NCBI GenBank assembly: GCA_029056055.1
Contig: JAIDCC010000069.1
Location: 1 to 50,287 of the forward strand
Length of the DNA: 50,287 nt
Direction: 5' to 3'
DNA from: Duncaniella sp.
GTDB lineage: Bacteria > Bacteroidota > Bacteroidia > Bacteroidales > Muribaculaceae
The first letter of the stretch is position 1, and every line of letters starts with the position of its first letter. Below, piece by piece: positions 1 to 50,287 of this stretch. The translations under genes and the position numbers were made by a program. The notes beneath the pieces were generated by a model, which worked only from the letters and a program-made list of their open reading frames with translations, was not told where the DNA came from and searched no databases.

Positions 1-1190
1 ACACATGTAGCAAGGTCGAATTCGAGAGGTAACATTGAGCCGGCCGAGGACATGAAATTTTCATTATCGCTACTGATTTTCACCTTCAGATGGGCGATAC
101 CTGTCTTCGAATAGATGTAGACCACCGCGGGATTGGCATCCGACGGATTTTCTTTGTCGAGGCCAAGTTCGAGCGCCGATTTGGGATAGTTGGAATCTCC
201 GGGAATTCCATCTGTTTTGAAGAAATCGTCGGCAGTCAGCTCATCGTCGCCCGGGGTCGGGTCAGTGCCCGGCTTGTCAGGGTCGGTGCCCGGTTCGTCG
301 GGCCACTGCTCTTCGTCGGGTCGACCTGTGCCGGTGCCTGAGCCGTTGTCGCCTCCGTTGACGTTGCCGCTCTCGCCCTGCTCTTCAATCTCTCCGCTGA
401 CACTGACACCGGAGGGGTTGGCGTCACCCACTTCGTCAGGCACAGTCGAGTCGCCGGTAGCCATCTTGTAGGTGATGATGTAATACTTTCCGCCTGTCAC
501 GTCGGAAAATTCCTGCACGCTGCGCTGGGGAGACTTTGCGACGGTACCCTCGAAAGTGGCCACTAAGGTTGTGGCGCCTGAGGTCACGTCGAAGTATCCC
601 AAGCGGCTTTCGGTCTTGCTCCACACGAGCGTGCCGCCCGTTCCGGCCACAACGGTGACGGTGCAGTCGTCGGCCATGTTTTTCGTGAGAAGTTCCGAGA
701 ATTTCACTTCCACCTTTACAGCGGCAAACTTAGCCGTCACGGTACCTATCGAAGTGATGCGACCCTCTTCGATGGTAAATTCCTTCGAGCCTTCGTAGTA
801 GGGTGCTTCCCACGCGGCCGCTTCAGGCTCGTGGCTTTTCACCACCACTTTGTACGACCCCACGCGGAGGGTCATCACTTCGGGCATCGCGCTGAATTTC
901 CACGACGCTGGGCGCACGTTGCCTTCCGAGTCATAGCTGGCCAGATTGGCCACTTTGCCGGTGGTGCGGTCGTAGATGGTGACGATGAAGTCGTTGACGT
1001 CTATCTCTTCGCCGGCGCGCGAGGCATTCGACGCCTCTGTGGGCTGCGAGGCCACCTCGACGTCAAACCCTTCGAAGGTCACGCCTCCCGTGTTTTTTGC
1101 AAATTGTGTCGACGGCGACCAGTCATCGCACCCCGTGAGGCTCACGATGGTCAGTAGCACCGCTAACAGTGAATATATCTTTGCTTTCAT
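1..1190 (-). CDS. DUF4493-type lipoprotein, cut off by window edge
   Basis: This reading frame starts at an ATG at 1190 and stays open to base 1, so its C-terminus lies outside the window. The N-terminus (MKAKIYSLLAVLLTIVSLTGC) is a lipoprotein signal with lipobox LTGC. The next 200 or so residues match the DUF4493 pattern I know from Bacteroidales surface lipoproteins: a FIVTIYD strand, a YKVVVKSHEP strand and an EAPYYEGSKEFTI strand. A Gly/Asp/Pro/Thr-rich linker follows at about residues 255-305, then the start of another domain. It lies 30 bp downstream of the 824-residue DUF4493 protein and is probably co-transcribed with it. The function is unknown; an exported, lipid-anchored adhesin or glycan-binding protein is inference. 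Confidence 0.85.
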   Translation of the reverse strand, partial: MKAKIYSLLAVLLTIVSLTGCDDWSPSTQFAKNTGGVTFEGFDVEVASQPTEASNASRAGEEIDVNDFIVTIYDRTTGKVANLASYDSEGNVRPASWKFSAMPEVMTLRVGSYKVVVKSHEPEAAAWEAPYYEGSKEFTIEEGRITSIGTVTAKFAAVKVEVKFSELLTKNMADDCTVTVVAGTGGTLVWSKTESRLGYFDVTSGATTLVATFEGTVAKSPQRSVQEFSDVTGGKYYIITYKMATGDSTVPDEVGDANPSGVSVSGEIEEQGESGNVNGGDNGSGTGTGRPDEEQWPDEPGTDPDKPGTDPTPGDDELTADDFFKTDGIPGDSNYPKSALELGLDKENPSDANPAVVYIYSKTGIAHLKVKISSDNENFMSSAGSMLPLEFDLATC

Positions 1191-1220
1191 ATATGTGTCT
1201 TTACGATGAATGGCAGGTGT

Positions 1221-3695
1221 TTAGTAGTTAAGCGTTACTTCGTCGATGTAGAGTTTGGAACCAACGTATTCTCCGTCGCTCAGGTTTCTTGCAGGAGGCG
1301 GGGTCATGTATTTCGCATCTGCCTTCACACAATCAGGATTTCCCGAAGATTTAAAAGCAACCGAAATTTTTGCAGCTTTGCCACTCCCCAACTGATACAC
1401 TAAAGGAATGGGCTTTGATTCCCAACTTTTGGAGGTCAGTTTTACAACGCCACTGCTTGCAATTGGCTTGCCTGCGGCATCCTCTACTATTACCTCAACA
1501 GTTCCAAAATCGCCATTATTATCGGTAACGGTTTCATACTTGTACCAGAAATTAACCGATGATGGACGCGATGTAAAGGAAATTCCATAATCATTATCCA
1601 TATTGACTCCATTCCAGACGCCAAGAAAGAGTTCGCCGGCTGTTACATGTTTACAGGTGCCGAAACCACTAAAAAGCGCTGCTGTGTTTCCGCTGCCCCA
1701 ACCGACAGTTCGTACGGCTACTGCCTGATTTTTCCGACTGTCATTGGTAGGAATCGTACCGGAATTACAAACATAAGTATAAGTCGTTCCATCGGTGCCG
1801 TTCTGTTGAGAAGTGGTCAAGGAATTCATAGTTGCCCAACCGGGGAAAGAATAGTCTTTCCAATGAGTGCCTGAACGGTCGACTTTCGGCTCAGCGTCCA
1901 GACTTCCGTTGACGAGCTGGGCTGCCGCTTCGGTGTGGAACGTTACGCGGGGGAGTTTGGTGATGACTTTGCCGATGTTGGCTCGAATCCAATACTGCGT
2001 GTCGGGCTTGAGTCCGTCGATACGATAGTAGTTGGGCTGGCCTGCTATGGCTCTGCACGTGACGTTTTCGAAATTCTTGTTGTCGGTCGAAATCTGGAAT
2101 TTCGGATTGGTGGCACCCGAGGGTACATCTTCGAGTTTGACGATGGCGTAGGTGGCGAAAACGTTTTCTTCGGTCACCACGAGGGTGAGGTCGTGATTTA
2201 CCTCTATCTCATAGTCGGGCGTACGGTAAGGGCCGGCCTGGGCGTAGAGCGTGTAGCCCTCACCTTCCAGGAAGTATTTGTAGTCATACTCAAGGTCGGC
2301 GGTGAAGATGTCGTCGTCGCCTTCGGCCGCCTCCTTGATGGGACAGATGTCATGGCCGCCGATGGTCTTCTGGGCGAAAAACTTGAGGCTGTAGAGGCTC
2401 TCGTAGTTTCCGTTGAATCGGAACACCACGTCGACGTCGTCAAACGACGTAAACTCGGCCTTGAGGATTTCAAACACGAGCGGGCTGACCACGGTGGTCA
2501 TCTTGAGCGTCTGCTCCGACTCCTTGCCGTTCCAGTCGACCACTTTGATTTCGAAAGTCGAGGTGTTGCTTCCGTTCTCCATGTAGGGGATGTTGGCGAA
2601 AACGTCTTTCAGACCTACTACGCCCATTACGTCGCGCTTCTCCGAAACGCCGAGCAGCTGGATGCCGAGCTCGTTGAGCTTCGACTCATGCTCACCCGGA
2701 TAGCAGAGGTCGACGGTCTCGGGCCACCCGAGGGCCTTGAGGCCTTCTGACTTGGTGGTGAGGTAGACGTGCTGAATGCCGCCACGGGCTTCGATGTTGA
2801 ACGCGGCGATTTCTACGTCGGGACAACCTTCCACAAATTCGCGACGATAGTTGGTGGTCTTGTTTCCGCCCGGCAGCTTCATGTCAATCTGCATGGTGGG
2901 CGCCGGGGCGTTGAGGATTTTGTCGGAGATGTCTACCTCGGCTTCATCGCTGACTTCTACAGCGTCGTTGAGGTCGATTTTGAGTGCTTCCGAGCCGCCC
3001 ACGTTGCCGTCGTTGTAGTCGATGGTGACGGTGTGGCGATAGCACGCCTTGGCCGTGTAGGATGCCACCTCGAGATTTTGCGCCTTCGTGCCGTTCGGCT
3101 TCTCAAACGAGACGAGCACGCGGGTGGTTCCCGCGGGCACGTAGAGGTCTTCGTTGGGGGTGTCGTCCCAGGTGTGCGAGGTGTTGCGGCTCGACACGAT
3201 GGTAAACGAATAGCTCTTCATGTAGGAGGCGAACGCGTCTGTCACCTTCACGTCGATAATCGAATTCTTGAGACGCACCGGGAGGGTCACCTCGGTGGTC
3301 TTGTCGTGCTCGATGGTGAAGTCTGCTTCGCCGTAATAGTAAGGCTGGGCGAATCCTTCCGATTTCGCATCGCCATAGAACGCCTTGAGGGTGTAGTCGC
3401 CTGTAGGAAACGAGGTCTCGGCGTTAAACTCTTCTACCGAGCTGTAGGTGCGCTCCCATTCGCGGTCGTTCGAACTGAGGGTGAGCTGAAGGTCGTCGAC
3501 ACCGACCGTGGTCTTTGTCGTGGAGGCTCTCGAACCCTCTGAAATCGTCCCGGTGACGGTCTCGGCATTGAAGTCGAGGCCGAGGTAGATGCGACCTGAG
3601 TCTGACACGCCGCCGCTCCGCTCGTCGCGGCAGCCCGGGAGCAGCCCGAGCAGCACGGTGGCAAGCGTCAGTCGCGTCAGTAATGCTTTCTTCAT
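1221..3695 (-). CDS. DUF4493 lipoprotein with C-terminal PCMD domain
   Basis: This 824-residue protein has lipobox LLPGC at about residues 19-23. Residues about 35-270 look like DUF4493 (TYSSVEEFNAETSFPTGDY, QPYYYGEADF). The middle, about 290-590, looks like stacked beta-sandwich or fibronectin-like modules (NYYRIDGLKPDTQYWIRANI). Residues about 590-824 look like the putative carbohydrate metabolism domain PCMD (WATMNSL, FLGVW, VNFWYKY, KLYIDEVTLNY). PCMD is common in surface proteins of gut Bacteroidales and its activity is unproven. The DNA for the C-terminal part (about 1300-1880) uses more A/T-ending codons than the rest. It is the first gene of a two-gene minus-strand unit with the lipoprotein at 1-1190. 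Confidence 0.88.
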   Translation of the reverse strand: MKKALLTRLTLATVLLGLLPGCRDERSGGVSDSGRIYLGLDFNAETVTGTISEGSRASTTKTTVGVDDLQLTLSSNDREWERTYSSVEEFNAETSFPTGDYTLKAFYGDAKSEGFAQPYYYGEADFTIEHDKTTEVTLPVRLKNSIIDVKVTDAFASYMKSYSFTIVSSRNTSHTWDDTPNEDLYVPAGTTRVLVSFEKPNGTKAQNLEVASYTAKACYRHTVTIDYNDGNVGGSEALKIDLNDAVEVSDEAEVDISDKILNAPAPTMQIDMKLPGGNKTTNYRREFVEGCPDVEIAAFNIEARGGIQHVYLTTKSEGLKALGWPETVDLCYPGEHESKLNELGIQLLGVSEKRDVMGVVGLKDVFANIPYMENGSNTSTFEIKVVDWNGKESEQTLKMTTVVSPLVFEILKAEFTSFDDVDVVFRFNGNYESLYSLKFFAQKTIGGHDICPIKEAAEGDDDIFTADLEYDYKYFLEGEGYTLYAQAGPYRTPDYEIEVNHDLTLVVTEENVFATYAIVKLEDVPSGATNPKFQISTDNKNFENVTCRAIAGQPNYYRIDGLKPDTQYWIRANIGKVITKLPRVTFHTEAAAQLVNGSLDAEPKVDRSGTHWKDYSFPGWATMNSLTTSQQNGTDGTTYTYVCNSGTIPTNDSRKNQAVAVRTVGWGSGNTAALFSGFGTCKHVTAGELFLGVWNGVNMDNDYGISFTSRPSSVNFWYKYETVTDNNGDFGTVEVIVEDAAGKPIASSGVVKLTSKSWESKPIPLVYQLGSGKAAKISVAFKSSGNPDCVKADAKYMTPPPARNLSDGEYVGSKLYIDEVTLNY

Positions 3696-3780
3696 ACGCT
3701 GAAAATGATTGGGTTATTCAATTTTTGCTTTGTTTTCACTTTTGGCTGGAGAACGTAACAATACATTCTCCTTCAATCTG

Positions 3781-3788
3781 CAAAATTA
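3781..3788 (-). promoter_or_regulatory. Likely -7 box for the DUF4493 pair
   Basis: On the minus strand this reads TAATTTTG, matching the Bacteroidetes TAnnTTTG box. I see no good TTTG at the -33 spacing. The predicted transcript starts near 3775, about 80 bases before the ATG at 3695. It carries a small hairpin close to its 5' end (3748-3753 with 3766-3771, stem GGAGAA/TTCTCC). Confidence 0.5.
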
Positions 3789-3822
3789 GGCAAAATTTTC
3801 TAAAGAAACGTCACATTACGAC

Positions 3823-3865
3823 AAAAAAATTGGTGAAGCGGAACAAAAAAGTCCTTTTTCACCAA
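3823..3865 (-). terminator. Terminator of the ileS-dksA-lspA operon
   Basis: On the minus strand the stem TTGGTGAA (3858-3865) pairs with TTCACCAA (3830-3837) and is followed by seven T (3829-3823). It sits five bases past the stop codon of the 90-residue ORF at 3870-4142. That placement supports the ORF as the last gene of the operon. Confidence 0.7.
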
Positions 3866-3869
3866 CTTT

Positions 3870-4142
3870 TTAACGAAACGGAATAAATGTCAGAGTTAAT
3901 TCGTCGTGGCTACACCCTCGCAGGTCGTCGCTCAGCCGTGCCGCCAAGGCTTCTGTCGCCGCGGCGGGAAGCGCGGCTGGTAGCGGGTAGTGCTCCGGGG
4001 CGAGCACCCCTACCCCATTGAAGGCCGTGGCTCCGGCCACTTCGCGATGGAAGGGTGCGACTTCGAGCGTGGCGGTGTCGACGTAGACCATGCGGCGCAC
4101 GCCGTCGCGACTGACGAGCACCGGAAGCAGAACGAGGGGCAT
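3870..4142 (-). CDS. Small hypothetical protein, last in lspA operon
   Basis: This 90-residue ORF begins 15 bp after the stop of the DUF4296 gene and ends just before an intrinsic terminator. Codon choice resembles its neighbours (mostly G/C in third positions). The protein has no signal peptide; the N-terminal half (VSRDGVRRMVYVDTATLEV) looks like a short beta-strand segment and the middle is Ala-rich and helical. I do not recognise a family. Because it is short and overlaps no conserved domain it could be spurious, but its position between gene and terminator argues for a real gene. Confidence 0.5.
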   Translation of the reverse strand: MPLVLLPVLVSRDGVRRMVYVDTATLEVAPFHREVAGATAFNGVGVLAPEHYPLPAALPAAATEALAARLSDDLRGCSHDELTLTFIPFR

Positions 4143-4157
4143 TGAGGGCTGTGCGGG

Positions 4158-4958
4158 TTAACGGGTGCGTGTGGGTGTGGCGGGATGCAGCTCGCGCTGT
4201 CGGTCGTTGTCGCTGTGGTTGCGCACGCGCACCAGCGAGATTGAGTCGACAAACACGGTCTCGCGCTCCGAGGGTGAGTAATGGATGTAGCCGTAGACTG
4301 ACGTGGCCACTTTCGACGAATCGGTGGCGAGGGTGAGGTGTTGCGTGGCGTCTGACGACCGCCGCAGAGTGGCATACTCGGCCGTGCCGTCGTTGTAGTC
4401 TACCACGAGCATCAGCTGCAAGGGGGCGTTGGCATAGAGGGTGCGCGCCGAGAGGGTGTAGCGGTCGCCGCGGTCCCAGTTCTTGTCGGTGGCGAAGTGG
4501 AAGGGGATGTATTCCGACGGGGTACCTGCCGTGAGGCGCATCGAGGGGGTGGTGCGGAAGATGTTGACCGAGTCGCCGTCTTCGCTCACCTGCCGCGGGG
4601 TTTCGTCGGCTTTCGCGCCGGCGTTCTCTGCCTCGGTTATGCGCTTCTGGAGGGTCTCGATGGTCATGTCGTAGACTTTCATGTATTCTTCGAGGTGCGC
4701 GCCATACCAGTAGAACGAGGTGTCAACCTGCGCCGACGTCACGCCGTGTTTGGCGAAGAGACTTTGCATGAGGGCGCGTTTGGCCGAGTCGGTGGCGAAG
4801 CCTGAGGCGTTGCCGTCGAGGGCGGCTTCGGTGGTGTGGATGTCGGCCAGAAGGAGGGCCATTTTGTCGGGGGGAATGATGCCTTCGGGGGTCTTGCGAC
4901 ACCCGGCGAGCGCTCCGAGTAGCACCCCGACGACGAGCATGAGGATGAGTCTACGCAT
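4158..4958 (-). CDS. DUF4296 lipoprotein
   Basis: The protein has 266 residues from the ATG at 4958. That start is chosen because it gives a clean lipoprotein signal (MRRLILMLVVGVLLGALAGC) and overlaps the lspA stop by eight bases, a normal operon junction. A longer in-frame start at 5135 would lie inside lspA and lacks a signal. Residues about 25-110 fit DUF4296: a helical domain with LLLADIHTTEAAL, then DTSFYWYGAHLEEYMKVYD and a coiled stretch. The C-terminal part (about 130-266) looks like a beta-rich domain of unknown role. DUF4296 next to lspA is a recurrent Bacteroidales arrangement; the function is unknown. Confidence 0.88.
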   Translation of the reverse strand: MRRLILMLVVGVLLGALAGCRKTPEGIIPPDKMALLLADIHTTEAALDGNASGFATDSAKRALMQSLFAKHGVTSAQVDTSFYWYGAHLEEYMKVYDMTIETLQKRITEAENAGAKADETPRQVSEDGDSVNIFRTTPSMRLTAGTPSEYIPFHFATDKNWDRGDRYTLSARTLYANAPLQLMLVVDYNDGTAEYATLRRSSDATQHLTLATDSSKVATSVYGYIHYSPSERETVFVDSISLVRVRNHSDNDRQRELHPATPTRTR

Positions 4959-5589
4959 TTTTGTCGGGAAGTGCGGCGAGGGCCGAGGGGGTGAGGATGT
5001 AGCGGTGGTAGAAACAGATGAGTGCCACGATGCCGCACGAGATGGCTGCGTCGGCAAAGTTGAAGACGGGGTGGAAGAAGATGAACCGTTCGCCTCCGAC
5101 CAAGGGTAGCCACGCGGGCCAGGTCCATTCGGCAAGGGGGAAGTAGAACATGTCGACCACCTGCCCCATCAGCCACGGGGCGTAGCCTCCTCCTTCGGGG
5201 AAGAGCACGGCCGGTTCGGGGGGATAGGGGTTGTTGAAAATCACGCCGTAGAAGACGCAGTCGATGATGTTGCCCGCGGCGCCGGCGGCTATGAAGGCGA
5301 GACACACGAGGTAGCCGCGCGGCACGCTACGCAGCGGGAGGATGCGGAAGATGTACCACACCAGGAAGCCCACCGCGGCTATTCTGAAGAGTGTCAGCGC
5401 GAGTTTGCTTCCGATGGTCATGCCGAAGGCCATTCCGGGGTTCTGGATGAAATAGAGTTGCGCCCACGAGGCCATCTCAAACGATTCGCCGAGATAGAAG
5501 TGGGTCTTAATCCAAATCTTGATGGCCTGGTCGACGACGAGGACCAGGAGCAGGATGAGCGTGACGAGGATGATGCGTGACTGCTTCAT
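4951..5589 (-). CDS. lspA: Lipoprotein signal peptidase II
   Basis: This 212-residue inner-membrane aspartyl protease removes signal peptides from diacylglyceryl-modified prolipoproteins. There are four hydrophobic segments (about 6-24, 63-82, 92-108, 175-195). The two catalytic aspartates are visible as D110 in the AAGNIIDCVFYG motif and D180 in the NFADAAI motif. An insertion between them (residues about 118-165) makes it longer than the E. coli enzyme, as is usual in Bacteroidetes. It overlaps the DUF4296 lipoprotein gene by eight bases. Several lipoproteins in this window would be its substrates. Confidence 0.95.
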   Translation of the reverse strand: MKQSRIILVTLILLLVLVVDQAIKIWIKTHFYLGESFEMASWAQLYFIQNPGMAFGMTIGSKLALTLFRIAAVGFLVWYIFRILPLRSVPRGYLVCLAFIAAGAAGNIIDCVFYGVIFNNPYPPEPAVLFPEGGGYAPWLMGQVVDMFYFPLAEWTWPAWLPLVGGERFIFFHPVFNFADAAISCGIVALICFYHRYILTPSALAALPDKNA

Positions 5590-5696
5590 TAAGGGGCTGT
5601 GAGTGGTGGTTCTGACGGGGAGGGCGCAGGCGCGGGCATGCGCGACGCTCCGGGTCGGAGGTTGTCAAAAGGTGTTGCGCGGCGGGCGCGCGGGGG

Positions 5697-6077
5697 TCAC
5701 TTGCGGTTGTTCTTCGCCTCGACCGAGCGGGTGGCGTGCGGCACGACGCGCAGACGTTCTTTGGGGATGAGTTCGCCCGTGACGACACACACGCCGTAGG
5801 TGCGGTTTTCGATGCGCAGCAGGGCGTTCTGCAGGTGGGTTATGAATTTGAGCTGCCTCTGGGCGAGCCTTCCGGCATCCTCCTTCGAGAGCGTGGTGGC
5901 TCCCTCTTCGAGCACCTTGAAGGTGGGCGATGTGTCGGCCACGTCATTGCCTTCGGTATTGTTGAGAGTGGCTTTCAGGAGTTCATACTCCGCCTTGGCT
6001 CGTTCGAGCTTTTGGAGGATGATTTCTTTGAATTCCTGAAGTTCTTCATCGGAATAACGTTTCTTTTCGTCTGACAT
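5697..6077 (-). CDS. TraR/DksA family protein with degenerate zinc finger
   Basis: The 126-residue protein has an N-terminal coiled coil (about 8-45) and a second helix (about 62-90), followed by the C-terminal DksA segment (YGVCVVTGELIPKERLRVVP). DksA-family proteins bind in the secondary channel of RNA polymerase. Only one cysteine of the usual four-cysteine zinc finger is present (VCVVTG), so zinc binding is probably lost; this is typical of the Bacteroidales version as I know it. It lies between ileS and lspA in a conserved order. A transcription role is inferred from the family. Confidence 0.9.
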   Translation of the reverse strand: MSDEKKRYSDEELQEFKEIILQKLERAKAEYELLKATLNNTEGNDVADTSPTFKVLEEGATTLSKEDAGRLAQRQLKFITHLQNALLRIENRTYGVCVVTGELIPKERLRVVPHATRSVEAKNNRK

Positions 6078-6152
6078 GGCTTTGGAGGATTAGAGTGGTA
6101 AGGTAATGAGGAAAGAAAGGGGAAGGGTCGCCGCGGGGGCTGACGCGAGTGT

Positions 6153-6190
6153 CACGAGGGGCGGCGACGGGTGTGTCGCCGCCTCTCGTG
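6153..6190 (-). promoter_or_regulatory. Strong hairpin between ileS and dksA
   Basis: A 16-bp stem with one mismatch (6153-6168 with 6175-6190) and a six-base loop lies in the 117-bp gap between the ileS stop and the dksA start. No T-run follows on either strand, so it is not a standard terminator. It may stabilise mRNA ends or mark a processing site; that is inference. Confidence 0.45.
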
Positions 6191-6194
6191 AGGA

Positions 6195-9100
6195 TTAAGC
6201 TTTGGTGATTTTGACGTCGAGCTGTATGCCGTCGATGTCGAGGCGCTCTGTGCCGTCGCCTTCGGCCACGGGGGCGATGTCGAGCGAGTTGGCGAGTACC
6301 TGGCGCGAGATGTAGTCGGCATACTCGCGGATGGCGTCGTCGGTGGCGTCGTTGGGCGCGAAGGTCAGCAGGATGCGGTCGGTGATGTTGTAGTCGCGGT
6401 CCTTGCGGATGTTCTGCACGCGGTTGACGATTTCGCGGGCTATGCCTTCGCGGCGCATCTCGGGAGTGATTTCGATGTCGAGCGCGATGGTGAGCGCGCC
6501 GTCGTTGGCCACGAGCCATCCGGGGATGTCCTCGGAGATGATTTCGACGTCGGCCAAATCGATGGTGGCGGGGGTGCCGTCGATGTCGAGGGTGATGGCT
6601 CCGTCGCGTTCGAAGGCTGCAATCTGCTGTGCCGAAAGTTCCTTGACGGCGGCGGCCACGGCTTTCATGCGTTTGCCGTGCTTCGGACCGAGTTTCTTGA
6701 AGTCGGGCTTGACGCTCTTGACGAGGATGCCGTCGTCGGCGGCCACGATGCGGAGTTCCTTGACGTTGACTTCGTTTTTCACGAGGTCGGCGATGAGTTC
6801 GAGGGCTTCGCGGCGCGAGGGGTCGCTGACGGGCACCATGATGGCTGCCAGAGGCTGGCGCACTTTGATGTTTGCTTTGCGGCGCAGTGCGAGGGCCATC
6901 GAGGTGATGTCCTGTGCAAGCTTCTGACGCTCTTCGAGGGCGGCGTCGATGAGGGTTTCATCTGCCTTGGGGAATTTGGCGAGGTGAACGGAGTCGGTGC
7001 TGCCGGTGAGGTCGCGGTAGAGGCGGTCGGCATAGAAGGGCGCGAAGGGTGCCATGAGCAGGGCCACTGTCTCCAGGCAGGTGTAGAGGGTCTGGTAGGC
7101 TGCGAGTTTGTCCTGCGTCATTTCTCCGGCCCAGAAGCGCTTGCGGTTGAGGCGCACATACCAGTTGGAGAGGTTGTCGCCCACGAAGTCGGCGATGGCG
7201 CGGGCTGCGCGGGTGGGTTCGTAGGCGTCGAGGTCGGCGCTGACGTTCTTGACGAGGGTGTTGAGCAGCGAGAGTATCCAGCGGTCGATTTCGGGACGCT
7301 CTGTCACGGGCACCTGCGGGGCGGCGGGGTCGAAGCCGTCTACGTTGGCGTAGAGGGCGAAGAAGCCGTAGGTGTTGTAGAGGGTCGAGAAGAGTTTGCG
7401 CGAGGTTTCGAGCACACCGGCTTCGTCATACTTGAGGTTGTCCCAGGGCGACGAGTTGGAAATCATGTACCAGCGCACGGGGTCAGCGCCGAAGCGTTCG
7501 ATTTGACCGAAGGGGTCTACGGCATTGCCGAGGCGTTTCGACATTTTGTTGCCGTGTTTGTCGAGCACGAGGCCGTTCGAGATGACTGCCTTGTAGGAAT
7601 TGGTGTCGAACACCATTCCGGCTATGGCGTGGAGGGTGAAGAACCATCCGCGCGTTTGGTCGACGCCCTCGGCGATGAAGTCGGCGGGATAGACCTCGCG
7701 ACGGTCGAAGGCTTCTTTGTTTTCGAATGGATAGTGAATCTGTGCGTAGGGCATCGCGCCTGAGTCAAACCACACGTCGATGAGGTCTTTCTCGCGATAC
7801 ATCGGCTTGCCAGAGGGCGAGAGGAGCACGATGTCGTCGACGTAGGGACGGTGGAGGTCGATTTTCTCGTAATTCTCCTTGGTGTAGACGCCCGGCTCAA
7901 ATCCGGCCTTGACGTAGGGGTTTTCTTTCATCAGTCCGGCTTCGACGGCGCGGTCGATGAGTTCGACGAGCTGCTCAACCGACGAAATGATGATTTCCTC
8001 CTTGGCGTCTTCGGTGCGCCAGATGGGCAGGGGTGTGCCCCAATAGCGCGAACGAGAGAGGTTCCAGTCCTGAAGGTTTTCGAGCCATTTGCCGAAGCGT
8101 CCGGTGCCGGTCGACGCGGGCTTCCAGAGGATGCGGTCGTTGAGTTCCATGAGGCGCGGACGCACGGCGGTGGTGCGGATAAACCACGAGTCGAGGGGAT
8201 AGTAGATGACCGGCTTGTCGGTGCGCCAGCAGTGGGGGTAGTTGTGGACGTGCTTCTCGATTTTGAATGCCTCGCCGGCCTGTTTCATTTCGAGGCAGAG
8301 GATGACGTTGAGGTCTTCGGCTTTCTCGGCTGCCTTTTCGTCATACTTGCCGTCGGGGTTGAAGCGGGGGTCGTAGGCGTTCTTCACGTAGTCGCCCTCG
8401 TGACGCTTGTAGAGCTCGACGTCTACGCAGCGCTCCACGAATTCGGGGGCACATTCGTCGAGGAGGAAGTACTTGCCGGTGAGGTCTACCATCGGGCGTG
8501 TCTCGCCGCGGGTGGTAATCATGAAGAGCGACGGGATGCCGGCCGCTTTGGCCACGCGGGCGTCGTCGGCACCGAATGTCGGGGCGATGTGGACGATGCC
8601 TGTGCCGTCGTCGGTGGTCACGTAGTCGCCGGTGATGACGCGGAAGGCTTCGCTCGACAGTTCTACGAAACGGTCGGCGCCTACGGCAAACACTTTGTCG
8701 GGATGAGCCTCGGCGTAGGCGTTGACCCAGTCGGCGGCTGTGTCGGCCACTTTCTCGGTGGGTTTCACCCAAGGCAGGAGCTGGGCGTAGTGCATCCCTT
8801 CGAGGTCGCTGCCCTTGAACGAGCCCACGACGCGGTAAGGCACCACCTTGTCGCCGGGGGTGAAGGCTTCCATGTCGGCCTCGGCGCCCTCGGGTTTGAG
8901 GTAGGCGTTCAGACGCTCGTGTGCCATCACGAGGGTGAGCTTCTCGCCGTTGTAGGGGTTGTAGGTGCGCACCACGTCATAGTCGATTTTCGGGCCGACG
9001 CAGAGTGCTGTGTTCGAGGGGAGGGTCCACGGTGTGGTGGTCCACGCCACGAAGCAAGGTGTGCCCCACCCTTCCATTTCGGGCTTCGGGTCGAGGGCGC

Positions 9101-9743
9101 GGAAGATGGCGGTGACGGTGGTGTCTTTCACGTCGCGGTAGCAACCGGGCTGATTGAGCTCGTGGCTCGACAGGCCGGTGCCCGCTGCGGGCGAGTAGGG
9201 CTGGATGGTGTAACCTTTGTAAAGGTAGCCCTTTTCGTAGAGCTGCGCCAGAAGCCACCAGACGGTCTCGATGTAGCGGTTGTCGTAGGTGATGTAGGCG
9301 TTGGGCATGTCTACCCAGTAGCCCATGCGGCGGGTGAGGTCTTCCCATTCGTTGGTATACTTCATCACCTCGCGGCGGCAGGCTGCGTTGTATTCGTCAA
9401 CGGAGATTTTCTTACCGATGTCTTCCTTGGTGATGCCGAGCGCTTTCTCCACGCCCAGTTCGACGGGCAGACCGTGGGTGTCCCATCCGGCCTTGCGTTT
9501 CACCTGAAATCCCTGCATCGTCTTGTAGCGGCAGAAGGTGTCTTTTATGGTGCGGGCCAGAACGTGGTGGATGCCGGGCTTGCCGTTGGCCGAGGGGGGA
9601 CCCTCGAAGAACACAAACGATTCGGCACCGTCACGCTCCGACATGGTGCGGGCAAACACATCTTCGGCCGCCCATGCCTCAAGCATCTCGGCGTTGACGG
9701 CGGGCAGATTAAGATTTTTATATTCGGTAAATCTCTTTGACAT
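6195..9743 (-). CDS. ileS: Isoleucyl-tRNA synthetase
   Basis: This 1182-residue cytosolic enzyme charges tRNA-Ile with isoleucine. The ATG at 9743 gives the usual N-terminus MSKRFTEYKNLNL; the in-frame start 33 bases upstream would lie at or ahead of the predicted transcript start. The class I HIGH motif appears as GIHH at 57-60 after FFEGPPSANGKP, and KMSKR is at 733-737. The editing domain (about 200-420) and the anticodon-binding domain (about 800-960) are present. The length and motif spelling fit the eukaryote-like type of IleRS, a type associated with mupirocin resistance. It is the first gene of the ileS-dksA-lspA-DUF4296 cluster. Confidence 0.97.
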   Translation of the reverse strand: MSKRFTEYKNLNLPAVNAEMLEAWAAEDVFARTMSERDGAESFVFFEGPPSANGKPGIHHVLARTIKDTFCRYKTMQGFQVKRKAGWDTHGLPVELGVEKALGITKEDIGKKISVDEYNAACRREVMKYTNEWEDLTRRMGYWVDMPNAYITYDNRYIETVWWLLAQLYEKGYLYKGYTIQPYSPAAGTGLSSHELNQPGCYRDVKDTTVTAIFRALDPKPEMEGWGTPCFVAWTTTPWTLPSNTALCVGPKIDYDVVRTYNPYNGEKLTLVMAHERLNAYLKPEGAEADMEAFTPGDKVVPYRVVGSFKGSDLEGMHYAQLLPWVKPTEKVADTAADWVNAYAEAHPDKVFAVGADRFVELSSEAFRVITGDYVTTDDGTGIVHIAPTFGADDARVAKAAGIPSLFMITTRGETRPMVDLTGKYFLLDECAPEFVERCVDVELYKRHEGDYVKNAYDPRFNPDGKYDEKAAEKAEDLNVILCLEMKQAGEAFKIEKHVHNYPHCWRTDKPVIYYPLDSWFIRTTAVRPRLMELNDRILWKPASTGTGRFGKWLENLQDWNLSRSRYWGTPLPIWRTEDAKEEIIISSVEQLVELIDRAVEAGLMKENPYVKAGFEPGVYTKENYEKIDLHRPYVDDIVLLSPSGKPMYREKDLIDVWFDSGAMPYAQIHYPFENKEAFDRREVYPADFIAEGVDQTRGWFFTLHAIAGMVFDTNSYKAVISNGLVLDKHGNKMSKRLGNAVDPFGQIERFGADPVRWYMISNSSPWDNLKYDEAGVLETSRKLFSTLYNTYGFFALYANVDGFDPAAPQVPVTERPEIDRWILSLLNTLVKNVSADLDAYEPTRAARAIADFVGDNLSNWYVRLNRKRFWAGEMTQDKLAAYQTLYTCLETVALLMAPFAPFYADRLYRDLTGSTDSVHLAKFPKADETLIDAALEERQKLAQDITSMALALRRKANIKVRQPLAAIMVPVSDPSRREALELIADLVKNEVNVKELRIVAADDGILVKSVKPDFKKLGPKHGKRMKAVAAAVKELSAQQIAAFERDGAITLDIDGTPATIDLADVEIISEDIPGWLVANDGALTIALDIEITPEMRREGIAREIVNRVQNIRKDRDYNITDRILLTFAPNDATDDAIREYADYISRQVLANSLDIAPVAEGDGTERLDIDGIQLDVKITKA

Positions 9744-9765
9744 GATGTTCGTTCTAAAATTTTGG

Positions 9766-9773
9766 CAAAGATA
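9766..9773 (-). promoter_or_regulatory. -7 box of ileS
   Basis: The minus strand reads TATCTTTG, a match to TAnnTTTG. Transcription would begin near 9759, leaving a leader of about 16 bases before the ATG at 9743. This spacing decides the start codon. The -33 position is a weak GTTG. Confidence 0.6.
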
Positions 9774-9824
9774 CAAATTTTTATTTACTTAGCCAACGAT
9801 TGGCTTGAATTTCGCTCCGCGGGG

Positions 9825-10142
9825 CTAAAAGAGTATGCGCGCCAGTGAGTCGGAATGGGCTTTGACGTAGTCGGTGAATCCGCGCTCGTAGTCGGCGCCG
9901 CTCTGCGGCGACACCACGGTGGAGAAGTTGTAGATGCGGGCGCGGATTTCGAGCAATTGGTCTTGCACGGCGTTTTCATTGTCGCTGATGGCTATCAATT
10001 CTTCGGCGTGACGCTCGCCGAGGGCGTAGGCCCGCTGGTCGCGCACGCGTTCGGTCACTTCCGTGCCGTAGGGACGCGAGTCGCACCCCGCGAGAAACGT
10101 CGCCCCGAGAAGCGCCGCTATTAAATATAGGTGTTTCTTCAT
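9825..10142 (-). CDS. Small lipoprotein of unknown function
   Basis: The protein has 105 residues from the ATG at 10142, chosen because it begins a lipoprotein signal (MKKHLYLIAALLGATFLAGC); the longer frame starting at 10340 would run into the divergent ABC-F gene. The mature part is helical and charged (RVRDQRAYALGERHAEELI, DQLLEIRARIYNF) and ends with YVKAHSDSLARILF. I do not recognise a family. It is transcribed divergently from the ABC-F gene and lies 81 bp upstream of ileS in the same direction. Confidence 0.75.
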   Translation of the reverse strand: MKKHLYLIAALLGATFLAGCDSRPYGTEVTERVRDQRAYALGERHAEELIAISDNENAVQDQLLEIRARIYNFSTVVSPQSGADYERGFTDYVKAHSDSLARILF

Positions 10143-10165
10143 CGTCGTGACGTGAAATTTTTCTG

Positions 10166-10173
10166 CAAAGATA
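10166..10173 (-). promoter_or_regulatory. -7 box of the 105-residue lipoprotein gene
   Basis: The minus strand reads TATCTTTG, placing the transcript start near 10159, about 17 bases before the ATG at 10142. No clear -33 TTTG is visible. Confidence 0.5.
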
Positions 10174-10189
10174 ATGAAAATTTCGCGAT

Positions 10190-11874
<1,685 letters not shown>

Positions 11875-11882
11875 TCGCCCCT

Positions 11883-11901
11883 CAGGCTCACGCCGAGCCT
11901 G
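11883..11901 (+). promoter_or_regulatory. Small hairpin after the ABC-F gene
   Basis: CAGGCTC (11883-11889) pairs with GAGCCTG (11895-11901) around a five-base loop. There is no T-run, so it is probably only part of the 3' end structure before the terminator that follows. Confidence 0.35.
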
Positions 11902-11918
11902 AAGGTCATGCTACAGAA

Positions 11919-11960
11919 AACGGGTGCCCCGCCGCTTTGGCAGGGCACCCGTTGCTATTT
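11919..11960 (+). terminator. Terminator of the ABC-F gene
   Basis: An 11-bp perfect stem (11919-11929 with 11943-11953, AACGGGTGCCC) is followed by GCTATTT. The T-run is weak, but the stem is strong and lies 45 bases past the stop codon. Confidence 0.65.
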
Positions 11961-11974
11961 CCGTGTCTCGGGGT

Positions 11975-12140
11975 TAAGTAAGTCTTGAAAATTAGTTTAT
12001 ATCAAAGATTAGATTTGATGTGAATGAAGTTTCGACTTACGACGAAGGCGTATAGCCGTAGCTCTATAACTGAGGAGCAAGTCGGAAATGCGTCACAGCA
12101 GACTCAGATTTGCCATAAACTAATTTTCAAGACTTACTTA
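11975..12140 (-). repeat. Intergenic inverted-repeat element, copy C
   Basis: A perfect 25-bp inverted repeat (11975-11999 and 12116-12140, outer end TAAGTAAGTC) encloses 116 bp without a gene. The ends resemble those of the elements at 16531 and 46286 (AAGTAAGT), and the centre (12050-12076, core TATAGCCGTAGCTCTATA followed by ACTGAG) resembles the centre of the 46286 copy. The right arm contains the TAA stop codon of the 5'-nucleotidase gene (12138-12140). Orientation is given relative to the 16531 copy. No target duplication was seen. Confidence 0.8.
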
Positions 12141-13862
12141 CTTCTTGGGAAAGAGACGGTCGTAGTCGCGGGGGATGGCTACGGTGGTAAACTCTTCGGG
12201 CACGAAGCGCCAGTTTTGAGTCACTTCGGGCGAAATCGAGGGAGTAGCGCGCAGCTGCTCGATGAGATAGAAGCGGAGGTCGCGGTCGGTGGCCTTGACA
12301 AGTCGCTGGGGCATCTCTTCCTTGCTGATGCCTGCGCCCTGGGTCAGGAGGTCGCCTCCGCCGTTGGCACGATAGGAATTGACTGCCACGAGGTAGGTGG
12401 AATCAGGCGAGAACGCCGAACCGTCGGCCATGCTGATGATGCGGATTTTTTCGCCTCGGGGTTTGGTGACGTCAACCTCGTAGTTGATGCCGGCCGCCGA
12501 GTCGAAATTGTAGGACGGATGTTCGAGCGCGGCATAGTCGCCCTTGGCGTGGGTGCCTTTCGAGAAACGTATCAGCTCGTCAGAGGGCTGCTCCATCTGA
12601 CGTGTCCAAAGGTCGTAGCTCATTTCGAGGTAGTCCTTGATTTCCTGTCCGGTCATGCGCAGCGTGTAGAGCAGGTTCTCATATTTGTAGAGCGTAAACA
12701 TGTCGGCCATGCGGACGGGGCCTTCGGCTATCACGGCGTCAAACGAGAGGGGCGCGGCAAGCGAGATGTCGGCGCCGGCGATTCGCAGCTGAAGGTTGTG
12801 GAGCAGCTCCATGAATGCCGAAGGGCCGAAGAAGGCGTCGCGCTCGCGGAAATCGCCGGTGGCGACAGTAATCTGCTCGTCGACGAAGTTCTTCACCGTG
12901 TCATAGTCTCCCTGAAATTCCTGCATGAATTTCTGTGACGGCTGGACGGAGGCCATCGGGACAATCTCGCCCTCCACCTCTACCCCGCCGGGGGCGAAGT
13001 TGACCGTAGCCACGGCCACGTTGTCGGCAAGATTGGCGCCGTTGAGCACCACGGTGCCGTTGGGGCGACGCGAATTGTAGACCTGATGGTCATGACCGAT
13101 GAAAATCAAGTCGAACCCGGGCACGGAGTCGGCCACGAGTACGGAGGCGTTTTCAATCCATTCGCCCACGTGGCGCGAGGCATCGTGGCCGGCGTGAAAG
13201 AGACCCACGAGCATGTCGGGCTTTTCGGTCTCGCGGATGTAGGGCACCCACTTAGCGGCGCTCTCCACCATGTCGTCGAAACGAATGCCCTCCCAGAGAT
13301 TTTCAGGAAGCCACGCCGGAATGGCAGGAGTGATGAGGCCGAGCAGCGCGATGCGTTTGCCCCCGCGTTCAATCACGGTGTAGGGTTGGAAGTAGGGTTC
13401 GCCCGTGCGGGTGTCTACCGCGTTGGCGGCGAGCAGCGGGAGCCGGCCGAGTTGCGTGCGGAAGCGGTCGTAGACTGCGTGACCGGTCTCGACGTCATGG
13501 TTGCCGAGCGCGAGCGCATCGTAGCCCATGGATTTCATCACGCGCGGCGCGATGTGGGGCGAGACGGTGTCGATGTAGTTGTAATAGTAGACCGTCGGCT
13601 GACCCTGCAAAAGGTCGCCCACATCGACGAGCACCACGTTCTCGGCTCCGCGCGCCTCACGCAACGAATCGACGTAAGCGGCAACGCGGGCCAGCGAACC
13701 GGTGGCCGGTTTGCGGGTGATGAAGTTGTAGGGCATAAGGTTGCCATGCACATCGGTGGTGGCAACAAAAGTCAGCCCACCCTCGCCGTTCGTGGCGGCG
13801 GAGGCGGTCTGTGGGAAAAATGTCGTTGAAAGTAGCGACACTGCAATCAAAAACTTTTTCAT
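12138..13862 (-). CDS. 5'-nucleotidase / metallophosphatase, exported
   Basis: The 574-residue protein carries a cleavable signal peptide (to about residue 22, TASA). The N-terminal calcineurin-like metallophosphatase domain shows TDVHGN, DVGDLLQG, LGNHDVE and FIGHDH, the metal-binding motifs. The C-terminal part (about 340-520) is the 5'-nucleotidase substrate-binding domain (YKYENLLYTLRMTG, NSYRANGGGD). It is expected to release phosphate from nucleotides or 2',3'-cyclic nucleotides in the periplasm. It lies downstream of tdk and the DUF3108 gene on the same strand, so nucleoside salvage is a plausible link. Its stop codon lies inside the inverted-repeat element at 11975-12140. Confidence 0.92.
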   Translation of the reverse strand: MKKFLIAVSLLSTTFFPQTASAATNGEGGLTFVATTDVHGNLMPYNFITRKPATGSLARVAAYVDSLREARGAENVVLVDVGDLLQGQPTVYYYNYIDTVSPHIAPRVMKSMGYDALALGNHDVETGHAVYDRFRTQLGRLPLLAANAVDTRTGEPYFQPYTVIERGGKRIALLGLITPAIPAWLPENLWEGIRFDDMVESAAKWVPYIRETEKPDMLVGLFHAGHDASRHVGEWIENASVLVADSVPGFDLIFIGHDHQVYNSRRPNGTVVLNGANLADNVAVATVNFAPGGVEVEGEIVPMASVQPSQKFMQEFQGDYDTVKNFVDEQITVATGDFRERDAFFGPSAFMELLHNLQLRIAGADISLAAPLSFDAVIAEGPVRMADMFTLYKYENLLYTLRMTGQEIKDYLEMSYDLWTRQMEQPSDELIRFSKGTHAKGDYAALEHPSYNFDSAAGINYEVDVTKPRGEKIRIISMADGSAFSPDSTYLVAVNSYRANGGGDLLTQGAGISKEEMPQRLVKATDRDLRFYLIEQLRATPSISPEVTQNWRFVPEEFTTVAIPRDYDRLFPKK

Positions 13863-13889
13863 GTATAATTAAGGGAATTTGCTGCTTTA

Positions 13890-14096
13890 GAAGTTGTTTA
13901 AACTTTTTTCTTTTCGGAGATTTTATCAGATTTTTGAGATGATTTTCCGCCTCGAAGAGGGAGCGTAGCGCGCTACGCGACCGATGAGAGGTGAAAAATC
14001 AGCCAAAAAGATGATGAAAGACCCGAAAAGAGGTCGTTTTCTACGTCTACCTTAATGAAATATTTAGTTCACCGTAAAAAAAGTATAAACAACTTC
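13890..14096 (-). repeat. Intergenic inverted-repeat element, copy B1
   Basis: This 207-bp element is bounded by GAAGTTGTTTAAAC and its near inverse GTATAAACAACTTC. It is roughly 90 percent identical by eye to the reverse complement of the element at 29930-30135. Its centre is the hairpin GCGTAGC / GCTACGC (13963-13969 with 13972-13978). It fills the gap between the DUF3108 gene and the 5'-nucleotidase gene and touches the DUF3108 stop codon. It has no ORF. Orientation is given relative to the 16531 copy. Confidence 0.85.
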
Positions 14097-14882
14097 TCAG
14101 GGATTGGGCCCGGTGTAGACGGCTCTCACCTTTCCCACGGGGAGCTGCCCCTCTACCTGAAGAGGAATGCGCTGTCCGTCGGTGCTAATCCATCCCGAAA
14201 TCGGGGCCGATGTTTCCGACCCCTTTCGGGTGAAGGTGAAGACAATCTTGTAGGCGGGAAGGTTGACTCCGTTCACCTCGACCGTGGTGCGACCTTGGTA
14301 GGTGATGGTGAGTTTCTCAGGTTTCGAGCCTGAAAAGATGGTGGCCACGGAGGTCTCACCGTTTTTCATATTGTCGAAGTCGAGCGTGCGGAGATAGAAA
14401 AACGAGCTGAGCATGTCGACGGCGGGAGCTTTGCCCTCGAAATTCACGGTGTTCTCGGTCAAGGGTTCGCCGGGTGCCGAACGTTTGAAGCGTTGGGCAG
14501 TGGCGGTCACTTCGCTGCCTCCCGAATGGTCGAAGGTGATGATGTCTTTCTTATACTTTTTGTTCTCGTGGGCAATGTAGATGTAGCTCTGCGGCACGAG
14601 TCCGGGGTTGGACATTGTAGAATAGAGCGTATCGCGCAGCGAGTAGATGCTCGAGGCCCAGGGCGCGTTGCGCGCGAAGAGTGCGGCTTCGTAGGTGCTA
14701 CCGTTGTTGCGCAGGGTCATTGTGGCATAACCGGCCACCTTGTTGATGAACCCCCACTTGTAGATTACGTCATAGGTGAGGGTCTCGTCGGCGAGCGTCG
14801 TGACGGGAGCAGCCGTCGAGCGCCCGCTGCCCACGAGTGTCAGCAGCAGAAATGCCATTGTATAGAGGAGATTACGCTTCAT
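14097..14882 (-). CDS. DUF3108 exported protein
   Basis: The 261-residue protein has a signal peptide (MKRNLLYTMAFLLLTLVGSG, cleaved near STAAP) and then a single beta-rich domain that fits DUF3108: LTYDVIYKWGFINKVAGYATM near the start, YKIVFTF near 215 and GWISTDGQRIPLQVEGQLPVG near the end. DUF3108 proteins are periplasmic and their role is unknown. The gene lies 94 bp downstream of tdk and just upstream of repeat element B1 and the nucleotidase gene, all on the minus strand, so the three may share a transcript. Confidence 0.88.
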   Translation of the reverse strand: MKRNLLYTMAFLLLTLVGSGRSTAAPVTTLADETLTYDVIYKWGFINKVAGYATMTLRNNGSTYEAALFARNAPWASSIYSLRDTLYSTMSNPGLVPQSYIYIAHENKKYKKDIITFDHSGGSEVTATAQRFKRSAPGEPLTENTVNFEGKAPAVDMLSSFFYLRTLDFDNMKNGETSVATIFSGSKPEKLTITYQGRTTVEVNGVNLPAYKIVFTFTRKGSETSAPISGWISTDGQRIPLQVEGQLPVGKVRAVYTGPNP

Positions 14883-14976
14883 TGCTTAAGAATGATTTTG
14901 CGGCGGCGAGTCGGGCTCTCCGCCTGAGTTGAATTGATGATTGTTGTGATGATGTCTTTGATGAAGTCGGGTGCGG

Positions 14977-15603
14977 TCAGTCGCCGAACGGAAGCATCGA
15001 GCGGCGGCTCTGCTCTACCCTTTTGTTGCGCCAGCACTTGCGGCACACGGCCATGTAGCGTTCGTCGCCGCCAATCTCCACCTGCTCGCCTTCTTCAACG
15101 AAGTCGCCGTTCTGGTCGAAGCGTGCGTTGACGATTGTCTTGCGGCCGCAGGTGCAGGTGCTTTTGATTTCGTCTATCGTGTCGGCTATCTCAAACAGGC
15201 GTCGCGAGCCTTCGAACAGACGGCTCCTGAAGTCGGTGCGCAGTCCGTAGCAGATTACGTTGACGCCGAAGTCGTCGACGAGGCGCGCGAGTTGGTCAAC
15301 CTGTTCGGCGGTAAGAAACTGCGCCTCGTCTATGAGAAACCATTCGATGATGGCTCCCGCACGGCGGAAGAGCGCACAGCCCGTATCGAAGAGGTTGGTG
15401 TCGTGGAATATCCATTCGCATTCACGCTCTATGCCGATGCGCGAACGTATCACGTTGCTCTTCTCGCGGGTGTCGATGACCGGTTTGAGGCAAGCGTAGG
15501 TGATTTTGCGTTCCTCGAAGTTGTAGGCCGTAGTGAGCAGGAGGGCGGTCTTGGCCGACCCCATCGTGCCGTATCTGAAGTAGAGTTTTCCTTTCCTGTA
15601 CAT
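14977..15603 (-). CDS. tdk: Thymidine kinase
   Basis: This 208-residue cytosolic enzyme phosphorylates thymidine to dTMP with ATP. The P-loop is GTMGSAKT (12-19), the Walker B-like segment is IDEAQF (about 92-97), and the C-terminal zinc site is supplied by CTC and CRKC pairs (about 147-149 and 187-190). The length and motifs fit type II thymidine kinases. A full promoter lies immediately upstream. It is followed by the DUF3108 gene and a 5'-nucleotidase gene, which fits nucleoside salvage. Confidence 0.95.
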   Translation of the reverse strand: MYRKGKLYFRYGTMGSAKTALLLTTAYNFEERKITYACLKPVIDTREKSNVIRSRIGIERECEWIFHDTNLFDTGCALFRRAGAIIEWFLIDEAQFLTAEQVDQLARLVDDFGVNVICYGLRTDFRSRLFEGSRRLFEIADTIDEIKSTCTCGRKTIVNARFDQNGDFVEEGEQVEIGGDERYMAVCRKCWRNKRVEQSRRSMLPFGD

Positions 15604-15631
15604 TGTCGTTTCTGTAGTGTGAAACCGACAG

Positions 15632-15663
15632 CAAAGTTAACAATTTTTCTTCAATCGCACAAA
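15632..15663 (-). promoter_or_regulatory. Promoter of tdk
   Basis: On the minus strand TTTG (15663-15660), 20 bases, then TAACTTTG (15639-15632). This is a perfect Bacteroidetes promoter. The leader would be about 20 bases. Confidence 0.8.
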
Positions 15664-15736
15664 CTGAAGCCTACACCCCCGGCCTGCGAATGTCAGGAAA
15701 TTTTCGCGCGCGATACAATTTTTTCCGCGCGTGACA

Positions 15737-16363
15737 CTAATTTTCGGGCACGGCGTGGTAGACGTAGTCGGTTTTGCCGATTTCGAATTTCAGGACGGAA
15801 CCTTTCTTCACCTTCACATCGTCGAGGGTGCGGCTGCCTGAATAGCGATGCGAGAGAGCCTGAGTCACACTTGCCTTAATCATGTCGCAGAAACCTGCAC
15901 GCATCCCGTCGAGGCGAGCGCGGCCCTCTTCGCCGCCGGCCATGACGTTGGTAAAGGAGAGTGCTTCGGGGTCAACGCTGACGCTGAGTGTCGAGGGGTC
16001 GAAGCTTACCACCACTTCGTCATCGTCTATCACCTTCCATGTGCCCGAGACAGAGGCGATGGCTCCGACGCTCACCGTCACCGGTTCGGTGAAGCTGCTG
16101 TCGGCCACGAGCTGTGTCGTAGCCGAGACCACGCCGTTGACGCTCAAATCTCCGCCGGTCTTGTCGGCGGGAGTGGGTTGGCCGACAGTGACGGTCTCGA
16201 TGAGCGATGCTGTTAGCGCGTCGTTGTCGGTGATGGTCTGCGGTGCGCCCGACCATTCGCCGGGCAGACTTTTGGCGAGGCGCGACTCCTCGCTGCACGA
16301 CGTGACGAGAGCCAGACCTGCGCCGGCAATAAGAGATGTAAGAAGAATTGATTTAAGTTTCAT
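15737..16363 (-). CDS. Lipoprotein of unknown function
   Basis: The 208-residue protein starts with a lipoprotein signal (lipobox VTSC, about residues 20-23). The mature part has a lipocalin-like opening (LPGEWSG), then alternating strands rich in Val, Thr and Ser (VTVSVGAIASVSGTWKVIDD) and a C-terminal part with VLKFEIGKTDYVYH. I do not recognise a named family; a small beta-barrel or lipocalin-like fold is a guess from the GEWSG and GTWKV strands. A leader hairpin (GGCGTATG 16396-16403 with CATACGCC 16424-16431) lies upstream of its start. It is transcribed divergently from ssb. Confidence 0.78.
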   Translation of the reverse strand: MKLKSILLTSLIAGAGLALVTSCSEESRLAKSLPGEWSGAPQTITDNDALTASLIETVTVGQPTPADKTGGDLSVNGVVSATTQLVADSSFTEPVTVSVGAIASVSGTWKVIDDDEVVVSFDPSTLSVSVDPEALSFTNVMAGGEEGRARLDGMRAGFCDMIKASVTQALSHRYSGSRTLDDVKVKKGSVLKFEIGKTDYVYHAVPEN

Positions 16364-16468
16364 ATGTGTAATGTTTTAACGTTGCTGAATCAGTGGGCGT
16401 ATGTGGGCGCGACGGCATGAAGCCATACGCCTCCATCAGTAATTAAAACAACTCTCCAATTACATTAG

Positions 16469-16501
16469 TTTCGGTAAATCCGATTTTTTTAATTACCTTT
16501 G
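16469..16501 (+). promoter_or_regulatory. Likely ssb promoter upstream of a repeat element
   Basis: TACCTTTG at 16494-16501 fits the -7 box, with a weaker TTTC at 16469-16472 as -33. If used, transcription starts near 16508. The ssb leader of about 220 bases would then contain the whole repeat element at 16531-16714. The rest of the gap 16364-16728 holds nothing else I can identify. Confidence 0.5.
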
Positions 16502-16530
16502 CGTAAAAAGTATGTGTTCGAAATTATTTA

Positions 16531-16714
16531 AAGTAAGTTCTAAAAATAAAACGATATATGTGAAGAAAAATTCTTGAATAATAAAACTCGTTCTTTTTGG
16601 ATGCTTTATACTTGTCACTCAATCGTGTAGCGCGGCTACACTCATTCGTTCCGCGCATAAATCATCTCAAAAATAACTTCCTTTTATTTATTCATTTATT
16701 TTTCTCACTTACTT
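16531..16714 (+). repeat. Intergenic inverted-repeat element, copy A1
   Basis: This 184-bp element has ends AAGTAAGT and ACTTACTT. By eye it is about 90 percent identical to the reverse complement of 46286-46468. Its centre is a perfect 7-bp hairpin (GTGTAGC 16625-16631, loop GCG, GCTACAC 16635-16641). The flank AAATCATCTCAAAAAT beside the hairpin is also found in the 29930 copy. It is AT-rich at both ends and has no ORF. It ends 14 bases before the ssb start codon. Confidence 0.85.
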
Positions 16715-16728
16715 AAAACTGCTCAATC

Positions 16729-17055
16729 ATGGTCAACAAAGTAATCCTCATAGGCAACGTAGGGCGCGACCCCGAAATACGATACGTCGAGACGCGACCC
16801 ATAGCCACCTTTCCGCTGGCCACCAACGAACGTGCGCGCGAGCTGCCGGACGGAAGCCGGACACCCGAGCGCACGGAGTGGCATACAATTATCATGTGGG
16901 ACGGCGCGGCCGAATTTGCCGAAAAATATATCCGCAAGGGCACGCGCCTCTATCTCGAAGGCAAAATCCGCTATCGCATCTGGGAAGACCGCAACGCCAT
17001 CAAGCGCAACGTCACCGAAATCTACGTGGATTCTTTCGAGCTGCTTGGAAAGTGA
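16729..17055 (+). CDS. ssb: Single-stranded DNA-binding protein, short form
   Basis: The 108-residue protein is a single OB fold: VNKVILIGNVGRDPEIRY at the start, FPLATNE, EWHTIIMWDGAAEFAEKYI, GTRLYLEGKIRYRIWED and VTEIYVDSFELLG. It binds single-stranded DNA during replication and repair. It stops right after the OB fold, so the usual disordered tail and acidic C-terminal tip, which recruit partner proteins in most bacterial SSBs, are missing. It could be an accessory SSB with a second, full-length copy elsewhere. The intergenic element A1 directly precedes it. Confidence 0.92.
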   Translation: MVNKVILIGNVGRDPEIRYVETRPIATFPLATNERARELPDGSRTPERTEWHTIIMWDGAAEFAEKYIRKGTRLYLEGKIRYRIWEDRNAIKRNVTEIYVDSFELLGK

Positions 17056-17089
17056 GCGGGGGCTATCGCTCCGCGCCCACTGCCCTGTC

Positions 17090-17524
17090 TTAACGAAGGC
17101 GGTTTGTCGAGGCGAGGAGAGCCTTGTCGTGGTTGATGCCTTTGACGGCAAGGAGTTCAAACACCACGGCGAGGGGAAGAAGGATGTCCCACACGGTGAA
17201 GTGTGCGGTCATTTCCTGAGCTTCGGCTTGCTTGAAAAGCGTGAAGCACACCACGCCTATGGTCGCGAGGGTGAGGAGCAGCGCGGTGGTGACAATCTGA
17301 CGCTGACCCGAGAGCTTCTTGAAATAGAACAGAGAGCACACGAGGGCCACGATGGTGGCGAGAACAGGCAGGAGGATGCCCCATTCGGTCCAGTCGGAGA
17401 GCGAAATCGGGGTCACGCTTTGGTCGGCCACGGAAACTACCGTGCCGTAGGGCACGAAGAGAAACACTACCATCGTGATGATGGCGAGCAAAATGTAGAG
17501 TGTCTGAATGCGTTGTATCTGCAT
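17090..17524 (-). CDS. DUF4293 membrane protein
   Basis: This 144-residue protein has four hydrophobic segments (about 8-27, 48-67, 75-95, 110-128) and begins MQIQRIQTLYILLAIITM, the signature of DUF4293 proteins in Bacteroidetes. The role is unknown. It follows the DUF3037 gene on the same strand after 66 bp and is convergent with ssb. Confidence 0.85.
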   Translation of the reverse strand: MQIQRIQTLYILLAIITMVVFLFVPYGTVVSVADQSVTPISLSDWTEWGILLPVLATIVALVCSLFYFKKLSGQRQIVTTALLLTLATIGVVCFTLFKQAEAQEMTAHFTVWDILLPLAVVFELLAVKGINHDKALLASTNRLR

Positions 17525-17590
17525 AACGTTTGATGTTTAAGACTTCGCGCGACACGCGGCGCGTAAGCGGGGTTGAGGGAAAATTGATGA

Positions 17591-17977
17591 TTATCTGACT
17601 TGTTCGTTGAAAATCGAGTCGAAAGTCGCGTCAAGGTCGGGGGTCAACCCCGGATGCGGGCGCGATGTCTGAAGCCACGTGGAGCGCACGGCCGTGAGCC
17701 ATCTGAAACGCTCCTCGGGGGGCAATTCGGCAATCGGGCCTGCGGCGCGCTGACCGAGGGCTATCGCGGCAAACTGGCGGAGCTGGGCCGAGATGCGCTC
17801 TTCGGTGATGTCCGGGGTACAGAGTGCGACGCAACAGGGACGCAGGAGGGTCTCAACCCTAATCCACCTTCGTCGCTTGCACATCATAATCAGCCCGACG
17901 TTGAAAAATTCTTCTCTCTCCACGCGGGGCACGACTCTTATGACTGCATATTCATATAAGTATTTTTCGTCGTTCAT
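17591..17977 (-). CDS. DUF3037 protein, partner of HipA-like kinase
   Basis: The 128-residue protein starts with YEYAVIRVVPRVEREEFFNVGLIM, the recognisable DUF3037 opening, and continues as a small alpha-beta domain with ELPPEERFRWLTAVRSTWLQTS. Its start overlaps the end of the HipA-like kinase gene by 26 bp, so the two are translationally coupled. HipA-family kinase followed by DUF3037 is an arrangement I have seen in many bacteria. The function is unknown; an accessory or antitoxin-like role is only inference. Confidence 0.88.
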   Translation of the reverse strand: MNDEKYLYEYAVIRVVPRVEREEFFNVGLIMMCKRRRWIRVETLLRPCCVALCTPDITEERISAQLRQFAAIALGQRAAGPIAELPPEERFRWLTAVRSTWLQTSRPHPGLTPDLDATFDSIFNEQVR

Positions 17978-18767
17978 CTATGGCGCGGTTTACGAAAAGA
18001 TTAGAATTTTCAAAGCGTTGCGTGAGGAAGCGTTTGTAGATGTCGCGCATCTCAGTCTCCGAAATTCCGGCTTGCGTCTCAGAAGCGAGCCATTCCGAAG
18101 GCAACGTGTCGACGATTTCCTCGAGCAACGCGGGCGAAAGGCGCGAACGCATCTCGGCGTCGGCCTCCTCGATGCGCGAGGCTTTGCGCAGCAGCGCATG
18201 GTCTTTGATAAACGGAAACGGGGTAAGCGCGGCTTTTTCGACATCCGACATGGCGTGGTGGAAGTAGAGCGAAGCGCCGTGGTCGATGAGCCAGGTCTGT
18301 CCGTGCCATACGAGCATATTCGTATTGCGGGGCGTGCGGTCTACGTTGGTGAGAAACGCGTCGAGCCACACTATGCGCGAGGCTTCAGCTTCGTCTACGG
18401 GGTTGGCGTAGGGGTCGAGCGTCACTGCTCCGTTGAGAAAGTGCATCCCGAGGTTGAGCCCCTGCGAGGCTTTCAGGAGGTCTTGGATTTCAGGGTCGGG
18501 CTCGGTGCGGCCGAAGGCTTCGTCGATGTCGAGGGTGACGAGTTCTGGCACTCTTAGTCCGGCTGCCCGCGCCGTCTCGCCTCCAATCTGTTCGGCCACG
18601 AGCGCCTTGACCCCATGACCCGCTCCGCGCATCTTTATCACATATTTAAATCCGTCGTCGGCTTCGCCGAGCAACGGCAGCGACCCGCCCTCGCGGAGGG
18701 GCAGGATGTAGCGCTCTACCATCTGGTGTCGGAGCGGTTCGATATGTGATTTCACGTTTTGCATCAT
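17952..18767 (-). CDS. HipA-like protein kinase
   Basis: The protein is up to 271 residues long. After VERYILPLREGGSLPLL it shows the HipA-like kinase fold: nucleotide-binding strand FKYVIKMRGAGHGVKALVAE, the catalytic loop NVDRTPRNTNML (about residues 140-151) and the metal-binding LIDHGASL (about 159-166). HipA kinases phosphorylate serine or threonine on targets such as aminoacyl-tRNA synthetases. This one lacks the N-terminal HipB-contact region of classical HipA and has no HipB-like gene next to it. The start is uncertain: a possible -7 box at 18776-18769 would make the ATG at 18767 nearly leaderless, and the ATG at 18722 is the alternative. Confidence 0.85.
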   Translation of the reverse strand: MMQNVKSHIEPLRHQMVERYILPLREGGSLPLLGEADDGFKYVIKMRGAGHGVKALVAEQIGGETARAAGLRVPELVTLDIDEAFGRTEPDPEIQDLLKASQGLNLGMHFLNGAVTLDPYANPVDEAEASRIVWLDAFLTNVDRTPRNTNMLVWHGQTWLIDHGASLYFHHAMSDVEKAALTPFPFIKDHALLRKASRIEEADAEMRSRLSPALLEEIVDTLPSEWLASETQAGISETEMRDIYKRFLTQRFENSNLFVNRAIDERRKILI

Positions 18768-18768
18768 G

Positions 18769-18776
18769 CAAATTTA
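18769..18776 (-). promoter_or_regulatory. Possible -7 box of the HipA-like gene
   Basis: The minus strand reads TAAATTTG. No -33 TTTG is visible. If used, it argues for translation from the ATG at 18722 rather than 18767. Confidence 0.35.
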
Positions 18777-18944
18777 ACCAAATTCCGATGAAAAGTGTTC
18801 GCCCCGACAATTAAAAAAAGCTAAAAAGAATGTGATTAAACTTTTCAGGAGAGAGCTTTGTTAAAAATGTAGAAAGTCGCGCCACCCCTTCGGGAGTGCC
18901 GACAGCATCCACATCAATCATCAATTCTCAAAACCATCGTCATT

Positions 18945-19709
18945 ATGCCTGATACATCTCCCTCTACCCCATCGACCGCTGCAACCGTAGTGCCTGCACG
19001 ACACGGAATGTCGAACACCGAGAAATGGATTTATCGCTTCCTGCACATTGCGGTGCTGGTGCTCTCAATCTACCTCATCATAAGCATTGCCCTCGACACC
19101 TTGCACGGCCACGGCATACAATACTACGACAAGCCTGAATTTCTCAAGACGCAGCTCTTCATCTGCTGCGTGTTCTTGATAGACTTCATCGTGGAATTTT
19201 TCATGGCCGACGACAAGGGGCGTTACCTGCTGACCCACAGCATATTTTTTATAGTTTCGATACCCTACCTCTGGCTGCTCGACAAGTTTGGCATCAAGGT
19301 GCAGTCGCCGCAGGTGGCCTACCTGCTGCAATTCGTGCCTCTCGCACGCGGCGGCTACGCACTGGCCATCGTCGTAGGCTGGCTCACGTCAAACAAGGCC
19401 GCGAGCCTCTTCATCACCTACCTCATCACCCTCATCGCGACGGTGTTCTTCTCCTCGCTGGTGTTCTACATGTTCGAGCGAAACGTCAACCCGCTCGTGA
19501 CTGACTTCACCGACGCGCTCTGGTGGGCTTCGATGGACGTGACAACCGTCGGCTCAAACATAGTGGCGGTGACACCCGAAGGCCGCGTACTCTCGGTGCT
19601 CCTCGCCGCTCTCGGCATGATGATGTTCCCGATTTTCACGGTCTACATCACATCGCTTATCACCAAAAATCATCAGCAGGCGCAGGCAGGAAACACCTCC
19701 CTCAACTGA
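18945..19709 (+). CDS. Ion channel of the potassium-channel fold, altered filter
   Basis: The 254-residue protein has an N-terminal cytoplasmic stretch of about 25 residues and six hydrophobic segments (about 32-52, 66-86, 95-112, 124-146, 155-176, 216-240). The pore loop lies between the last two, with filter TTVGSN (T200-N205) where potassium channels normally have TVGYG. The fourth segment has only one arginine, so voltage sensing is doubtful. The ion selected is therefore uncertain. It is convergent with the FAD oxidoreductase gene, with an eight-base overlap. No clear promoter was seen in the 177-bp gap upstream. Confidence 0.8.
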   Translation: MPDTSPSTPSTAATVVPARHGMSNTEKWIYRFLHIAVLVLSIYLIISIALDTLHGHGIQYYDKPEFLKTQLFICCVFLIDFIVEFFMADDKGRYLLTHSIFFIVSIPYLWLLDKFGIKVQSPQVAYLLQFVPLARGGYALAIVVGWLTSNKAASLFITYLITLIATVFFSSLVFYMFERNVNPLVTDFTDALWWASMDVTTVGSNIVAVTPEGRVLSVLLAALGMMMFPIFTVYITSLITKNHQQAQAGNTSLN

Positions 19710-21273
19710 TAGCGGCAGCGAGCGCATCGGCTGCATTGATGCCGTCGACAGCTGCCGAAACTATACCCCCGGCATATCCCGCCCCTTCACCCACGGGATA
19801 GAGTCCGGGGGTTTTGACGTGGGTAAACGTAGCGGGGTCGCGGGGAATGCGCACCGGCGAGGAGGTGCGGGTCTCGCAACCGATGAGCGTGGCTTCGGGA
19901 GTCAGAAATCCTTTGTTCTTACGGTCGAAGTCCTTGAATCCGCGTTGGAGTCGCGAAGCTATGCCGCGCGGCAGGAGTTGGTCGAGGCGCGCGGGGTGGA
20001 TGCCCGGGGCGTAGCTTGTCGGGGGGAGTGTCTTCGAGGGGCGCGAGGCCACGAAGTCGGTCATGCGCTGCGCCGGGGCGTTCTGCGTGTGGCCGGCCTC
20101 ATCGAAGAAATTTTTTTCAATCCGTTCCTGAAGGCGCATCATTTTCAACGTGGTCTCCTCGGGTGTCTCGCCGTCGGGCACATCTTCGGGAAGTATCTCT
20201 ACGACCATGCCTGAATTGGCCCAGCGCGAACCGCGCGCCGAGGCCGACATGCCGTTGACCACGAGTTGGTCGGGGCCGCTCGCAGCCGGGATGATTACCC
20301 CGCCGGGACACATGCAGAACGAATAGACGCCGCGGTCGTCGACGCGGGTCAACATGGTGTATTCGGCTGCCGGAAGCCATTTGCCTCTGCCCGAGGGACT
20401 GTGATAGCGGATGGAGTCGATGAGTTGCTGCGGGTGTTCGAGGCGCACGCCTATGGCAAGACCTTTCGGTTGCATTTCGATGCGGCGGTCAAGGAGCATC
20501 GCGTAGACATCGCGCGCCGAGTGACCGGTGGCGAGCACTACGGGGCCATGAAACACGGTTCCGTCGGCGGTCTCGACTCCGGTGACCGCGCCCTCGGGAG
20601 AGAGCAGAAGGTCTTTCACCCGCGTGCCGAACTTCACTTCGCCTCCCGCTCCGATGATGGTCTCGCGTATGGCTTTGATGACTCCCGGAAGGCGGTCGGT
20701 GCCGATGTGGGGATGAGCGTCGATGAGGATGTCTTCCGACGCGCCGTGCTGCGCAAGGATGTTGAGCACCACGTCGGTGGGTCCGCGCTTTTTCGAACGG
20801 GTGTAGAGCTTGCCGTCGGAGAATGCCCCTGCCCCGCCCTCGCCGAAGCAATAGTTTGAGTCGGGGTCAACCACATTTTCGCGTGCGATGCCCGCCATGT
20901 CGCGACGGCGGGCGTCGACGTCCTTGCCGCGTTCGAGCAGAATGGGACGTATGCCTTTCTGAATGAGACGCAGAGCCGCGAAGAGACCGGCGGGTCCGGC
21001 GCCCACCACGATGGCTTCGGGCGCGCCTTCGGGGAGACGGGGAAATTGCTCGGCCTTGATGAGCGACGTAGTCGCAGGCTCCTCATCAATCCACACGCGC
21101 ACGGAAAGATTGACCATCACCCTGCGCTGGCGGGCGTCGATTGAACGGCGCGTGATGCGGTGTGCCTTGATGCGGTTGGCGTCGAGGCCGAGACGGTCAG
21201 ACAATGCGGCAGCCAGCGAGAGGGGTTGCGCCGCTGTTCGGGGGTCGACTCTCAGGTCGATGTTTTCAATCAT
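19702..21273 (-). CDS. FAD-dependent oxidoreductase (COG2509-like)
   Basis: The 523-residue protein starts at the ATG at 21273, which overlaps the stop of the MATE gene in an ATGA junction; the longer frame lies inside that gene. An N-terminal domain of about 90 residues precedes the FAD-binding Rossmann motif VGAGPAGLFAALRL. Further motifs are CFGEGGAGAFSDGKLYT, VVLATGHSARDVY and the C-terminal GLYPVGEGAGYAGGIVSAA. This fits the uncharacterised FAD-dependent dehydrogenase group COG2509. The substrate is unknown. Translational coupling to a drug/Na+ exporter gene is notable but does not define its role. Confidence 0.9.
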   Translation of the reverse strand: MIENIDLRVDPRTAAQPLSLAAALSDRLGLDANRIKAHRITRRSIDARQRRVMVNLSVRVWIDEEPATTSLIKAEQFPRLPEGAPEAIVVGAGPAGLFAALRLIQKGIRPILLERGKDVDARRRDMAGIARENVVDPDSNYCFGEGGAGAFSDGKLYTRSKKRGPTDVVLNILAQHGASEDILIDAHPHIGTDRLPGVIKAIRETIIGAGGEVKFGTRVKDLLLSPEGAVTGVETADGTVFHGPVVLATGHSARDVYAMLLDRRIEMQPKGLAIGVRLEHPQQLIDSIRYHSPSGRGKWLPAAEYTMLTRVDDRGVYSFCMCPGGVIIPAASGPDQLVVNGMSASARGSRWANSGMVVEILPEDVPDGETPEETTLKMMRLQERIEKNFFDEAGHTQNAPAQRMTDFVASRPSKTLPPTSYAPGIHPARLDQLLPRGIASRLQRGFKDFDRKNKGFLTPEATLIGCETRTSSPVRIPRDPATFTHVKTPGLYPVGEGAGYAGGIVSAAVDGINAADALAAAIS

Positions 21274-22685
21274 TTTTCGGTTTCTGCGGTAGTTGATTGC
21301 TGATTTGCGGAGAGGGCACGCTGCTCCATTTTGGTCATTACATGTCCCATCCACCACCAGAGGGTCACGATGGCGAAGATGAATGCGATGATGTCAGAAC
21401 CTGCCATTGCCGCCCACACACCCTTGACTCCCCAGAACTTCGGAAGGACAATGAGGAACGGGATGAGGAAAAGCAACTGACGGGTGAGCGAAAGAAATAT
21501 CGAAAGCTTCGGTTTGCCCACACTCTGGAAAAAGTTTTGAATGACAATCTGACATCCTACCACGGGGTAGAGGATGAAATAGATTCTGTAGCCGGTGCGG
21601 GCAATTTCGATGAGCGTCTCGTCGGTGGTGAAGAGTTTCGAAATGGTGTCGGGGAAGATTTCGGCCACCGCGCAACCGATGCTTGTGACGGTGATACCGA
21701 GCCAGATGCCGATGCGCAGCGTGCGCTTGACACGGTCGAAACGCGACGCACCCATGTTGAAGCCGAGGATAGGCTGCATACCCTGGGTGATACCGAACAC
21801 AATCATCACGAAGAACATCGACGTGCGGTTGATGATTCCGTAGGCGCCGACTGCCATGTTGCCCATGTCGGCTCCATAATCGAGTAGGGCGCGGTTGATG
21901 AAAATCACCACCACACACGCGCAGACGTTCATCAGGAAGGGCGAGAGGCCGATGGCATAGATGCGTTTGACGATGGTGAGCGACAGCCATTTGTTGCCGC
22001 GCTGAAAGTGGATTGACGATTTCTTTGAAAGGAAGTGGCAGAGCACCCACACGCAGGCCGTAGACTGGCCGCACACGGTGGCGAGCGCCGCGCCGCGTAT
22101 GCCCCACTCGAAATGGAAGATGAAGATGGGAGCGAGGATGACGTTGACGCACACCGAGATGAGTGCCGAAATCATTGCCTTGCGCGGGTAGCCCGTGGCT
22201 CGCATCAGATTGTTAAGGCCGATGAAGACAAAGGCGATAGGTGTGGCGAAGAGTATCACCTGCATGAACTCGCGTGCGTAGGGAAGGGTCTCTTTCGTAG
22301 CGCCGAAGAAGAGAAGTATCGGGTCGAGAAACAGAAGCGTCAGTCCGCCGAACACCACGGAGTGGATGAGGCAGAGGGTGAAAACGTTGTTGACCACGTC
22401 GGTGGCACGGTCATAGTTGCGCTGGCCGAGAAAAATCGAACTGATAGTGGCACCGCCCGCGGCGACGAGCATACAGAATGCCACGACGAGGTTCATGAGG
22501 GGGAAGGTAATGGCCAGACCCGCGATGGCCATGGCTCCGACGCCGCGACCAATGAAAATGGAGTCGACAATGTTGTAGAGCGACGTGACGAGCGATGCCA
22601 CAATCGCAGGTATGGAGTATTGCACCAAAAGCCGTCCAATCGACTTTTGACCCAAATCTTCGGTGGATGATGCGATATTTGCCAT
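21270..22685 (-). CDS. MATE family efflux transporter
   Basis: The 471-residue inner-membrane protein has twelve hydrophobic segments in two halves, typical of MATE exporters, which use Na+ or H+ gradients to expel cationic compounds. Recognisable parts include YSIPAIVASLVTSLYNIVDS near the start and GITQGMQPILGFNMGA in the second half. I chose the ATG at 22685 (MANIASS) over the one at 22718 because a -7 box at 22730-22723 places the transcript start near 22716. It is translationally coupled to the FAD oxidoreductase gene. The substrate is unknown. Confidence 0.92.
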   Translation of the reverse strand: MANIASSTEDLGQKSIGRLLVQYSIPAIVASLVTSLYNIVDSIFIGRGVGAMAIAGLAITFPLMNLVVAFCMLVAAGGATISSIFLGQRNYDRATDVVNNVFTLCLIHSVVFGGLTLLFLDPILLFFGATKETLPYAREFMQVILFATPIAFVFIGLNNLMRATGYPRKAMISALISVCVNVILAPIFIFHFEWGIRGAALATVCGQSTACVWVLCHFLSKKSSIHFQRGNKWLSLTIVKRIYAIGLSPFLMNVCACVVVIFINRALLDYGADMGNMAVGAYGIINRTSMFFVMIVFGITQGMQPILGFNMGASRFDRVKRTLRIGIWLGITVTSIGCAVAEIFPDTISKLFTTDETLIEIARTGYRIYFILYPVVGCQIVIQNFFQSVGKPKLSIFLSLTRQLLFLIPFLIVLPKFWGVKGVWAAMAGSDIIAFIFAIVTLWWWMGHVMTKMEQRALSANQQSTTAETEK

Positions 22686-22722
22686 AAGTGAGATTCGGTT
22701 GTCCTTAGAATGTTTCAACTTG

Positions 22723-22730
22723 CAAAGTTA
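22723..22730 (-). promoter_or_regulatory. -7 box of the MATE gene
   Basis: The minus strand reads TAACTTTG. Transcription would start near 22716, leaving about 30 bases before the ATG at 22685. Confidence 0.6.
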
Positions 22731-22784
22731 CGGATTTTTCTCGGATTTATCAGTCTCAATTCGAGACGTTTTGAAATTTTTGTT

Positions 22785-22792
22785 TAACTTTG
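22785..22792 (+). promoter_or_regulatory. -7 box of the fucosyltransferase-like gene
   Basis: The plus strand reads TAACTTTG, giving a leader of about 18 bases before the ATG at 22817. It is divergent from the MATE promoter, with the two boxes 54 bases apart. Confidence 0.6.
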
Positions 22793-22816
22793 CGGTAGAA
22801 AGAAACGACATTCTAC

Positions 22817-23641
22817 ATGAAGCAACTGATAATCGTGGCCAAGGGCGGACTCGCCAACCGCATGAGAGCTATCGCCTCGGGGGTGAGCCTCGCCTCGCAT
22901 GCCGGGGCTGACTACCGAGTGGTCTGGCCTGTCAATTCGGAATTGAAATGCCCGTTTGAAAAGCTGTTCCTCCCCTCCCACGGCTTTCACGCGCCCGAGA
23001 ATGTTTCGGCTCTGAAGGCTCTGTTTCTCTACGACGACAACCGTAAGCGCAATCTCATGCTTGCGAGACTCCTCCAGACGGGGCGATACAATCTCAGACT
23101 GACCGACGGGATGCAGTGGCCGGAGCCTGACCGCATTGCCGAGACAATCGGGGCGACCTCCGGACGCATTCTCATAGCGAGCGGTCTCAGTTACTATCCG
23201 TTCGCCGGCGCGCTCTACCGCGAACTCTTCCGCGTGCGGCCCGAAATCGAAGCCGAGGCCTCACGACGGCTCGGAGGGGATGGAAAGAGTTTCGTGGGAA
23301 TCCACATCCGTCGCACCGACAACCGAATGTCGATTGAACGGAGTCCGCTCGAACTTTTCATCAACGCCATGCAGGGGGAAATCGCCTCGCATCCGGAAGT
23401 GAAATTCTACCTCGCCACAGATGACGAAGCGACCAAACAGACCCTGCGCGAGCACTTCGGCGCACGCATAGTGTGCTCGCCGGCAAAAGCGCGGCGCGAC
23501 ACGCAGGAAGGCATCGTCGAGGCTGTCGTGGAAATGACAGCCCTCAGCCTCTGCCGGGGCATCTACGGCTCCTATTGGAGCAGTTTCTCGGAAGCCGCCG
23601 CCCTGCTCGGCGCTACCCCACTCACCATCCTCTCAGTTTAG
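22817..23641 (+). CDS. Fucosyltransferase-like glycosyltransferase
   Basis: The 274-residue soluble protein opens with a GT-B type loop (VAKGGLANRMRAIASG) and has the motif GIHIRRTDN (about residues 160-168), which matches the nucleotide-sugar-binding HxRRxD motif of alpha-1,2/1,6-fucosyltransferases and NodZ-like enzymes. A strand with FYLATDDEATKQTLREHF and the C-terminal SYWSSFSEAAALLG fit the same fold. The donor may be GDP-fucose and the acceptor is unknown. No glycan-synthesis genes are nearby, so this is an orphan gene. A strong terminator follows. Confidence 0.75.
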   Translation: MKQLIIVAKGGLANRMRAIASGVSLASHAGADYRVVWPVNSELKCPFEKLFLPSHGFHAPENVSALKALFLYDDNRKRNLMLARLLQTGRYNLRLTDGMQWPEPDRIAETIGATSGRILIASGLSYYPFAGALYRELFRVRPEIEAEASRRLGGDGKSFVGIHIRRTDNRMSIERSPLELFINAMQGEIASHPEVKFYLATDDEATKQTLREHFGARIVCSPAKARRDTQEGIVEAVVEMTALSLCRGIYGSYWSSFSEAAALLGATPLTILSV

Positions 23642-23659
23642 CTGCTCAAATAAAAATCT

Positions 23660-23700
23660 CGGGCGCCGCTCACAGAAATTGTGAGTGGCGCCCGATTTGT
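23660..23700. terminator. Bidirectional terminator
   Basis: A 14-bp stem with one mismatched pair (23660-23673 with 23681-23694) and a seven-base loop lies between the convergent fucosyltransferase-like and pectate lyase genes. ATTTGTTTT follows on the plus strand and AAAAAT precedes on the left, so it can work in both directions. Confidence 0.8.
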
Positions 23701-23718
23701 TTTGGTAAATCAGAGAGA

Positions 23719-25530
23719 TTATTTCACGACAAACTTCTTACCGTCGCGGATGTAGATGCCGGGAGCGAGGGGCTCGGTCATCTGAAAGCCCTGGAGGTTG
23801 TAGATGCGACCGTCGGCGGGTGCTACAGTTGCATCTTCGAAAATGTCGTTGATGCCTGAGGTTTCAACCTTGCCGCCTGCGTTCTGTGCCTCGATGATGT
23901 GGGCCACGAGCGAGTTGAGATAGTTTTCGAGGTTGGTGTAGCCGTTGGCGGCGGTCAGCGCGCCATCCTCGCCGTTGGCGGGGTCGAGGCCGTTTTCGGT
24001 TTCCCATGCGTCGGGCATACCGTCGCCGTCGGTATCGACGGGAGCTTCGGCTGTCTCAAGCACGGGCCAGCCCTTCGAGCCGTCGGCATAGACAACGTCG
24101 TTCTGCGAGTTGACGAAGCCGTCGCCGAGACCATCGGTGTGGAACGACGAAACACCGTTGCGCACGTCATCGGCAATCATCGTGTCGTAGGCGTCGCGGC
24201 GGAGCGAAGCACCTGCATAGTCGACCACGCGCTCGTAGGCATCCTGAGCCGAGTGGGTGGTAGTGGCGGGGAAGGCGATGGGCGAAGCAAGCACCATCTG
24301 AGCCTTGACGGCATCGTCGAAGGTCTTGTCATTGCCCGATTTGTTAATCTGGTCGAAGACGCCTACATTCCAGTTGTCTTCGTTGAAATCGGCATAGTCG
24401 GGGTTGTAGTTGCCTTCGACAAACATCTTGGCCCAGACGTGGAGCATGGGCTTCCAGCTGTTCCAGGTCACTTTGACGGGCTGGTCGTTGACGGTGATGG
24501 TGTTGGCCTCCATGTCGATGTAGAACTTCTTGAGACCCATTGCGACATAGTTGCCCTTGTTGTCGCGGCCACCCGTAACCGAAGAGCTCTTGACCGACGT
24601 ACCGGCAACCTTGTTGTAGGCGGCAACGGTGGTGTTCTTGTCGAGACAGTAGTCGACGGTGCGCACGCCGAGAGCCACAATGCGCTTGGCGCGCGATACG
24701 TTTGTGGTGGCGGGACCGGGCTTATAGTAGTTGTTGACCACGTTGACGTTCATGCCTTCGCCACCGTAGCAGCCTTCGCCTGCCCAGTTGTAGATGACGT
24801 TGTTACGATAGTCCATGCGCTCGTCGGTCTGAGTGGAGGGACGGGGACCGAAACGGGGTGTGCGCGAAGTGTGGTGGGCGAGGAGGTTGTGGTGGTAGCT
24901 CGCGCCCGAGCCGCCCCAGTTGCCGCCGTAGCCGTGAGCGCCCTTCGAGTGGCCTGAATTGACCATCGAATGCGACACCATACACCACTGAACGGTGAAG
25001 TTCTTGCTACCGTAGACGCTAAGACACTCGTCGACACTCCAGCTCACCGAGCAGTGGTCGATAATCATGTCGCGTCCGTCCATGCCGCCGAGGCCGTCGC
25101 CCTCGTGCTTGTCGACATTGTTGTTGCCGAGACGGAAGCGCATGAAGCGCACGATGAGGTTGGGGGCAGAGAGCACCACGGGGAAGTCGGCGAGACAGAT
25201 GCCGTCGCCGGGAGCGGTCTGGCCGGCAATGGTCAGGTCGCCGTTGCGGATTTTCAGCTCGGAATTGAGATAGATGGTGCCGTCGACATCAAAGACGATG
25301 GTGCGCGGGCCGCTCTGATTGATGGCATAGCGGAGCGAACCGGGCTCGTTGTTGTCTTCGAGCGTGGTGACATGATAGACTTTGCCACCGCGGCCGCCGG
25401 TGACAAACTGGCCGAAGCCTTCAGCTCCGGGGAAAGCGACGAGTTCGGAGGCATCGCCCTGAGCCGAGACGGCCAAGGGGAGCGATGCGGCCACGAGACC
25501 GCCGCAGATGATTTTTTTAAATGTGTTCAT
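23719..25530 (-). CDS. Secreted pectate lyase family protein
   Basis: The 603-residue protein has a signal peptide (cleaved after AVSAQ). Residues about 30-430 form a right-handed beta-helix of the PL1 pectate-lyase kind: FPGAEGFGQFVTGGRGGKVY, GSLRYAI, TIAGQTAPG, DHCSVSWSVDECLSV, VVNNYYKPG. A calcium-loop segment DTDGDGMPDAWETENGLDP lies near 495. The tail has the short C-terminal motif IYNLQGFQM...PGIYIRDGKKFVV common in gut Bacteroidales secreted enzymes. It should cleave polygalacturonate by elimination. It has no SusC/SusD partners and lies 25 bp after pyrF without a visible promoter of its own. Confidence 0.88.
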   Translation of the reverse strand: MNTFKKIICGGLVAASLPLAVSAQGDASELVAFPGAEGFGQFVTGGRGGKVYHVTTLEDNNEPGSLRYAINQSGPRTIVFDVDGTIYLNSELKIRNGDLTIAGQTAPGDGICLADFPVVLSAPNLIVRFMRFRLGNNNVDKHEGDGLGGMDGRDMIIDHCSVSWSVDECLSVYGSKNFTVQWCMVSHSMVNSGHSKGAHGYGGNWGGSGASYHHNLLAHHTSRTPRFGPRPSTQTDERMDYRNNVIYNWAGEGCYGGEGMNVNVVNNYYKPGPATTNVSRAKRIVALGVRTVDYCLDKNTTVAAYNKVAGTSVKSSSVTGGRDNKGNYVAMGLKKFYIDMEANTITVNDQPVKVTWNSWKPMLHVWAKMFVEGNYNPDYADFNEDNWNVGVFDQINKSGNDKTFDDAVKAQMVLASPIAFPATTTHSAQDAYERVVDYAGASLRRDAYDTMIADDVRNGVSSFHTDGLGDGFVNSQNDVVYADGSKGWPVLETAEAPVDTDGDGMPDAWETENGLDPANGEDGALTAANGYTNLENYLNSLVAHIIEAQNAGGKVETSGINDIFEDATVAPADGRIYNLQGFQMTEPLAPGIYIRDGKKFVVK

Positions 25531-25555
25531 GATATAAGGTTGTTTTATACTAATT

Positions 25556-26386
25556 TCAAATCACCCCGTAGGTGGAAAGAAGAATGGTCATGTGGTCGCG
25601 GAGTTTGCGGGCTTCGGCGGCAGCGGCGCGGTCGAAGTCGTCGCCCGACGAGGCATAGATGATGGCGCGCGACGAGTTGACGAGCAGACCGCAGTCGCGG
25701 TTCATGCCCCACTTCGCCACTTCGTCGAGCGAGCCGCCCTGAGCGCCGACGCCGGGCACGAGGAGGAAATTGTCGGGAGCCACGCGGCGCACCTCGCTGA
25801 ACATCGCGCCCTGAGTAGCGCCCACAACAAACATGAGTTTCTCCTTGTCGCCCCACGAGCGTGCGGTCTCGAGCACATGCTCGAAGAGGCGTGTGCCGTG
25901 GGCGTCGGTGAGGAACTGGAAATCGTGGCTGCCGGGGTTGGAGGTCAGGCCGAGGAGGATGACCCACTTGCCGCCGTACTCCATAAAAGGCTTGACGCTG
26001 TCGAAGCCCATGTAGGGAGCCACGGTGATGGCATCGACGTCCATGCTTTCGAAGAAGGCGCGGGCGTAGAGCGACGAGGTGTTACCGATGTCGCCGCGCT
26101 TCGCGTCGGCTATGATGAACATGTCGGGATAGTTGTTGCGGATGTAGGCCACGGTGCGTTGCAGTGCGTCCCAGCCCTTCACGCCGAGGCTTTCATAGAA
26201 AGCGGTGTTGGGTTTGTAGGCCACGCAGTAGGGGGCGGTGGCGTCGATGATGGCTTTGTTGAATTCAAACACGCCGTCTTCGCTGTCGCGCAGAGGGGCG
26301 GGGAGTTTCTTGATGTCGGTGTCGAGGCCCACGCAGAGGAAGCTGCCCTTCTTGCGAATCTGCTCGACGAGGTCGGTGTATGTCAT
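25556..26386 (-). CDS. pyrF: Orotidine 5'-phosphate decarboxylase
   Basis: The 276-residue cytosolic enzyme makes UMP from OMP in the last step of pyrimidine synthesis. It shows LCVGLDTD at the start, the catalytic motif [12 protein letters not shown] and the phosphate-binding PGVGAQGG. The length fits the longer type 2 form. It follows prfA after 43 bp, a pairing common in Bacteroidales. Confidence 0.96.
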
Positions 26387-26429
26387 AATATGATTGGTGT
26401 TAATACGAAGATATTCAGAGTGGTATGTC

Positions 26430-27539
26430 TTACAATTCGGCTTCCTTGAGCTTCTCGGCGTTCTCGGCTATGGTGAGCTGGTCGATAACGTCCTGGATGT
26501 CGCCGTCCATGAAGGCCTGGAGATTGTAGATGGTGTAGTTGATGCGGTGGTCGGTGATACGCCCCTGCGGATAGTTGTAGGTGCGGATTTTTGCCGAGCG
26601 GTCGCCCGTCGAGACCATCGTCTTGCGCCGCGAGGCGATGTCGTCCATGTATTTGCGATGCTCCTTATCATAGATGAACGTGCGCAGGCGCGAGAGCGCG
26701 CGTTCTTTATTCTTGGGCTGGTCGCGGGTCTCGGTACACTCGATGAGGATTTCCTCGGTTTCGCCCGTGTTGGGGTTCTTCCACATGTAGCGCAGGCGCA
26801 CGCCCGATTCGACCTTGTTGACGTTCTGACCGCCCGCGCCACCCGAGCGGAAAGTGTCCCACTTGATTTCGCCCTCGTTGATTTCAACATCGAAAGGCTC
26901 GGCCTCGGGGAGCACTGCCACCGTGGCGGCCGACGTGTGGACGCGGCCCTGGGTCTCGGTGGCGGGAACGCGCTGCACGCGGTGTACGCCGCTCTCATAT
27001 TTGAGGGTGCCGTAGACATTGTCGCCGGTGACACTGACCACCACTTCCTTGAAGCCTCCGGCCGCGCCTTCGCTGGCCGAAGTGACGGCAAACTGCCACC
27101 CTTTCGACTCGCAATACTTCGAATACATCTTAAAGAGGTCGCCTGCGAAGATGGCCGCCTCGTCGCCGCCGGTGCCACCGCGGATTTCGAGCACCACGTT
27201 TTTGGCGTCTTCCGGGTCGGCGGGGATGAGAAGGAGCTTGATTTCTTCCTCAAGCGCCGGCAGGAGCGACTGCGCTTCGTCGAGTTCCTCCTTGGCCATG
27301 GCGCGCATTTCGGGGTCGGATTCGTCGGCGAGCACGGTGCGTGCCTCGTCGATGTTGCCGAGCAAGTCGCGGTAACGACGTGTGACCGCCGTCAGCTTCT
27401 CAAGGTCTTTGTATTCCTTGGTCAGGCGCACGTAGCGTTTCATGTCGGCCATCACCGAGGGGTCGGTGATGAGAGTGCCGACCTCTTCAAATCGTGATTC
27501 TATGCCGTCGAGACGTTCGAGTAGAGTGTTTTCTGCCAT
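26430..27539 (-). CDS. prfA: Peptide chain release factor 1
   Basis: The 369-residue protein releases finished chains at UAA and UAG. The peptidyl-tRNA hydrolysis motif GGQ is at 236-238 ([19 protein letters not shown]), and the stop-codon recognition motif PAT is in [18 protein letters not shown]. The ATG at 27539 gives the normal start [17 protein letters not shown]; the frame extended to 27674 overlaps the SRP RNA promoter region. It is the first gene of prfA-pyrF-pectate lyase. Confidence 0.96.
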
Positions 27540-27561
27540 TTGTGTATTCGATTTCAATTTG

Positions 27562-27569
27562 CAAAAATA
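27562..27569 (-). promoter_or_regulatory. -7 box of prfA
   Basis: The minus strand reads TATTTTTG, with a leader of about 16 bases to the ATG at 27539. A -33 match is not clear because the region is very AT-rich. Confidence 0.5.
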
Positions 27570-27639
27570 CAAATTTTTTGTCAAATTTTTCGCATCGCAG
27601 ACAAAAAAATCGCATGTCATGCATTTTTTTAAGAAAAAA

Positions 27640-27671
27640 TTTGGTGGAATTAAAAATATGTAGTAATTTTG
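27640..27671 (+). promoter_or_regulatory. Promoter of SRP RNA
   Basis: TTTG at 27640-27643, 20 bases, then TAATTTTG at 27664-27671. This is a perfect match, placed directly before the SRP RNA 5' end. Confidence 0.8.
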
Positions 27672-27676
27672 CACTC

Positions 27677-27773
27677 GGGTAAGTCCTACACGACATGCTC
27701 CCCACGAACTCCGCCAGGTCTTGATCGAAGCAACGGTAGTGGGTTGTAGCGGTGCGATGTAGTAAGCTTACCC
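27677..27773 (+). ncRNA. ffs: Signal recognition particle RNA, small bacterial type
   Basis: About 97 bases form one long hairpin: GGGTAAG (27677-27683) pairs with CTTACCC (27767-27773), and inner strands around CCCCAC and GTGGG pair as well. The apical part contains CCAGGTC and GAAGCAACGG, the conserved Ffh-binding internal loop. The apical loop sequence differs from the E. coli GGAA tetraloop. Six T (27774-27779) end the RNA. It works with Ffh and FtsY to target membrane proteins. Confidence 0.88.
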
Positions 27774-27779
27774 TTTTTT
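27774..27779 (+). terminator. T-run ending the SRP RNA
   Basis: The closed SRP RNA stem followed by TTTTTT serves as an intrinsic terminator. The HAD gene downstream would then need its own promoter; I see no clear one in 27780-27859. Confidence 0.7.
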
Positions 27780-27859
27780 CGTGCCCGTACGCGAGCTGTG
27801 TTTAACGCCCGCAATAGATAGATATTCACAGACTTACACCCATATTTCCACATAAAATC

Positions 27860-28702
27860 ATGCAGCGATTATACGTTTCAGACATGGACGGCACCCTTCT
27901 CGGGAGCGACAGCCGCGTCTCGGCGCGCAGTGCCGAAGTGCTTTCGCGGGTAGGACGCGAGGGCGCACTCTTCACCGTGGCCACCGCCCGCACACCGGCC
28001 ACCGTGCAGCCGCTTCTCGCCGGAGTCTATTCGAAACTTCCGGCAATCGTAATGACCGGAGCCGCACTCTGGGACCGCACCGCGCAAAGATTTATCGACC
28101 CCGTCACGATGGGCGCACAGCTCGAAAAGGAAACCGTTGACCGCTTTCTCGCGCACGGTGTAAACCCGTTTGTCTACAGATTGGCCGATGCATCGCGTCT
28201 TGAGGTATTTCACAACGGGAAGTTGACGCGCCGCGAAGAAAACTTCTGGCTCGACCGCCGCGACCTGCCGCTGAAACGGTTTGTGTTCGACCGGCCGGAA
28301 GCCTATTCAACGGCGATGGACGACGTGATGCTCATGCTCGGCATAGGCGGGAGCGAACGCATCATGCCGCTGGCCGACGAACTGCGCGGCACCGGGCAGC
28401 TGTCGGTGTCGGCCTACCGCGACCCCGTGCAACCCACGGTGGCCTACATCGAGGTCTTTGCCGCAGGCGTATCGAAACGCGCCGCCGTGGAGCGTCTCGC
28501 AGCCATGACGGGCGCCGAGGCGGTGACGGTCTACGGCGACAATCTCAACGACCTGTCGATGATGGAGGCCGCCACAGACGCCGTGGCCGTGGAAAACGCA
28601 ATGCCCGAGGTGAAACGCGCGGCCTCGCGCATCATCGGGCCAAACACCGCCGACGCAGTGGCGCTCGACGTGGAGCGGCTATTCGAGCACGAGACACGAT
28701 AG
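27860..28702 (+). CDS. HAD-IIB (Cof-type) phosphatase
   Basis: The 280-residue cytosolic protein has HAD motif I as DMDGTLLGSDS (8-18), motif II in VATARTPATV, and motif IV as YGDNLNDLSMME (about 229-240). The cap domain between them is of the Cof/C2B type. Such enzymes remove phosphate from sugar phosphates or cofactors; the substrate cannot be read from sequence. It is convergent with the M16 peptidase gene, with a 24-base overlap of the two coding ends. Confidence 0.92.
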   Translation: MQRLYVSDMDGTLLGSDSRVSARSAEVLSRVGREGALFTVATARTPATVQPLLAGVYSKLPAIVMTGAALWDRTAQRFIDPVTMGAQLEKETVDRFLAHGVNPFVYRLADASRLEVFHNGKLTRREENFWLDRRDLPLKRFVFDRPEAYSTAMDDVMLMLGIGGSERIMPLADELRGTGQLSVSAYRDPVQPTVAYIEVFAAGVSKRAAVERLAAMTGAEAVTVYGDNLNDLSMMEAATDAVAVENAMPEVKRAASRIIGPNTADAVALDVERLFEHETR

Positions 28703-29920
28703 AGACTGAAGCGAAGAGGCCGCCTCGCGCATCATGGCCGGAGTGACCGACTCAAGCTCACGGCGGATTTCGTCGAGGGTGGTGACGCGCCCTTCATAGA
28801 GAGTGGAACGCGCGGCCGAAAGAATGGTCGACTCGGCGGCCGTAGAAGCCATGATAAGCTGCCCCATGTATTGCCGTACAGCACTCGAGACACGGCGCTC
28901 GGTGTAGAACCCGGCGGCAATCTTGTCGATAATGTTTGAGACCCTGCGGCGACACTTGCCGACGTTGGCCTTGTCGCAGCCGAAATAGATGGTGAGCAGT
29001 CCGGTGTCGGAAAGCAGCGTGCGCGAGGCATCGGTCATGTAGACCCAGCCGTTGCGCTCGCGCAGTTCGAGATTGAGGAGAGAGTTCATCGAAGGGCCGC
29101 CGAGTGTGTTGGCAAAGAGGGCCATGACGTGACGCGACGAGTCGTCGAGGCCCCCGATGCGGGCGCCGAGCACCACGTGAGCCTGATTGGAGTCGATGCT
29201 CTTCACCTCATCAAACGCGGGAAGAACCGTCGGGAAACGACGGTCGAGAGGCTCGCCCTCACGGGTGAACGCGCCGAAATAGCTCTCGGCCTTGCGCACC
29301 ACCTTGTCGGCGCCGAGAGGTCCCGAATAGAACACCACCATACGCGACGGCACATAGTGACGTTCGAGCCATCGGCAGCAGTCGGCACCCGTCAGACGCG
29401 ACACGCTTTCCGAAGAGCCGAGAATGTTATGGGCAAGCGGCGAGCCGGCATAGACCAATTCGTCGAAATCGTCGAACACAGCCTCCGAGGGCGTGTCGAG
29501 GTAGGAGTCAATCTCCTCAAGCACCACTCCCCTTTCGCGCTCCACTTCGTCGGTGGGGAATGAGGAATTGACCACGAGGTCGGAAATCAAATCGAAAGCA
29601 CGGTCGAGGTGTCCGGCCGGAAACGAGGTGTAGACCACCGTCTCCTCCTTGGTGGTATAGGCGTTGAGCTCGCCGCCGATTACCTCCATGCGGTTGAGCA
29701 CGTGCCACGCACTGCGGCGCGGCGTGCCTTTAAACAATGTATGTTCTACGAAATGCGCCAGCCCCTCCTCGCCGGGGCGTTCGTCGCGTGAGCCGGCCAT
29801 CACTATCACGCCACAATGCTCGGCGATAGCATCGGGACGGCAGGTGGCCACGAGGCGCATTCCGTTTGACAGGGTGGCATATTCATACTCAGTATGTCTG
29901 AGAGAGGTATTTCGGGTCAT
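28679..29920 (-). CDS. M16 family zinc metallopeptidase
   Basis: The 413-residue protein has the inverted zinc motif HFVEH at 56-60 and the downstream glutamate in ERERGVVLEEIDSYLD (about 128-143). This is the one-domain-pair, processing-peptidase-like form (YmxG/PqqL type) in which two chains normally assemble. No signal peptide is visible, so it is probably cytoplasmic. Substrates are unknown. Element B2 lies ten bases upstream of the start codon and covers any promoter region. Confidence 0.92.
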   Translation of the reverse strand: MTRNTSLRHTEYEYATLSNGMRLVATCRPDAIAEHCGVIVMAGSRDERPGEEGLAHFVEHTLFKGTPRRSAWHVLNRMEVIGGELNAYTTKEETVVYTSFPAGHLDRAFDLISDLVVNSSFPTDEVERERGVVLEEIDSYLDTPSEAVFDDFDELVYAGSPLAHNILGSSESVSRLTGADCCRWLERHYVPSRMVVFYSGPLGADKVVRKAESYFGAFTREGEPLDRRFPTVLPAFDEVKSIDSNQAHVVLGARIGGLDDSSRHVMALFANTLGGPSMNSLLNLELRERNGWVYMTDASRTLLSDTGLLTIYFGCDKANVGKCRRRVSNIIDKIAAGFYTERRVSSAVRQYMGQLIMASTAAESTILSAARSTLYEGRVTTLDEIRRELESVTPAMMREAASSLQSLSCLVLE

Positions 29921-29929
29921 TTTCGGGGC

Positions 29930-30135
29930 GAAGTTATTTAAACTTTTTTACGGTGAAAAATAATTCATTAAGGTAGAAGTTGGATAACGACCTCTTTTCG
30001 GGTCTTTCATCATCTTTTTGGCTGATTTTTCGCCTCTCATCGGTCGTGTAGCTCGCTACACTCCCTCTTCGATGCGAAAAAATCATCTCAAAAATCTGAT
30101 AAAATCTCCGAAAAGAAAAAAGTTTAAACAACTTC
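29930..30135 (+). repeat. Intergenic inverted-repeat element, copy B2
   Basis: This 206-bp element begins GAAGTTATTTAAAC and ends GTTTAAACAACTTC. It is the inverted counterpart of 13890-14096. The central hairpin is GTGTAGC (30046-30052), loop TC, GCTACAC (30055-30061). Compared with the 13963 copy, the second stem pair has changed from C-G to T-A on both sides. The flank AATCATCTCAAAAAT is shared with the 16531 copy. No ORF is present. It lies between the divergent M16 peptidase gene and the CHASE2 operon promoter. Confidence 0.85.
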
Positions 30136-30222
30136 GATATGTAAATTTGGATGCAAATTTACGCTTTTAGCTTGACTTTTCCAACCGCCCGCTCTGACAA
30201 TCGAAAAAATTCGTTATGCGGA

Positions 30223-30254
30223 TTTGGTTAATATGCTGAAAATTACTAACTTTG
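30223..30254 (+). promoter_or_regulatory. Promoter of the CHASE2-caspase operon
   Basis: TTTG at 30223-30226, 20 bases, then TAACTTTG at 30247-30254. This is a perfect match. Transcription would begin near 30261, leaving about 19 bases to the ATG at 30280, which supports 30280 as the original start of the first gene. Confidence 0.8.
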
Positions 30255-30279
30255 CGGCAATCAATCACGTCTCAATACC

Positions 30280-31510
30280 ATGACGAAAAGCAAACATATT
30301 GACAATCAACTAATTACCCCCCCCCAATGAGCCACCGAAGCCTTCGCTGAAGGAGCGTCTTCGCGCGGCTGTGCCCGAGGCGGTATGGGTGACCTGTCTT
30401 GCTTTTCTGCTTTCGCTGCTCTTCTCGCAGCCCCTGTCATTTTCGGCAGCCACGATTCTACAGTCGAAAGACAAGGGAGACTTCAACATGACCGATTTCT
30501 ATTGCACGGCAGCCGATTCGCGACCCGTGAGGGCGCTCGACCCCGACATCGTGATAGTAGACATCGCCGACACCGACCGCGACGACGTCGCCGACGTGAT
30601 ACGCCTGCTAAGCTACATGAACCCGGCAGTCGTGGGGCTTGACGTCACTTTCGCCGAACCTCGCGAAAACGACGAATCGCTTCTCGATGCTATCAGCGCG
30701 TGTCAGAACGTCGTAATGGCCGGGGGCGTGAGCCGCACATCCGACTCGCCCGAACGTTTCACACTCGACGACACCACCTATTTCTATAAGGCCTTGGCCC
30801 CCGAGGCCCGTCTCGGCGTTGTCAATTTCCCCACATCGCGCAGCGGCAAAACCATCCGCTCGTTCCGACCCACATTCATCACCGAATATTCCGACACGCT
30901 TGAATCGTTTGCAACCGCGGTGACAGCACTCTACCGGGGAGAGAAAGCCGCGGCTATGACCTCCGAAAGCAATCTGCGCATCGACTTTCCGAGCCGCCGC
31001 TTCACCATAGTGCCGTGGCATGAAGTGGCCGACCGACCCGAGAAAATCGAAGGGCGCATCGTGCTCGTCGGAGCGATAGGAGAAGCGACCGACTTACACC
31101 CCACTCCAATCGGTCAGGAGACCGACGGCGTGCTGATTCACGCCTATGCCGCAAGCACCCTGCTGCGCGGCGAACACTACACAGAAACCGGGAGACCTTT
31201 CACCATGACGGTGGCATTCCTGCTTAGTCTGCTGCTCTGCGTGCTCATGCTGACCTATTCGAGTCCGGCGCGAGGCATGTGGCTGCGCGTGTTGCAGATT
31301 GGAGTGCTTTACATCCTGATACGCATAGGCTATTACCTCTACGTCGACCACAGGTTTGTCATCGACATATCCTATCCTCTGCTCATGCTGACCTTCTGCT
31401 TCTTTGCCCTCGACATCTGGGCGGGATTGAAACACTACGGCAAGAGCGCGGCGACATTCATCAGAAACAAATCACGACAAACGACTAACCTTAAACAACA
31501 ACCTTCCTGA
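30280..31510 (+). CDS. CHASE2 membrane protein, frame broken at a C run
   Basis: The promoter and the ATG at 30280 define the expected start, but that frame ends at a TGA at 30328 just past nine C (30317-30325). From there a second frame runs to 31510. With eight C the two join into one protein (MTKSKHIDNQLITPP then NEPPKPSLKERLRAAVP). As it stands, only a GTG at 30371 could start the rest, giving 379 residues. The protein has an N-terminal membrane segment, a periplasmic CHASE2 sensor domain (IVIVDIADTDRDDVADV, VVGLDVTFAEP, GRIVLVGAIGEATD) and three C-terminal membrane segments. No kinase or cyclase domain follows. It is the first of seven genes. Confidence 0.85.
30317..30325 (+). repeat. 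Run of nine C in the CHASE2 reading frame
   Basis: This mononucleotide run lies 37 bases inside the expected coding region. Nine C puts the ATG frame out of register; eight or eleven would restore it. It is therefore a candidate phase-variable tract, a fixed mutation or a sequencing error. Confidence 0.8.
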
Positions 31511-31511
31511 A

Positions 31512-32357
31512 ATGTCAAGACTTATTGCCTTAATCACAGTGCTTTTGCTTAGCCTGACGGCTGTACGGGCCGAACTGACCGTTGAGAGTATGAAGGGAGC
31601 AGTGACACGACTCGAATCGGGACGAGCAGTGCCGCTAAAGACAGGCGCACGTCTCTCGGCCTCCGACATTCTCATGATACCCGCAGGCGCGAGCGTCGAC
31701 ATCCACGACAACAACGCGAAGAAACCTGTGACCTACACATGCACCACAACGGGAGAGAACAGCGTTTCGAAACTCATAGCCGACGCGCTCCGCGCCGCAA
31801 AGTCGAACGGCCGTGCCATCCACGAACACATCCGCGTCACGAAAGCCGACGACAACGACGGCGTGGTGTTCGTGGAAAAAGGCAAAGTGACCCGTTCGCT
31901 CCACATCTACGACCCCGCGGCCTTCAATCTCAAGATGGACGCCGACCGTCTCAGCAAGAAACTCTATGCTCTGCTGCCCGACCCGGAAGCCCTCGCGTCG
32001 CTCCAACCCGACGCGGAAGTGCTGTCGCTCCATTCCGACGACGGAGCGCTGAGCTTCATGGTGGAGAACACCCTCGACTCGCCGGTCTACTTCAACGTGT
32101 TCAAGATTTCTGGCATCGACGGCTCCGTATCGATATCGGAACTGGGACAACCCGTGGGTTGCTACGCCATCCTCCCCTCGCAATTTCTGGCCCGCGAGCA
32201 GACGCAAGGGCTCAATGCCGAGGAGGTGCACATCCTGATTATGACCGACTTTTATTTCGACATAGACGAAGTGCTCGGAGGCCTCAACAAACTCATCGAG
32301 ACCAAAGCACCCGCCGAAGGCGCCGACTCCACCCGTCTCTACATACTTCCGCTCTAA
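31512..32357 (+). CDS. Exported FecR/DUF4384-like protein of the caspase operon
   Basis: The 281-residue protein has a signal peptide (cleaved after VRA) and starts one base after the CHASE2 stop. Residues about 22-75 (ESMKGAVTRLESGRAVPLKTG, SASDILMIPAGASVDI) resemble the FecR-type beta domain. The C-terminal half (LSFMVENTLDSPVYFNVFKI) has the feel of DUF4384, a domain often linked with bacterial caspases. Both matches are by eye and uncertain. It is likely periplasmic. FecR-like and CHASE2 proteins are frequent neighbours in other bacteria, which fits this operon. Confidence 0.75.
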   Translation: MSRLIALITVLLLSLTAVRAELTVESMKGAVTRLESGRAVPLKTGARLSASDILMIPAGASVDIHDNNAKKPVTYTCTTTGENSVSKLIADALRAAKSNGRAIHEHIRVTKADDNDGVVFVEKGKVTRSLHIYDPAAFNLKMDADRLSKKLYALLPDPEALASLQPDAEVLSLHSDDGALSFMVENTLDSPVYFNVFKISGIDGSVSISELGQPVGCYAILPSQFLAREQTQGLNAEEVHILIMTDFYFDIDEVLGGLNKLIETKAPAEGADSTRLYILPL

Positions 32358-32394
32358 CCGCAGCTACCGACCCAACACCCATATCAAGCATCAC

Positions 32395-34503
32395 ATGAAA
32401 GCATTCACACGAAATCAGATAGTAGCTTTATCTCTGACTCTTGCCCTGACAGCGTCAGGCGTGAGCGCCTCCGGCACCGAGGAAGGTGCCGGAGACTTTT
32501 CCGCGCCCGATTTACATTTCCTAATGGAAGAGACCCCTCTCGGGCTGTCGACCTTCTCAATGACAGCCTACCCCTACTCGCTTAAAAACGTCTACAACAT
32601 GCGCGGCCTCCCCATGGCCCTGACCGGCGACACGGTGAAAAGTGTTGCCATCAACCCCACAGGCATTAACTTTGCCGTGGTCACCTCCGACAAGAAAGGA
32701 CGCCGCAACATGAAAGTGTATTCAAACACCGAGCAGGACGCCGTGAAGCACAAGCTTGACACCAAGCGCTTCGGCCAACCCCGCGCTGTCGCCTACACAC
32801 CCGACGCCTTGAACATAGTCGTGGCCACCGATACAGCTGTGCTGATGTTTGACGCGCGCAAGTTCAACCTCACAGGCTCGATGCCACTCATTCATCCGGC
32901 CGACAAGATTGCGCTCAGCGGCAACGGCTATCACCTTGCTACGGTCTCGGGGCCGCTCGTGACGGTCTACAACTTCGAAGACAAGAAGGTGCGTCACAAA
33001 TGGAACTTCGAGACCGGAGTGAACGACATCATCTTCTCTGACGACGACTCGGAATTTGCCGTGCTCACCGACGACGGGCAGGCCAACATCTACGACACCC
33101 GCACGTTCATTGTCAAGAACACCGTCGAAAACATCGGCGAAGCCCTCAGCGGCAGCTACAATTTCGACGGCAAGTATATGGTAGTGGCGCAGTCGCCCAC
33201 GAGTATCGCCATAGTCAACCTTCTCGTGCCCGACTCGGCACGTCAGACCATCAACGTCCCCTCGGGCATGGTGAGCGACGTAGAGTTCATCCCAGACTCC
33301 AAACGTAACACGCTCCTTGTCTACAACACCGAGAAAGCTGTAGACGTAAGACGAATGAAAAGTCTCGAACCGTTCTACAACCGTCTGGTTGACGACGAGG
33401 TAAACAAACTCATGAACGAGTGGCTCAAGATGATGCCCGGCGAGAGTCTCGAAGAATATCACAACCGTGTCAACGACGAGACACGCGCCCGTCAGCGCCG
33501 TCAGTTTGAGGACGAAGTGGCCACGCGCCTCGCCCCCGACATGGTGGCCATGGCACAGGTGTCGCTCGGACAGTATGACGACCGTCACGGCCTGCTCGAA
33601 GTGAGCTTCTCCAACATGCCCTCCATCTATCTGCCCGTCGCGGCCGACGAGGTAGGGGCATTCTCAAGCGCCGACAACCTGCAATTCTCGAACGCACGCT
33701 ATGCGGTAGACGCCCTCGACCGCTTCGAAATGATTTATGCCGAGGTGCTCAACTCGGCCGACGGCAAGACCTACATCTACAACAACATCGACCGTGCGGA
33801 ACTCAACTTCATGCAGGCCGACGAAGAGGAAGAGGTGTCGCTCGCCCTCATCGAGCAGCAGATGATGGAAGAGATAAAACTGCGCGAGCTTCAGGAGAAG
33901 ATTGTAGAAGAGGCCAAGAGCCGCGACATCATCTCAGACCACACCAATATCACCGTAGCCACGGAAGTCGTGCCCGACTATGACGCCGACGGACGACGCA
34001 TCTTCAACTACAAGGTGAGCTACACCTACGAAGTAGACCCAGGCTATACGGCGCGCGAAGACTTCGGCCCCGGCAAGTATCTCATCAGTCAGTCGGGCGC
34101 GGCCTCGTCGATGCTCGAAATTGTCAAGAAGTCGCTCGAAGGCGAACTGGCGCGCTATCTCAAGGAAGGCAAGAAAGCCAACGTGCGCATCTCGGGCACA
34201 GCCGATTCGAGCCCAATCGTGGGACGCATCATATATGACGGCACCTACGGAGCGTTTGAAGACGAACCTGTCTACAACAACGGAGAGATGTCTACCGTGA
34301 CCGTAGCGCCAAAAGGCCGAATTACCCAAAACGAGCAACTCGCATTCCTGCGCGCACAGGGCGTGAAAAAGTATCTCGAGGACAACGTGGCCGAGCTCAA
34401 CGACATGAAGACCTCCTATCGCATCGACATCAACGTGGCCGAAGGCAAAGGAAGCCAGTTCCGCCGAATCACCACGGAAATCACCTTTGTCGACGCGCTT
34501 TAA
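32395..34503 (+). CDS. Exported beta-propeller protein with OmpA-like end
   Basis: The 702-residue protein has a signal peptide (cleaved near VSASG). Residues about 75-335 contain WD40-like propeller repeats (VKSVAINPTGINFAVVTSD, GVNDIIFSDDDSEFAVLTDD, SGSYNFDGKYMVVAQ). Residues 343-460 form a module that is also found in the caspase protein (WLKMMPGESLEEYHNRVND ... GKTYIYNN). A charged coiled coil (about 480-520) follows. The last 140 residues look like a divergent OmpA-type peptidoglycan-binding domain (VRISGTADSSP, QNEQLAFLRAQGVKKYLED). It could anchor the system to the cell wall. Confidence 0.78.
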   Translation: MKAFTRNQIVALSLTLALTASGVSASGTEEGAGDFSAPDLHFLMEETPLGLSTFSMTAYPYSLKNVYNMRGLPMALTGDTVKSVAINPTGINFAVVTSDKKGRRNMKVYSNTEQDAVKHKLDTKRFGQPRAVAYTPDALNIVVATDTAVLMFDARKFNLTGSMPLIHPADKIALSGNGYHLATVSGPLVTVYNFEDKKVRHKWNFETGVNDIIFSDDDSEFAVLTDDGQANIYDTRTFIVKNTVENIGEALSGSYNFDGKYMVVAQSPTSIAIVNLLVPDSARQTINVPSGMVSDVEFIPDSKRNTLLVYNTEKAVDVRRMKSLEPFYNRLVDDEVNKLMNEWLKMMPGESLEEYHNRVNDETRARQRRQFEDEVATRLAPDMVAMAQVSLGQYDDRHGLLEVSFSNMPSIYLPVAADEVGAFSSADNLQFSNARYAVDALDRFEMIYAEVLNSADGKTYIYNNIDRAELNFMQADEEEEVSLALIEQQMMEEIKLRELQEKIVEEAKSRDIISDHTNITVATEVVPDYDADGRRIFNYKVSYTYEVDPGYTAREDFGPGKYLISQSGAASSMLEIVKKSLEGELARYLKEGKKANVRISGTADSSPIVGRIIYDGTYGAFEDEPVYNNGEMSTVTVAPKGRITQNEQLAFLRAQGVKKYLEDNVAELNDMKTSYRIDINVAEGKGSQFRRITTEITFVDAL

Positions 34504-34524
34504 CACTCAATAGACTTTTAACAA

Positions 34525-37149
34525 ATGACATTCAGACCCTCATTCTTTCTGCCCCTGAGCGGAGTGCTCGCGGCAGCTTCGGTGACGGCGTCCGTCATGG
34601 CCGACACAGATGCGAGGAATATCGCCGCCCCGGAAGCGTCAGCGGTGGAAATCACTGTGACCGACGCCGACAGTGCAGCTATCATCTCACCCGACTCGCT
34701 CGCCGCGCTTGCCACCGAAGGGTTCAAAGCCTACCGCAACAGGAAATTTGACGGTGAAGACCCGGCGACCCTCTACCCCGCCCTGCGCGACCTCTACTCG
34801 CAGACCGTCGAGGCGCTTGCCCTGCAACCCGCCTCCTCGGCCGGGCTGCTGCATTGCCGCGACATCCTTCGCCAGATTAATCCCGACCTGCTGAAAGGAG
34901 CCTTCTACTATTCGTCGCGCGAGGATATGCCCTCGATGAACGCATTTGCCCGCGCCTACCTCGACACGCAGCTCAACCCCGCACTTAAGGATGAAAACTG
35001 GCAGCGCGACCCTGAGGTGTTTCCGACAATCTGCTACGTGGCCGCCTCGTCGGCCTACAACGCACGCGAGTGGGAGAAAGCCATCGACTACTTCCGTCTC
35101 TACCTTTCGAGCGGTGCCGACTCGCGCCGTGAACAGGTGTATGCCTTCATGGGCACGGCCTGTCTCGAAGCCAAAAACTATCCCGTGGCGATAGCGGTGA
35201 TGCGCGAGGCCATAAAACAGTATCCGCAAAACGAGCAACTGCCCCTCATCGGCATCCAAGCCTGCGTCGACGGCGGTCACGGCCAGTTTCTTCAGGAATT
35301 TCTCACTCCCGCACTGGCCATGAAACCCAACGACACACGTCTGCTCACCCTTCAGGCCAATCTCTACGAAGACCTCAACGATTACCGCTCGGCTCTCAAC
35401 ATCTACAACAGCATCGACGAGCTGACACCGGGCAAACTGAGTGTGGCCAAGCATCAGGGCATGGACTACTACAACATGGCGGTGACATCGTTTAACAAAG
35501 CGGTCAATACCTCGGACGACAAAGAGGCGAAGCGTCTGCGCCGTCAGGCACGCAACTACTTCGACGCCGCTTCGCTGAAATTTCGCTCCGTGCTTGAAAC
35601 CGACCCCACATCGGTGAAATACCTGCGCGCCCTCGGCATCTGCTATCTCTGCCTCGAAGACCAGTCGTCGTTTGCCGAAATCAACGAGCGACTGTCGGCC
35701 ATGGGCGAAGACCCGCTGAAAGACGTATTCATGCCGCCGATTATCGCAGCGGCCGAGGGTGGCACGAAGCACTTCCACACCTCCGGCCTGGGCGATGACA
35801 ACGTCAGTGTCGACGCCCCGCTCTACAATGATTTCGCCACTAATTTCATCACCGAGCGTCTTGAGACGTGGGTGAAACGAGGCGAATTCGAGCCTGACGA
35901 TAAATATGAAAACCGCGTCAACCTGACAACGGTGAAACAGGAAGCCGACCGTCTGCGCCGCGAAGCCGCCGAAGAGTACATGTCGACCTACGGCAGCAAC
36001 CTCCGCCTCTCGTCGCTCAACCTTTTGCCCTACGACCCCAACAATCAGGTGTTCAAAATCGAGTCGAACTACGGCCCGATACTCGTACCGGTGCCTCTGA
36101 AAAACAACGAAGCCGAGACATTCAAATCGGTATTCGAAGGCATCGACATACGGTCGCCCCGCTACTACATCGACAGCGAGGGCATCAAGGTGGCCTCGGT
36201 GACACTCATCACCCCCGGCGGCAAAGCCTACACCTATGACAACGGCAAGGAGCTGAGCTATGCGAGCGTGCCCGACGTCTATATCGACTACAACACAATC
36301 CTCAACACCCCCAAAGACAAACAGGTCAAAAGTCAGACGGCAGCACGCACGCAGCTCAAAAGCGACGTAGACCGCAACGTGCCCGAAGCCGACCGCAAAA
36401 TGCAAAACCGCCTCGCGCTCGTCATTGCCTGCGAAGACTATGCCAACGCCTCTGACGTGGCTTCGGCTATCAACGACGGCGAGGGCATAGCCGACTACTT
36501 CAACAAAACGCTCGGAATCCCGGAAAACAACATCATTCACCTGCCAAACGCGACACTCGGCCAACTGCTCGGGGCGATGAACCGCCTGCGCAACCGCTCG
36601 GAAGACCTTAACGGCGAGGCCGAGGTGTTCGTCTACTACGCCGGCCACGGCATACCCGACGAACACTCGAAAGATGCCTACCTGCTGCCCGTCGACGGAA
36701 ACGCCACTGCACCCGAGACCTGCTTCAAGCTGTCGCGGCTCTACGACGAACTCGGGTCGATGAACGCACGCGACGTGGTGGTGCTTCTCGACGCATGTTT
36801 CAGCGGAGCGCAGCGTGCGGTGTCGGGCGAACAGATTGTCAAGGCCCGCGGCGTGTCAATCAAACCCAAAGAATCTGCGCCGAAAGGCAACATGATGGTG
36901 CTCAGCGCGGCCTCGGGCGACGAAACGGCCATGCCTTACCCCGGCATGAACCACGGTCTGTTCACCTACTATGTACTGAAACACCTCCAGGAGACCAAGG
37001 GCAACACGACACCCCACCGTCTGGCCGACTACGTCATCAAAGAAGTCAAGACCCAAAGCAACGCCGTCAACGCCAAGACGCAGACCCCGACCGTAAGTCT
37101 GTCGGGCGAAATGGCGCAGCGATGGGACACACTTAAATTCCGCCCGTAA
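34525..37149 (+). CDS. Exported TPR-caspase (peptidase C14) protein
   Basis: The 874-residue protein begins with a hydrophobic signal segment (residues about 8-26). Residues about 140-400 contain tetratricopeptide-like helices (WEKAIDYFRLYLSSGAD, YPVAIAVMREAIKQYP, YRSALNIYNSIDELTPG). Residues 449-575 carry the module shared with the propeller protein (WVKRGEFEPDDKYENRVN). The caspase domain runs from about 627 to the end, with catalytic H708 in VYYAGHGIP and C758 in LLDACFSGAQR. Both residues are intact, so it should be an active cysteine protease in the periplasm or cell surface, an unusual place for a caspase. Its stop overlaps the next start (TAATG). Confidence 0.92.
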   Translation: MTFRPSFFLPLSGVLAAASVTASVMADTDARNIAAPEASAVEITVTDADSAAIISPDSLAALATEGFKAYRNRKFDGEDPATLYPALRDLYSQTVEALALQPASSAGLLHCRDILRQINPDLLKGAFYYSSREDMPSMNAFARAYLDTQLNPALKDENWQRDPEVFPTICYVAASSAYNAREWEKAIDYFRLYLSSGADSRREQVYAFMGTACLEAKNYPVAIAVMREAIKQYPQNEQLPLIGIQACVDGGHGQFLQEFLTPALAMKPNDTRLLTLQANLYEDLNDYRSALNIYNSIDELTPGKLSVAKHQGMDYYNMAVTSFNKAVNTSDDKEAKRLRRQARNYFDAASLKFRSVLETDPTSVKYLRALGICYLCLEDQSSFAEINERLSAMGEDPLKDVFMPPIIAAAEGGTKHFHTSGLGDDNVSVDAPLYNDFATNFITERLETWVKRGEFEPDDKYENRVNLTTVKQEADRLRREAAEEYMSTYGSNLRLSSLNLLPYDPNNQVFKIESNYGPILVPVPLKNNEAETFKSVFEGIDIRSPRYYIDSEGIKVASVTLITPGGKAYTYDNGKELSYASVPDVYIDYNTILNTPKDKQVKSQTAARTQLKSDVDRNVPEADRKMQNRLALVIACEDYANASDVASAINDGEGIADYFNKTLGIPENNIIHLPNATLGQLLGAMNRLRNRSEDLNGEAEVFVYYAGHGIPDEHSKDAYLLPVDGNATAPETCFKLSRLYDELGSMNARDVVVLLDACFSGAQRAVSGEQIVKARGVSIKPKESAPKGNMMVLSAASGDETAMPYPGMNHGLFTYYVLKHLQETKGNTTPHRLADYVIKEVKTQSNAVNAKTQTPTVSLSGEMAQRWDTLKFRP

Positions 37150-38024
37150 TGAAACGCCTCATTCTCTCTCTGCTCGCACTGCTGGCCGCGACCGTCGTGG
37201 TGACCGCTCAAAAGGTGGTCACCATCACGGGTGAGGCCACCTATTACGGCGATGCCACCGACTCGCCCGCCGACGCGCGGCGAAAAGCTCTCGAACGCGC
37301 CCGTCTCAACGCGCTCGCCGAGAAATTCGGCACGGTCATTTCGGGAAGTGACATCAGCCGAGGCGAAAACCTCAACGGCAGGGAGACCTCGTTTTTCTCG
37401 TCGCTCACCTCTACAGAGGTCAAGGGTGAATGGATAGCCGACGAAGGCGAGCCGGAATACAAATTCGAGCTCGACTCCGACGGCCACTACGTGGTCAGTT
37501 GCAAGGTGACCGTAAAAGCGCGCGCCCTCTCAAACAAGGCTCCAGACTTCAAAGCCCTGCCTCTGCGCAACGGCGCCGAAGAGCGACATTTCGCGACGGA
37601 GTTTGCGAGCGGCGACGACCTTTTCCTTCAATTCCTCGCGCCTGTCAACGGCTACGTGGCCGTCTACCTTGTCGCGGGCAACGAAGTGATGACACTTCTC
37701 CCCTACCAGGCGTCGACCACCGGCAAAGTGCCCGTCAAGGCCGGAAAGACATATGTGTTCTTTTCTTCCGCTCACGCCGACCCCAACTTCGGCACAGCCG
37801 ATGAATTGACCCTCGGCACCGACGACACGATAGAGCGCGACCAACTCTACGTGCTCTTCTCCCCACGGGAGTTTGCCAAGGCCCTCGACCACGGAGGTAC
37901 GGGGACACAGCCCCGTTCGCTCAGCTACACCGACTTTGCCAAATGGATAAGCCGTCTGCGCAGCGCCGACGACGAAATGGGCATGAAGGTGTTCAACATC
38001 GTCATCACCGGCAATCAGCAATAA
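37149..38024 (+). CDS. Exported DUF4384 protein
   Basis: The 291-residue protein has a signal peptide (cleaved after VVTAQ). Residues about 25-75 (GEATYYGDATDSPADARRKA, LNALAEKFGTVISG) resemble the N-terminal fold of FlgT/LPP20-like proteins. Residues about 150-240 fit DUF4384 (DDLFLQFLAPVNGYVAVYLV, MTLLPYQ). DUF4384 is a beta domain that I know mainly as a partner or fusion of bacterial caspases. Its ATG shares a base with the caspase gene stop, so translation is coupled. A role as binding partner or substrate of the caspase is inference. Confidence 0.85.
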   Translation: MKRLILSLLALLAATVVVTAQKVVTITGEATYYGDATDSPADARRKALERARLNALAEKFGTVISGSDISRGENLNGRETSFFSSLTSTEVKGEWIADEGEPEYKFELDSDGHYVVSCKVTVKARALSNKAPDFKALPLRNGAEERHFATEFASGDDLFLQFLAPVNGYVAVYLVAGNEVMTLLPYQASTTGKVPVKAGKTYVFFSSAHADPNFGTADELTLGTDDTIERDQLYVLFSPREFAKALDHGGTGTQPRSLSYTDFAKWISRLRSADDEMGMKVFNIVITGNQQ

Positions 38025-38054
38025 TTTCAATTCACATTTTTCACACACGCACCT

Positions 38055-38690
38055 ATGAAGAAATTTTTAACTTTACTCCTGACTCTCTGCCTCGCTATAG
38101 GCGCATGTCAGGCCGCAGAACTCACCAAGAAACAGCGCAAACAAATCGACAAGGAAGCCAAAGCCAAACTCAAGGAATACAAGAAAGAAGGTTGGACAGT
38201 GTTCGGCAGCTCGCGCACACTCGAAAGCGTCCTCAACCGTCATCTCGAAACCCTCGAAGAGAAGGGCGACGACGGCTATGAAGTAGTCGGCACCGCCGGA
38301 AATTTCAAGGCCAAGAACATCGGACATCAGCAGGCCGTCAATGATGCCTGCATCTCTTACGCCGGCATGGCGGGGTCGGAAGTGCGCGGCCAGGTGGCCA
38401 ACGAAGTCAAGGCCAACGGCACCGACCTCGATGACGAATTCGAACACTTCATGGCCACTTACCAACGTCTCGTGGAACGCGAAATCAAAAGCGAGATGCA
38501 GGAAAGTTTTTCGATAATCCGCGAGCTCCCCACAGGCGGCTTCGAGATGCAGACATTCTTCATCGTCAGCGAGAGCGCAGCCGCAAAGGCGCGTCAGCGT
38601 GCGGCCGAAGCTGCCCTCAAGGAGAGCGAGACAGCGCAGGCCCACAGCGAACGTCTTTCGGCCGTCATCCGCAAAGCTTTCGAACGCTAA
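38055..38690 (+). CDS. Exported protein of unknown function, caspase operon
   Basis: The 211-residue protein has a signal peptide (MKKFLTLLLTLCLAIGACQAAE; a lipoprotein reading with cysteine at 18 is less likely). The mature part is helical and highly charged: a Lys-rich helix at about 24-50, a segment LNRHLETLEEKGDDGYEVVGTA, then QAVNDACISYAGMAGSEVRGQV and a C-terminal coiled coil rich in Ala and Glu. The middle faintly resembles LPP20-type secretins-associated proteins. I do not recognise a family. It sits 30 bp after the DUF4384 gene and 3 bp before the transglutaminase-like gene. Confidence 0.8.
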   Translation: MKKFLTLLLTLCLAIGACQAAELTKKQRKQIDKEAKAKLKEYKKEGWTVFGSSRTLESVLNRHLETLEEKGDDGYEVVGTAGNFKAKNIGHQQAVNDACISYAGMAGSEVRGQVANEVKANGTDLDDEFEHFMATYQRLVEREIKSEMQESFSIIRELPTGGFEMQTFFIVSESAAAKARQRAAEAALKESETAQAHSERLSAVIRKAFER

Positions 38691-38693
38691 GCC

Positions 38694-40157
38694 ATGAGAT
38701 GGCCCTCCGCTCTTTGGCTTGGCTGCGCGGCTGCCATCCTGTCTACGCAATCTGCCGGCGCGCAGGAGCGAGAGTCGTATGACGACTTCCGCAACCGCGT
38801 CATGGCCGAGCACGACGCTTTCCGCAACTCCGTGCTCGACAGCTACTCGAAATTCTTCAATTCCGTATGGCAGGAATACGAGCAGTTTCAGGAAGCGGGA
38901 CGCTGGCCCGAGCCGAAGCCTTTGAAAGCGCCTGTTGCGCCGGAGCCGGACAAGACGCGGCCCGCCGTGACACTCCCCTCTCCTCCCCGGCCGGAGAAGC
39001 CCAAAGTCGAAGTGGCTCGAAAGGATGTGGAGGTGCCCGAAACCAAACGGCCTCAGCGCACGTCGGGTAAGGAAACGACCATTGATTTCTACGGAGTGCC
39101 CGTAGTGATAGCCGGACGCGCTCCCATGCTCATTGGCAAACTCGAAAAGGGAGCCGATTTTGCGGCACAATGGGAGAAACTGAGTGCCGATCCTACGGCC
39201 ATCGAAGCAGCTGCCGCGATAGCCGCAAAAGCGCGTGAGCTCGGCTTGAACGACTTCCTGACTTTCGACCTCGTAAGAGAATACGTCAGACAGACAAATA
39301 CGCGCGCACATTCCACGGTGCGCACCGCGCTCGTCCATTACATCGCAAGCCACCTTGGTTTCAACATCCGCGTCGCGCTCGTCAACGGCGAGGGAGTAAT
39401 CCTGCTCAACACATTGCAGACCCTCTACGGCAAACCCTACTACAACGTAGCGGGAGAGAAGTATTATCTCTTCCCCGACGGCGTCGACTTCAGCGGGCCT
39501 GTCAGAGTCTCCACCTGTCCGCTCCCCGCCGATGCCGACCACGGCCGAGCCGTCGACATGCGCTTCAACCGCCCGCTGACCCTCCCGGTCAAACCGCACG
39601 ACTTCACACTCACAGCCGCAGGGCTGACCCTGGCCGGGACTGTCAACGCAAACATCTATCCCATGCTTTATCGCTATCCGCAGACCGACTATGAGGTCTA
39701 CGCTGTGTCGAGTCTCGACCCCTCTCTGCGCCGCGACCTCGTGGCACAGCTCAAAAGTCAGCTTGACTCGGTGGCCCCTCTCGAGGCAGCCGACCGTCTG
39801 CTCGGATTCACGCAGACAGCCATAAAGTATGCCACCGACGAGCAGGCCCACGGCTTCGAAAAGCCCTACTTCCTTGAGGAGTGGCTCTACTACCCGCTCA
39901 ACGATTGCGAGGACCGCGCCGTGTTCTACAGCTACATGCTCTGGAACGCACTTGGCATCGAATGTCAGATGATTAACTATCCGGGGCACGAGAGCGTGGC
40001 TCTCACGCTGCCGGGGGTCACCGAGGGTGACCGCTACGAGTCGGAGGGAAAGACATTTCTCATCTCCGACCCGACATACATCGGCGCTCGCACGGGGCAG
40101 GGGATGCCTGTCTATGCTACGACGCCTCCGCGCATTGATTATCATTACCACCGCTGA
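38694..40157 (+). CDS. Exported transglutaminase-like protease
   Basis: The 487-residue protein has a signal peptide (cleaved near AGAQ). An N-terminal helical repeat (YDDFRNRVMAEHDAFRNS) and a Pro-rich linker (about 70-125) lead into a larger domain. The catalytic triad of the transglutaminase-like cysteine protease fold is visible as C405 (LNDCEDRAVFYSYML), H432 (YPGHESVAL) and D459 (ISDPTYIGA). It may hydrolyse or cross-link peptides in the envelope. It is the last gene of the operon and is followed by a terminator. Together with the caspase it gives the operon two different cysteine-protease folds. Confidence 0.87.
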   Translation: MRWPSALWLGCAAAILSTQSAGAQERESYDDFRNRVMAEHDAFRNSVLDSYSKFFNSVWQEYEQFQEAGRWPEPKPLKAPVAPEPDKTRPAVTLPSPPRPEKPKVEVARKDVEVPETKRPQRTSGKETTIDFYGVPVVIAGRAPMLIGKLEKGADFAAQWEKLSADPTAIEAAAAIAAKARELGLNDFLTFDLVREYVRQTNTRAHSTVRTALVHYIASHLGFNIRVALVNGEGVILLNTLQTLYGKPYYNVAGEKYYLFPDGVDFSGPVRVSTCPLPADADHGRAVDMRFNRPLTLPVKPHDFTLTAAGLTLAGTVNANIYPMLYRYPQTDYEVYAVSSLDPSLRRDLVAQLKSQLDSVAPLEAADRLLGFTQTAIKYATDEQAHGFEKPYFLEEWLYYPLNDCEDRAVFYSYMLWNALGIECQMINYPGHESVALTLPGVTEGDRYESEGKTFLISDPTYIGARTGQGMPVYATTPPRIDYHYHR

Positions 40158-40173
40158 AAAGCACACGCTTCCG

Positions 40174-40214
40174 CGGCCGGCATTTCCGACAATTCGGATT
40201 TGCCGGCCGTTTTG
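40174..40214 (+). terminator. Terminator of the CHASE2-caspase operon
   Basis: CGGCCGGCA (40174-40182) pairs with TGCCGGCCG (40201-40209); the loop has an inner pairing CCGA/TCGG. TTTTG follows. It lies 17 bases past the last stop codon. Confidence 0.75.
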
Positions 40215-40312
40215 CTCGTTGTCAGGAGGACATATTGCCATAAAATACACATATTTCGCGTGGAATGTAACTTTTTCGACTTATTAATTACTCGAAATTG
40301 CTGATAAATTTG

Positions 40313-40320
40313 TAATTTTG
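40313..40320 (+). promoter_or_regulatory. -7 box of the large M16 peptidase gene
   Basis: TAATTTTG matches the box. No good -33 is visible. Transcription from here gives a leader of about 184 bases to the ATG at 40511. I see no riboswitch or other named structure in that leader. Confidence 0.5.
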
Positions 40321-40510
40321 CAAAATCTTTGCATACGAAGAGGCCTGAAAAGAGTCGTTGATGAGTCAAATCAGACGACGCAACGGACGTTGATTTATTT
40401 AAAGTATGTTAAATACATCTTGTTTCTGTCACTTTCCGGCCAAATCTCCGTCTATTAGTGAAGAGCAAAAATTTCCGATTGTCAACTCATTCAAACTAAT
40501 CATTATTATA

Positions 40511-43345
40511 ATGAAAAAAATGTTCAAACGCGTAGTGTCTGTGATGCTCGCCGCCATGATGATGCCTGTCATCGCCTGGGCGCAGAACGACCAGATGCTC
40601 CAGCCGCTGCCCACGGACCCCGCCGTGCGTATCGGCAAGCTCGACAACGGCCTCACCTACTACATTCGTCACAACGAATACCCCAAAGGTCAGGCAGACT
40701 TCTACATCGCCCAGAGCGTAGGTTCGGCTCTTGAGGAAGACAACCAGCGCGGTCTGGCTCACTTCCTTGAGCACATGTGCTTCAACGGCACCACCCACTT
40801 CCCCGACAACACCCTGCGTGAATGGCTCGAAAGCATCGGCGTGAAGTTCGGCGACAACCTCAACGCCTACACTTCAATCGACGAGACCGTCTACAACATC
40901 TCAAACGTGCCCGTTGCGCGTGAATCCGTTCAGGACTCCTGCCTCCTCATCCTCCACGACTGGGCCAATGACCTTACCCTCGCCCCCGAGGAAATCGACA
41001 AAGAACGCGCTGTGATACATGAAGAATGGCGCCGCTCGATGGTAGGCTCGGAGCGTATCGATGAAAAGATTCTCCCCGACCTCTTCCCCACCACCAAGTA
41101 TGGCTACCGTCTGCCTATCGGCACCATGGAAGTGGTAGACAACTTCCCCCATCAGGCACTCCGCGACTACTATGAAGCATGGTATCGCCCCGACCAGCAG
41201 GCCATCGTCGTAGTAGGCGACATCGACGTTGACCGCATCGAAGGCAAAATCAAAGAGATGTTTGCCGACATCGAAATGCCCGCCGATGCTCCGGCCCGCA
41301 CCTACCAGCCCGTGCCCGACCACGAAGGCACCCTCTACGGCATCGGTGAAGACCCCGAGCAGACTGTGCTCCGCGCCGAGCTCATGTGGATTTCCGACCC
41401 TCTGCCCAAAGAGGCCAATGGCTCTATTACTTTCCTCATGCAGCAGTACATGCAGCACATTATCGCTCAGATGTTAAACCAGCGCCTCGAGGACCTCGCT
41501 TCGAAGCCCGATGCTCCCTTCGCCGCAGCAGGAAGCTATTTCGGTCATTATATCCTTACGAAGACCAAAGATGCTTACACAACTGTAGTGATTGCTAAAG
41601 ACAACGACATCATTGACCCGCTTCAGGCTCTTTATCGCGAAGTGCTTCGCGCACAGCGCGGCGGTTTCACTCACTCTGAGTATGAGCGCGCCAAGAGCGA
41701 CTATCTGTCTATGCTGGAAAGAGCTTACAACAACCGCGAGACCACCCAAAACGAAAGCTACGTCAATGAGTATGTGCGCCACTTCCTCGACGGCTATGCT
41801 ATGCCCGGCATCGAGACCGAATGGCAGCTCGTTCAGATGATTGCCTCGCAGATTCCCGTCGAGATGATTAACATGGCTTTCGCCGAGACCATCACTCCCG
41901 ACAACCGCGCCCTCAAATTGCTTTCGCCCCAGAAAGAGGGCTATACCCTTCCCACCAAGGAGCAACTTGCTGCAGCTCTCGCGGCTGTAGACGCAGAGGA
42001 AATCGAAGGCTTCGTGGATGAAGTCAAGGCCGAACCCCTCGTTGAGGTTGCCCCCGTGGCCGGCAAGATTGTTTCTGTAACTGAAAATCCCCTCTTCGGC
42101 ACCACCGAGTGGACCCTCTCCAACGGTGCCAAGGTCATCATCAAACAGACCAAGTTCAAGGCCGACGAAATCCTCTTCGAGGCAACCGCCCGCGGCGGCT
42201 ATTCCGGTCTTGCAGCCCTCGCCGACACCTCTTCGGTAGGCTTTATGCCCGTTGCTCTCCAGCAGAATGGTCTCGGCAGCTATACCTCTTCCGACCTCAC
42301 CAAGTATCTCGCAGGCAAGAACGTAGGTATCGAAGCTTCGTTCAATCCCTTCTCGCGCGATATAGAAGGAGCGACCACGCCCAAAGACCTCCCCGCATTC
42401 ATGGAAATCCTCTACATGACGTTCAAGAACATTCAGTGGACCGAAGACGAGTATAATGCCATCCAGAAGAGCTACGCAAGCATCGTTGCCAACCGCGAAA
42501 GCGACCCGCAGTTCGTCTGGTCGCGTGAAGTCTCAAACGGCCTCTTCAAGTCGCCCTTCCGTCATGTGCTGACCGCCAAGAGAATCAATGAGGCCAAGCG
42601 TGAAGTCATCACCGACCTTGTCCACAAAATGACTGCAAACGCCGCAGACTGGACTTTCGTCTTCGTCGGCAACGTCGACCTCGACTCGCTCCGTCCGCTG
42701 GTAGAGACCTACATCGCATCGCTGCCCGGCGACGCTTCGACCGCCGTAAAGAACTTTGATGCTTACGACCCCGGTTATTACATTACTCCCGGCAAAGCCA
42801 ACATCGAGGCTACCACTGCTATGGAGACCCCCCAGACCTGGGTTTATCTCATGGGTTATGCTCAGCTCCCCTACGACGTAAAGAACGCCCAGATTGCAGG
42901 GGTTGCCGGTCAGATTCTCACCAACCGTCTCATCAAGACTGTACGCGAAGACATGGGTGCCGTCTACTCTATTAGAGCTTACGGTCAGGCATCACGCACC
43001 GGTTTCACACCCTTCACTCTTATGACCCAATTCCCCATGAAGCCTGAAATGAAGGCTGAGGTGCTCGACTACATCGCCGGCCAGTTCAAGGCTATGGAAA
43101 GCGACGTGACCGACGCCGAGCTCGCTCCCATCAAGGAATACATGGTGAAGAACTACACCGAAAACCGCGAGCTCAACCAGCCCTGGCTCAACGCCATCAC
43201 CGGCTATCTCGTGAACGGTGTCGACACCTTCAACCCCGCCATCGAATCGATGAACTCCATCACCGTCGACGACGTGATGAACTACATGAAGCAGCTCAAC
43301 GCCGCAGGCAACTACAGCACCGTAGTGCTCGACCCCGCTAACTAA
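40511..43345 (+). CDS. Large M16 family zinc metallopeptidase, exported
   Basis: The 944-residue protein starts at the ATG at 40511, which begins a signal peptide (MKKMFKRVVSVMLAAMMMPV, cleaved after WAQ); the upstream in-frame ATG at 40406 lacks this. The active half has HFLEH at 84-88 and the downstream glutamate in ERAVIHEEWR. The second half (about 540-944) is the inactive M16 repeat, so the protein is a pitrilysin/PqqL-like two-half enzyme. It should degrade peptides in the periplasm. Codon use is strongly biased to a few preferred codons, suggesting high expression. It is a separate transcript from the caspase operon. Confidence 0.94.
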   Translation: MKKMFKRVVSVMLAAMMMPVIAWAQNDQMLQPLPTDPAVRIGKLDNGLTYYIRHNEYPKGQADFYIAQSVGSALEEDNQRGLAHFLEHMCFNGTTHFPDNTLREWLESIGVKFGDNLNAYTSIDETVYNISNVPVARESVQDSCLLILHDWANDLTLAPEEIDKERAVIHEEWRRSMVGSERIDEKILPDLFPTTKYGYRLPIGTMEVVDNFPHQALRDYYEAWYRPDQQAIVVVGDIDVDRIEGKIKEMFADIEMPADAPARTYQPVPDHEGTLYGIGEDPEQTVLRAELMWISDPLPKEANGSITFLMQQYMQHIIAQMLNQRLEDLASKPDAPFAAAGSYFGHYILTKTKDAYTTVVIAKDNDIIDPLQALYREVLRAQRGGFTHSEYERAKSDYLSMLERAYNNRETTQNESYVNEYVRHFLDGYAMPGIETEWQLVQMIASQIPVEMINMAFAETITPDNRALKLLSPQKEGYTLPTKEQLAAALAAVDAEEIEGFVDEVKAEPLVEVAPVAGKIVSVTENPLFGTTEWTLSNGAKVIIKQTKFKADEILFEATARGGYSGLAALADTSSVGFMPVALQQNGLGSYTSSDLTKYLAGKNVGIEASFNPFSRDIEGATTPKDLPAFMEILYMTFKNIQWTEDEYNAIQKSYASIVANRESDPQFVWSREVSNGLFKSPFRHVLTAKRINEAKREVITDLVHKMTANAADWTFVFVGNVDLDSLRPLVETYIASLPGDASTAVKNFDAYDPGYYITPGKANIEATTAMETPQTWVYLMGYAQLPYDVKNAQIAGVAGQILTNRLIKTVREDMGAVYSIRAYGQASRTGFTPFTLMTQFPMKPEMKAEVLDYIAGQFKAMESDVTDAELAPIKEYMVKNYTENRELNQPWLNAITGYLVNGVDTFNPAIESMNSITVDDVMNYMKQLNAAGNYSTVVLDPAN

Positions 43346-43375
43346 GCGGCCGCGCTTTTGAAAAGAAACTGACCT

Positions 43376-43414
43376 GTCGGTCTCCGCCTCAATCTGCGGA
43401 GACCGACTTTTTTT
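43376..43414 (+). terminator. Terminator of the large M16 peptidase gene
   Basis: A perfect 12-bp stem (43376-43387 with 43396-43407, GTCGGTCTCCGC) and an eight-base loop are followed by seven T. This is a textbook intrinsic terminator. Confidence 0.9.
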
Positions 43415-43424
43415 CATACGCAGA

Positions 43425-43456
43425 TTTGCATTTTTCGAAATAATCAAGTAATTTTG
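43425..43456 (+). promoter_or_regulatory. Promoter of rubrerythrin
   Basis: TTTG at 43425-43428, 20 bases, then TAATTTTG at 43449-43456. Transcription should begin near 43463, leaving a leader of about 130 bases. Confidence 0.8.
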
Positions 43457-43477
43457 CCTTAAACAAACGCCGGTGTC

Positions 43478-43532
43478 CCGACGTTCTACAACCGGGGCCG
43501 AACCTCAGCAGGCTCCCCCGCGGCAACGTCGG
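43478..43532 (+). promoter_or_regulatory. Leader hairpin of rubrerythrin mRNA
   Basis: CCGACGTT (43478-43485) pairs with AACGTCGG (43525-43532) around a G/C-rich loop in the long 5' leader. A regulatory or stabilising role is inferred only from the structure. Confidence 0.4.
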
Positions 43533-43595
43533 CACAGCCGCCGCTGCCAAGAGATTTCGAAAACATCAAACATCAATTCTTTTACTATTATCGTT

Positions 43596-44159
43596 ATGAA
43601 GAAAAAATTTATCTGCACCGTCTGCGGTTATGTGCACGAAGGTGACGAAGCTCCCGAAAAGTGCCCCGTCTGCAAAGCTCCCAAGAGCGCGTTCAAGGAA
43701 CTCTCCGACGACCCCGAAAAGGCTCTTAAGTTCGTAACCGAACACGTCATCGGCATCGCCAAAGACACCGACGACCAGATGAAGGCCGACCTCCGTGCTC
43801 ACTTCGAAGGCGAGTGCGGCGAGGTAGGTATGTATCTCGCCATGTCGCGTCAGGCCGACCGCGAAGGCTATCCCGAAATCGCCGACGCTTTCAAGCGCTA
43901 CGCTTTCGAGGAAGCTGAACACGCTTCACGCTTTGCCGAACTCCTCGGCGAGACCGTATGGAACACCGAAGAAAACCTCAAGCGCCGCATGCAGGCCGAA
44001 GCTGGTGCCAACGCCGACAAGATGCGCATTGCAAAGCGTGCAAAGGAGCTCAACCTCGATGCCATCCACGACACCGTTCACGAAATGGCCAAGGACGAGG
44101 CTCGTCACGGCCAGGGCTTCGCCGGTCTCTACCAGCGTTTCTTCGGCAACAAGAAGTAA
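43596..44159 (+). CDS. Rubrerythrin, rubredoxin domain first
   Basis: The 187-residue protein starts at the ATG at 43596, which begins [14 protein letters not shown]. The rubredoxin iron site is C7, C10, C23 and C26, at the N-terminus rather than the C-terminus as in classical rubrerythrin. The ferritin-like di-iron domain follows ([51 protein letters not shown]). This reversed order is found in peroxidase-type rubrerythrins of anaerobes, which reduce hydrogen peroxide. Codon use is strongly biased, suggesting high expression. Confidence 0.93.
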
Positions 44160-44238
44160 AAACTTGCCCCGACTCGGCGTTGCCTCGCGAGGCTTCGCGA
44201 CGTCTTTAGACTTTCTCTCACTCCGACGGTGAGAGGCC

Positions 44239-44274
44239 GCGGGAGACAGACTCTGTGTCGGTCTCCCGCTTTTT
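44239..44274 (+). terminator. Terminator of rubrerythrin
   Basis: GCGGGAGAC (44239-44247) pairs with GTCTCCCGC (44261-44269) and is followed by five T. The gap on to 44394 also holds an inverted repeat (CCGTGTGC 44289-44296 with GCACACGG 44313-44320) with no assigned role. Confidence 0.8.
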
Positions 44275-44393
44275 CGTACCTACAAAATCCGTGTGCCGGC
44301 TTTGACAAGAACGCACACGGCGGAAACAATTTTTACATAGTCTGCAAATATCTTGCTTCTTGCAGAATTTGACACACCCGTGTTATAGAAAAA

Positions 44394-44425
44394 TTTGCAT
44401 ACTACGGAATAAATTCGTAATTTTG
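44394..44425 (+). promoter_or_regulatory. Promoter of the rhamnose operon
   Basis: TTTG at 44394-44397, 20 bases, then TAATTTTG at 44418-44425. Transcription starts near 44432, about 63 bases before rhaM. I cannot identify a regulator-binding site with confidence. Confidence 0.8.
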
Positions 44426-44494
44426 CCAACACGACAGACAAGTCCTTAGAGGAATGTCTCTGCCTTAAAACATCTATATATACCTTGTTAACTT

Positions 44495-44812
44495 ATGACA
44501 CGTTTTGCTTTCAAGATGCAGCTCAAGCCCGGATTTGAGGAAGAGTATGAGCGCCGTCACGCCGCTCTCTGGCCCGAACTCAAAGAGAAAATCCGCCAGT
44601 CTGGTGTAAAGAACTACTCAATCTTTTGGGATAAAGACACCAACATACTTTTCGGATATCAGGAAGTGGAGGGCGACTCCAACTCACAGGATGCCGAAGC
44701 TGCCGACGAAGTGACCCGCAAATGGTGGGACTACATGGCCGACATCATGGAGGTCAATCCCGACAACTCGCCCGTCACCATCCCCGTCAAGGAAGTTTTC
44801 CATCTTGATTGA
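44495..44812 (+). CDS. rhaM: L-rhamnose mutarotase
   Basis: The 105-residue cytosolic enzyme interconverts alpha- and beta-L-rhamnose. It matches RhaM along its length: FKMQLKPGFEEEYERRHAALWPEL, NYSIFWDKDTNILFGY and RKWWDYMADIMEVNPDNSPV with the conserved Trp pair. It is the first gene of the operon; the rhaB coding region starts 34 bp after its stop. Confidence 0.95.
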   Translation: MTRFAFKMQLKPGFEEEYERRHAALWPELKEKIRQSGVKNYSIFWDKDTNILFGYQEVEGDSNSQDAEAADEVTRKWWDYMADIMEVNPDNSPVTIPVKEVFHLD

Positions 44813-44846
44813 CCCTGAAAACAGTACCCCAGAATATCTTACCCGA

Positions 44847-46283
44847 ATGAAAAAATATCATTTCGCTGTTGACCTCGGCGCGACAAGCGGTCGCACCATC
44901 CTCGCCTCCTACGACGGCGAGAAAGTGGAAATGGAAGAAATCTCACGTTTCAAACACCCGATGCTTCCGCTCCACGGTCACCTCTACTGGAATCTCCCCG
45001 GCCTCTACCACGAAATACTTCTCGGTCTGCGCAAGGCAGCCGCCAAGCTCGCCGCCATGACCCCTGCTGCCACAATCGAAAGCATCGGCATCGATACGTG
45101 GGGCTGCGACGTGGCGTTCTTCAACGCCGACGGTTCGCTCGCAGGTCTCCCCCACTGCTATCGCGACAGCCACACCGAGGGCGCGGTCGAGAAATTCGCT
45201 GCAACCAAGGTGTCGAAGGAAGAGACATACAGCCTCACCGGCATCCAGTTCATGGACTTCAACACGCTCTTCCAGCTCGCCACGATGGCCGACAACGGCA
45301 GCCCCGTGCTTGCCAAAGCCGACAAAATTCTTTTCATTCCCGACGCTCTGGCCTACATGCTTACCGGCAATGCCGTGACCGAGTACACCGTGGCTTCGAC
45401 TTCGCAAATCCTCAACCCCAATACGGGCGACCTCGACGCCAAGCTGCTTGAAAGCATCGGCGTGCCCCGCGAAAAGTTCGGCCCGATGGTCAACCCCGGC
45501 GTAGTCATCGGCACACTCACACCTGAAGTTCAGGCCTTCACAGGTCTCGGCGCAGTGCCCGTGGTTGCCGTAGCCGGCCATGACACCGCTTCGGCTGTGA
45601 TTGGCGTCCCCACTCCCGACGAAAATTACGCCTACCTGAGCTGCGGCACCTGGAGCCTCCTCGGCATCGAGAGCAAAACTCCTATCATCAACGAGAAGAG
45701 CCGCGAATACAACTTTACCAACGAAGGTGGCATCGACGGCACCACCCGTTTCCTCAAGAACATCTGCGGCATGTGGATTTTCGAACGCTGCCGCGAGGAG
45801 TTTGTCGACGCTCCCGACGACGTGGCCGCCCTCGTGGCCCTCTGCCTCGACAGCGACCTTGACACCATCATCAATCCCGACGACCCCGCGTTTGCCCACC
45901 CCGACTCGATGATTAAGGCCATCGACGATTATTGCGCTCGCACCGGCCAGAAGAAGCCGGAGACCACAGCCGACTACGTCCACGTGATTTTCCGCAGTCT
46001 CGCCCGTCGCTACAAAGAGGTGCTCGGTTGGCTTAAGGAGCTTCATGACGGCAGCATAGACCGTCTGCACGTAATCGGCGGCGGCTCGCGCAACGCCCAT
46101 CTCATGCAGATGACCGCCGACGAACTCGGCATCCCCGTAGTGGCAGGTCCGGCCGAATGTACCGCCCTCGGCAACGTGCTCGTGCAGATGCGCGCCTCGG
46201 GCGAAGTAGATTCGCTCGCCGACATGCGCCGCGTGGCAGCCGCTTCGACCGAAACCGTCACCTACAACCCTTCAGAGAAATAA
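44847..46283 (+). CDS. rhaB: Rhamnulokinase
   Basis: The 478-residue kinase phosphorylates L-rhamnulose at C1. The ATG at 44847 gives the normal FGGY-kinase start MKKYHFAVDLGATSGRTIL; a TTG at 44805 inside rhaM is rejected. Further motifs are IDTWGCDVAFFNADG, VAGHDTASAV (catalytic Asp), LSCGTWSLLGIE and IGGGSRNAHLMQMTAD. The intergenic element A2 begins three bases after its stop. Confidence 0.95.
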   Translation: MKKYHFAVDLGATSGRTILASYDGEKVEMEEISRFKHPMLPLHGHLYWNLPGLYHEILLGLRKAAAKLAAMTPAATIESIGIDTWGCDVAFFNADGSLAGLPHCYRDSHTEGAVEKFAATKVSKEETYSLTGIQFMDFNTLFQLATMADNGSPVLAKADKILFIPDALAYMLTGNAVTEYTVASTSQILNPNTGDLDAKLLESIGVPREKFGPMVNPGVVIGTLTPEVQAFTGLGAVPVVAVAGHDTASAVIGVPTPDENYAYLSCGTWSLLGIESKTPIINEKSREYNFTNEGGIDGTTRFLKNICGMWIFERCREEFVDAPDDVAALVALCLDSDLDTIINPDDPAFAHPDSMIKAIDDYCARTGQKKPETTADYVHVIFRSLARRYKEVLGWLKELHDGSIDRLHVIGGGSRNAHLMQMTADELGIPVVAGPAECTALGNVLVQMRASGEVDSLADMRRVAAASTETVTYNPSEK

Positions 46284-46285
46284 TC

Positions 46286-46468
46286 AAGTAAGTGAGAAAA
46301 ATAAATGAACAAATAAAACGAAGTTATTTTTGAGAAGATTTGTGTGCGGAACGAAGGAGTGTAGCCGTGCTACACGACTGAGTGACAAACACAAAGCATC
46401 CAAAAAGAACGAGTTCTATTGTTCAAGAATTTTTCATCACATAATCGTTTTATTTTTAGAACTTACTT
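46286..46468 (-). repeat. Intergenic inverted-repeat element, copy A2
   Basis: This 183-bp element is the inverted counterpart of 16531-16714, about 90 percent identical by eye. The central hairpin is GTGTAGC (46359-46365), loop CGT, GCTACAC (46369-46375). It fills almost the whole gap between rhaB and rhaA inside the rhamnose operon, so it should be transcribed as part of the operon mRNA. No promoter for rhaA or terminator is obvious in it. Confidence 0.85.
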
Positions 46469-46497
46469 AAATTCTTACTTCAATACACAATAATTCC

Positions 46498-47751
46498 ATG
46501 AACGCAGAACAGATTAAACAGGCTTACGAAATAGCCAAAGAGCGTTACGCCGCCTATGGCATCGATACCGACAAAGTGCTCGACCAGCTCCAGAACTTCC
46601 ACCTCAGCATGCACTGCTGGCAGGCTGACGACGTGGCCGGCTTCGAGCCCAACGCAGGCGCACTCACCGGTGGCATCCAGGTGAACGGCAACTATCCCGG
46701 CAAAGCTCGCAACATTGACGAGCTCCGCGCCGACATCCTCTACGCAATGTCGCTCATCCCCGGCAAGCACCGCCTCAACCTCCACGAAATCTACGGTGAC
46801 TTCGGTTCGACCTACGTTGACCGCGACCAGGTGACCCCCGAACACTTCAAGAGCTGGATTGACTGGGCTCTCGAACATGACATCAAGCTCGACTTCAACT
46901 CTACCTCGTTCTCTCACCCCAAGAGCGGCGACCTCTCGCTGGCCAACCCCGACAAGAGCATCCGCGACTTCTGGATTGAACACTCCAAGCGCTGCCGCGA
47001 AATCGCCAACGTCATCGGCGAGGCTCAGAACGACCCCTGTATCATGAACACATGGGTACACGACGGCTCGAAGGACATCACCGTCAACCGTTACCTCTAC
47101 CGCGAACTCCTCAAGGACTCGCTCGACCAGATTTTCGAGCACCGCTACGACTGGATGAAGGATTGCGTAGAGAGCAAGGTGTTCGGCATCGGTCTGGAAA
47201 GCTTCACCGCCGGTTCGAACGACTTCTACACTGCCTACGCAGCCAAGAACGACATGATGATTACCCTCGACACGGGTCACTTCCACCCCACCGAAAGCGT
47301 GGCCGACAAGGTGTCGTCGATGCTCCTCTTCGTGCCCGAGCTGATGCTCCACGTATCGCGCCCCATCCGTTGGGACTCTGACCACGTCACCATCATGGAC
47401 GACCCCACCATGGACCTCTTCAGCGAAATCGTACGCGCCGGCGCCCTCAACCGCGTTCACTACGGTCTCGACTACTTCGACGGCACTCTCAACCGCATCG
47501 GTGCTTACGTCATCGGTTCGCGTGCAGCCCAGAAGTGCATGTGCCGCGCTCTGCTCGAGCCCACCGAGTCAATCCGCAAGGACGAACTCGCCGACAAGAA
47601 GTTCCAGCGCCTCGCCATGCTCGAAGAAGCCAAGGCTCTCCCCTGGAACGCCGTCTACGACATGTTCTGCCTCAAGAACAATGTTCCCGTCGGCGCAGAC
47701 TTCATCGGCGCTGTCGAGAAGTATGAAGCTGACGTGACCTCGAAACGCTAA
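46498..47751 (+). CDS. rhaA: L-rhamnose isomerase
   Basis: The 417-residue enzyme converts L-rhamnose to L-rhamnulose with a divalent metal. It matches RhaA from end to end: LHEIYGDFGSTYVDRD, KLDFNSTSFSHPKSGD, MNTWVHDGSKDI, MITLDTGHFHPTESVADK, LHVSRPIRWDSDHV. Metal ligands are within the LDTGHFHP and DSDHV segments. Codon use is strongly biased. It is separated from rhaB by element A2. Confidence 0.97.
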   Translation: MNAEQIKQAYEIAKERYAAYGIDTDKVLDQLQNFHLSMHCWQADDVAGFEPNAGALTGGIQVNGNYPGKARNIDELRADILYAMSLIPGKHRLNLHEIYGDFGSTYVDRDQVTPEHFKSWIDWALEHDIKLDFNSTSFSHPKSGDLSLANPDKSIRDFWIEHSKRCREIANVIGEAQNDPCIMNTWVHDGSKDITVNRYLYRELLKDSLDQIFEHRYDWMKDCVESKVFGIGLESFTAGSNDFYTAYAAKNDMMITLDTGHFHPTESVADKVSSMLLFVPELMLHVSRPIRWDSDHVTIMDDPTMDLFSEIVRAGALNRVHYGLDYFDGTLNRIGAYVIGSRAAQKCMCRALLEPTESIRKDELADKKFQRLAMLEEAKALPWNAVYDMFCLKNNVPVGADFIGAVEKYEADVTSKR

Positions 47752-47760
47752 TCTGTCAAC

Positions 47761-47815
47761 ACCTCTGAAAGGGTTGTCGCTGCGTCTGTCGTGGCGACAA
47801 CCCTTATGAGGTTTT
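47761..47815 (+). terminator. Hairpin between rhaA and rhaT
   Basis: A perfect 12-bp stem (47769-47780 with 47794-47805, AAGGGTTGTCGC) is extended by an outer ACCTC/GAGGT pairing and followed by GGTTTT. Inside an operon it may act as a partial terminator or mRNA stabiliser that lowers transporter relative to isomerase. Confidence 0.6.
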
Positions 47816-47868
47816 AAACGCTCCGTTCCGCTGCGGGGCATCTACTCACGTCTAATCAACTCCATGCA

Positions 47869-48903
47869 ATGACTATTCTTCTCGGTCTTCTCATCATCGC
47901 CATCGGAGCTTTCTGTCAGTCGAGCTGCTACGTGCCCATCAACCGCATCAAGCAGTGGAGCTGGGAAAGCTACTGGATTGTGCAGGGCTTCTTCGCGTGG
48001 CTCCTCCTCCCCTTCCTCGGCGCTCTGCTCGCGGTGCCTTCGGGTCATTCGCTCTGCGAACTTTTCACGGCCGACCAGGCCTTCAACATCTGGATGACCA
48101 TCCTCTTCGGTGTGCTCTGGGGTGTCGGCGGTCTCACCTTCGGCCTCTCGATGCGCTACCTCGGCGTGGCCCTCGGCCAGTCTATCGCCCTCGGCACCTG
48201 TGCAGGTCTCGGCACCATCATGGGTCCGGTGCTCCTCAACATTTTCTTCCCTGAAAACGACCCTCTCTCGCAGCTCACCTTCTCGGTGATTCTCGGCGTG
48301 GTGGTCACCCTCATCGGCATCGCCATCATCGGTGTGGCCGGTTCGATGAAGGCTAATTCTCTCAGCGAGGAAGAAAAGAAAGCCGCCGTCAAAGACTTCA
48401 ACTTCCCCAAAGGCATCGCCATCGCTCTGCTCGCAGGCTTCATGAGCGGCTGCTTCAACGTAGGTCTCGAGTTCGGCGCCGGCATCAACTTCGGCGACCT
48501 GACCCCCGACATGTTCAAGACGCTGCCCGCGACGATGCTCGTCACGTTGGGCGGTTTCATCACCAATGCCGTCTACTGCTTCTATCAGAACTCCAAAAAC
48601 CACACCTGGAGCGACTACGGTCGTGCTGACGTGCTCGTCAACAACGTGCTCTTCTCGCTCGTTGCGGGCGCTCTCTGGTACAGCCAGTTCTTCGGCCTCG
48701 CCCTCGGCAAAGGTTTCCTCACCGAGTCGCCCACTCTGATGACTCTATCGTTCTGCATCCTGATGGCGCTCAACGTAGTGTTCTCAAACGTCTGGGGCAT
48801 CATCCTCAAGGAATGGAAAGGCTGCTCCAAAGCCACCATCACCGTGCTCGTCATCGGCATCGTGGTGCTCGTGGTAAGCTGCTTCCTCCCGCAGCTCGTC
48901 TGA
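47869..48903 (+). CDS. rhaT: L-rhamnose-proton symporter
   Basis: The 344-residue inner-membrane protein has about ten hydrophobic segments and matches RhaT of the drug/metabolite transporter superfamily: GAFCQSSCYVPINRIKQWSWESYW near the start, LGVALGQSIALGTCAGLGT and GLEFGAGINFGD in the middle. It imports rhamnose with protons for the enzymes encoded around it. Confidence 0.95.
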   Translation: MTILLGLLIIAIGAFCQSSCYVPINRIKQWSWESYWIVQGFFAWLLLPFLGALLAVPSGHSLCELFTADQAFNIWMTILFGVLWGVGGLTFGLSMRYLGVALGQSIALGTCAGLGTIMGPVLLNIFFPENDPLSQLTFSVILGVVVTLIGIAIIGVAGSMKANSLSEEEKKAAVKDFNFPKGIAIALLAGFMSGCFNVGLEFGAGINFGDLTPDMFKTLPATMLVTLGGFITNAVYCFYQNSKNHTWSDYGRADVLVNNVLFSLVAGALWYSQFFGLALGKGFLTESPTLMTLSFCILMALNVVFSNVWGIILKEWKGCSKATITVLVIGIVVLVVSCFLPQLV

Positions 48904-48962
48904 ACCGCACTTCCGACAATTTCTAACCATACATTCATACTCACATTTTTTCACCAACAATT

Positions 48963-49769
48963 ATGTCAATTCTCGATAATCGTCCTGCCCTCGCACACGA
49001 AGTTGAGCAGGTGGCCGAAGTGGCCGGATACCTCTGGGAAAAAGGCTGGGCCGAGCGCAACGGCGGCAACATCACCGTAAACGTCACCGAATATGTCGAC
49101 GACGCCATCCGTGCAATGCCTGCCATCGCCCCCGCCACTCCCATTGGCGCCACTCTCCCCAACCTCAAGGGCTGCTACTTCTTCTGCAAAGGCACTAACA
49201 AACGTATGCGCGACCTCGCCCGCTGGCCCATGCTCAACGGCTCGTTCATCCGCATCACCGACGATTGCGCCCACTACGAAATCATCGCCGACAACCCCGT
49301 GAAGCCCACTTCGGAGCTCCCCTCGCACCTCGCCGTCCACAATTACCTCATCGGCAAGGGAAGCACCTACAAGGCTTCGCTCCACACCCACCCCATCGAA
49401 CTCGTTGCAATGAGCCATTGCAAGAAGTATCTCGACAAGGACGTGGCCACCAAGCTCCTCTGGAGCATGATTCCCGAAACCAAGGCATTCTGCCCCCGCG
49501 GTCTCGGCATCATCCCCTACCAGCTCCCCGGCTCAAACGAACTCGCTGAATCTACCATCAAGGAACTCGGCGACTACGACGTGACCCTCTGGGAAAAGCA
49601 TGGTGTCTTCGCCGTTGAAAACGACATCATGGCCGCTTTCGACCAGGTGGACGTTCTCAACAAGTCGGCTCTCATCTACATCGCCGCTCGCAACATGGGC
49701 TTCGAACCCGAAGGCATGTCTGACGAGCAGATGAAAGAAATGACCGTGGCCTTCAACCTCCCGAAGTAA
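48963..49769 (+). CDS. rhaD: Rhamnulose-1-phosphate aldolase
   Basis: The 268-residue class II aldolase splits rhamnulose-1-phosphate into DHAP and L-lactaldehyde, the last step of the pathway. It shows EKGWAERNGGNITVNVTEYV, the zinc-binding histidines in KASLHTHPIELVAMSH and the third ligand in WEKHGVFAVEND. It ends the operon and is followed by a strong terminator. No enzyme for lactaldehyde use is in the window. Confidence 0.96.
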   Translation: MSILDNRPALAHEVEQVAEVAGYLWEKGWAERNGGNITVNVTEYVDDAIRAMPAIAPATPIGATLPNLKGCYFFCKGTNKRMRDLARWPMLNGSFIRITDDCAHYEIIADNPVKPTSELPSHLAVHNYLIGKGSTYKASLHTHPIELVAMSHCKKYLDKDVATKLLWSMIPETKAFCPRGLGIIPYQLPGSNELAESTIKELGDYDVTLWEKHGVFAVENDIMAAFDQVDVLNKSALIYIAARNMGFEPEGMSDEQMKEMTVAFNLPK

Positions 49770-49784
49770 TCCCCACGCAGCTAT

Positions 49785-49840
49785 AAAACAAAATCCCCCG
49801 CATGGCCCTGAAGATGGGGCCATGCGGGGGATTTTGTTTT
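49785..49840. terminator. Terminator of the rhamnose operon
   Basis: A perfect 24-bp inverted repeat (49785-49808 and 49817-49840) with an eight-base loop contains a G/C core (CCCCCGCATGGCCC) flanked by AAAACAAAAT and ATTTTGTTTT. It can terminate transcription from both sides. Confidence 0.92.
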
Positions 49841-50287
49841 CTACAAGTGGATAAGGGGATAAGGACGTTCAAGGCTCAGAACAGAAACAGCCGCATCCCC
49901 TCCGGGAATTACCTAGCGAGCCTCGCGACTTCATTCGTGGTGTTCGGAAACCTATCACACTGACGTATCCCTGTTGGGATTGAATATCACCTACGCGCAG
50001 GGATATTCATCCCCTTCAGGGATGTCTTTGTTAATAAGGGCGCTATCCCCACGAATGAATTCGTGGGGCTTTGGAGTTCATCCATTCCGGGGATGTATTG
50101 CGAGGCAATGAATTGATTTACAGGTAGGGACGCGCCATGGCGCAATGCGGTTCAAATAAGCACAGAGACCGGGCAATTTCGACATCGCGGGACTACGAGG
50201 ACGCAACACTCAACACGTCGAAAGATGAAAACGGGCGAAAAAATACGCGACCATGTACGGACGTGCCTTCGGCACGTTGCTCATGCA
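49841..50287. repeat. Non-coding stretch rich in short palindromes
   Basis: No gene is recognisable in these 447 bases. Several small palindromes are present. Four have the form ATCCC-loop-GGGAT (near 49895-49907, 49967-49980, 50008-50024 and 50079-50095). The others are CCCCACGAAT/ATTCGTGGGG (50047-50068), GCGCCATGGCGC (50132-50143) and ACGTGCC/GGCACGT (50261-50277). The pattern resembles REP-type intergenic repeats rather than CRISPR, since spacing is irregular. Confidence 0.6.

What the first reader, a model, noticed from the sequence alone, without database searches (positions are those of the whole stretch)
30280..40157. Envelope-located caspase operon with CHASE2 sensor, propeller, DUF4384 and transglutaminase-like protease
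Seven genes follow one strong promoter with gaps of 37 bases or less, including a TAATG overlap, and end in a terminator. Each product has a signal peptide or membrane segments. Seen directly: caspase dyad H708/C758, transglutaminase-like triad C405/H432/D459, CHASE2 motifs and an OmpA-like tail. Known: CHASE2 is an extracytoplasmic sensor domain and DUF4384 is often linked to bacterial caspases. Inference: a signal sensed by CHASE2 controls a periplasmic caspase that acts on envelope targets or on its own operon partners, with the propeller protein fixed to peptidoglycan. Most described bacterial caspase systems act in the cytoplasm, so an exported version with two cysteine-protease folds deserves attention.
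Basis: partly seen in the sequence, partly recalled or inferred. Interest (0 to 1): 0.88.

Follow-up and report, generated by a model that had tools for sequence, protein, structure and literature searches.

The report
Switchable envelope caspase operon
Gut Bacteroidales bacteria share a seven-gene set that appears to place a caspase-like protease and its partners outside the cytoplasm, and the gene of its membrane sensor often begins with a stretch of repeated C bases whose length decides whether the sensor can be made, so single cells may turn the system on or off at random.

Summary
The seven genes are real and co-oriented. A caspase match at E<=1e-90 occurs in 67 of 397 genomes and 15 of 30 genera of the window's family; the propeller partner also occurs in other Bacteroidales. 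All seven stand in the window's order in 28 of 96 fetched loci; propeller-caspase are adjacent in 88 of 91 and CHASE2-gene 2 in 32 of 32 loci holding both. Caspase His/Cys are kept in 66/66 and 65/66 covering rows. Six window products have signal-peptide-like starts. CHASE2 ends within 36 residues of its last hydrophobic segment in 30 of 30 aligned members, so it has no cytoplasmic output domain. Runs of 8 or more C/G sit in 13 of 35 operon-linked CHASE2 genes, mostly at the gene start and far above chance, some in frame and some not, while the coding bodies compared stay under purifying selection. I read this as slipped-strand phase variation of a periplasmic caspase pathway. Function is inferred.

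The parts
30223..30254 (+). promoter of the Bacteroidales type (consensus recalled), TTTG-N20-TAACTTTG
   Evidence: sequence; 6 matches in the window vs 0.14 expected
30280..30330 (+). leader ORF from ATG 30280, probable true start of the sensor; in this assembly it ends at TGA 30328 just after the C run
   Evidence: residues next to the run resemble the in-frame relative L108
30317..30325 (+). C9 homopolymer, candidate slipped-strand switch
30371..31510 (+). CHASE2 sensor (frame open from 30314): one N-terminal membrane segment, CHASE2 domain, later membrane segments, short tail, no cytoplasmic output domain
   Evidence: Pfam CHASE2 96.1 bits; alignment of 30; tail lengths 4-36 residues
31512..32357 (+). 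gene 2, exported partner of CHASE2; no Pfam family (a FecR-like barrel at its start is my guess, not supported)
   Evidence: adjacent to CHASE2 in 32 of 32 loci with both and present beside it in 30 of 30 loci
32395..34503 (+). exported WD40-type beta-propeller + shared middle domain (about 325-465) + OmpA-like tail (about 575-670, sub-threshold)
34525..37149 (+). exported TPR + shared middle domain (about 431-574) + caspase (Peptidase_C14, 629-858), H708/C758
37149..38024 (+). exported DUF4384-family protein (window copy sub-threshold)
38055..38690 (+). gene 6, exported protein of unknown family
38694..40157 (+). exported protein with an invariant C405/H432/D459 set, transglutaminase-like (tentative)

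Best explanation
A two-module envelope signalling system under phase variation. Module 1 is an inner-membrane CHASE2 sensor without cytoplasmic output, paired with exported gene 2. Module 2 is an exported executor set: a propeller protein with an OmpA-like tail (perhaps held at peptidoglycan), a TPR-caspase carrying the same middle domain as the propeller protein, a DUF4384 protein, gene 6 and a transglutaminase-like protein. Shown by sequence: gene order, export-signal-like starts, catalytic residues, shared domain, absence of a cytoplasmic domain, recurrence and reading-frame effect of the C/G run. Inferred: CHASE2 and gene 2 sense an envelope condition and, within the periplasm, release the caspase, which cuts after Arg or Lys (conserved acidic residue near the catalytic Cys) in envelope proteins or operon partners; slippage of the C run decides cell by cell whether the sensor, and through polarity perhaps the whole operon, is made. 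The cell thereby bets between having and not having a costly envelope response.
For: Conserved order; catalytic residues; export heuristic with control; CHASE2 without output domain, 30 of 30; shared middle domain of caspase and propeller proteins, hhalign probability 98.7, E 2.7e-16; sensor and executor co-occur even on different contigs: within one genus 12 of 17 genomes with a CHASE2 pair apart from the caspase locus have the full caspase, against 15 of 77 without CHASE2. Tract: 13 of 35 linked CHASE2 genes have a C/G run of 8 or more, and none of 13 unlinked loci, one of which lacks its 5' end; 10 runs within 130 nt of assigned CHASE2 starts against 0.13 expected, 0 or 1 at each other gene (one of the ten, L072, is really inside a gene broken at the run); C9, C9 and C10 in three similar species; frame states 3 in, 7 out, 3 unclear; 64-65 stop-free codons before the run in 5 of 5 group members; dN/dS 0.07-0.13 in four comparisons among members whose runs break the frame as assembled (L075 is counted unclear); other runs of the kind in this genome split an hsdS gene and sit at the start of an M6 peptidase gene.
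Against: No within-species length variation was seen, because no reads or second strains were available. Homopolymer length in draft assemblies can be wrong, and runs lie at many contig ends of this genome. 22 of 35 linked CHASE2 genes have no such run, including two near relatives of the window, L057 and L058. 34 of 64 loci with the propeller show no CHASE2 match on its strand with the window's protein as query, though several are cut by contig ends. L075 also has an ATG beside the run that is in frame. In the 64-65 codons before the run the third-position excess expected of coding sequence is weak, and absent in some pairs. dN/dS between window and L108 is higher, 0.42, and several dS values are above 1. 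Divergent unlinked CHASE2 genes (about 31-36% identity to my queries) may be a different family. No activity, substrate or localisation data; OmpA, transglutaminase and FecR labels are weak or unsupported.
Confidence: 0.5

Rival explanations
1. The operon is an envelope caspase system as described, but the C runs are not a switch: they are assembly errors, or neutral runs bridged by ribosomal or transcriptional slippage or by downstream starts.
For: All sequences are assemblies, mostly MAGs by their record titles; no read evidence; L075 has an in-frame ATG right before its run; many C/G runs of this genome lie at contig ends.
Against: Recurrence at the same gene start in several genera, on either strand and in different frame phases is not expected of random errors; L184 (C10) and L076 (C9) lie in different phases, which speaks against one fixed frameshift event.
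Confidence: 0.3
2. A self-destructive defence system: envelope attack (phage entry, bacteriocin, contact-dependent weapon) triggers the caspase, which kills the cell or blocks the attacker; phase variation limits the cost.
For: Patchy distribution (3 of 27 genomes of the own genus at E<=1e-90, window included; propeller in 9 of 393 of the order sample); caspases occur in bacterial conflict systems (PMC8195603, passages).
Against: The caspase matches only a generic PADLOC caspase model (36 bits) and no other gene matches a defence model except a weak, implausible Cas3HD hit for gene 7; no nucleic-acid-sensing or NTPase module was detected; all products look exported or membrane-bound.
Confidence: 0.2
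3. Housekeeping or surface-processing protease complex: the caspase matures or sheds envelope proteins, with the propeller/OmpA-like protein as scaffold, and CHASE2 merely modulates it.
For: Exported clan CD peptidases that process surface proteins are known in Bacteroidota (recalled); 34 of 64 propeller loci show no CHASE2 match beside them.
Against: Accessory distribution (67 of 397 genomes of the family) and co-occurrence of CHASE2 with the caspase even when on other contigs.
Confidence: 0.25

Closest known systems
Prokaryotic caspase homologs (orthocaspases, Peptidase_C14)
   Same: His/Cys dyad and caspase domain; TPR and WD40 partners common (PMC3501461 passages); OmpA domains in 14 caspase operons (same paper, section 13)
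   Different: Here the whole seven-gene set looks exported or membrane-bound, and TPR, middle domain and caspase form one conserved exported protein
CHASE2-caspase fusions (Trichodesmium erythraeum; EACC2-caspase-CHASE2 proteins)
   Same: CHASE2 sensor linked to a caspase (PMC3501461, PMC8195603; passages)
   Different: In the Trichodesmium protein the authors place the caspase in the cytoplasm; here sensor and caspase are separate proteins and the caspase looks exported
FecR + CHASE2 histidine-kinase operons (Burkholderia BiofilmReg)
   Same: Gene of an exported protein next to a CHASE2 membrane sensor gene (PMC5192318, passages)
   Different: There CHASE2 drives a cytoplasmic kinase; here CHASE2 has no output domain and gene 2 shows no detectable FecR domain
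EACC1 caspase conflict systems
   Same: NCBIfam caspase_w_EACC1 matches the caspase domain at E 3.2e-20
   Different: 72.5 bits is below the family cut-off of 140; no NTPase module was detected in the operon
Phase-variable contingency loci (poly-C/G slippage)
   Same: Homopolymer at or near the 5' end of an envelope sensor gene, lengths 8-10, mixed frame states
   Different: Bacteroidales phase variation is known to me mainly as DNA inversion (recalled); length variation within a species not yet seen

Membership tests
Peptidase_C14 caspase homologs | caspase domain above Pfam cut-off | tested here: met
   78.1 bits against 21.4
Peptidase_C14 caspase homologs | catalytic His/Cys dyad | tested here: met
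   H708 66/66, C758 65/66 of the rows covering the site (69 rows, 3 cut); L121 has Ser
Peptidase_C14 caspase homologs | proteolytic activity, basic P1 preference | not testable with these tools
   D756, two residues before Cys, is 66/66; acidic pocket residues are described in PMC6426788 (passages)
CHASE2 sensors | CHASE2 domain flanked by membrane segments | tested here: met
   96.1 bits against 26.3; alignment
CHASE2 sensors | cytoplasmic output domain (usual, not universal; recalled) | tested here: not met
   30 of 30 aligned members end 4-36 residues after their last hydrophobic segment
DUF4384 | Pfam cut-off of 27 bits | tested here: inconclusive
   window 15.6 bits; 29 of 31 aligned members match at E<=1, best 1.7e-7
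OmpA-like peptidoglycan binding | PF00691 above cut-off | tested here: not met
   18.2 bits for the window's C-terminal domain against 27.2; 12 of 25 members at E<=1; no solved-structure hit; D604 and R653 are 65/65
Transglutaminase-like | Cys-His-Asp triad and fold | tested here: inconclusive
   triad 47/47 of covering rows (52 rows); Pfam 3 of 35 at best E 0.025; only one solved-structure match at E<=1, an amylase at 0.24 outside the triad region; fold not predicted
FecR-like partner | FecR domain in gene 2 | tested here: not met
   0 of 28 members match FecR in Pfam at E<=1; no solved-structure hit
EACC1 conflict system | caspase_w_EACC1 above cut-off | tested here: not met
   72.5 bits against 140
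Phase-variable contingency locus | repeat tract whose length sets the reading frame | tested here: met
   (translation in silico only)
Phase-variable contingency locus | length varies among cells or strains of one species | not testable with these tools
   one assembly per species; C9/C9/C10 only between species

The most novel reading that the evidence does not exclude
A caspase signalling pathway that runs entirely in the bacterial envelope: a CHASE2 sensor with no cytoplasmic output signals sideways to an exported, scaffolded caspase, and single cells toggle the sensor by poly-C slippage, so that a gut population is always a mixture of caspase-armed and unarmed cells.
Probability: 0.35. Interest if true: 0.82.

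Novelty: new variant of a known kind. Interest (0 to 1): 0.66.

Why it matters
Most discussion of bacterial caspases that I know concerns cytoplasmic cell suicide (recalled). A conserved, exported caspase module with its own membrane sensor in gut bacteria would give caspases an envelope role and a testable input. A random on/off switch on its sensor would mean that single-strain experiments may silently lack the pathway. The literature searches made here listed no title or abstract start describing this seven-gene set or phase variation of a CHASE2 gene; they cover open-licence PMC text only, and most listed papers were not opened.

Tried and rejected
Defence-system annotation: only a generic caspase hit plus one weak, implausible Cas3HD hit for gene 7. 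FecR for gene 2: not supported. Shared ancestry of gene 2 and the DUF4384 protein (C-terminal parts), or of gene 6 with the DUF4384 N-terminus: hhalign probabilities 0.4 and 18.0. Gene 6 with the propeller's C-terminus: 37.2, left open. Empty-site test: the two flanking M16 peptidase genes are common in the genus (25 and 23 of 27 genomes) but lie far apart or on different contigs in the genomes where I compared the listed places, so no clean empty site was found. Occurrence outside Bacteroidales: only the own genome of 395 in the phylum sample had the propeller at E<=1e-30. Programmed frameshifting as the sole cause of the frame breaks: disfavoured because related runs sit in different phases. 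Structure prediction of gene 2 and gene 7: never ran.
Full report
What is there. Seven co-oriented ORFs lie at 30.3-40.2 kb with gaps of 1, 37, 21, -1, 30 and 3 bases (TAATG overlap read directly), behind a promoter TTTG-N20-TAACTTTG at 30223-30254 (6 matches of this pattern in the window against 0.14 expected; that it is the Bacteroidales consensus is recalled). Pfam supports CHASE2 (96 bits), the caspase domain (78 bits) with TPRs before it, and a WD40-type propeller (and PDB profile hits). Genes 2, 6 and 7 of the window match no family above a curated cut-off. The terminator is no better than chance.

The start codon. A run of nine C (30317-30325) separates it from the CHASE2 frame. In relative L108, which has C8, the corresponding ATG is in frame and its leader (QQITPP) resembles the window's leader (NQLITPP) up to the run.

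Conservation. A caspase match at E<=1e-90 is found in 67 of 397 genomes of the family sample, in 15 of 30 genera, but in only 3 of 27 genomes of the window's own genus, the window included. The contig scan with the propeller profile kept the best 80 of 134 relatives; some bear the record names Odoribacter, Bacteroides, Prevotella, Alistipes, Rikenellaceae and Paludibacteraceae. The propeller is found in 9 of 393 genomes of the order sample, 6 of them outside the family, and in 1 of 395 of the phylum sample, the window's own. I examined 68 loci (67 plus L039), chosen by their caspase match, and 28 new ones of the 80 (52 were duplicates). All seven genes stand in the window's order in 24 of 68 and 4 of 28; propeller-caspase are adjacent in 64 of 64 and 24 of 27 loci with both, CHASE2-gene 2 in 28 of 28 and 4 of 4, caspase-DUF4384 in 61 of 64 and 14 of 18, DUF4384-gene 6 in 46 of 53 and 11 of 14, gene 6-gene 7 in 34 of 48 and 12 of 15 (adjacency means at most 700 bases between alignments). 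In some lineages gene 6 stands before the propeller (8 of 68 and 2 of 28 loci). Several loci are cut by contig ends and one operon is split over two loci, so the seven-gene counts are lower bounds. The window's flanking M16 genes are not part of the set.

Residues and domains. Caspase H708 is kept in 66 of 66 and C758 in 65 of 66 rows that cover the site (three further rows are cut; L121 has Ser); the C405/H432/D459 set of gene 7 is kept in 47 of 47 covering rows of 52. Among the 60 listed of 83 solved chains the caspase-fold match is MALT1 paracaspase, E 3e-6; the better matches are to the TPR part. The stretch between TPR and caspase (about 431-574) is homologous to the stretch after the propeller (about 325-465): E 2.7e-4 by direct search, hhalign probability 98.7, E 2.7e-16. 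A common domain in both proteins is my main reason to expect that they work together. The OmpA-like tail is sub-threshold (12 of 25, best E 0.0011; no solved-structure hit), though D604 and R653, which I take from recall to match the peptidoglycan-holding positions of OmpA domains, are 65/65. The transglutaminase label rests on the triad and on 3 of 35 weak Pfam hits.

Location. A simple test (hydrophobic N-terminal segment plus a small-x-small site) is passed by all six exported window proteins and by 26 of 27 gene 2, 59 of 60 propeller, 61 of 64 caspase, 62 of 63 DUF4384, 54 of 54 gene 6 and 39 of 49 gene 7 relatives, with almost no later membrane segments; internal segments of the same proteins pass in 18 of 970. 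This is a heuristic, not a signal-peptide predictor. The 30 aligned CHASE2 proteins end 4-36 residues after their last hydrophobic segment, so the signal, if any, must pass to partners in the membrane or periplasm.

Two modules. In one genus of 111 genomes, 34 have CHASE2 at E<=1e-60 and 44 of the 52 with a caspase match at E<=1e-100 have what I count as a full-length, split or contig-cut full-length caspase: both 29, CHASE2 only 5, caspase only 15, neither 62. In 17 genomes I take the CHASE2 pair to lie apart from the caspase locus, by contig numbers and, for 13 of them, by the fetched locus. Of these, 12 have the caspase elsewhere, against 15 of 77 genomes without CHASE2 (p 9e-5). The species are related, so this p is optimistic; completeness of the listed genomes ranges from 58 to 100%; and several of these unlinked CHASE2 genes are only about 31-36% identical to my queries. 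Gene 2 had a match beside CHASE2 in all 30 loci, at identities down to 25%.

The C/G run. In the 68 loci (932 kb) there are 16 runs of 8 or more C or G; 10 lie within 130 nt of an assigned CHASE2 start against 0.13 expected from overall density, while the other six genes have 0 or 1 each. One of the ten, in L072, is really inside a gene broken at the run. Counting the window and four new loci, 13 of 35 linked CHASE2 genes have such a run (11 near the start, 2 inside the gene); none of the 13 unlinked CHASE2 loci has one, one of these being cut at its 5' end. Of the 13 runs, three leave the gene in frame (L087, L094, L108), seven out of frame (window, L072, L076, L077, L079, L091, L184) and three are unclear (L061, no ATG; L069, a promoter-like site follows the run; L075, out of frame from the shared distal ATG but in frame from an ATG beside the run). 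About one in three in frame is what free slippage would give. In the group L075/L076/L077/L079/L184 the 64-65 codons before the run are open in all five and begin M[RK]-x-x-SRH; the third-position excess there is weak and in some pairs absent, so that this leader is translated is probable, not proven. Run lengths in the group are C9, C9, C9, C9 and C10. The CHASE2 bodies of these members show dN/dS of 0.07-0.13 in four comparisons, with several dS above 1, so the gene is maintained, not decaying; window against L108 gives 0.42. A run also sits in the signal region of the propeller gene of L232 (C10, out of frame) and one upstream of the propeller gene of L117, next to a promoter-like stretch, loci in which no CHASE2 was found before the propeller.

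Genome context of the switch. The own genome has 27 distinct runs of 8 or more (counted by hand). I examined 16 of them: one splits a type I specificity gene into two Methylase_S halves, one lies at codon 5 of an M6 peptidase gene with a signal-peptide-like start, one lies in a membrane-protein ORF, one is the window's; the others are non-coding, at contig ends or unclear. At least 13 of the 27 lie within 100 bases of a contig end, which shows that such runs break assemblies and is the main reason for caution.

How it probably works. Best reading: CHASE2 and gene 2 sense an envelope condition; the signal reaches the propeller/caspase assembly through the periplasm; the caspase cuts envelope proteins or partners, probably after Arg or Lys (D756 two residues before the catalytic Cys is 66/66; acidic pockets of orthocaspases, PMC6426788 passages). 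The C run sets, by slippage during replication, whether the sensor is translated; an untranslated first gene may also lower expression of the rest by polarity (inference). What is sensed and cut is unknown.

Known relatives. CHASE2-caspase fusions and caspase operons with OmpA domains are in print (PMC3501461: passages and section 13; PMC8195603: passages), as are FecR/CHASE2-kinase operons (PMC5192318: passages). I saw no account of an all-exported caspase module with a CHASE2 lacking output, nor of phase variation of a CHASE2 gene, in search listings 19, 20, 23, 24, 72, 73, 79, 86 and 87; most listed papers were not opened.

None of these changes my odds.

Noticed in passing
L124 (G000:C75:1482): A type I restriction specificity gene is split into two Methylase_S halves in different frames at a C8/G8 run, the classical look of a phase-variable restriction system.
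   Followed up: partly
L125:1491-3011 (G000:C86:15935): An M6-family metallopeptidase gene (signal-peptide-like start) has a C8 run at its fifth codon, in frame in this assembly.
   Followed up: partly
L134:1015-1854 (G000:C15:25193): A membrane-protein ORF holds a G9 run at nt 486 on which the length of the frame depends; no Pfam hit for the native piece.
   Followed up: partly
G000, whole genome: At least 13 of 27 C/G runs of 8 or more lie within 100 bases of a contig end: length mixtures or sequencing trouble at such runs.
   Followed up: no
L232:5614 and L117:5707: Where no CHASE2 was found before the propeller gene, a C10 run lies in its signal region (L232) and a G8 run upstream of it next to a promoter-like stretch (L117).
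   Followed up: partly
L121: One caspase relative has Ser in place of the catalytic Cys, possibly a pseudo-enzyme.
   Followed up: no
many relatives, for example G029 and G442: Several relatives carry further caspase genes, some with the same middle domain (query residues about 430-570), with up to 7 matches per genome in the family.
   Followed up: no
L258, L260, L263: A distant gene 7 homolog (26-28% identity) stands next to CHASE2-gene 2 pairs; in L258 the pair also has the propeller beside it, in L260 and L263 none was seen in the 4 kb held.
   Followed up: no
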